Made by a program: the position numbers and the translations under genes. From the NCBI GenBank assembly GCA_030690515.1, contig JAUYGP010000403.1:1-32599 (forward strand): DNA of 32,599 nucleotides, in the 5' to 3' direction. Numbering within the stretch: the stretch's first letter is position 1; each line of letters opens with the position of its first letter. The notes under the pieces were generated by a model, which was not told where the DNA came from, made no database searches, and was given only the letters and a program-made list of their open reading frames with translations. Of this stretch, positions 1 to 32,599 are shown piece after piece. This stretch comes from Giesbergeria sp. (GTDB taxonomy: Bacteria > Pseudomonadota > Gammaproteobacteria > Burkholderiales > Burkholderiaceae_C).

Positions 1-62
1 TCTGGCACATGGTCGATCTGCTGTGGATCGTGCTGTTCCCGCTGGTCTACGTGCTGCGCTGA
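1..62 (+). CDS. Cytochrome c oxidase subunit III / NorE-like protein (3' end only)
   Basis: Only the last 19 codons are present, reading from base 3 and ending WIVLFPLVYVLR then TGA. A Trp-His-x-Val-Asp motif followed by a hydrophobic helix and a short basic tail is the usual C-terminus of heme-copper oxidase subunit III and of its relative NorE, an integral inner-membrane protein. The next gene, 12 bases downstream, is a subunit IV/NorF-like protein, which supports the call because the two are normally paired. The fragment cannot tell a respiratory oxidase from a nitric-oxide-reductase accessory protein; the gene lies mostly outside the window. Confidence 0.6.
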   Translation, partial: WHMVDLLWIVLFPLVYVLR

Positions 63-74
63 AAGGGGCTGAAC

Positions 75-347
75 ATGCATGAATCACGACTGAACCGCGC
101 TTGGCTGCTGCTGCTGGTGATCACCGGGGTGACTTTCTGGATGGGTGAGAGCGGGTCATCGGCGAGCAGCCTGGCCGTGGCGTTGGTGGTGCTGGGGTTG
201 GCCTTCGTCAAGGGCATGCTGGTGGCGCTGGAGTTTCTGGAGCTGCGCGAGGCACCGGCGCTCTGGCGCTGGCTGATTGCGGGCTGGCTGGTGCTGGTGC
301 TGGGGTTGATTGTGTTGGCGTATGCCCTGGGCCTGCCCAAGGCCTGA
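75..347 (+). CDS. Cytochrome c oxidase subunit IV / NorF-like small membrane protein
   Basis: A 90-residue protein with three predicted membrane helices (about residues 9-25, 30-54 and 65-86). The segment FVKGMLVALEFLELREAP between helices 2 and 3 resembles the bacterial COX4/NorF family (a Lys in the second helix, then an M/LEL-R-AP turn). Such proteins are assembly or stability subunits of heme-copper oxidases or nitric oxide reductase and have no catalytic residues. The ATG is 12 bases after the stop of the subunit III-like gene, so the two are probably co-transcribed. Whether the complex is an oxidase or a NO reductase cannot be decided from here. The antisense ORFs over this stretch are shadows. 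Confidence 0.65.
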   Translation: MHESRLNRAWLLLLVITGVTFWMGESGSSASSLAVALVVLGLAFVKGMLVALEFLELREAPALWRWLIAGWLVLVLGLIVLAYALGLPKA

Positions 348-1307
<960 letters not shown>

Positions 1308-1515
1308 TGAACGCCCCCCTGAGTCGCTTCGCGCCTTCCCCCCTCTCTTGCATTGCTGCGCAATGCGGAGGGTGGTCGCCGCCAGCGCACGCAAGCAAAG
1401 CGCCGCATACGCGGCTTGGCGGCCCTTGCGCGGCGGTCGCTGGCTTGGGCAGCGCCCAACGCAAGCGCTGCGCTTTTTGCATGGGCCGCATCAATGCGCC
1501 CCATTAATCGCCGAG
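1308..1515. repeat. Repeat-like intergenic spacer (CCCCCTGAGTCGCTTCGCG type)
   Basis: The 216 bases between argB and the response regulator open with CCCCCTGAGTCGCTTCGCG, which I recognise as the start of an intergenic repeat common in Comamonadaceae genomes. It contains an inverted repeat at 1350-1366 (GCATTG, 5-base loop, CAATGC) flanked by further complementary bases (CCTC/GAGG-like), so it can fold into a hairpin. A GC-rich, weakly repetitive stretch follows (several CGC/GCAAGC units). No convincing gene is present; the 66-aa and 137-aa ORFs here have no family look. It may act as a transcript end for argB. Membership of a repeat family is from memory and was not tested. Confidence 0.45.
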
Positions 1516-1523
1516 GATGAACC

Positions 1524-2222
1524 ATGCGCCTGCTTCTGGTTGAGGATGACATCATGGTCGCCAGCGGAATCAAGCTGGGGCTGTCGGATGCCGGGTATGC
1601 GGTGGACTGGGTGGGCAGCGGTGAGCGGGCCGAGGAGGTTCTGCAGCGCGAGACCTTTGATGTCGCCGTGGTCGATATCGGCCTGCCGGGTATCGACGGG
1701 CTTGAACTCACACGCCGTCTGCGGCGCCCCGACATGGCCAGTCGCGACATGCCGGTGCTGATCCTGACGGCGCGCGACGCGCTGCAGGACCGCGTGCAGG
1801 GGTTGGACCTGGGCGCGGACGACTATATGGTCAAGCCGTTCGAGCTGCCCGAGCTGCTGGCCCGGTTGCGGGCGCTGCTGCGGCGCTCGCAGGCGGCCAC
1901 CACGGCCGTGTTGGGCTTTGGGCCGCTAGAGCTGGACACCGCCAACCGACAGGTAGGCATCCGCGCTGCAGCGGACGCTGCCCTGGTGCCCATCGACCTG
2001 GGACCGCGCGAATGGACGGTGCTCGAATACCTGATGATTCACGCACCCAAGCCCGCCAGCAAAGACAAGCTGCTGCAGGCCCTGACCGGATGGGACAAGG
2101 AGATCACCCCCAACGCGGTCGAGGTGTACGTCTCGCGCCTGCGCGGCAAGCTCGAACCCCATGGCGTGGGCCTGCGTTCCATCCGGGGGTTTGGCTACCG
2201 GCTGGAACTGCTGGGCTCCTGA
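1524..2222 (+). CDS. OmpR/PhoB-family two-component response regulator
   Basis: DNA-binding response regulator of 232 residues. The receiver domain (about 1-118) begins MRLLLVEDD, with the acidic pair at 8-9, the phosphoacceptor Asp51 in VVDIGLPG, Thr82 in LILTARD and Lys104 in MVKPFE. The C-terminal winged helix (about 140-230) ends NAVEVYVSRLRGKLEP...IRGFGYRL, the standard recognition-helix region of the OmpR class. It is closest in style to the QseB/TctD group. The sensor kinase begins 64 bases downstream, so the two form one operon. The inducing signal and target genes cannot be read from the window; the nearest downstream genes, slmA and the fatty-acid operon, have their own regulators. 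Confidence 0.9.
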   Translation: MRLLLVEDDIMVASGIKLGLSDAGYAVDWVGSGERAEEVLQRETFDVAVVDIGLPGIDGLELTRRLRRPDMASRDMPVLILTARDALQDRVQGLDLGADDYMVKPFELPELLARLRALLRRSQAATTAVLGFGPLELDTANRQVGIRAAADAALVPIDLGPREWTVLEYLMIHAPKPASKDKLLQALTGWDKEITPNAVEVYVSRLRGKLEPHGVGLRSIRGFGYRLELLGS

Positions 2223-2286
2223 GCCGCGCGGCTGCGCAGGACGACATGGCCCGCACGCGCGCACGGCTGGTGGAAACGGACAGGGC

Positions 2287-3765
2287 ATGAGCCTGTTGCG
2301 CCCCCGCCTGCGGGCGATGACCTCGGACCTGCGTAACCGGCTGCTGTTGCTGCTGGTGCTGCCCCTGTGCGTGCTGGCGCTGCTGGGTGCCTGGATGGAT
2401 TACCGTTCCGCCGACGAGGCCGCCTCGCGCCACGACCAGCGCCTGCTGCGCCTGCTGCCGGCGCTGGCCGACTCGGTGCTGGCGCGCGGGGCCGACGAGG
2501 GGGACGTCCCGGTCTGGCTGCTGGCCCCGCCCGTAGAGGACTTCTTGCGCCACAGCAACTACACCAGCTACAGCGTGCGCGATCTCTCGGGTCGTCTGCT
2601 GCTGGGCGATGAATGGGTGCACGGCGCGGTGCCGGCCACGCTGGAGCCGGAGTTCCACAGCGTGGAGTTCAGCGGCGTCACCTACCGGGTGGCTGTGCAG
2701 CGGGGGCGCACGGGGGCGGGCGAGTTGGTGGTCGCCCTGGCCGATGGCACCGACCCGCGCCAGCAATGGGCGCAGCACCTGCTGCTGCGGGTGCTGCTGC
2801 CCAACCTGGTACTGGTGGCAGCGGCGGCGCTGGCCATCCATTGGGCGGTGCGCCGGGCGTTTAAGCCGCTGGTCGATCTTGCAGCTGCTGTGGAGCGGCG
2901 CTCGCCGCGCGACCTGAGCGCCATCGACGAGGCGGCGTCACCGTCCGAGGTGCGCCCGCTGGTGCACTCGCTCAACCGCCTGTTCACCATGGTGAATGCG
3001 CAGGCCGAGAGTCAACGCCGCTTCGTGGCCGATGCCGCGCACCAGTTGCGCACCCCGCTGGCAGGCCTGCAGGCCCAGGTTGAAGCCTGGGCCATGCTGG
3101 CGCGCTCCGGAGTGAAAACAGTGGATGGAGCGGCAGGTTCAAGGTCAAATAGGCCTCCAGGGCAATACGGGCAAGCGGTATCAGCTATTACATTAGGAGC
3201 ATCAGAGATTGAGAAGCTGCGCGATGCCACCCGCCGCACCTCGCAACTGGCGCACCAGTTGCTGGCGCTCTCGCGGGCTGATGCACGTAGCCTTGATGGC
3301 CAGACCATGCAGCGGGTGGATTTGCAGGATCTGTGCGAGACCATGCTGGAGATGTTTCTTGACGCGGCCACCGGCAAAGGCATCGACCTGGGGCTGGAGG
3401 CCCAACCTGCCCATGTGATGGGGCATGGCTGGCTGCTGCGCGAACTGCTGTCAAACCTGGTGGACAACGCCATCAAGTACACGCCGACCGGGGGCAGTGT
3501 CACCATTCGTTGTGGCACGCAGCCGGGGCCGCAGGGAAGCGTGTGCGCCACCTTGCAGGTAGAAGACGACGGCGCTGGCGTGTCGCCTGCCGAGCGCGCA
3601 CGGGTACTGGAGCGTTTTTACCGGGTGCCGGGCACCGTGGGCGAAGGTACCGGCCTGGGTCTGCCCATTGCCGATGAGATCGCCCGCGCCCACGGGGCCC
3701 TGCTCACGCTGGCAGATGGCGGCAATGGCCGCGGCTTGTGGGTGGTGCTGGTGTTCCCCGCCTGA
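2287..3765 (+). CDS. Two-component sensor histidine kinase with a repeat-derived insertion in the DHp domain
   Basis: Inner-membrane kinase of 492 residues, partner of the regulator just upstream. Order: first membrane helix about 18-36, periplasmic part to about 165 (TctE/QseC-like 2CSK_N type), second helix about 166-187, HAMP-like linker, HisKA helix with phospho-acceptor His252 in AAHQLRTPL, N box (LLSNLVDNAIKYTP), G1 (EDDGAGV) and G2 (GTGLGLPIADEI). Residues about 276-305, between the two DHp helices, are encoded by low-GC DNA with TTA, AGG and ACA codons and contain a 58-bp repeat copy; relatives as I remember them have a short turn here. The frame stays open and all catalytic boxes are present, so activity may be kept. 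Start: ATG at 2287; the upstream part of the track ORF overlaps the regulator. Confidence 0.88.
   Translation: MSLLRPRLRAMTSDLRNRLLLLLVLPLCVLALLGAWMDYRSADEAASRHDQRLLRLLPALADSVLARGADEGDVPVWLLAPPVEDFLRHSNYTSYSVRDLSGRLLLGDEWVHGAVPATLEPEFHSVEFSGVTYRVAVQRGRTGAGELVVALADGTDPRQQWAQHLLLRVLLPNLVLVAAAALAIHWAVRRAFKPLVDLAAAVERRSPRDLSAIDEAASPSEVRPLVHSLNRLFTMVNAQAESQRRFVADAAHQLRTPLAGLQAQVEAWAMLARSGVKTVDGAAGSRSNRPPGQYGQAVSAITLGASEIEKLRDATRRTSQLAHQLLALSRADARSLDGQTMQRVDLQDLCETMLEMFLDAATGKGIDLGLEAQPAHVMGHGWLLRELLSNLVDNAIKYTPTGGSVTIRCGTQPGPQGSVCATLQVEDDGAGVSPAERARVLERFYRVPGTVGEGTGLGLPIADEIARAHGALLTLADGGNGRGLWVVLVFPA
3141..3198 (+). repeat. Family-A palindromic repeat, copy 1 (inside the sensor kinase)
   Basis: This 58-base segment aligns without gaps to the intergenic copy at 14746-14803: both begin AGGTCAAA, continue GGCCTC-AG-GC, and share AGCTATTA near the right end. 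The central inverted arms are decayed here. It lies within an AT-richer insert (about 3112-3206) in the kinase gene. The same tetranucleotide GGAG occurs just outside both ends of the insert, too short to call a target duplication with confidence. Confidence 0.7.
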
Positions 3766-3825
3766 AACATCGCCTGAAAGGGGGGGAGGGGCTGTGCGAG
3801 AATCAATTGCATACATCTTGCCCCT

Positions 3826-4473
3826 ATGACAGAGTCCGCGTCCCCTTCTCCACCCACTCCGGCCCCCACCGAGCGCAAGCGCGCACGGCCCGGTGAGCGG
3901 CGCGAACAGATTCTGCAAGCACTGGCAGCGATGCTCGAACAGCCCGGGACCGAGCGCATCACCACGGCCGCGCTGGCGTCGCGCCTGGGGGTCAGCGAGG
4001 CAGCGCTATACCGCCACTTTGCCAGCAAGGCGCAAATGTTCGAAGCGCTGATCGAGTTCATCGAACAGGCTGTGTTCACCCGCATGGCGCAGATTCTGGA
4101 GCGTGATTCCCAGGACGGTGTTCCGCCTGAAGAAGGTGCCCGCCAAGCCCAGCGCGTGGTGGCCTTGGTGCTGCAGTTTGGTGAGCGCAACCCAGGTCTG
4201 GTACGCGTGATGGTGGGCGATGCCCTGGTGCTGGAGCACGAGCGTCTGCAAGTCCGCATGAACCAGTTTTTCGATCGCATCGAGTCCAGCCTGCGCCAGT
4301 GCCTGCGCTCGGCCGCCGGTGCGGCGGGGTCGGCCACGCCCAGCGTGGATGCGCAGGTGGCCGCCAGCGTGCTGTCGGCCTTTGTTCAGGGCCGGTTGCA
4401 GCGGTTTGCTCGCTCGGGCCTGCGTCGTCTGCCGACGGAGCACCTGGAAGCCAGCTTGGCGCTGATGCTCTGA
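3826..4473 (+). CDS. slmA: Nucleoid occlusion factor SlmA (TetR-type)
   Basis: DNA-associated inhibitor of FtsZ ring assembly that prevents division over the nucleoid. The 215-residue protein matches the SlmA pattern as I remember it from E. coli: RREQILQALAAMLE, ITTAALASRLGVSEAALYRHFASK (TetR helix-turn-helix, about residues 45-68), FEALIEFIEQ, FGERNPGLVRVM and the RMNQFFDRIESSLRQ helix. These continue well past the DNA-binding domain, which separates it from ordinary TetR repressors. A Pro/Lys/Arg-rich 25-residue leader precedes the domain and is probably disordered. The ATG is 60 bases after the kinase gene. Location near argB is, to my recollection, common in Betaproteobacteria. No SlmA-binding palindrome (GTGAGTACTCAC type) was found in the window. 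Confidence 0.87.
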   Translation: MTESASPSPPTPAPTERKRARPGERREQILQALAAMLEQPGTERITTAALASRLGVSEAALYRHFASKAQMFEALIEFIEQAVFTRMAQILERDSQDGVPPEEGARQAQRVVALVLQFGERNPGLVRVMVGDALVLEHERLQVRMNQFFDRIESSLRQCLRSAAGAAGSATPSVDAQVAASVLSAFVQGRLQRFARSGLRRLPTEHLEASLALML

Positions 4474-4490
4474 TTCCATTTCTAAACCAT

Positions 4491-4570
4491 CCGTGTCGTT
4501 GTTGCTTCGCCTTGCCGTGCTACAGCACTGTCTGCGGCTTCGCGCCTAGACATGAATGATTTGGAAACAG
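4491..4570. repeat. Family-B intergenic repeat, copy 1
   Basis: The spacer after slmA contains TCGTTG, a CGCC-rich stretch, a short inverted repeat (GTGCT-AC-AGCAC at 4517-4528), CTGCGGCTTCGC and CGCCTAGA. The same order of blocks is seen at 11912-12003. I recognise this as a common Comamonadaceae intergenic element, probably forming a hairpin in RNA and perhaps ending the slmA transcript. No coding potential. Confidence 0.5.
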
Positions 4571-4653
4571 AATGAAGCGCGTCCCGCCAGTTTGGGGGCG
4601 GCTCTCTATTTTTGACACCGGACTGGGCACTGCAGTGAAATTGCTGCAAAATA

Positions 4654-4665
4654 GAACGATCGTTC
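4654..4665. promoter_or_regulatory. Putative TetR-family operator (autoregulatory)
   Basis: GAACGATCGTTC is a perfect 12-base palindrome that ends 15 bases before the ATG of the TetR gene at 4681. It lies downstream of a TTGACA hexamer (4612-4617). A palindrome at the promoter/5' leader of a TetR gene is the typical autorepressor site; because the fatty-acid genes follow closely on the same strand, binding here would control the whole operon. No second copy of this palindrome was seen in the window. Confidence 0.6.
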
Positions 4666-4680
4666 GTTTTTGTGAGCCCC

Positions 4681-5397
4681 ATGTCCGCAATCCCTTCTTC
4701 CAGTCCGGCGTCCCTCGCTCCCCGCGCTACCCGTGCGCGCAGCGGTGGCGCCCGCGCTTTGCAAAAAGGGCAACAAACCAAGGCGGCCATCATCGATGCC
4801 GCGCTGGGACAGGCCACGCACATCGGTTTGGAGGGCCTGTCCATCGGCGCTCTGGCCGAGGTGATGGGCATGAGCAAGTCGGGCGTGTTCGCACATTTCG
4901 GCTCGCGCGAGGAACTCCAGGTCTCGGTGATCCGCGAATATCACCACTGCTTCGAGCAGGAAGTTTTCTTTCCCGCCATGTCGGCTCCGCGCGGCGTGGC
5001 ACGGCTGCGCGCCTTGTTCGACAACTGGATGAAGCGCACCTCCATCGAGATCGATTCGGGTTGCATCTACATCAGCGGCGCCATCGAGTTTGACGACCGT
5101 ACGGGTCCGGTGCGCGATGCGTTGGCCCATTCGGTGCTGACCTGGCATGCCGCTATGAAACGCGCCATCCTGCAAGCCAAGGAGTTGGGCGAGCTCAACG
5201 CCGATGTGGTTGAGGACCAGATGCTTTTCGAGGTGCACGGACTCATTCTGGCGCTGCACTACGAGGCACGCTTTTTGAAGAACCCCGGTTCCATCGCACG
5301 GGCGCTGGCCGGTTTTGACAACATCCTTGCCCGCTTCAGCGCCCAGGCGCATCACGCGGGCGTTTCCCCTGTTCCCACCCAAACCACCAAGGAGTAA
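4681..5397 (+). CDS. TetR/AcrR-family regulator of the fatty-acid operon
   Basis: A 238-residue transcriptional repressor. After a 25-residue basic leader the TetR domain runs from about 28 to 80, with the helix-turn-helix in LSIGALAEVMGMSKSGVFAHFGSREEL. The remaining two-thirds is the all-helical ligand-binding region; a bulky ligand such as a long-chain acyl-CoA is the likely inducer, judged only from the gene that follows five bases later (acyl-CoA dehydrogenase). ATG at 4681 is preferred to the GTG at 4672. A perfect palindrome sits just upstream. It leads an operon with same-strand genes through 11899. It is not SlmA-like, since the similarity to the upstream gene stops at the DNA-binding domain. 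Confidence 0.85.
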   Translation: MSAIPSSSPASLAPRATRARSGGARALQKGQQTKAAIIDAALGQATHIGLEGLSIGALAEVMGMSKSGVFAHFGSREELQVSVIREYHHCFEQEVFFPAMSAPRGVARLRALFDNWMKRTSIEIDSGCIYISGAIEFDDRTGPVRDALAHSVLTWHAAMKRAILQAKELGELNADVVEDQMLFEVHGLILALHYEARFLKNPGSIARALAGFDNILARFSAQAHHAGVSPVPTQTTKE

Positions 5398-5402
5398 AAC
5401 CC

Positions 5403-7115
5403 ATGCCCACGTACACACCGCCCCTGCGCGACATGCAGTTTGTGTTGCACGAAGTGTTCAAGGTTGCTGACGATCTCAAGCAAATCCCCAAGCATGCCGA
5501 CATGGATGCCGACACCATCAATGCCGTTCTGGAAGAGGGTGGCAAGTTTGCAACCGACGTGGCGTTCCCGCTGAACATCAGCGGCGATGCCGAGGGCTGC
5601 ACCATCGACCAGGCCACCCACGCGGTGACCACGCCCAAGGGTTTCAAGGAAGCCTACGCCAAATACGTCGAGGGTGGTTGGGCGGCACTGGGCTGCGACC
5701 CTGAATTTGGCGGCCAGGGCCTGCCTTTCGTGGTCAATACCATGTTCTACGAAATGCTCAACAGCGCCAACCAGGCCTGGACCATGTACCCCGGCCTGAC
5801 CCATGGCGCCTACGCGGCCCTGGAGACCCACGGCACGCCCGAGCAGAAGGCCACCTACCTGCCCAAGATGACCAGCGGCGAGTGGACAGGCTCCATGTGC
5901 CTGACCGAGCCCCACTGCGGCACCGACCTGGGCCTGATGCGCACCAAGGCCGAGCCCCAGGCCGACGGCACCTACAAGATCACTGGCAACAAGATTTTTA
6001 TCAGCGCCGGTGAGCACGACATGGCCGACAACATCATCCACCTGGTGCTGGCACGCCTGCCTGATGCGCCTCCCGGCATCAAGGGCGTGAGCCTGTTCAT
6101 CGTGCCCAAGGTTCTGGTGAACAAGGACGGCTCTTTGGGTGAGCGCAACGGTATCTACTGCGGCGGCCTGGAGCACAAGATGGGCATCAAGGCCAGCGCT
6201 ACCTGCCAGATGGTGTTGGAAGACGCTGTCGGTACCCTGGTGGGGCAGCCGCACAAGGGCATGCAGGGCATGTTCGTGATGATGAACGCCGCACGCCTGG
6301 GCGTGGGCAACCAGTCGCTGGGCCTGACCGAAGTGGCTTACCAGAACGCCCTGGCGTACGCCAAGGACCGCCTGCAGATGCGTTCTTTGAGCGGCACCAA
6401 GGCCAAGGACAAGCCGGCCGACCCCATCATCGTGCACCCCGACGTGCGCAAGATGCTGCTCACCGCCAAGGCCTACGCCGAAGGTGGCCGTGCGCTGCAG
6501 ATTTTCTGCGCCATGCTGCTGGAAAAAGAGCACAACCATCCCGATGAAAAGGCCCGCAAGGAGGCGGGCGAACTGCTGGCCCTGTTGACCCCCATCGCCA
6601 AGGCCTTCCTGACCGACAACGGCCACACCGCCACCAATGCCTGCATGCAGGTCTTTGGCGGCCATGGCTACATCAAGGAATGGGGCATGGAGCAGTTTGT
6701 GCGCGACAACCGCATCAACATGATCTATGAAGGCACCAACACCATCCAGTCTTTGGATTTGCTGGGCCGCAAGATTCTGGGCAACAACGGCGCCACGCTC
6801 AAGAAGTTTGGCAAGCTCGTGGGCGCCCTGGTGCAGGAAGAAGGCGTGAACGAGAAGATGGCCGAGTTCATCAACCCGGTGGCCTACCTGGCGGACCAGA
6901 TGACCAAGTTCACGACTGAACTGGGCTTCCGCGGCATGCAGAACCCTGATGAAGTGGGCGCTGCCGCTGTGGACTACCTGCGCGTGGCCGGTCACCTGGT
7001 GTTTGGCTACTTCTTCGCCCGCATGGCCCAGGTGGCACTGCGCGAGATCGCCGCGGGCAACACCGATCCGTTCTACCAGGCCAAACTGCAGACGGCGCGC
7101 TTCTACTTTGCCTAG
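5403..7115 (+). CDS. Acyl-CoA dehydrogenase, C-terminally truncated by an in-frame amber
   Basis: FAD enzyme that introduces the 2,3-trans double bond into acyl-CoA, the first step of beta-oxidation. Visible parts: N-terminal helical extension, MCLTEPHCGTDLG (flavin/substrate loop, about 160-175), KITGNKIFISAGEHD, and YEGTNTIQSLDLLGRKI with the likely catalytic base Glu443. A C-terminal extra helical domain follows, so this belongs to the roughly 600-residue FadE-like class. The frame stops at TAG (7113-7115) after 570 residues, but the same frame continues for 27 family-like codons to TGA at 7197-7199. The loss affects only the C-terminal tail, so the enzyme may still fold. A good AAGGAG precedes the ATG. 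Confidence 0.9.
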   Translation: MPTYTPPLRDMQFVLHEVFKVADDLKQIPKHADMDADTINAVLEEGGKFATDVAFPLNISGDAEGCTIDQATHAVTTPKGFKEAYAKYVEGGWAALGCDPEFGGQGLPFVVNTMFYEMLNSANQAWTMYPGLTHGAYAALETHGTPEQKATYLPKMTSGEWTGSMCLTEPHCGTDLGLMRTKAEPQADGTYKITGNKIFISAGEHDMADNIIHLVLARLPDAPPGIKGVSLFIVPKVLVNKDGSLGERNGIYCGGLEHKMGIKASATCQMVLEDAVGTLVGQPHKGMQGMFVMMNAARLGVGNQSLGLTEVAYQNALAYAKDRLQMRSLSGTKAKDKPADPIIVHPDVRKMLLTAKAYAEGGRALQIFCAMLLEKEHNHPDEKARKEAGELLALLTPIAKAFLTDNGHTATNACMQVFGGHGYIKEWGMEQFVRDNRINMIYEGTNTIQSLDLLGRKILGNNGATLKKFGKLVGALVQEEGVNEKMAEFINPVAYLADQMTKFTTELGFRGMQNPDEVGAAAVDYLRVAGHLVFGYFFARMAQVALREIAAGNTDPFYQAKLQTARFYFA

Positions 7116-7199
7116 CTGTTCCCTGAAACGGCGACACTGATGCGCACCGCGCGTACTGGCGCCAAGGTGCTGATGGACACTGATCTGGCTCTGGCCTGA
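7116..7199 (+). pseudogene. Detached C-terminal tail of the acyl-CoA dehydrogenase
   Basis: Directly after the TAG at 7113-7115 the same reading frame encodes LFPETATLMRTARTGAKVLM and a short tail ending DLALA, then TGA. This matches how full-length members of the family end as I remember them (FYFAKLFPETA-type), so the TAG replaces a sense codon, probably AAG or CAG. It is either a real nonsense mutation, a sequencing error, or a site of readthrough. Confidence 0.7.
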
Positions 7200-7224
7200 T
7201 CGGTGATTTTTGCGGATTTCAAGC

Positions 7225-7275
7225 TTTTTTACTCTGGAGTGCCCATGAATAAAGCGCTAGCAGCTATTGTTTTTG
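7225..7275 (+). repeat. Family-A palindromic repeat, copy 2 (start region of the DUF2147 gene)
   Basis: The segment TTTTTT-A-CTCTGG...AAGCGCTAGCAGCTATTG lines up with the intergenic copy after the ABC transporter (TTTTTTGG-CTCTGG...AAGCGCAAGCAGCTATCA) and with the right arm GCGCTAG-TAGCTATTA at 14779. A gap of about two bases in the centre is needed. It contains the GGAG ribosome binding site (7236-7239), the ATG at 7245 and the codons for the signal-peptide core. Confidence 0.55.
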
Positions 7276-7682
7276 CAGTGATTGCCGCCCCCACGTGGGC
7301 CCAGATGACGCCCGAAGGTCTGTGGCGCAACATCGACGACAAGACCGGCGAGGCCAAGGCGGAAATCCGTATCAAGGACAACGGCACCGGCGCCCTGAAT
7401 GGTGCGTTGGAGAAGCGCCTGGCCAAGGATGCCAAGCCCGACGACCTGTGCAAGGAATGCAGCGACGACCGCAAGGACAAGCCGCTGCTGGGCCTGGAGA
7501 TCATCCGCAATGCCAAAAAGGCTGAGGGCAGGGACGTGTGGGAGGGCGGCAAGATTCTCGACCCCGAGAACGGCCGCAACTACACGCTGCGCATGACGCC
7601 CATCGAAGGCGGCAAGAAGCTGGAAGTGCGCGGCTCCTTCGGCCCCTTTGGCCGTACGCAAACCTGGACACGCGTCCAGTAA
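7245..7682 (+). CDS. DUF2147 family exported protein
   Basis: A 145-residue protein with a clear Sec signal peptide (MNKALAAIVFAVIAAPTWA, cleavage probably after A19) followed by MTPEGLWRNIDDKTGEAKAEIRI, which is the start of a DUF2147 domain: a small beta-rich periplasmic domain of unknown function. Two cysteines (LCKEC) could form a disulfide. It ends GSFGPFGRTQTWTRV, also typical of the family. The start is ATG 7245 with GGAG five bases ahead; the track's GTG at 7203 would place residues before the signal peptide. The start region looks repeat-derived. It lies between acyl-CoA dehydrogenase and the bifunctional enzyme, so it is probably in the same operon; a link to fatty-acid uptake is only a guess. 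Confidence 0.82.
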   Translation: MNKALAAIVFAVIAAPTWAQMTPEGLWRNIDDKTGEAKAEIRIKDNGTGALNGALEKRLAKDAKPDDLCKECSDDRKDKPLLGLEIIRNAKKAEGRDVWEGGKILDPENGRNYTLRMTPIEGGKKLEVRGSFGPFGRTQTWTRVQ

Positions 7683-7762
7683 CCACCCGGTCTGCCCGGC
7701 GCCAGTCGCGGGGTGTCTGACAACGGAGGCCCGGTTTGAGCGGGTTCCATGGAGAAACATCG

Positions 7763-10162
7763 ATGTCTAGATTTCAAGTGAAGAAAGTCGCCGTGCTGGG
7801 CGCGGGCGTGATGGGCGCGCAGATTGCTGCGCACCTGGTCAACGTCAAGGTGCCGGTGGTGCTGTTTGACCTGCCGGCCAAGGAAGGCCCCAAGAACGGC
7901 ATCGTCACCCGTGCCGTCGAAGGCCTGAAGAAGCTCAAGCCCTCGCCGCTGGGCGTGGCGGACGATGCTGCGCTGATCGGCCAGGCCAATTACGAAGAGC
8001 ATCTGGAGCAACTGCGCGACTGCGACCTCATCATTGAGGCCATCGCTGAGCGCATGGACTGGAAGCTCGATCTGTACAAAAAGATCGCGCCTTTCGTCAA
8101 TCCGAACGCCATCGTGGCGTCCAACACCTCGGGCCTGTCGATCACGAAACTGAGCGAAGCACTGCCTGAGAATATCAAGCCACGTTTCTGCGGCATCCAC
8201 TTCTTCAACCCACCGCGCTACATGACGCTGGTGGAGTTGATCGATACCCCCACCACCGCCCCTGAGGTGCTCGACCAGCTCGAAGCCTTTGTCACCAGCG
8301 GTCTGGGCAAAGGCGTGGTGCGCGCGCACGACACCCCCAATTTTGTCGCCAACCGCGTCGGTATTGCCGGCATGCTGGCCACGATGAAGGAGGTCGAGAA
8401 CTTTGGCCTGACCTTTGACGTGGTGGACGACCTCACCGGCAGGAAGCTCGGCCGCGCCAGCAGCGGCACCTTCCGCACGGCCGACGTGGTGGGCTTGGAC
8501 ACGATGAACCACGTGATCAAGACGCTGCAGGACAACCTGGACGAAAAGAGCGATCCGTTCTACGGCAGCTTTGAAACCCCTGCCGTGCTCAAGAAGCTGT
8601 TGGAGCTGGGTAACCTGGGCCAGAAAACCAAGGCAGGTTTCTACAAGAAGGTGGGCCGCGACGTTCTGCGTTTTGACCTGGAAGGCGAAGAGTACGTGCC
8701 CGGCGGCCAGAAGGCCGACGAGGTGTACGGCCGCATGTTGAAAAAACCTGCTGCCGAGCGCCTGAAACTCCTGCGCAATGCCGAAGGCGCGCAGGGCCAG
8801 TTTCTGTGGGCCATTTTGCGCAACAGCTTCCATTACGCTGCCGTGCACTTGGGCACGATTGCCGACAACGCCCGCGACATTGATCAGGCCATGCGCTGGG
8901 GCTTCGGCATGAAGCAGGGCCCGTTCGAGCTGTGGCAAGAGGCTGGCTGGCTTGACGTGGCGAAGATGATCCAGGAAGACATCGACGCGGGCAAGTCACT
9001 GTCCAAGGCGCCGCTGCCTGAGTGGGTCTTCAAGGGCCCCGTGGCCGAGGCCGGTGGCGTGCACACCGCGCAAGGCTCCTGGAGCGCATCCAAGGCAAAG
9101 TTCATCCCGCGCCGCGAGTTGCCGGTGTACGAGCGCCAGCATTTCCCCGAGGCGCTGCTGGGCGAGACCCTGCCCGACTACAAGACGGCGGGCAAGACCC
9201 TGCACGAAGACGACGCCATCCGCCTGTGGACGCTGGACGACGAAGTGGTGATCGCCAGCATCAAGACCAAGATGCACGCCATCAGCCCCGACGTGGCCGA
9301 GGGCCTGGCCATGGCGGTCGATATTGCCGAGAAGGACTACAAGGCCGTGGTGGTGTGGTCGGGCGACGAGCCCTTCAGCGCCGGTGCCGACCTGCAGGCC
9401 ATGCTGCCCGCGTTCATGATTGCGGGTGTCAGCGCCATTGAGGGCGCCGAGCAGGAGCTGCAGAACACCATGCTGCGCCTGCGCTACGCCGGTGTGCCCG
9501 TGGTGTCGGCCATTCGTGGCCTGGCGCTGGGCGGTGGCTGCGAGCTGGCCGTGCACTCAGCTCGCCGCGTGGTGCACATGGAAAGCTACATCGGTCTGGT
9601 CGAAGTGGGCGTGGGCCTGGTGCCCGGCGCTGGTGGCCTGACCTATATCGCCCGCCGCGCCGCCGAGAACATGGCGCAGTCCACGTCCAAGGACGTGCTG
9701 CCTTTCCTGACCGAAGGCTTCACTGCCGCCGCCATGGCCAAGGTGGGCACCAGTGCGCTGGAATCGCGCAAGCTGGGCTTCCTGCTCGAGAGCGATGTCA
9801 TCGTGCCGCACAAGGACGAACTGCTGTTCGTCGCCCTCAACGAAGCCAAGGCCATGGCCCGGGGCGGCTGGCGTGCACCGCACAAGCGGCTGTTCCCGGT
9901 GGCTGGCCGCAGCGGCATTGCCACCATCAAGGCGCAGTTGGTCAACATGCGCGACGGCGGCTTCATCAGCGCACACGACTTCCACATCTCCAGCCTGATC
10001 GCAGGCGTGGTGTGTGGCGGCGACGTAGACGCCGGTGCCTTGGTCAGCGAGGAATACCTCATGGCCATGGAGCGCAAGGCCTTCTGTAGCCTGATCACCC
10101 ATCCCAAGACGCAGGAACGTATCCTGGGCATGCTCAGCACCGGCAAGCCGGTTCGCAACTGA
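7763..10162 (+). CDS. 3-hydroxyacyl-CoA dehydrogenase / enoyl-CoA hydratase fusion (FadN-like)
   Basis: Bifunctional beta-oxidation enzyme of 799 residues: hydrates trans-2-enoyl-CoA and oxidises the resulting 3-hydroxyacyl-CoA with NAD. The dehydrogenase comes first: GAGVMG (13-18) is the NAD-binding loop, IEAIAERMDWK and NTSGLSI the substrate region, and HFFNPPRYM carries the catalytic His. The crotonase domain is about 495-690, with FSAGADLQAML as oxyanion segment, Glu594 in GGGCELA and Glu614 in GLVEVGVG. These two glutamates lie 20 residues apart, as in rat crotonase, so hydratase activity is expected. Domain order is the reverse of E. coli FadB and like Bacillus FadN. ATG 7763 follows GGAGAAAC and is preferred to the in-frame start at 7736. 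Confidence 0.92.
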   Translation: MSRFQVKKVAVLGAGVMGAQIAAHLVNVKVPVVLFDLPAKEGPKNGIVTRAVEGLKKLKPSPLGVADDAALIGQANYEEHLEQLRDCDLIIEAIAERMDWKLDLYKKIAPFVNPNAIVASNTSGLSITKLSEALPENIKPRFCGIHFFNPPRYMTLVELIDTPTTAPEVLDQLEAFVTSGLGKGVVRAHDTPNFVANRVGIAGMLATMKEVENFGLTFDVVDDLTGRKLGRASSGTFRTADVVGLDTMNHVIKTLQDNLDEKSDPFYGSFETPAVLKKLLELGNLGQKTKAGFYKKVGRDVLRFDLEGEEYVPGGQKADEVYGRMLKKPAAERLKLLRNAEGAQGQFLWAILRNSFHYAAVHLGTIADNARDIDQAMRWGFGMKQGPFELWQEAGWLDVAKMIQEDIDAGKSLSKAPLPEWVFKGPVAEAGGVHTAQGSWSASKAKFIPRRELPVYERQHFPEALLGETLPDYKTAGKTLHEDDAIRLWTLDDEVVIASIKTKMHAISPDVAEGLAMAVDIAEKDYKAVVVWSGDEPFSAGADLQAMLPAFMIAGVSAIEGAEQELQNTMLRLRYAGVPVVSAIRGLALGGGCELAVHSARRVVHMESYIGLVEVGVGLVPGAGGLTYIARRAAENMAQSTSKDVLPFLTEGFTAAAMAKVGTSALESRKLGFLLESDVIVPHKDELLFVALNEAKAMARGGWRAPHKRLFPVAGRSGIATIKAQLVNMRDGGFISAHDFHISSLIAGVVCGGDVDAGALVSEEYLMAMERKAFCSLITHPKTQERILGMLSTGKPVRN

Positions 10163-10163
10163 C

Positions 10164-10691
10164 ATGGGCCGCGCTGCTGCAACCCTCGCGGCCACACGCC
10201 CCAACCGGCTGGCTCGTACCCTGGGCCAGCTCGATCGGGTGCCTGCGGTTGCCCGCCCCTGGGCGCGCAACCTGGTGCTGCGCCGCGCTGTGCCTTTCAC
10301 GGGTACAGCGGGGTTGCAGTACGTGGCGCTGACGCCGCAGCGTGTGGAAGTGGCCGTGGCCAACCAGCGCCGCGTACAAAACCATATCCACGGCGTGCAC
10401 GCCGCCGCCATGACGCTGCTGGCCGAAACGGCTACCGGCATGGTGGTGGGCATGAATGTGCGCGACGACTGCCTGCCACTGGCCAAGGAGCTGAAGGTTG
10501 CGTTCAAGAAGCGCGCCCAGGGCGCCTTGCGTGCAGTCGCCACCCTCACCGTCGAACAGCGCGCACTGATGCAGCAAAGCGACAAAGGCGAGGTGCAGGT
10601 GCAGGTCACCGTGACCGACGAAACCGGCGCCGAGCCGGTGCAATGTGAATTTACCTGGGCCTGGATTCCCTCCAGCCGCCCCAAGAACTGA
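10164..10691 (+). CDS. DUF4442 hotdog-fold protein (putative thioesterase)
   Basis: A 175-residue protein whose ATG comes one base after the stop of the bifunctional enzyme and which is followed after 11 bases by the thiolase, so it is translated from the same message. The stretch NHIHGVHAAAMTLLAETATGMVVG has the hotdog-fold central helix with an HGVH(A) motif like that of PaaI/DUF4442 proteins, and FKKRAQGALRAVATL supplies the next strands. Members are thought to be acyl-CoA thioesterases, but few have been tested. A role in releasing stalled acyl-CoA intermediates fits the context. The N-terminal 45 residues are basic and amphipathic; no signal peptide is evident. Confidence 0.72.
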   Translation: MGRAAATLAATRPNRLARTLGQLDRVPAVARPWARNLVLRRAVPFTGTAGLQYVALTPQRVEVAVANQRRVQNHIHGVHAAAMTLLAETATGMVVGMNVRDDCLPLAKELKVAFKKRAQGALRAVATLTVEQRALMQQSDKGEVQVQVTVTDETGAEPVQCEFTWAWIPSSRPKN

Positions 10692-10702
10692 AGGAGTACC
10701 CC

Positions 10703-11899
10703 ATGGCTAAACAAGTCCAGGAAGCCTACATCGTTGCCGCCACGCGCATGCCCATTGGGCGCTCGGGCCGCGGCTACTTCCGCAATACCCGCCCCGACGA
10801 TCTGCTGGTCGCCGCCATCAAGAGCGCCATGCTGCAGGTGCCCACGCTGGATCCCAAGGCGATCGAGGATTCCATCATTGGTTGCTCGTTCCCCGAGGGC
10901 GAGCAGGGCATGAACATGGCCCGCATTGCCATGGGCCTGGCTTTTGACCACCCCGTGGGCGGCATCACCGTCAACCGCTTTTGCGCCTCTGGCGTGAGCG
11001 CCATCCAGATGGCGGCCGACCGCATCCGCGTGGGCGAGGCCGACGTGCTGATTGCCGGTGGCGCTGAATCCATGAGCATGGTGCCCATGGGCGGCAACAA
11101 GCCGTCGTTCAACCCCGAGGTGTTTGCCCGCGACGAGAACGTCGGCATTGCCTATGGCATGGGCCTGACGGCCGAAAAAGTAGCCCAGCAGTGGAAGGTA
11201 TCGCGCGAAGACCAGGACGCTTTTGCGCTGGAATCGCACCTGCGTGCCATCAAGGCCCAGCAAGCCGGTGAGTTCACCGACGAAATCACGCCCTTCGAAA
11301 TCACCGAGCGCACGCCCGATCTGGCCACCGGCGAAGTGACCACCAGGACGCGCACTGTGAACTTGGACGAAGGCCCCCGCCCCGACACCTCGCTCGAAGG
11401 CCTGGCCAAACTGCGGCCCGTGTTTGCCGCACGTGGCAGCGTCACGGCGGGCAATAGCTCGCAGACCAGCGACGGTGCGGGCGCCTTGATTCTGGCCAGT
11501 GAGAAGGCCGTGAAGCAGTTTGGTTTGACGCCACTGGCGCGTTTTGTCAGCTTCGCCGCACGCGGCGTACCGCCCGAAATCATGGGCATCGGCCCCATCG
11601 AGGCAATTCCTGCTGCGTTGCGCTACGCCGGCCTCAAGCACGAGGACATTGGCTGGTACGAGCTCAACGAAGCCTTTGCCGCCCAGTCGCTTGCCGTGGT
11701 GCGCACGCTGGGCCTGAACCCGGCCACGGTCAACCCCATGGGCGGCGCGATTGCACTGGGGCACCCGCTGGGTGCCACTGGCGCGATCCGCGCCGCCACG
11801 GTGGTGCACGCGCTGCGCCGCCACAAGCTGAAGTACGGCATGGTGACGATGTGTGTCGGCACCGGCCAAGGCGCAGCAGGAATCTTTGAGGCTGTCTAA
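10703..11899 (+). CDS. Acetyl-CoA C-acyltransferase (3-ketoacyl-CoA thiolase)
   Basis: Cleaves 3-ketoacyl-CoA with CoA to give acetyl-CoA and a shortened acyl-CoA, the last step of beta-oxidation. The 398-residue length is normal. Catalytic residues are visible: nucleophile Cys94 in NRFCASGVSA, the NEAFAAQS loop, His354 in GGAIALGHPLGATG and Cys384 in MCVGTGQGAAG. RIRVGEADVLIAGGAESMS and the ending GIFEAV are also typical. A good AAGGAG lies before the ATG. It is the last gene of the tightly spaced operon that begins with the TetR gene; a family-B repeat follows. FadA/FadI type is likely given the neighbouring bifunctional enzyme, but chain-length preference cannot be read from sequence. Confidence 0.93.
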   Translation: MAKQVQEAYIVAATRMPIGRSGRGYFRNTRPDDLLVAAIKSAMLQVPTLDPKAIEDSIIGCSFPEGEQGMNMARIAMGLAFDHPVGGITVNRFCASGVSAIQMAADRIRVGEADVLIAGGAESMSMVPMGGNKPSFNPEVFARDENVGIAYGMGLTAEKVAQQWKVSREDQDAFALESHLRAIKAQQAGEFTDEITPFEITERTPDLATGEVTTRTRTVNLDEGPRPDTSLEGLAKLRPVFAARGSVTAGNSSQTSDGAGALILASEKAVKQFGLTPLARFVSFAARGVPPEIMGIGPIEAIPAALRYAGLKHEDIGWYELNEAFAAQSLAVVRTLGLNPATVNPMGGAIALGHPLGATGAIRAATVVHALRRHKLKYGMVTMCVGTGQGAAGIFEAV

Positions 11900-11911
11900 C
11901 TGGCTACTGCG

Positions 11912-12003
11912 CGGGTCATCTGCGTCGTTGGGCGGTGCTCGCCATCCTCACGTACCTTGAGTACGTTCTGGGGGCTCCGCTCCGTCCGCCTAGCAGCCCA
12001 TCC
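11912..12003. repeat. Family-B intergenic repeat, copy 2
   Basis: Block order TGCGTCGTTG, GCTCGCCATCCTCACGTAC, a 6-bp inverted repeat (ACGTAC-cttga-GTACGT, 11950-11966), CTGGGGGCTCCGCTCC, CCGCCTAGCAG. It has the same plan as 4491-4570, in the same orientation. It lies directly after the thiolase gene and could serve as its transcript end, although no T-tract follows the hairpin. Confidence 0.55.
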
Positions 12004-12094
12004 CGCTCGCTACGCCCTTGATGGCAGGGTGTAGGCCCTTTCTTGAGGGCGGAGTGTTCTGAAACTCAAGCTGGCGCAGATCAGCGTGATCGAC

Positions 12095-12100
12095 AGGAGG
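12095..12100 (+). promoter_or_regulatory. Ribosome binding site fixing the hydrolase start
   Basis: AGGAGG, a full consensus Shine-Dalgarno, lies six bases before ATG 12107. It decides against the track start at 12086, which would put the site inside the gene. Confidence 0.8.
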
Positions 12101-12106
12101 CACGGT

Positions 12107-12982
12107 ATGAACAAGCAGAGCTTGCAGGTTGACGCCACCACCACGGTAGCAACATGCGTCTTTGAGCCCGAGGGCACGGCGCGCGCCAGCGTCGTCATTG
12201 GCGGGGCGATGGGGGTGCGGCAGGACTACTACGCATCGTTTGCGCAGTGGCTGGCGGGGCAGGGTTTTCGGGTCACCACCTTTGACTACCGGGGCCAGGG
12301 GGATTCCTTGCAAGGCCCCATGCGCGCGGTACGGGCCGATCTGCTGGACTGGGCACGCGACTATGAAGCCGTCATATCGGCGGCCCGAACTGCGATACCG
12401 GATGTGCCGCTGTACCTGCTGGGCCACAGCCTGGGTGCGCAGCTCCCGGGCCTGCTAAAAAACCCTGCGCAGGTCGATGGCCTGCTCAGCGTGGCGGCGG
12501 GTAGTGGTTACTGGCGTGAGAACGCGCCGCGCCTCAAGCGCATGGTGCCGTATTTTTGGTGGGTGCTGGTGCCGCTCGCTACGCGCCTGTGGGGCTATTT
12601 TCCGGGGCGCACGCTGCGCAAGGTGGGCGACTTGCCTGCGGGTGTGATCCTGCAATGGCGCCGCTGGTGCCTTAATCCCACCTACAGCGTGGGGGCCGAA
12701 GGCCCTGCCGCCGCGCAAAGCTATGCGGACGTGCGCTTTCCGGTGCTGGCGCTGTGGATGAGCGATGACGAGTTGATGACCCTGCGCGGCACGCACAGCC
12801 TGGTCAAGCTCTACCGCAATGCCCCGGCCCGGATCGAGCGCATTGCGCCCGAAGACATCAACGCCCTGCGCATCGGGCATTTCGGGTTCTTCCGCGAGCA
12901 GTTTCGCCAGACGCTGTGGCCGCGGGCCGTGGCCGACCTGATGGGGCTGGCCGGGCTGCCAGTCACCGGCACGACGGTTTAA
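12107..12982 (+). CDS. Alpha/beta hydrolase (serine aminopeptidase S33 / monoacylglycerol-lipase-like)
   Basis: A 291-residue soluble hydrolase. The nucleophile elbow GHSLGAQ gives Ser108; Asp220 (or Asp221) in LALWMSDDEL and His258 in RIGHFGFFRE complete a plausible catalytic triad in the right order. TFDYRGQGDS before the elbow is typical of the Hydrolase_4/S33 group. No signal peptide or membrane segment is convincing, so it is probably cytoplasmic. The substrate is unknown; its position between a thiolase and a thioesterase suggests an ester or thioester of a fatty acid, by context only. The middle segment (about 140-200), rich in Trp, Arg and Pro, would form the lid. A consensus AGGAGG fixes the start. 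The gap to the next gene is only 28 bases. Confidence 0.82.
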   Translation: MNKQSLQVDATTTVATCVFEPEGTARASVVIGGAMGVRQDYYASFAQWLAGQGFRVTTFDYRGQGDSLQGPMRAVRADLLDWARDYEAVISAARTAIPDVPLYLLGHSLGAQLPGLLKNPAQVDGLLSVAAGSGYWRENAPRLKRMVPYFWWVLVPLATRLWGYFPGRTLRKVGDLPAGVILQWRRWCLNPTYSVGAEGPAAAQSYADVRFPVLALWMSDDELMTLRGTHSLVKLYRNAPARIERIAPEDINALRIGHFGFFREQFRQTLWPRAVADLMGLAGLPVTGTTV

Positions 12983-13010
12983 GTCGTGATTTAGCGGCAC
13001 ACTGTCCAGC

Positions 13011-13838
13011 ATGACGACGACACCCCATTCTTTTGATCAGGCACTGGTGCTTGAATCCACGGCGGCCGGCCACTATCGGGGGCACACCAGTCCCGCCTAC
13101 TGGAACATGGTCGGTCCCTTTGGCGGCATCACGGCGGCCACGATGTTGCGCGCCATCCTGCTGCACCCGGACCGCCTGGGTGATCCGCTCTCGCTGACCG
13201 TCAACTATGCGGGTGCGCTGTCCACCGGGCCGTTCACCGTGCAGGCCACGCCGGTGCGTACCAACCGTTCCACGCAGCACTGGACCGTGTCCATTGTGCA
13301 AACGGAGGCGCAGGGCGAGCAGGTGGTCACCACCACTGCCACAGCGGTCACGGCCGTGCGGCGCGAGACCTGGAGCCTGGCCGATGTGGCCATGCCCACC
13401 GTGCCCGGCCCCGAAGGGCTGGACGCCTACCCGCCCGCACCGGGCATCGAGTGGTTCGGCCGCTACGACCTGCGGCCCGTGACCGGGGCCTTGCCACGGC
13501 AATGGAATGGCCAGGGCGACAGCAGCTTGTCGCAGGTGTGGATGCGCGACAACCCGGCACGACCCCTCGATTTTTGTGCGCTGGCCGCGCTGGCCGATGT
13601 GTTCTTTCCGCGTGTCTGGCTGCGCCGCGCCGTGCACGTGCCTGCGGGAACGGTGTCGATCACGGTGTATTTCCATGCCAGTCCGGCGCAACTGGAAGCG
13701 ACGGGGACAGGCCATGTACTGGGGCAGGCGCGTGCACAAGAGTTTCGCAACGGCTTTTTCGACCAGACCGTGCAGTTGTGGAGCGAGAGCGGCACCATGC
13801 TCGCCACCAGCCACCAGATTGTTTACTACAAGGAATAG
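13011..13838 (+). CDS. TesB-like acyl-CoA thioesterase (double hotdog)
   Basis: A 275-residue protein with two hotdog repeats of about 130 residues each. The N-terminal half has YWNMVGPFGGITAATMLRAIL, the helix of the first hotdog in the TesB/4HBT_3 family, and the C-terminal half has DFCALAALADVFFPRVWLR followed by SITVYFHA, the second. This layout is that of TesB-type thioesterases, which hydrolyse acyl-CoA to free acid and CoA in the cytoplasm. It lies between the alpha/beta hydrolase and an enoyl-CoA isomerase-like gene on the same strand with short gaps. It ends in TAG with no family-like sequence after it, so here TAG works as a normal stop. No strong Shine-Dalgarno is seen before the ATG. 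Confidence 0.8.
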   Translation: MTTTPHSFDQALVLESTAAGHYRGHTSPAYWNMVGPFGGITAATMLRAILLHPDRLGDPLSLTVNYAGALSTGPFTVQATPVRTNRSTQHWTVSIVQTEAQGEQVVTTTATAVTAVRRETWSLADVAMPTVPGPEGLDAYPPAPGIEWFGRYDLRPVTGALPRQWNGQGDSSLSQVWMRDNPARPLDFCALAALADVFFPRVWLRRAVHVPAGTVSITVYFHASPAQLEATGTGHVLGQARAQEFRNGFFDQTVQLWSESGTMLATSHQIVYYKE

Positions 13839-13891
13839 GGCCGCATCTCCCGCGTGTCCAGCCTGCTTTCCATTTTTCAGGAACCCGTCCC

Positions 13892-14668
13892 ATGAGCGAA
13901 ATCCAAAACGACATCCTGGTGCACACCGAAGCCGGTGTGACCACCATCACCTTGAACCGGGTGGACAAGAAGAACTCCCTCACCCGCGCCATGTACACCA
14001 CGCTGGCTGAAACCTTCGAGGCAGCCGCCCCAGGAACCGATGTGCGTGCCGTGGTGCTGCAGGGCGATGTGGCCGTGTTCAGCGCCGGGAATGACATTGG
14101 CGACTTCCTGCAGCAGCCCCCGGCCTCGCAGGACTCGCCCGTGTTCCGCTTCCTGCGCGCCATCGCCACCTTTCCCAAGCCCGTGGTGGCTGCGGTCTGT
14201 GGCCCGGCGGTGGGCATCGGCACCACCATGCTGCTGCACTGCGATCTGGTCTACGCGGGCGATAACGCTGCGTTTTCCATGCCCTTCGTCAACCTGGGCC
14301 TGTGCCCCGAGGCCGCTTCGAGCCTGCTGGTGCCGCAGATGCTGGGCTACCACCGCGCAGCCGAGGCGCTTTTGCTGGGTGAGCCCTTCATGGCCGAGGC
14401 CGCGATGGAAGTGGGCCTGGTCAACCGCGTGGTGCCCCCCACTGAATGCAACGCCATCGCCCAGTCCCAGGCCCGCAAGCTGGCGGCCAAGCCGCTGTCG
14501 TCGCTGATCGAGACCAAGCGCCTGATGAAGCTGGGCCAGACGGCGCCCGTACTTGCGCGCATGGCCGAGGAGGGTGAAAGCTTTGGTCGCATGCTGAGCG
14601 AACCCGCCGCACGCGAAGCTTTCACGGCATTCATGGCCAAAAGAAAGCCTGATTTCAGCCAATGCTGA
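13892..14668 (+). CDS. Enoyl-CoA hydratase/isomerase family protein, isomerase-like (copy 1)
   Basis: A 258-residue crotonase-fold enzyme. FSAGNDIGDFLQ gives the oxyanion-hole segment and GPAVGIGTTMLLHCDLVYA the central helix. Where true hydratases have GGGCELA, this has GIGTTML, so the first catalytic Glu is missing. One acid remains, Glu140 in NLGLCPEAASSLLVPQ. This pattern resembles delta3,delta2-enoyl-CoA isomerases of the ECI2/PECI type rather than hydratases, so a role in moving double bonds of unsaturated fatty acids is more likely; this assignment is inference from motifs. The start is ATG 13892; the track ORF extends upstream only because the frame happens to be open through the neighbouring thioesterase gene. 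Confidence 0.85.
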   Translation: MSEIQNDILVHTEAGVTTITLNRVDKKNSLTRAMYTTLAETFEAAAPGTDVRAVVLQGDVAVFSAGNDIGDFLQQPPASQDSPVFRFLRAIATFPKPVVAAVCGPAVGIGTTMLLHCDLVYAGDNAAFSMPFVNLGLCPEAASSLLVPQMLGYHRAAEALLLGEPFMAEAAMEVGLVNRVVPPTECNAIAQSQARKLAAKPLSSLIETKRLMKLGQTAPVLARMAEEGESFGRMLSEPAAREAFTAFMAKRKPDFSQC

Positions 14669-14745
14669 AGGCTTGAGTCTCTCGGGCGGCCCGCGCCGCA
14701 GGCCGGGTCCGGTGTCCTGCAATTCTGTGCACACACAGTACTTTT

Positions 14746-14803
14746 AGGTCAAAATGGCCTCTAGCGCCTATGTATATTGCGCTAGTAGCTATTAAAACAG
14801 AAG
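14746..14803 (+). repeat. Family-A palindromic repeat, copy 3 (intergenic, best preserved)
   Basis: AGGTCAAAATGGCCT followed by perfect inverted arms CTAGCGC (14761-14767) and GCGCTAG (14779-14785) around an AT-rich 11-base loop, then TAGCTATTAAAA. It is the reference copy in this window. It stands in the 184-base spacer between the isomerase-like gene and the thioesterase at 14853; the remainder of that spacer shows no gene. Confidence 0.75.
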
Positions 14804-14852
14804 CAATCGATGTCGGTGCCGTGCGCCGGTACCGTGCCCATCCAGGACCCCC

Positions 14853-15335
14853 ATGAGCAAAACCCCCGCGCCGGTCAAACCCTTCGAGCCTGAGTTCATT
14901 GCCGGGCTCAAGTCCATCTTCGAGGAAAAGATCGTCTTCAACCAGGTTCTGGGGCTGAAGATCGTGAGCATGGCGCCCGAGCAAGTCGTCGGGCGTATCG
15001 ACATGAAGCCCGAGTTGGTGGGCCACTTTGCTTACAACCGCATCCATGGGGGTGTCATCAGTGCCGGGCTGGACGCCATGGGCGGGCTGGCTGTGATGGC
15101 CGCCATCGGCGCCCGCCACATGGACGAGGAACCCTTGCAGCGCCTGCACCGCTTTGCCAAGCTGGGCACCATCGACCTGCGTATCGATTACTTGCGCCCC
15201 GGCATTGGCGACCATTTCGAGCTGCGCGCGCAGGTGCTGCGCCTGGGCTCGCGCGTGGCGACCACGCGCATGGAGTTTCTGGGGCCCGACGGCCAGATCA
15301 TGTCGGCAGGGGCTGCCGCCTACATCGTTTCCTGA
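14853..15335 (+). CDS. PaaI/YigI-like hotdog thioesterase
   Basis: A 160-residue single-hotdog protein. The segment YNRIHGGVISAGLDAMGGLAVMAAIG carries the HGGV(I) motif and the long central helix of the 4HBT family, and LGTIDLRIDYLRPG the following strand, as in E. coli YigI and related acyl-CoA thioesterases. Length and the leading helical 30 residues (FIAGLKSIFEEKIVFNQVLGLKI) match YigI as remembered. It probably hydrolyses medium- or long-chain acyl-CoA in the cytoplasm. ATG 14853 is followed directly by the conserved part and no better start is seen. A family-A repeat copy lies 50 bases upstream, so its promoter, if any, would be beyond or within that repeat. Confidence 0.8.
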   Translation: MSKTPAPVKPFEPEFIAGLKSIFEEKIVFNQVLGLKIVSMAPEQVVGRIDMKPELVGHFAYNRIHGGVISAGLDAMGGLAVMAAIGARHMDEEPLQRLHRFAKLGTIDLRIDYLRPGIGDHFELRAQVLRLGSRVATTRMEFLGPDGQIMSAGAAAYIVS

Positions 15336-15488
15336 CGATCGACCGTACGGGACCGTGGCACGCATGTGTGCTGCTGCAAAGACTGCAAGCGCATGCAAGC
15401 ATCGAACCGTTTGGTTACCGTTCTTGCGCAATACAGGCAGCTTTTGCATCGATCGGTGGTCATCATGGTCTCTTTTCTAGGAGATCCC

Positions 15489-16025
15489 ATGGCCGTGCAA
15501 AACCCCTTCTTTGGCAAGCGTGAACCCGAAACTTTCCAGCCTCGCCAGCCCACCATTGCGCAGGGCAGCGCCAACGGACTGAATCCTGCCGGGAACACCA
15601 GCCAGGCGTCTTCTGCGGCGGCCAGCGCCAAAGCGCCGGTCGAAAGCGTTGGCAGCAAGCTGACGGTGGGCCCCAACATCAAGCTCAAGGGCGTTGAGAT
15701 CACCGATTGCGACACCCTGGTGGTCGAGGGTACGGTCGAAGCCACCATGGATTCGCGCGTGATCCAGATCTCGGAGCAGGGCGCCTTTCGGGGTTCGGCC
15801 GATATTGATATCGCCGAAATCCGGGGCGACTTCAACGGCACGCTCACGGTACGGCAGAAGCTGGTGATTTTCAGTACCGGCAAGGTGAGCGGCAAGATCC
15901 GCTATGGCAAGCTGGTGATCGAGGAAGGTGGCCAGATCTCGGGCGAAATCGATGTGGGCACTGCGAGCAGCGCGCCGCGCAGCACGGGCGCGCGCAGCCC
16001 CGAGGCGGTTGCCATCGCCGCCTGA
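15489..16025 (+). CDS. Bactofilin family cytoskeletal protein
   Basis: A 178-residue polymer-forming protein. Residues about 55-160 form the bactofilin (DUF583) beta-helix, seen as regular strand-turn repeats such as LVVEGTVEATMDSRVIQISEQGAFRG, IDIAEIRGDFNGTLTVRQKLVIFSTGKVSGKIRY and LVIEEGGQISGEI. The first 50 residues are Ser/Ala/Gln-rich and disordered, with NPFFGKRE at the start resembling the short N-terminal membrane-binding motif of bactofilins. The C-terminal 20 residues are also disordered. AGGAG five bases before ATG 15489 fixes the start. Bactofilins scaffold cell-wall enzymes or polar structures; no M23 peptidase partner is next to it. Its place among acyl-CoA genes looks incidental. 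The 153-base spacer before it shows no other gene. Confidence 0.88.
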   Translation: MAVQNPFFGKREPETFQPRQPTIAQGSANGLNPAGNTSQASSAAASAKAPVESVGSKLTVGPNIKLKGVEITDCDTLVVEGTVEATMDSRVIQISEQGAFRGSADIDIAEIRGDFNGTLTVRQKLVIFSTGKVSGKIRYGKLVIEEGGQISGEIDVGTASSAPRSTGARSPEAVAIAA

Positions 16026-16069
16026 CCCGCATCCCTGCGGTGGATGCACCGCCGCAGAATCATTTCACA

Positions 16070-16081
16070 AAGCATTTGCTT
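16070..16081. promoter_or_regulatory. Putative operator of the second TetR gene
   Basis: AAGCA-TT-TGCTT is an inverted repeat with 5-bp arms and a 2-base spacer, 34 bases before ATG 16116. Its position in the leader of a TetR-family gene makes autoregulation likely. Arms are short, so chance occurrence is possible. Confidence 0.4.
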
Positions 16082-16115
16082 GCTGAAATAACCAATCCCG
16101 GCTATCGTGCCGGGC

Positions 16116-16790
16116 ATGTCCGCCCAACCCCTTGATCCCTCGTCCGGGCCCGCTGCGGTGCCTGATATGCCCGTGGCGGCACGGCCCCGGGGGCGGCCCC
16201 GCAAGACTCTGGACGAGCGCGACGAAGGCAACCGCCGCCAGCTCATCATTGACGGCGCGGCGCGGCTGTTTCGTGCCCAGGGCTTTGATGCGGCCAGTAC
16301 ACGCGACATTGCTGCTGCGGCAGGCATGCGCAGCGGCTCGCCCTTCTACCATTTTGAAAGCAAGAACGCGCTGCTCTACGCCGTGATGGAAGAGGGCATG
16401 CAGCGCGCCGTGCGCAGCCAGGCGCAAGCCCTTTTGGGGCTGGGCGATGCCCCACCGCGCGCGCGCCTTGCGGCCCTGGTGCGCCACCATTGTGAAATCT
16501 TGCTCGGCCCAGCAGGTGACTTTGTGCCGGTCATGCTGTACGAGTGGCGTTCGCTCACTCCCGTCCAGCGCGAGGCCATTGCGCAAATCAAGACCGTGTA
16601 CGAAGCCCCCTGGATGCCCGTGCTGCACGCCCTGCACGACGCAGGTGCGTTGCGCACAGAACCCGGCCTGGCCCGGTTGTTCATTTTTGGGGCACTCAAC
16701 TGGGCGGTGCAGTGGTACCGCCCCGAGGGGCGCCTGTCGCTTGATGCCCTGGCCGCCCATGCCTTGCAGATGTTTCTGACCCCTGAGTGA
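16116..16790 (+). CDS. TetR/AcrR-family transcriptional regulator
   Basis: A 224-residue repressor. After a Pro-rich leader with an AT-hook-like RPRGRPRK, the TetR domain runs about 45-95: RQLIIDGAARLFRAQGFDAASTRDIAAAAGMRSGSPFYHFESKNALL. The ligand domain follows, ending in a GALNWAVQWYRPEG motif that many acyl-CoA-related TetR proteins share. The enoyl-CoA isomerase-like gene begins 62 bases downstream on the same strand, so the pair is probably one unit, and an acyl-CoA or related hydrophobic ligand is plausible. ATG 16116 is chosen over the GTG at 16107. It is not closely similar to the TetR at 4681, so the two acyl-CoA gene groups seem separately controlled. Confidence 0.82.
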   Translation: MSAQPLDPSSGPAAVPDMPVAARPRGRPRKTLDERDEGNRRQLIIDGAARLFRAQGFDAASTRDIAAAAGMRSGSPFYHFESKNALLYAVMEEGMQRAVRSQAQALLGLGDAPPRARLAALVRHHCEILLGPAGDFVPVMLYEWRSLTPVQREAIAQIKTVYEAPWMPVLHALHDAGALRTEPGLARLFIFGALNWAVQWYRPEGRLSLDALAAHALQMFLTPE

Positions 16791-16852
16791 CGCAAGCCGC
16801 GCCGTCTTGCGCCCGTAGCTGCCCACCCAACCCCAACCCTTTCGGAGACCCC

Positions 16853-17626
16853 ATGGACGTTCACTTCACCGCCAACATCCAGCACAAGGTGCTGCACCTG
16901 CGCTTTGGCCAAGCCGGGGTGCGCAACCTGATGGACGACCAATGGTTCGATACGCTCGAAGGCCATCTGGCTGAAGCCGACCTCAACCCCGAAGTGCGCG
17001 TGGTGCTGCTCAGTGCTGAGGGCGATGCATTTTGCTCGGGTGCCAACCTCAAGGGCATACAGCCGAGCTTGTTGACCGACGACTACGCGCAGTCGGCGCT
17101 GGCGCGTTTGCTGCGGCGCCTGACGACGTTTGAAAAACCATTGGTGGCTGCGGTGCACGGCTTGGCCATCGGTGGCGGCACCACCTTGCTGCTGCACTGT
17201 GATTTTGTCTACGCTGCCGAGGGCACGCGCTTTCAGATGCCGTTCACCAAGCTGGGCCTGGTGCCCGAGTTCGGCTCCAGCTACTTGATACCCTTGAACG
17301 CAGGCATGCGGCTGGCCAGCGAACTGGTGCTGCTGGGTGAACCTTTCGATGCCGCAACAGCGCTCAGAGCCGGTCTGGTGACCTCTGTGGAGCCCGTCGA
17401 CGGTTTGATGGAGCGTGCCCAGCGCACCGCCGACACGCTGGCGCAGATGGCCCCCGGCCCCCTGCGGCGTAGTAAAAACCTGCTGCGCCAGGGTCACCAG
17501 GCGGCACTGGAGGCTACGCTGGAGCGCGAAGGCCAGGCGCTGCAGGAGAGCCTGCGCTCCCCCGAGCTGGCCGAGGCGGTCTCGGCCTTTCTGGCCAAGC
17601 GCGCGCCCGATTTCTCCCGCTTCTGA
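16853..17626 (+). CDS. Enoyl-CoA hydratase/isomerase family protein, isomerase-like (copy 2)
   Basis: A 257-residue crotonase-fold enzyme, paralogous to the protein at 13892. FCSGANLKGIQPSL is the oxyanion segment. The central helix reads HGLAIGGGTTLLLHCDFVYAAEG, so Thr-Leu replace the Glu-Leu of hydratases; the retained acid is Glu139 in KLGLVPEFGSSYLIP. As for the other copy, this favours delta3,delta2-enoyl-CoA isomerase or a related reaction over hydration. The C-terminus LAKRAPDFSRF is close to KRKPDFSQC of the paralogue. CGGAGA precedes ATG 16853 at a suitable distance; the upstream extension in the track is not family-like. It follows a TetR gene and is convergent with the yciA-like gene, whose stop is two bases away. 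Confidence 0.85.
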   Translation: MDVHFTANIQHKVLHLRFGQAGVRNLMDDQWFDTLEGHLAEADLNPEVRVVLLSAEGDAFCSGANLKGIQPSLLTDDYAQSALARLLRRLTTFEKPLVAAVHGLAIGGGTTLLLHCDFVYAAEGTRFQMPFTKLGLVPEFGSSYLIPLNAGMRLASELVLLGEPFDAATALRAGLVTSVEPVDGLMERAQRTADTLAQMAPGPLRRSKNLLRQGHQAALEATLEREGQALQESLRSPELAEAVSAFLAKRAPDFSRF

Positions 17627-17628
17627 AA

Positions 17629-18039
17629 TCAGCGCACGGGCAAGGGGCGTGGTCGACCTTCTGAGTCGATGGCCACGTAGGTCAACAGCGCTTCGGTCAC
17701 CTTGACATAGTTGCCCTGCTCGGAAAAGCGCTCGGCGTACACCTCTACACCCACCGTGATCGAGGTGCGGCCCACGCGCTTGACGCTGGAGAAGAACGAC
17801 AGGATGTCGCCCACGCGCACGGGGTGCTTGAAAACGAATTCGTTCACCGCCACGGTGGCCATGCGGCCCTGCACGTGGCGCGCGGGCAGCACTGAACCCG
17901 CCAAATCCACCTGGGCCATGACCCAGCCGCCGAAGATATCGCCGTTGCCATTGGTGTCGGCCGGCATGGGAATGACCTTGAGCACCAGCTCTTTGTCGGT
18001 GGGCAAGGTGGCGGAGGTGCGGCTGGGGGCTTCGGACAT
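17629..18039 (-). CDS. yciA: YciA-type acyl-CoA thioesterase
   Basis: A 136-residue hotdog thioesterase. VIPMPADTNGNGDIFGGWVMAQVDLAG is the YciA/BACH signature, with the Asn and Asp in NGNGDIFGGW forming the active site in this family; VAVNEFVFKHPVRVGDIL and VGRTSITVGVEVYAE follow in the expected order. YciA enzymes are broad-range cytoplasmic acyl-CoA thioesterases, often hexameric and inhibited by CoA. The start is taken at ATG 18039 (MSEAPSRT), since the track's start at 18066 is a TTG. The gene is divergent from the ABC exporter, with 41 bases between the two starts, so the promoters overlap or face each other. Confidence 0.88.
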   Translation of the reverse strand: MSEAPSRTSATLPTDKELVLKVIPMPADTNGNGDIFGGWVMAQVDLAGSVLPARHVQGRMATVAVNEFVFKHPVRVGDILSFFSSVKRVGRTSITVGVEVYAERFSEQGNYVKVTEALLTYVAIDSEGRPRPLPVR

Positions 18040-18080
18040 GGGCACAATCTCGGTAGAAGTAACCAACGGAATTGTCCCTC

Positions 18081-19904
18081 ATGCGCCACCGCGGCGAATC
18101 GTCCCCCCCCCCAACCCCTGGCGCCACGGCGCGCACACGCTCTGACTGGGCCACGCTGGGTCGCCTGTTGCCCTATTTGTGGCAGTACAAGTGGCGTGTG
18201 CTGGCCGCACTCGCCTTTATGGTGGGAGCCAAGCTGGCCAATGTCGGCGTGCCACTGCTGCTCAAAAAGTTGGTCGATGCGATGGCGGTGCCGCCCGGCG
18301 CCGTGACCGCGCTGCTGGTGGTGCCCGTCGCGTTGCTCCTGGGCTACGGCGCCTTGCGCTGGACGACGTCGCTGTTCACCGAGCTGCGCGAACTGGTATT
18401 TGCCAAGGCCACGCAGGGCGCCGCGCGCAGCATCGCACTAAACACCTTCCGGCATTTGCATGCGCTCAGCCTGCGCTTTCACCTGGAGCGCCAGACGGGT
18501 GGCATGACGCGCGACATTGAGCGCGGCGTGCGCGGTATCGAGTCGCTGATCTCGTTCGCCCTGTTTAACATCGTTGCCACGCTGGTCGAGGTGGTGCTGG
18601 TGCTCTCCATCCTGGGTTCGCGCTTCGACATGTGGTTCGTCTGGATCACGCTCGGCGCGCTGGTGGTGTACATCACGTTCACGGTGGTCGTTACCGAGTG
18701 GCGCACCAAGTTCCGGCGTGAGGCCAACGCGCTGGATTCTGCAGCGCACACCAAAGCCGTCGATTCTTTGTTGAACTATGAAACCGTCAAATACTTCAAC
18801 AACGAAGAGTTTGAGGTACGCCGCTACGACGAAAGCCTGGAAGGCCTGCGCCGTGTGCGGCTCAAGAGCCAGAGCACGCTGTCCATGCTCAACAGCGGGC
18901 AGCAGGCCATCATTGCCACCGCACTGGTGGCCATGCTGTGGCGCGCCACACAGGGCGTGGCCGATGGCCGCATGACGCTGGGCGACCTGGTCATGGTCAA
19001 CGCCTTCATGATCCAGATCTACATCCCGCTGAACTTCTTTGGCGTGATCTACCGCGAGATCAAGCAGAACCTCACCGACCTGGACAAGATGTTTACGCTG
19101 ATGGACCGTGAGCGCGAGGTGGCCGATGCACCGGGCGCAGAGCCGCTCCACATCGCCGCTGGCACCAGCCCGGCGGTGCGTTTTGAAGACGTGCACTTTG
19201 CCTATGAACCTGACCGCCCCATTCTGCGCGGCGTGAGCTTTGAGATACCGGCAGGCAAAACGGTGGCTGTGGTGGGGCCGTCGGGTGCGGGCAAATCCAC
19301 GCTGGCGCGGCTGCTGTTTCGTTTCTACGACATTCAGCAAGGCCACATCAGCCTGGCCGGGCAGGACATGCGCGACGTCACGCAGGCCAGCGTGCGCCAA
19401 GCAATCGGCATCGTGCCGCAGGACACCGTGCTGTTCAACGACACCGTGGCCTACAACATCGCTTATGGGCGCCCCGGCGCCACCCAGCAGGAAGTCGAGC
19501 AGGCCGCGCGCGCTGCGCACATCCACAACTTCATAGCGTCCACGCCCAAGGGTTACGACACCATGGTGGGCGAGCGTGGCCTTAAGCTCTCGGGCGGAGA
19601 GAAGCAGCGCGTGGCCATCGCCCGCACCTTGCTCAAGAACCCGCCCATCCTGGTGTTCGACGAGGCCACCTCCGCCCTCGATTCAGCCAACGAGCGCGCC
19701 ATTCAGGCCGAACTGCGCGGCGTGGCCCGCGGCAAGACCACGTTGGTGATTGCGCACCGCCTCTCCACCGTGGTGGACGCGCACGAAATTCTGGTCATGG
19801 AAGCCGGCCAGATCATCGAGCGCGGCACGCACGCGCAGTTGCAGGCTGCAGACGGGCGTTATGCGCGCATGTGGGCGATGCAGCAGTCTGGCGATGCGGT
19901 TTGA
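18081..19904 (+). CDS. Atm1/HMT1-type ABC transporter, fused permease and ATPase
   Basis: A 607-residue half-transporter that would work as a homodimer in the inner membrane. The membrane domain (about 35-340) has six helices; NYETVKYFNNEEFEVRRYDESL is a hallmark of the Atm1/HMT1 class, which exports glutathione-linked or sulfur-containing compounds and metals. The ATPase has Walker A GPSGAGKST (399-407), the Q-loop region, signature LSGGEKQR (503-510), Walker B ILVFDEATSALD and the switch His in VIAHRLST. All catalytic motifs are intact. ATG 18081 is used rather than the TTG at 18072. The substrate is inferred from class only. A family-A repeat begins almost directly after the stop. Confidence 0.9.
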   Translation: MRHRGESSPPPTPGATARTRSDWATLGRLLPYLWQYKWRVLAALAFMVGAKLANVGVPLLLKKLVDAMAVPPGAVTALLVVPVALLLGYGALRWTTSLFTELRELVFAKATQGAARSIALNTFRHLHALSLRFHLERQTGGMTRDIERGVRGIESLISFALFNIVATLVEVVLVLSILGSRFDMWFVWITLGALVVYITFTVVVTEWRTKFRREANALDSAAHTKAVDSLLNYETVKYFNNEEFEVRRYDESLEGLRRVRLKSQSTLSMLNSGQQAIIATALVAMLWRATQGVADGRMTLGDLVMVNAFMIQIYIPLNFFGVIYREIKQNLTDLDKMFTLMDREREVADAPGAEPLHIAAGTSPAVRFEDVHFAYEPDRPILRGVSFEIPAGKTVAVVGPSGAGKSTLARLLFRFYDIQQGHISLAGQDMRDVTQASVRQAIGIVPQDTVLFNDTVAYNIAYGRPGATQQEVEQAARAAHIHNFIASTPKGYDTMVGERGLKLSGGEKQRVAIARTLLKNPPILVFDEATSALDSANERAIQAELRGVARGKTTLVIAHRLSTVVDAHEILVMEAGQIIERGTHAQLQAADGRYARMWAMQQSGDAV

Positions 19905-19908
19905 GTGT

Positions 19909-19960
19909 TTTTTGGCTCTGGCGCTTTCTGGGCAAGCGCAAGCAGCTATCAAATACGGAG
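19909..19960 (+). repeat. Family-A palindromic repeat, copy 4 (3' of the ABC transporter)
   Basis: TTTTTTGGCTCTGGCGCTT, then GGGCAAGCGCAAGCAGCTATCAAA. It matches copy 3 with a one-base deletion in the left arm and starts within a few bases of the ABC transporter stop. The convergent TRAP terminator follows at once. Confidence 0.65.
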
Positions 19961-19964
19961 TGAA

Positions 19965-19990
19965 ACAAAAAACCCCGCGACAGCGGGGTT
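19965..19990 (-). terminator. Rho-independent terminator of the TRAP operon
   Basis: On the minus strand an 8-bp perfect stem (AACCCCGC, loop TGTC, GCGGGGTT) runs into a T-rich tract (TTTTTTGT). It lies 26 bases after the dctP stop, in the correct orientation, and could also stop ABC-transporter transcripts from the other side to a lesser extent. Confidence 0.85.
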
Positions 19991-20015
19991 GATGGATTGC
20001 GCCGCAGGGTACTTG

Positions 20016-21050
20016 TTACTTGCGCGCAGCAATCGCTTTCTCGGCCATGTTCACCAGGTCGGTGCCCACCTGACTCTTCCACTTGTCGTACACCGGGCGG
20101 GTGGCCTTGACGAAGGCCTCGCGCTCGGCAGGCGTGAGCTGGGTGACCGTCACGCCCAGACCTTCAATCTGCTTGAGCAAGGGCTTGTCGGCCTCGATCA
20201 CGCCCTTGCGGGCAATGGCGATTTCTTCCTTGCCGGCTTCAATGGCAGCCTGGCGCACGATTTCGCGGTCGGCAGGGGTCCAGGAGTTCCAGATGTCCTT
20301 GTTCACCACGTAGATCAGTGGATCGGCAATGTAGCCCCACAGCGTGAGGTACTTTTGCGCCACGCTGTGCAGCTTGGCGGCGGTGAAGATGGCCAGGGGG
20401 TTCTCCTGGCCGTCCACGGCGCCGCTGGCCATGGCGGGTTGGGCGTCGGCCCAGCTCATCTGCGTGGGGTTGGCACCCAGGGCACTGAAGGTGTCGAGGA
20501 ACAGTGGTGAGCCAACCACGCGAATCTTCATGCCCTTGAGGTCCGCCGGGGTCTTGATGGGGCGCTTGGAGTTGGAGATCTCGCGGTAGCCGTTCTCGCC
20601 CCAGGCGAGCGGCATCACCCCGGCCTTGTCCAGCGTCTTGAACAGGCTTTTGCCCACATCGCCCTGCGTGAGCGCATCGATAGCGGCGTAGTCGGGCATT
20701 AGGAAGGGCAGCGAGAACAGGTTGAGCTGCTTGACCTGGGGCGACCAGTTGATGGTCGAGCCCACGGCCATGTCGATCACACCCTGGCGCAGGGCTGAAA
20801 ACTCGCGCGTCTGGTCGCCCTGGATCAGCGAAACACCGGGGTAGAGCTTGATGTTGATGCGGCCGTTGGTGCGCTCACGCACTTTGTTAGCCCACAACTC
20901 GCCGCCTTTGCCCCACGGAAAGGCTGTGCCCAGCACCAGCGACATGCGGTATTCGCTCTTGTAGGCGGTTTGCGCCAAGGCAGCGGGGCTGCTGAAAGCC
21001 AGTGCGGCGGCAGTGGCCACGGCCGAGGTAAGGAAAGCGCGCAGTTTCAT
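20016..21050 (-). CDS. dctP: TRAP transporter substrate-binding protein
   Basis: Periplasmic receptor of 344 residues. A signal peptide is clear (MKLRAFLTSAVATAAALAFSSPAALAQ). The mature part has the DctP family order: WANKVRERTNGRINIKLYPG, FSALRQGVIDMAVGS, LPFLMPDYAAID, NGYREISNSKRPIKTPADLKGMKIRVVGSPLF (the Arg of KIRV normally binds the ligand carboxylate), GAVDGQENPL and the helical C-terminus. The ligand is probably an organic or keto acid, but the sequence does not say which. It is the last gene of the minus-strand operon dctQ-dctM-dctP, 23 bases after dctM, with a strong terminator behind it. The start is ATG 21050; the longer track ORF runs back into dctM. Confidence 0.92.
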   Translation of the reverse strand: MKLRAFLTSAVATAAALAFSSPAALAQTAYKSEYRMSLVLGTAFPWGKGGELWANKVRERTNGRINIKLYPGVSLIQGDQTREFSALRQGVIDMAVGSTINWSPQVKQLNLFSLPFLMPDYAAIDALTQGDVGKSLFKTLDKAGVMPLAWGENGYREISNSKRPIKTPADLKGMKIRVVGSPLFLDTFSALGANPTQMSWADAQPAMASGAVDGQENPLAIFTAAKLHSVAQKYLTLWGYIADPLIYVVNKDIWNSWTPADREIVRQAAIEAGKEEIAIARKGVIEADKPLLKQIEGLGVTVTQLTPAEREAFVKATRPVYDKWKSQVGTDLVNMAEKAIAARK

Positions 21051-21073
21051 GGTTTTAGTCTCCTTGTGAAAAA

Positions 21074-22372
21074 TCAGTAGCCCAGATAGCCTGGCAGCCA
21101 CAGGGCGAGCTGCGGCCAGAGAATCACGCCCAGCATGGCGATGCACATTGCGCCCACCAGCCAGAGCACCCAGCGCGTCGTGTCTTCCATGCGCACGCCC
21201 GCAATGCGGCTGGAGACCATCAGGTTCACTGCCATGGGCGGCGTGAACTGGCCAATCGCAACGTTCAGCGTGAGGATGACGCCAAACCACACCGGGTCCC
21301 ACTGGTAGTGGCGCAGGATGGGCATCATCAGCGGCACGAAGATCAGGAAGATGGAGATGCCGTCAAGGAACATGCCCAGCACGATCAGCATCAGGATGAG
21401 CAGTGCCAGCACGGTGCCTTCGCCCAGGCCAGAGTGCACGATGGCATCGGTGATGGGGTCGATCACGCCCAATGTCGAAAGCGAAAACGCAAAGATGGCT
21501 GCGAGCGATACCACCAGCAGGATCACGGCAGAAAGCTCGCCCGATTCGCGCAAAATCTCGAACAGGTCGCGCACGCGGATGGTGCGGTGAATGACCATAC
21601 CGACGAACAAGCCGTAAAACACCGCCACCACTGCGGCTTCGGTCGGGGTGAACCAGCCCGCACGCATGCCGCCCAGGATCACCACCGGCGCCGCCAGACC
21701 CCACGCGGCGTCGCGCAGGCTGCGCCAAAAGGGTGGGCGCGGTAGGGCCGCTTCAAGCTGCCCCATGCGGTGGCGCCGCGCGAGCCACACCGTGGGAATC
21801 GCTAGCGCCAAGCCCGCCAGCATGCCCGGCACCATGCCGGCAGCAAACAGCGCCGGGACCGAGGCCCCCGGTACGAGTACCGAATAGACGATGAAGGCGA
21901 CCGATGGGGGAATCAGGATGTCGGTAGACGCGGCCGCGGCCACCACGCTGGCCGAGTACGCTGGGGGGTAGCCTGCGCGTTGCATGGCCAGCAGCATCAC
22001 GCCGCCAATGGCCGCCGCCGTCGCCGGGCCAGAGCCCGAAATTCCTCCCATGAACATGGCCACACCAATGGCGACCAGCGGCAGCATGCCGGGGCCGCGG
22101 CCCACCAAAGCCACCGCCAGGTTCACCAATCGCAGCGCCACGCCCGAGCGGTCGAAGATCGAGCCCACGAGTACGAACATCGGAATGGCCAGCAAAGGGT
22201 ATTTGCCCAGACCGGCGTAAAAGTTTTGTGGCACGGCCAGTAAACCAAACCACTGTGAATCGGCGTTGGCCACCGCAATGGCAGCGGTGCCCGCCAGACC
22301 CAGTGCGGCGCCGATCGGCACGCCCGCCAGCATCAGCACGGCAAAGGCCACGAACAGCAAGGTCGCCGTCAT
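21074..22372 (-). CDS. dctM: TRAP transporter large permease subunit
   Basis: A 432-residue inner-membrane protein with about twelve hydrophobic helices. GGISGSGPATAAAIGGVML and the repeat-related GMFLDGISIFLIFVPLMMPI are the two halves of the DctM inverted-repeat transport domain; IGQFTPPMAVNL near the C-terminus is another family hallmark. It uses a cation gradient to move the substrate delivered by DctP. The start ATG overlaps the stop of dctQ by four bases (ATGA), so the two are translationally coupled. The track ORF extends upstream to 22477 only because the frame is open inside dctQ. Confidence 0.93.
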   Translation of the reverse strand: MTATLLFVAFAVLMLAGVPIGAALGLAGTAAIAVANADSQWFGLLAVPQNFYAGLGKYPLLAIPMFVLVGSIFDRSGVALRLVNLAVALVGRGPGMLPLVAIGVAMFMGGISGSGPATAAAIGGVMLLAMQRAGYPPAYSASVVAAAASTDILIPPSVAFIVYSVLVPGASVPALFAAGMVPGMLAGLALAIPTVWLARRHRMGQLEAALPRPPFWRSLRDAAWGLAAPVVILGGMRAGWFTPTEAAVVAVFYGLFVGMVIHRTIRVRDLFEILRESGELSAVILLVVSLAAIFAFSLSTLGVIDPITDAIVHSGLGEGTVLALLILMLIVLGMFLDGISIFLIFVPLMMPILRHYQWDPVWFGVILTLNVAIGQFTPPMAVNLMVSSRIAGVRMEDTTRWVLWLVGAMCIAMLGVILWPQLALWLPGYLGY

Positions 22373-22914
22373 GCCCCGGGTTCCTGGTGGGTTTTGCGCC
22401 CGCTGCGCACGTAGTGGCCCAGCGCCCGCACAGCGATGAGCGCGGAGAGCACCGGCAACCAGACGGAATACCACCACTGCGGTACGCCAATGCCGGGTGA
22501 GGTCTCTTCAAAACGATAGTCGTCCCACACCAGGCGCACACTGAGCACGGCCATGATGGCAAACAGCAGCGCCACCATCAGGGCCCCCAGCTGGGCCAGC
22601 CGCTGGCGGCGCTTCAATGAGCCGCTCTCGGCAAAGTACTCAATGCGGATATGGCGGTCGCGCGCCACGGCGGCCGAGCCACCCACCATGGCCAGCACGA
22701 TCATCAGAAAGACCGAGATTTCCTCGGTCCAGGCAAAGGACGAATTGGTGAAATAGCGCACCAGCACGTTGGCAAAAGTGATGAGAGCCAGGGCGCCCAT
22801 CACGATCACGGTGAGCCAGTCTTCCAGGCCCAGCAGGCGGGCTTGGACGGGGGCCACGGAAGGGCTCGAAGGCGTCGCCGGGCTCTTGGGCGCGGCTGGG
22901 GGAGGGGTAGACAT
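22369..22914 (-). CDS. dctQ: TRAP transporter small permease subunit
   Basis: A 181-residue membrane protein with four predicted helices. After a Pro/Ser-rich cytoplasmic leader of about 28 residues the family core starts at LEDWLTVIVMGALALITFANVLVRYF, followed by FAWTEEISVFLMIVLAMVGGSAAVARDRHIRIEYF, where WTEE and the GGS-x-A-x-RxxxHIR segment are typical of DctQ. It binds DctM and is needed for transport. It is the first gene of the operon. The 163 bases to the LysR-type gene on the other strand must hold both promoters. Confidence 0.88.
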   Translation of the reverse strand: MSTPPPAAPKSPATPSSPSVAPVQARLLGLEDWLTVIVMGALALITFANVLVRYFTNSSFAWTEEISVFLMIVLAMVGGSAAVARDRHIRIEYFAESGSLKRRQRLAQLGALMVALLFAIMAVLSVRLVWDDYRFEETSPGIGVPQWWYSVWLPVLSALIAVRALGHYVRSGRKTHQEPGA

Positions 22915-23077
22915 GGATGCAGGTTGCGTGGCAGGTTCTGTGGCACGGCGGGCAAGGCCGCACGCCTGCGCAAGGCAGGCATATCGTTACATTATGCGGT
23001 GAATTGCTATGTAGGCGCAGTATCAAGGCGTGCACAAACCGCCTGCGCAGGCGCCTGCGCGCGCAGATAATGCGCCG

Positions 23078-24028
23078 ATGGAAACCAAGTGGCTTGAAGA
23101 TTTTGTCAGCCTGGCCGAGACGCGCAGTTTCAGCCGGTCAGCGCAACTGCGCCATGTGACGCAACCGGCGTTCTCGCGCCGCATCCAGGCGCTGGAAGCC
23201 TGGGCCGGCACCGATCTGGTGGACCGCAGTTCGTACCCCACGCGCCTGACTCCGGCGGGCAGGACGCTGTACGACCAGTCGCTGGAGGTGTTGCAGGCCC
23301 TGCAGAATACCCGCGCCATGCTGCGTGCGCACAGCACGTCCAGCCAGGACATGATCGAATTTGCCGTGCCGCACACGCTGGCGTTCACCTTCTTTCCGGC
23401 CTGGGTGACCCGCCTGCGCAGCCAGTTTGGCCCATTCAAGAGTCGGCTCATCGCGCTCAACGTGCACGATGCTGTCATGCGTCTGGTGGAAGGCAGCTGC
23501 GACCTGCTGATCACCTACCACCATGACTCGCAGCCCTTCCAGCTCGATGCAGATCGATATGAGATGGTCAGCCTCGGCAAGGAGGTGCTCTCGCCCTACA
23601 GCAAGCCCGACGCTGAAGGGCAGCCGCTGTACCGTCTGCCTGGCAAGCCGGGCCAGCCCCTGCCTTACCTGGGGTATGCGCCGGGGGCCTACCTTGGGCG
23701 CGTGACGGAACTCATCCTCAAGCAATCGGCCACGGCCATACACCTCGACCGGGTGTACGAAACCGACATGGCCGAAGGCCTCAAGGCCATGGCGCTGGAG
23801 GGGCAGGGTGTGGCGTTTCTGCCCCATAGCGCCGTGAAGAAGGACTTGCGCGCACGTCGGCTCGTGGGCGCTGCTCCCACGGGGAGCCAGGACTTGCAGA
23901 TGGTCATGGATGTGCGTGCCTACCGCGAAAAACCCAGTGCCAGGGAGCAGCCCAAGGGGACGGCTCAGGCCCTTTGGTCGTATTTGCAGGCCCAGGCCCA
24001 CGAGAGCCCAAGCGTGATGCTGGTATAA
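23078..24028 (+). CDS. LysR-family regulator, HypT (YjiE)-like
   Basis: A 316-residue regulator. The winged helix-turn-helix covers residues 1-62: METKWLEDFVSLAETRSFSRSAQLRHVTQPAFSRRIQALE. The opening METKWL-DF and the later LGYAPGAYLGRVTELIL resemble E. coli HypT/YjiE as I remember it (METKWLYDF and YSQNSYMGR), so this belongs to that branch rather than to a generic LysR group. E. coli HypT responds to hypochlorite through methionine oxidation; whether that holds here is not known. It is divergent from the TRAP operon and precedes a glutamate-type binding protein, so either may be its target. ATG 23078 begins the conserved part; the track's GTG at 23030 is not needed. Confidence 0.8.
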   Translation: METKWLEDFVSLAETRSFSRSAQLRHVTQPAFSRRIQALEAWAGTDLVDRSSYPTRLTPAGRTLYDQSLEVLQALQNTRAMLRAHSTSSQDMIEFAVPHTLAFTFFPAWVTRLRSQFGPFKSRLIALNVHDAVMRLVEGSCDLLITYHHDSQPFQLDADRYEMVSLGKEVLSPYSKPDAEGQPLYRLPGKPGQPLPYLGYAPGAYLGRVTELILKQSATAIHLDRVYETDMAEGLKAMALEGQGVAFLPHSAVKKDLRARRLVGAAPTGSQDLQMVMDVRAYREKPSAREQPKGTAQALWSYLQAQAHESPSVMLV

Positions 24029-24200
24029 ATTTTTTGCATAGTTGTCCGCGTATTCGGCATTTGAATTCGGCGGTTGCGGGAATTAGCATTCGCCGCCAGG
24101 TTGCTTTTTTCAGAACATGGCGCGGGTATTCGCGGTGTGCGGAACGACCAAAGAATAGTAAAACAAGCAGCCTTCTCCCGTGGGTTTACCGAGATACAGC

Positions 24201-25091
24201 ATGAAAACACTTTTGGGATTTGCATGGAGTCTTGCGCTGGTGTGCTCTGCAGCGTCGGCTGCGGCCGATTCCGTGCTCGAGCGCATCTCTGCGGGCGGCA
24301 AACTGGTGATTGCGCATCGTGAATCCTCGGTTCCTTTTTCGTACGTGGATGCCAAAACCGGCAAGCCCGTCGGATATGCCGTCGATCTGTGTCTGCGCAT
24401 GGCCGAGGTGGTGCGCAAGAAAACAGGTATGAAGGAAATGCAGGTAGAGTTTCTTCAGGTCACGCCCGCCAACCGTATCAGCATGATCGAACAGGGCAAG
24501 GCCGACCTGGAATGTGGCTCTACCACCAACAATGCAGAGCGGCGGCAGAAAGTGGCTTTCACGGTTCCGCACTTCATTACCGGTGCTCGCCTGCTGGTCA
24601 AGGCCTCCAGCCCGATCAATCGTGTCGAAGATCTCATGGGCAAAAGACTGGTCTCGACCAAAGGCACGACCCCCCTGAAAGCGGCGGAGCAGGCCAACCG
24701 CGAGCGGTTGATGGGTATCACCATCTCCGAGGCGCCTGACCATGCGCGCGCACTGGAGATGGTGGAAAAAGGTGAGGCCGATGCCTTCGTGATGGATGAC
24801 GTGCTGCTTTACGGCCTGGCAGCCAACCGCCCCGACCCGAAAGCGCTTAAGGTCGTGGGACGCTTCATGACCACCGAGCCCCTGGCCATCATGCTGCCCA
24901 AGGGTGACCCTGATTTCAAGAAACTGGTGGACGATGAAATGCGCCGTCTGATCACCAGCCGCGAGATCCACGCCATCTACGAAAAATGGTTTACGCAACC
25001 CATACCGCCCAGCAACACGACGCTGAACCTTCCAGTCAGCTACCTGTTGCGCGATTTCTGGAAATACCCCACCGACCAGGTTCCGTTTTAG
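24201..25091 (+). CDS. Glutamate/aspartate-type ABC substrate-binding protein (stand-alone paralogue)
   Basis: Periplasmic receptor of 296 residues with a signal peptide (MKTLLGFAWSLALVCSAASAA). The SBP_bac_3 fold is shown by GKLVIAHRESSVPFSYVDAKTGKPVGYAVDLC, the GltI-type signature ADLECGSTTNNAERR, VSTKGTTPLK and EADAFVMDDVLL. It is clearly a paralogue of the GltI protein encoded 130 bases downstream and shares the ECGSTTNN segment, so acidic amino acids are the likely ligands, perhaps with a different preference. It has its own hairpin after the stop, so it may be expressed separately and hand its ligand to the GltJKL permease. ATG 24201 starts the signal peptide; the track's 24180 start is not used. 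Confidence 0.87.
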   Translation: MKTLLGFAWSLALVCSAASAAADSVLERISAGGKLVIAHRESSVPFSYVDAKTGKPVGYAVDLCLRMAEVVRKKTGMKEMQVEFLQVTPANRISMIEQGKADLECGSTTNNAERRQKVAFTVPHFITGARLLVKASSPINRVEDLMGKRLVSTKGTTPLKAAEQANRERLMGITISEAPDHARALEMVEKGEADAFVMDDVLLYGLAANRPDPKALKVVGRFMTTEPLAIMLPKGDPDFKKLVDDEMRRLITSREIHAIYEKWFTQPIPPSNTTLNLPVSYLLRDFWKYPTDQVPF

Positions 25092-25095
25092 CAAT

Positions 25096-25120
25096 GGGCA
25101 ACGCCCCGGGGACGTTGCCC
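25096..25120 (+). terminator. Hairpin after the first binding-protein gene
   Basis: GGGCAACG and CGTTGCCC form a perfect 8-bp stem around a 9-base loop that itself contains CCCC/GGGG. It starts four bases after the stop codon. No T-tract follows directly, so termination would be weak; it may instead stabilise the upstream mRNA. Confidence 0.5.
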
Positions 25121-25221
25121 TCAATACCGTTCCAGTGATTTTTTGCCCATGTCCTACCGTGTGGGCTGCGAATCTCTAGAATCCACTCTTTCCCCCCGTT
25201 TACCCACAAGGAGACAAAAGT

Positions 25222-26121
25222 ATGAAAAAACATTTGCTGGCTGCTGCCATTACCGTTCTGGCTGCAAGCAGTGCCTTTGCACAGGCCAACGACACCCTGG
25301 CCAAGATCAAGTCCGCCGGTAGCATTACGCTGGGCGTGCGCGAGTCCTCTGGCCTGTCCTACACGCTGGGCAATGGCAAGTACGTGGGCTTCCACACCGA
25401 GATGGCCGAGCACATCATTGCCGACCTGCAAAAGCAGATGGGTCTGGCCAAGCTGGAAACTAAGTACCAGCCTGTGACCTCGCAGAACCGTATCCCGCTG
25501 GTGACCAACGGCACGGTGGACCTGGAGTGCGGCTCCACCACCAACAACGCCACCCGCCAGAAGGACGTGGCCTTTGCTGTGACCACCTATGTGGAAGAAG
25601 TGCGCATGGCGGTCAAGGCCAGCTCGGGTATCGCCTCGATCAAGGACCTGAACGGCAAGACCGTGGCCACCACGACCGGCACCACGTCGGTGCAGACCCT
25701 GCGCAAGAACGAGCGCGCTGGTGGCCTGGACTTCAAGGAAGTCTATGGCAAGGATCACGCCGACAGCTTCCTGATGGTGGAAACCGGCCGCGCCGATGCG
25801 TTTGTGATGGACGGCTCCATTCTGGCGGCCAACATCTCCAAGTCCAAGAACCCAGCCGACTTCAAGGTCGTGGGTGAAGTGCTGTCGGTCGAACCCATCG
25901 CCTGCATGCTGCGCAAGGATGACCCCGCCTTCAAGAAGGCGGTGGATGATTCCATCAAGCGCCAGATCGCCGATGGTTCGCTGGCCAAGCTGTATGACAA
26001 GTGGTTCATGCAGCCCGTGCCACCGACCAACACCAAGATCGGTCTGCCGATGTCTGAAGCCACCAAGAACGCTTGGGCAAACCCGAACGACAAGCCCATG
26101 GAAGACTACGCCAAGAAGTAA
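25222..26121 (+). CDS. gltI: Glutamate/aspartate ABC transporter substrate-binding protein
   Basis: Periplasmic receptor of 299 residues for L-glutamate and L-aspartate. Signal peptide MKKHLLAAAITVLAASSAFA, cleaved before QANDTLAKI. GSITLGVRESSGLSYTLGNGKYVGFHTEMAEHI, VDLECGSTTNNATRQKDVAF, VATTTGTTSVQTLRKN and ADAFVMDGSILA follow the E. coli GltI order as I remember it. AAGGAG lies ten bases before the ATG. The permease genes follow after a strong stem-loop, an arrangement that gives an excess of binding protein over membrane parts. It is the first gene of the gltIJKL unit. Confidence 0.92.
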   Translation: MKKHLLAAAITVLAASSAFAQANDTLAKIKSAGSITLGVRESSGLSYTLGNGKYVGFHTEMAEHIIADLQKQMGLAKLETKYQPVTSQNRIPLVTNGTVDLECGSTTNNATRQKDVAFAVTTYVEEVRMAVKASSGIASIKDLNGKTVATTTGTTSVQTLRKNERAGGLDFKEVYGKDHADSFLMVETGRADAFVMDGSILAANISKSKNPADFKVVGEVLSVEPIACMLRKDDPAFKKAVDDSIKRQIADGSLAKLYDKWFMQPVPPTNTKIGLPMSEATKNAWANPNDKPMEDYAKK

Positions 26122-26136
26122 TCGGCGCGCTGTAAC

Positions 26137-26172
26137 GCCCCTTCGAACCATACGTTCGGGGGGGCTTTTTTT
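26137..26172 (+). terminator. Intra-operon terminator/attenuator between gltI and gltJ
   Basis: A 12-bp stem (GCCCCTTCGAAC with GTTCGGGGGGGC, two central G-U pairs) around the loop CATAC is followed directly by seven T. It meets the criteria of a Rho-independent terminator. Since gltJ begins 37 bases later with no obvious promoter between, it most likely works as a partial terminator. Confidence 0.85.
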
Positions 26173-26208
26173 GTTGCGCGGCACAGGCTGTCACATGAAA
26201 GGAATCCT

Positions 26209-26961
26209 ATGAGTTGGGATTGGCAGGTGTTCTGCGAAGACACCTTGGATCGCCAGGCGGTGCCGGGCTGCTTTGGCAAGGGCGGCGACATCACCTATCT
26301 GGACTGGTTGCTGTCGGCCTGGGGCTGGACGGTGTCCGTGTCGCTTCTCGCCTTGGCGCTGGCGTTGGTGCTGGGCGCCGTCATTGGCACGCTGCGCACC
26401 CTGGAGGGGCGCCGCGTAGTCGTGGGGCTGTGCAACACCTGGGTGGAACTGTTCCGCAACATACCGTTGCTGGTGCAGATTTTTCTGTGGTACCACGTGC
26501 TGCCCACCATTTTTCCGGCGCTGCAAGGCGTGCCCGGCTTTGTGCTGGTGGTCTTTGCGCTGGGTTTCTTTACCTCGGCGCGCATTGCCGAGCAGGTGCG
26601 CGCAGGCATACAGGCGCTGCCACGCGGCCAGCGCTACGCCGGGCTGGCCATGGGTTTTACCACCTTCCAGACCTACCGCTATGTGCTGCTACCCATGGCG
26701 TTTCGCATCATCATCCCGCCGCTGACCAGCGAGACCATGAACATCTTCAAGAACTCGTCTGTGGCGTTTGCCGTGTCGGTGGCTGAACTGACCATGTTCG
26801 CCATGCAGGCACAAGAAGAAACCTCGCGCGGCATCGAGGTCTATCTGGCAGTGACGGCGCTTTACGTTGTCTCGGCATTCGCCATCAACCGCATCATGGC
26901 GTTCATCGAAAAACGGGCGCGCGTGCCGGGCATGGTTGCCGCGAGCGGGGGAGGCCACTGA
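26209..26961 (+). CDS. gltJ: Glutamate/aspartate ABC transporter permease
   Basis: A 250-residue inner-membrane permease. It starts MSWDWQVFCEDT, close to the GltJ N-terminus (family members begin with a short periplasmic segment including a Cys), then five hydrophobic helices. The EAA-type loop for contact with the ATPase is ALPRGQRYAGLAMGFTTFQTYRYVLLPMAFRIIIPPL, with the conserved Gly. WVELFRNIPLLVQIFLWYH is the usual His/Glu/Gln-family permease motif. It forms a heterodimer with GltK. AAAGGAAT precedes ATG 26209. Its stop is one base before the gltK start codon. Confidence 0.92.
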   Translation: MSWDWQVFCEDTLDRQAVPGCFGKGGDITYLDWLLSAWGWTVSVSLLALALALVLGAVIGTLRTLEGRRVVVGLCNTWVELFRNIPLLVQIFLWYHVLPTIFPALQGVPGFVLVVFALGFFTSARIAEQVRAGIQALPRGQRYAGLAMGFTTFQTYRYVLLPMAFRIIIPPLTSETMNIFKNSSVAFAVSVAELTMFAMQAQEETSRGIEVYLAVTALYVVSAFAINRIMAFIEKRARVPGMVAASGGGH

Positions 26962-26962
26962 C

Positions 26963-27628
26963 ATGAATCTGGACTTCTCCTTCTACAACTGGGACCTGAT
27001 CTCCAACTTCGTGCTCAAGGGGCTGTATTTCAGCCTCATGCTCACGGCGGTGGCTACGATCGGCGGCGTATTTTTTGGCACCCTGCTGGCGCTCATGCGG
27101 CTGTCGGGCAAGAAATGGCTGGACATGCCGGCCACCATCTACGTCAACGGCATGCGCAGCATTCCGCTGGTGATGGTGATCCTGTGGTTCTTTCTGCTAG
27201 TGCCGGCCATCATTGGCCAGCCTATCGGCGCTGAGGTGTCGGCCGTGATCACCTTCATCGCCTTCGAGGCTGCGTATTTCAGCGAAATCATGCGCGCCGG
27301 CATCCAGTCCGTCTCGCGTGGCCAGGTGCACGCGGGCCAGGCGCTGGGCATGACCTACGGCCAGAACATGAAGCTCGTTGTGCTGCCACAGGCGTTTCGC
27401 AACATGCTGCCGGTACTGCTCACGCAGACCATCATCCTGTTCCAGGACACCTCGCTGGTCTACGCCATTGGCGCCTACGACATGCTCAAGGGATTCGAGG
27501 TGGCTGGTAAAAACTTTGGCCGTCCCATTGAGGCCTACCTGGCCGCGGCGGTGCTGTACTTTGTGATGTGCTACGCCCTCTCCTGGTTGGTCAAGCGTCT
27601 GCACCAGAGAATCGCCATCATCCGCTGA
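26963..27628 (+). CDS. gltK: Glutamate/aspartate ABC transporter permease
   Basis: A 221-residue inner-membrane permease, partner of Glt[29 protein letters not shown] is the start of the His/Glu/Gln-type permease domain, [18 protein letters not shown] corresponds to the FRNIPLL segment of GltJ, and [37 protein letters not shown] is the EAA loop. The start is ATG 26963, one base after the gltJ stop; the track ORF runs further upstream only by chance. It is followed after 34 bases by gltL. Confidence 0.92.
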
Positions 27629-27662
27629 AGCGGGCAAGAGAGATTGGATTGAGGAAAAAGAA

Positions 27663-28400
27663 ATGATCGAACTCAAGAACGTATCCAAGTGGTATGGCCC
27701 GGTGCAGGTGCTCAATGAATGCTCGGCCTCCATCAGCAAGGGCGAAGTGGTGGTGGTGTGCGGCCCGTCGGGCTCAGGCAAGTCCACGCTGATCAAGACC
27801 ATCAACGCGCTCGAACCCTTCCAGAAGGGCGAGATCACGGTCGATGGCATCCCGCTGCACGACCCCAAAACCGACCTGCCCAAGCTGCGCTCGCGTGTGG
27901 GCATGGTGTTTCAGCACTTTGAACTGTTTCCGCACCTGTCGGTCACGGAGAATCTGACCATCGCGCAAATCAAGGTGCTGGGCCGCAGCGCGGACGACGC
28001 AAAGGCGCGTGGACTGAAGATGCTCGAGCGTGTGGGTTTGACGGCCCACAAGGACAAGTTTCCCGGCCAGCTCTCGGGTGGCCAGCAGCAGCGCGTGGCC
28101 ATTGCGCGTGCGCTGTCCATGGACCCCATCGTCATGCTGTTTGACGAGCCCACCTCGGCGCTCGACCCCGAAATGGTGGGCGAAGTGCTGGACGTGATGG
28201 TGGGCCTGGCCAACGAAGGCATGACCATGATGTGCGTAACCCATGAAATGGGCTTTGCCCGCAAGGTGAGCCACCGTGTGATCTTCATGGACGTGGGCGG
28301 CAAAATCCTGGAAGACTGTTCCAAGGACGAGTTCTTTAACAACCCCGACGCTCGCCAGCCGCGCACCAAGGACTTCCTCGACAAAATTCTGCAGCACTGA
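27663..28400 (+). CDS. gltL: Glutamate/aspartate ABC transporter ATP-binding protein
   Basis: A 245-residue cytoplasmic ATPase that drives the GltJK permease. Walker A is GPSGSGKST (about 38-46), the Q-loop lies in [16 protein letters not shown], the signature is LSGGQQQR, Walker [21 protein letters not shown] and the switch His in CVTHEMGFA. All motifs are intact. GAGGAAAAAGAA before the ATG is a good ribosome binding site. It is the last gene of gltIJKL; a strong terminator stands 21 bases after its stop. Confidence 0.94.
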
Positions 28401-28421
28401 GCGCACGGCGCACGAGACCAG

Positions 28422-28445
28422 CGGCACCTTCGGGTGCCGTTTTTG
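28422..28445 (+). terminator. Rho-independent terminator of the glt operon
   Basis: CGGCACC-TTCG-GGTGCCG, a 7-bp GC-rich stem closed by a stable TTCG tetraloop, followed by TTTTTGCTTTT. Confidence 0.93.
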
Positions 28446-28542
28446 CTTTTGCATCCAGGCACTGGGCTGGGGCTACGCCGGTAAGATACATGGCACCGGA
28501 ATCTCCCGGCATGACCAACATGGTCTGAACAAGAAGCTGCAT

Positions 28543-28734
28543 ATGAAACAACCCGTGGTCATCACCGCCGAACTCACGTCCGAGAATGCCCAGGCGCTGG
28601 CGCAGTTCGTCAAGCAGATCAGCCATGAGGCCATCCGGGCGTGTTCCCGCGACGATGCAGAAACCTTCCTCGTACGTGACGCGCTCGATTCGTTGCGCGA
28701 AGCGCTGGACCTGGCCGGTTTCGACCCGCAATAG
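28543..28734 (+). CDS. Small conserved protein (DUF7706-like)
   Basis: A 63-residue protein, MKQPVVITAELTSENAQALAQFVKQISHEAIRACSRDDAETFLVRDALDSLREALDLAGFDPQ in outline a beta-strand followed by two or three amphipathic helices. I recall a family of this length and start (MKQPVV-TAELT-ENAQALAQF-KR) in Comamonadaceae, recently named DUF7706, but no function is known to me. No membrane segment or signal peptide. It sits between the glt terminator and pyrC, in its own short transcription unit or as the leader of pyrC. It ends in TAG used as a normal stop. Confidence 0.6.
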   Translation: MKQPVVITAELTSENAQALAQFVKQISHEAIRACSRDDAETFLVRDALDSLREALDLAGFDPQ

Positions 28735-28806
28735 ACCCGGCCTTGGGTGAGGCATGGCATGCACCGCCAGGTGCCATGGCCAGGGAGTGATGGGAGAATG
28801 GCGACC

Positions 28807-29847
28807 ATGACCGCCGCCCAAGACACCCTCACCATCACCCGCCCCGACGACTGGCACCTGCACGTGCGCGACGGCGAGGCACTGCACACCGTTGTGCCGC
28901 ACACGGCCGCCCAGTTTGGCCGGGCCATCATCATGCCCAACCTGCGCCCGCCCGTGACCACGGCCCAGCAGGCTGGTGAATACAAGCAGCGCATTCTGGC
29001 GGCCGTGCCCGAAGGCGTCGCTTTCGAGCCGCTGATGACGCTCTACCTCACCGACAACCTGCCGCCCGATGAAATCGCGCGTGCCAAGGACGCCGGCGTG
29101 GTCGCCGCCAAGCTCTACCCCGCGGGCGCCACCACCAACAGCGATGCGGGCGTGACCGACCTGCGCAAAACCTACCCAACGCTCGAAGCCCTGCAGAAAG
29201 CAGGCATGCCGCTGCTGGTGCACGGCGAGGTCACCAGCCCTGACATCGACCTGTTCGACCGCGAAGCCGTGTTTATCGAGCAGCAGCTCATGCCGCTGCG
29301 CCGCGACTTTCCCGAATTGAAGATCGTTTTCGAGCACATCACCACCAGGGAAGCTGCGCAGTACGTGCAGGAGGCCGGGCCCCATACGGCCGCCACCATC
29401 ACCGCGCACCACCTGCTCTATAACCGCAACGCCCTCTTCACGGGGGGCATTCGCCCGCACTACTACTGCCTGCCCGTGCTCAAGCGCGAGCAGCACCGCC
29501 TGGCCCTGGTGCAGGCGGCCGTCAGCGGATCGGACCGGTACTTTCTGGGCACCGACAGCGCCCCCCACCCCGCGCACCTGAAAGAGCACGCCACCGGCTG
29601 CGCCGGGTGCTACACCGCGCACGCTGCCATCGAGATGTACGCCGAGGTCTTCGACAACGCGGGTGCCTTGGACAAGCTTGAGGGCTTCGCCAGCTTCCAC
29701 GGCCCCGCCTTCTATGGCCTGCCGCGCAACACCGGCACCATCACCCTGCGCCGCGAAAGCTGGACGCCGCCCGACAGTTTTGCTTTTGGTGAGGCCGAAC
29801 TCAAACCCCTGCGCTCGGGTGAAGCGCTGCCGTGGAAGCTGGTGTAG
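28807..29847 (+). CDS. pyrC: Dihydroorotase
   Basis: Zinc enzyme of pyrimidine biosynthesis that closes carbamoyl-aspartate to dihydroorotate. The 346-residue length fits the class II (E. coli-like) enzyme. Metal and catalytic residues are in place: His17 and His19 in [10 protein letters not shown], Lys102 (carboxylated bridge) in [13 protein letters not shown], His139 in HGEV, His177 in EHITT and Asp250 in GTDSAPH, all within one residue of the E. coli positions. That agreement supports the ATG at 28807, which has GGGAG ten bases ahead, rather than 28798 or 28747. The last 16 bases overlap the GTG start of the next reading frame. Confidence 0.95.
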
Positions 29848-30587
29848 ACGCCACCCCCATCGACTGGGATGCGCCCTGGCTGGAACCGTGGAACGTGCGC
29901 GGGCGTGCGCTGGCCGGGCGCCTTTACGATGGCGTGCCGGTCTGCCAGGCGCTGAACGCGGACGCCGCCGCACCGGTGCGCTTCGTGTCCCAGGCCCTGC
30001 TGCCGCCGGGCATGGCGTATGAGCAGTTCATCTTTGACACCGGCCAGGTGCCCACGCGCGAGAACCTGCACGACTTTTTTAATGGACTGGTGTGGCTGCA
30101 CTTGCCGCAGGCAAAGCGCCGCATGAACCAGTTGCAGGCGTAGGCCATTGCCGCGCAGGGCGTGGGAGCGGTGCGCGGGCCGCTGCGCGATGCGCTCACG
30201 CTGTTTGATGAAAACGGCGCCCTGCTCGATGCGCCCGCGCCGCTGTGGCAGGCGCTGCGCGCACGGGACTGGCAGCGGTTGTTCGTCGATCTGCGCCCGC
30301 TCTGGGTGCAGGCGCGGTTGCTGCTCGTCGGACATGCGCTGATGGAAAAACTGGTTTTTCCCCGAAAAGGCATCACAGCGCACGTCTATCAAGCGCCTGC
30401 AGCTATTGAAACCATAGCGCAAACGGATGCCTGGCTGGCCGCAGAGCTGCAGCCGGACCGCTGGGCGCAGAAACCTTTTGTTTCTTTGCCTCTCATGGGG
30501 ATACCGGGCTGGTGCCATGGGAACGACGCGGTTTCCTTCTATGATGACCTTTCGGTTTTTCGCCGCGCAGCAGCCCGCCCGGCTTGA
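29832..30587 (+). pseudogene. DUF3025 family gene interrupted by an in-frame amber codon
   Basis: One continuous frame of 251 codons plus stop, opening at GTG 29832 inside the end of pyrC. It is interrupted by a single TAG at 30141-30143. Before it: IDWDAPWLEPW, FVSQALLPPGMAYEQFIFDTGQVPTRENLHDFFNGLVWLHLPQAKRRMNQLQA. After it, in the same frame: AIAAQGVGAVRGPLRDALTLFDENGALL, LMEKLVFPRKGITAHVY and GIPGWCHGND. Both parts match the DUF3025 family as I remember it, and the joint RMNQLQA-x-AIAAQG is just where the family continues. GAG or CAG to TAG is the simplest change. Function of the family is unknown. The second part could restart at GTG 30162 but would be only half a domain. Confidence 0.8.
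30384..30416 (+). repeat. Family-A repeat, partial copy 5 (inside the DUF3025 frame)
   Basis: TATCAAGCGCCTGCAGCTATTGAAA resembles the right half of the family-A element (GCGC-x-x-GCAGCTATT-AAA). The left half is absent. It falls in a variable region of the protein, just after the conserved ITAHVY segment, and keeps the frame open. Short enough that chance similarity is possible. Confidence 0.4.
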
Positions 30588-30609
30588 AGCCGCGCACGGT
30601 CATCCCCAC
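30583..30609 (+). promoter_or_regulatory. Putative sigma-32 heat-shock promoter of htpX
   Basis: CTTGAAG (30583-30589), a 14-base spacer and CCCCAC (30604-30609) closely match the RpoH consensus CTTGAAA / CCCCAT with normal spacing. The -10 element is about 40 bases before ATG 30650. The -35 element overlaps the stop codon of the DUF3025 frame. HtpX is a known heat-shock gene in E. coli, which supports the reading. Confidence 0.78.
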
Positions 30610-30649
30610 CTTTGAAACCTTGATCAACCTGCACGCTTGTGCACGCACC

Positions 30650-31528
30650 ATGAAACGAATCTTTCTGTTCCTGCTGACCAACATCGCTGTCGTGGCTGTG
30701 CTCGGCATAGTGTCCAGTCTGCTCGGCGTCAACCGCTACCTTACGGCCAACGGCCTGAACCTGGGGGCCTTGCTGGGTTTTGCCCTGATCATGGGCTTTG
30801 GCGGCGCCATCATCTCGCTGCTGATCAGCAAGCCCATGGCCAAGTGGAGCGCGGGCGTGCAGATCATCGAGCAGCCGCGCAGCCAGGACGAAGCCTGGAT
30901 TCTGGAGACGGTGCGCGGCTTTGCCGACAAGGCGGGCATCGGTATGCCCGAGGTCGGCATCTTTGAGGGCGATCCCAACGCCTTTGCCACCGGCGCCTTC
31001 AAAAATTCAGCACTGGTCGCGGTCTCTACGGGCCTGCTGCAGAACATGACGCGCGAAGAGGTCGAGGCCGTGATCGGCCACGAAGTCGCCCACATCGCCA
31101 ATGGTGACATGGTGACCATGACGCTGATCCAGGGCGTGATGAACACCTTTGTGGTGTTCCTCTCGCGCGTCATCGGCTATGCGGTGGACAGCTTCCTGAA
31201 CAAGAACAGCGAAAACCGCTCGGGCCCCGGTATCGGTTACTACGTCACCACCATCGTGCTCGACATCTTGCTGGGCTTCGTAGCTGCCATCATCGTTGCC
31301 TGGTTCTCACGCCAGCGCGAGTTCCGTGCCGACGCTGGTGCTGCGCAGCTCATGGGCCGTCGCCAGCCCATGATCAACGCCCTGGCCCGCCTGGGCGGTC
31401 TGCACCCGGCCGAGCTGCCCAAGAGCATGGCCGCCATGGGCATTGCGGGCGGCATTGGCAAGTTGTTCAGCACGCACCCGCCCATCGAAGAGCGCATTGC
31501 CGCGCTGCAGAACGCCCAAAAAGGCTGA
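30650..31528 (+). CDS. htpX: Membrane zinc protease HtpX
   Basis: A 292-residue inner-membrane M48 metalloprotease that degrades misfolded membrane proteins. Two N-terminal helices (about 4-25 and 34-56), then the zinc site HEVAH (His144, Glu145, His148), two further hydrophobic segments (about 160-180 and 195-220) and the third ligand Glu224 in [28 protein letters not shown] is the standard C-terminal HtpX motif. [15 protein letters not shown] marks the real start, ATG 30650; the track ORF adds 22 non-family residues. A sigma-32-type promoter stands upstream. Convergent with the SUMF1-domain gene, with 28 bases between stops. Confidence 0.95.
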
Positions 31529-31534
31529 TCACAC

Positions 31535-31553
31535 CGCGCCGCCTTGCGGCGCG
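31535..31553. terminator. Hairpin between convergent htpX and the SUMF1-domain gene
   Basis: CGCGCCGC-CTT-GCGGCGCG is a perfect 8-bp stem, three-base loop, in the 28-base gap between two convergent stops. There is no T-tract on either side at once, so it is a weak or Rho-assisted terminator at best. Confidence 0.5.
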
Positions 31554-31556
31554 TGC

Positions 31557-32594
31557 TCAGGGGTGTGCGCGCGGCGCCTCGCGCACCAGCCGGATACCGA
31601 CCAGCGTGTAGCGCGTCTGCGGCGTGTTCCAGTTGCGAAAGCTGCAGCGCGCGTACAGCGACCAGGTGTGCCACGAGCCACCGCGGCGCACGCGCACCGC
31701 ACCGTTTTCCGGGCCTTGTGGGTCGTCCCGGGGCGATTGCGCGTAGTAGGTGTCGCTGTGCCAGTCGGCCGTCCACTCCCACAGGTTGCCCAGCATGTCG
31801 TGCAGCCCGAAGGCATTGGCCGGATAGCTTCCGACCGGTGCGGTGAAAGCATGGCCGTCGTGGCCCGTCAGGGCCTGGGCCTGCCAGCGGGGCCAGAAGA
31901 CAACGGCATCGGCGTCGAAAGTGTTGGCGATGCCCAGCAAGGTTTCGGGGGCGTCGCTGCCAGGGTAGCGCGTGCGCGAACCGGCGCGGCAGGCGTATTC
32001 CCATTCGGCTTCGGTCGGTAGGCGGTACACCGCGTTTTCCCGCTGACTCAACCATGCGGCCAGCGCTACGGCGTCGTTCCAGGTTACGTTGGCCACCGGG
32101 TGGTGGTCGCCTTGTGCGAAGCCGGGATTCTTCCACGAGTATTTCGGGTCGCGCCCCTCGAAGGCGTCGCCGCGCGGGGTGGTGGCCGGATCGTAGGCGG
32201 CGTTGTAACCATAGCCACCAGTGCCATCGGCCAGGGATTCGGGTGTGTAGCCCGAGGCTGCGACGAACTGGCGGAACTGCCCCACCGTGACTTCGTGCCG
32301 ACCCATGAAAAAGGGCTGTGTGATGCGTACCCGGTGCACCGGCGCTTCATCGCGCAGAGCGGTCAGGCGCCTGCGCTCGTACTGCGGGTAGTCGTGCGCC
32401 AGGCGCTCGGGCGTTTCGTCGCTGCCCATCAGAAACTCGCCCGCGGGTAGCTGGACGAATTCCATGCCCACGCTGTTGGTGATCACCCGCGGTTCGGATG
32501 TAGCGCCCAGCGTTGCGCAGCCGCCAAGCAGGCACGCGAGAAGGGACAGGGCTGTCAGCGAACGGGGTGGGCGCATAGGAAGTGGCCGACGCAT
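31557..32594 (-). CDS. SUMF1/FGE-sulfatase-domain lipoprotein
   Basis: A 345-residue exported protein. Hydrophobic signal with lipobox (LSLLACLLGGC), so a lipoprotein anchored at the cysteine near residue 26. The rest is one formylglycine-generating-enzyme-like domain: NSVGMEFVQLPAGEFLMGSDE, FFMGRHEVTVGQFRQFV, HHPVANVTWNDAVALAAWLS, YRLPTEAEWEYACRAG, LHDMLGNLWEWTADW, VRRGGSWHTWSLYARCSFRN, VGIRLVR. True FGEs have a catalytic cysteine pair near the end; here only one Cys is present (YARCSF), so sulfatase activation is unlikely and a structural or binding role is more probable. The first ATG (32594) and one six codons on (32576) are both possible starts. The gene appears complete, five bases from the window edge. 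Confidence 0.85.
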   Translation of the reverse strand: MRRPLPMRPPRSLTALSLLACLLGGCATLGATSEPRVITNSVGMEFVQLPAGEFLMGSDETPERLAHDYPQYERRRLTALRDEAPVHRVRITQPFFMGRHEVTVGQFRQFVAASGYTPESLADGTGGYGYNAAYDPATTPRGDAFEGRDPKYSWKNPGFAQGDHHPVANVTWNDAVALAAWLSQRENAVYRLPTEAEWEYACRAGSRTRYPGSDAPETLLGIANTFDADAVVFWPRWQAQALTGHDGHAFTAPVGSYPANAFGLHDMLGNLWEWTADWHSDTYYAQSPRDDPQGPENGAVRVRRGGSWHTWSLYARCSFRNWNTPQTRYTLVGIRLVREAPRAHP

Positions 32595-32599
32595 GTGCA

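Follow-up and report, generated by a model that had tools for sequence, protein, structure and literature searches.

How does a protein-coding gene come to begin inside a copy of repetitive DNA? The question is raised by a DUF2147 gene in the window, the 32,599-nucleotide stretch of Giesbergeria sp. DNA analysed here. An earlier note had proposed, from the letters of this DNA, that a copy of a palindromic repeat supplies this gene with its ribosome binding site, start codon and signal-peptide core, and that the element can act as a ready-made secretion start. Our main reading, to which we give a probability of about 0.88, is that a repeat copy was captured as the translation start of DUF2147 in an ancestor of related genera and was then tuned. 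The gene and its neighbours are arranged as follows.

5403 to 7200, + strand: acyl-CoA dehydrogenase gene, upstream neighbour (ORF; orthologues read through to ...DTDLALA)
7245 to 7682, + strand: DUF2147 gene, 145 aa, with a predicted Sec signal peptide MNKALAAIVFAVIAAPTWA, then Q (PF09917 E=4.4e-27; synteny)
7763 to 10162, + strand: fadB-like 3-hydroxyacyl-CoA dehydrogenase/enoyl-CoA hydratase gene, downstream neighbour (ORF translation; synteny)

The gene belongs to DUF2147 with a PF09917 match of 95.3 bits, against a gathering cut-off of 27, over residues 25–143, the mature domain. By inspection, MNKALAAIVFAVIAAPTWA-Q fits the n-region charge, the h-region and the small cleavage-site residues of a signal peptide, a pattern kept in the orthologues, and the protein is predicted to be exported by Sec. 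The upstream gene has an in-frame TAG at 7113–7115, which removes roughly the final 28 codons of the acyl-CoA dehydrogenase, while the frame runs on (LFPETATLMRTARTGAKVLMDTDLALA) to 7200 as in orthologues; the TAG is either a nonsense change or an assembly error.

The repeat is abundant in the 3.5-Mb genome from which the window comes. Its 14-mer core, GCGCTAGCAGCTAT, has 129 matches there with at most one mismatch, against 1 for the reversed control, and the 17-mer AAGCGCTAGCAGCTATT occurs 5 times in the window at up to three mismatches, where shuffles predict 0.11. Aligned copies give an element consensus of ~66 bp, roughly ATTTTGAATNAAAAATGGCCTCTAGCGCTTATGNNTAAGCGCTAGCAGCTATYAAWTTNATAGT, with a hairpin stem of 9–11 bp (the copies in the hairpin covariation test were those chosen by an exact right arm), and with a covariance model the genome yields at least 150 copies, every one with E ≤2e-7. 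Among the copies in the window are the following.

14742 to 14808, + strand: ordinary intergenic repeat copy (nhmmer E=1.7e-14; covariance model E=2.7e-14)
19900 to 19963, + strand: ordinary intergenic repeat copy (nhmmer E=6e-12)
30376 to 30423, + strand: degenerate repeat copy inside the ORF at 30162–30587 (nhmmer E=4.7e-4)
3142 to 3203, + strand: second in-frame repeat copy, in a histidine kinase gene, in the linker beside the HxLRTPL region (nhmmer E=1.1e-7; orthologues)

Among the genomes tested, the hairpin repeat is confined to Comamonadaceae: it is carried by 31 of 61 genomes, covering most of those in the window's own genus and part of its family, and is absent from all 24 genomes of other Burkholderiales families. 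Three genomes placed in the same genus (G002, G008 and G005) have no repeat copies or almost none, as well as no DUF2147 match, reflecting either wholesale repeat loss or a loose genus grouping. Rfam returned nothing in the window, and searches of the open-access literature by family name or by sequence found no description of a Comamonadaceae repeat, the sequence giving unrelated matches; as far as that literature was searched, the family is apparently undescribed.

As for where the copies sit, a survey of 96 distinct copies in the window genome (G000), made with a simple codon-usage gene caller, places 81 of them between genes (55 tandem, 17 convergent, 2 divergent and 7 at contig edges) and 9 inside ORFs, while 5 supply a gene stop and 1, that of DUF2147, supplies a start. 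Divergent gene pairs are thus avoided, and this scarcity, together with the copies that give a stop codon region, is as expected of transcript-end elements. The copy number, the short stem, the extragenic placement and the rarity between divergent as against convergent genes all liken the Comamonadaceae repeat to REP sequences, which occur in >100 copies per genome as short hairpins, mostly between genes and rarely between divergent ones (PMC2817692). With regard to a RAYT link, two Y1_Tnp genes are present in the window genome, and no convincing repeat copies were found flanking them, the best flanking match scoring 12.2 bits. The copy in the histidine kinase gene lies in a variable linker and is read K-A-x-A-A-I-T-L in several relatives; it is common to relatives across the genus and thus looks like an old in-frame capture too.

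The copy at the DUF2147 start can be divided into the following parts.

7217 to 7284, + strand: full-length ~66-bp repeat copy at the DUF2147 start (nhmmer alignment 7238–7284, envelope 7218–7288, E=2.1e-8)
7230 to 7244, + strand: former left hairpin arm, with CTCTAGCGCTT as its probable ancestral form and now ACTCTGGAGTGCCC; Shine–Dalgarno motif (SD) GGAG at 7236–7239 (sequence)
7245 to 7247, + strand: start codon ATG, probably from the hairpin loop, which is CTTATG in many copies (sequence)
7251 to 7267, + strand: right arm AAAGCGCTAGCAGCTAT, coding for K-A-L-A-A-I of the signal peptide (0 mismatches to the repeat core; nucleotide-level conservation)
7268 to 7282, + strand: repeat 3' tail TTGTTTTTGCAGTGA, coding for V-F-A-V of the hydrophobic core (compare the intergenic copies L003, L017 and L030, with GCTATTGTTTTTG)

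The earlier note had placed the SD, the start codon and AAGCGCTAGCAGCTATT (7252–7268) exactly; the gene copy is longer than it stated, as the repeat tail TTGTTTTTGYAG / TTGTTTTTGCAG is present too. The nhmmer profile behind these values was trained on 28 other copies from the window genome, with the gene copy left out. When the left, SD-bearing half is scored alone, the window copy is not significant (p=0.08), while p≤0.05 is reached in 31 of the 62 orthologues, a tree-defined set related by descent and not independent, with 26 of them at 1/60. The left half is clear in L071 and L073, where 0 of 60 shuffles were as good, and the left arm is clearest in L073 (CCCTGGAGCGCTTATG, against GCCTCTAGCGCTTATG in the repeat).

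Both neighbouring genes are syntenic in 106 of 110 DUF2147 loci, and repeat DNA opens the syntenic DUF2147 gene in Acidovorax, Simplicispira, Giesbergeria, Comamonas, Paracidovorax, Oryzisolibacter and others, with a more decayed version at the Polaromonas and Hylemonella starts. Against the profile from the window genome's intergenic copies, L073 scores 39.5 bits (E=1e-9 per 3.5 Mb), L071 36.7 and L124 34.8; the orthologous copies align over the full length (model positions 6–75), and their reversed-sequence controls reach ≤4 bits. L073, from Acidovorax temperans, is nearest to the unmodified element: ATTTCAAGCATTTTTGCCCTGGAGCGCTTATGTATAAAGCGGTAGCAGCTATTATTTTGGTAGCA. In Ramlibacter, Caenimonas and the deeper outgroups no repeat-profile match is found at the DUF2147 start, and L116, on the Ramlibacter/Caenimonas side, retains a weakly matching remnant, at 8.8 bits. 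A tree of 92 loci, built from the neighbours and mature DUF2147 with FastTree supports and a midpoint root, requires 7 changes of the repeat-start trait, and nearly all of the 62-row clade as well as the Polaromonas clade carry it. The comparison of orthologues that the earlier note had suggested thus leaves its repeat-derived start standing, in several genera. In Ramlibacter and Caenimonas most DUF2147 starts share 4 nt with the upstream stop, and in the deeper outgroups a gap of 26–62 nt, devoid of the repeat, precedes the gene. Among the loci of all these groups no clean empty site was found; Ramlibacter was rejected as one, since a gap is present in the deeper outgroups as well.

Could the resemblance have arisen independently of any repeat? 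A K-A-L-A-A-I signal peptide written in A/T-rich early codons would resemble the repeat anyway, by chance or convergence, and in GC-rich bacteria early codons are commonly A/T-rich. Codons 2–11 of fadB are likewise lowered (60% G/C in third positions, as against 23% in codons 3–11 of DUF2147 and 88% in the rest of that gene). In addition, a similar peptide is encoded by different DNA, with repeat DNA not recognisable, in a minority of Acidovorax species (L085, L098, L099 and L105) and in Variovorax L134; the Acidovorax cases imply no strict need for the repeat sequence. Against chance, however, stand the exact 17-bp identity with the tail in addition, the full-length match in L073, and third positions that follow the repeat letter by letter, in its own order (GCA then GCT), instead of being random A/T; also, DUF2147 is the only repeat-derived start among the 96 copies. 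The model from the other copies puts the window start at E=2e-8 and orthologous starts at values down to 1e-9 per 3.5 Mb, and its reversed controls are essentially empty. The match thus lies far above chance, genome-wide as well as in the profile scores, and chance similarity, rejected on those scores, is exceedingly improbable; as far as sequence can establish it, the gene start is homologous to the repeat. The opposite direction of descent, in which the repeat family grew from the DUF2147 leader copied around the genome, draws on the fact that right arm and tail are common to leader and repeat and that the root is not readable from sequence alone. The hairpin, however, is near-perfect in intergenic copies (−16 to −19 kcal/mol) and not in gene leaders (−4 to −10 kcal/mol). 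G028 and G035, with 41 and 45 repeats respectively, have an unrelated DUF2147 start, which argues that the repeat does not depend on the gene for its existence, and independent in-frame copies occur in the histidine kinase gene and others. We thus consider an origin of the family in this gene very unlikely, and infer that the direction was from repeat to gene.

A third possibility concerns not the origin of the start DNA but what has kept it alike, namely gene conversion with other copies instead of selection on initiation or on the peptide. Synonymous agreement among the orthologues is mostly 0.65–0.95 and drops to 0.3–0.5 at codon 12, so that strong conservation stops at the repeat's end, as conversion would have it. 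Furthermore, in L063, L064 and L079 of the Giesbergeria group, the left flank has switched to resemble the A-rich repeat subtype, not the T-rich one, with a spacer of 29 nt instead of ~45, which is possibly the result of recombination with another repeat copy. On the other hand, GCGGTAGC (Val) is found consistently in the gene copies of Acidovorax but in a minority of the intergenic copies of the window genome, and the left arm of the gene keeps GGAG, which is absent from ordinary copies; both speak for vertical descent, and conversion as the conserving force is unlikely.

The capture of a repeat copy by DUF2147, our preferred reading, would have proceeded as follows. A copy would have come to the 5' end of the gene, between the acyl-CoA dehydrogenase gene and fadB, in an ancestor shared at the least by the Acidovorax/Simplicispira/Comamonas lineage, and probably by that of Polaromonas as well. 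The hairpin-loop CTTATG would have provided the start codon, and a change of the left arm from CTCTAGCGC to CTGGAGCGC or similar would have made the SD and at the same time broken the hairpin that would hide it. The right arm, AAAGCGNTAGCAGCTAT, would have become K-A-L/V-A-A-I and the tail V/I-F-V; together, as AAAGCGNTAGCAGCTATTGTTTTTGTAG, they would read K-A-L/V-A-A-I-V-F-V, the n-region and most of the h-region of the predicted Sec signal peptide. The c-region and cleavage site would have been supplied from outside the repeat, where the predicted signal-peptidase region (APTWA-Q) lies. Lastly, the A/T-rich repeat codons would keep the initiation region weakly folded. The proposal that a palindromic repeat copy supplies the SD and start codon, together with this part of the signal peptide, is thus borne out by the profile match and the orthologous starts.

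The orthologues retain much of what such a history would have left. An SD-like motif is present in 56 of the 62, and the conserved signal core is read M-x-K-A-L/V-A-A-I from the right arm. The repeat's own codons are kept, with GCT for Ala7 in 57 of 62, GCA for Ala6 in 49 and GTA for Val11 in 40, while elsewhere in the gene GCT and GCA make up 20 and 15 of 438 Ala codons and GTA 3 of 368 Val codons; this retention, like the loss of the hairpin, is read from the sequences themselves. Each of the 62 leaders is more weakly folded than its own synonymous recodings are on average, with a median of 2.5% of recodings being as weak, and weak folding at initiation is likely to be sufficient reason for keeping A/T-rich repeat codons in a GC-rich genome. 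One may speculate that the repeat core is in addition selected as nucleic acid, beyond coding and weak folding, because it is still a binding or processing site for whatever recognises the other copies, which number in the hundreds. We find this doubtful; if true, a single stretch of DNA would serve three ends at once, as a regulatory site of the repeat family, as a region that binds ribosomes and as a signal for secretion.

The part of the earlier note that did not hold is the idea of a ready-made secretion start, in the sense of a module. An exact search for the SD–ATG–right-arm pattern, in one orientation, gave 13 matches in 251 genomes of the family, all of them DUF2147, and 0 for the reversed control. 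With only one of the 96 surveyed copies forming a gene start, this points to one old capture and not to a recurrent module, and a reusable secretion module was rejected on the two surveys. Nor would a consensus copy be ready-made, since it has no SD, its ATG is hidden by a stable hairpin, and many loop variants have a TAA that closes the frame.

The closest precedent found is the Yersinia RU-2/YPAL element described by Delihas, a ~168-bp MITE in YPO1552, a putative new protein of two Yersinia species (PMC2229807). There too, a small palindromic mobile repeat lies in frame, and a putative exported protein owes part of its predicted signal peptide to it (PMC2229807). The Comamonadaceae case differs in that a ~66-bp element provides SD, ATG and signal core to a conserved syntenic Pfam gene in many genera, where the hairpin is dismantled and conservation extends to the nucleotide level, and the DUF2147 capture is much deeper. 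Rickettsia palindromic elements (Ogata et al.), of 100–150 bp, are mostly known as internal insertions, going by the passages of PMC10969869 and PMC2229807 that treat them. The likeness to these, as so described, is one of placement: a palindromic repeat is tolerated in frame in protein genes, here in the histidine kinase at 3142–3203, a copy found genus-wide, and several copies span ORFs. Unlike the Rickettsia elements of those passages, the Comamonadaceae repeat is mainly intergenic (81 of 96 surveyed copies).

The sole catalogue trace of the repeat that we found is Pfam PF06231 (DUF1010), whose profile positions 1–28 correspond to the repeat translated in another frame, VFLASSA..ASASSY..SS, different from the DUF2147 frame (LMxKALAAI). 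DUF1010 is listed among the protein families whose function is unknown and is not marked as a repeat, and repeat copies of the window genome score up to 23 bits against it, below the cut-off of 25 and over profile positions 1–28 only. That DUF1010 is partly translated repeat DNA matters for annotation. A DUF1010 ORF in an integron cassette between dfrA12 and aadA2 (L216:498-788, E. coli plasmid pP11b) contains a repeat copy, which suggests that the cassette came from Comamonadaceae.

REPs and MITEs are usually regarded as neutral or regulatory DNA, and, to our knowledge, repeat contributions to protein starts have so far been anecdotal and evolutionarily shallow. The capture described here is traceable over many genera, and the steps from repeat DNA to a functional gene start can thus be compared between species. 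Judged from these comparisons, the DUF2147 start would be a rare, deeply conserved example of bacterial repeat DNA that has become working gene sequence.
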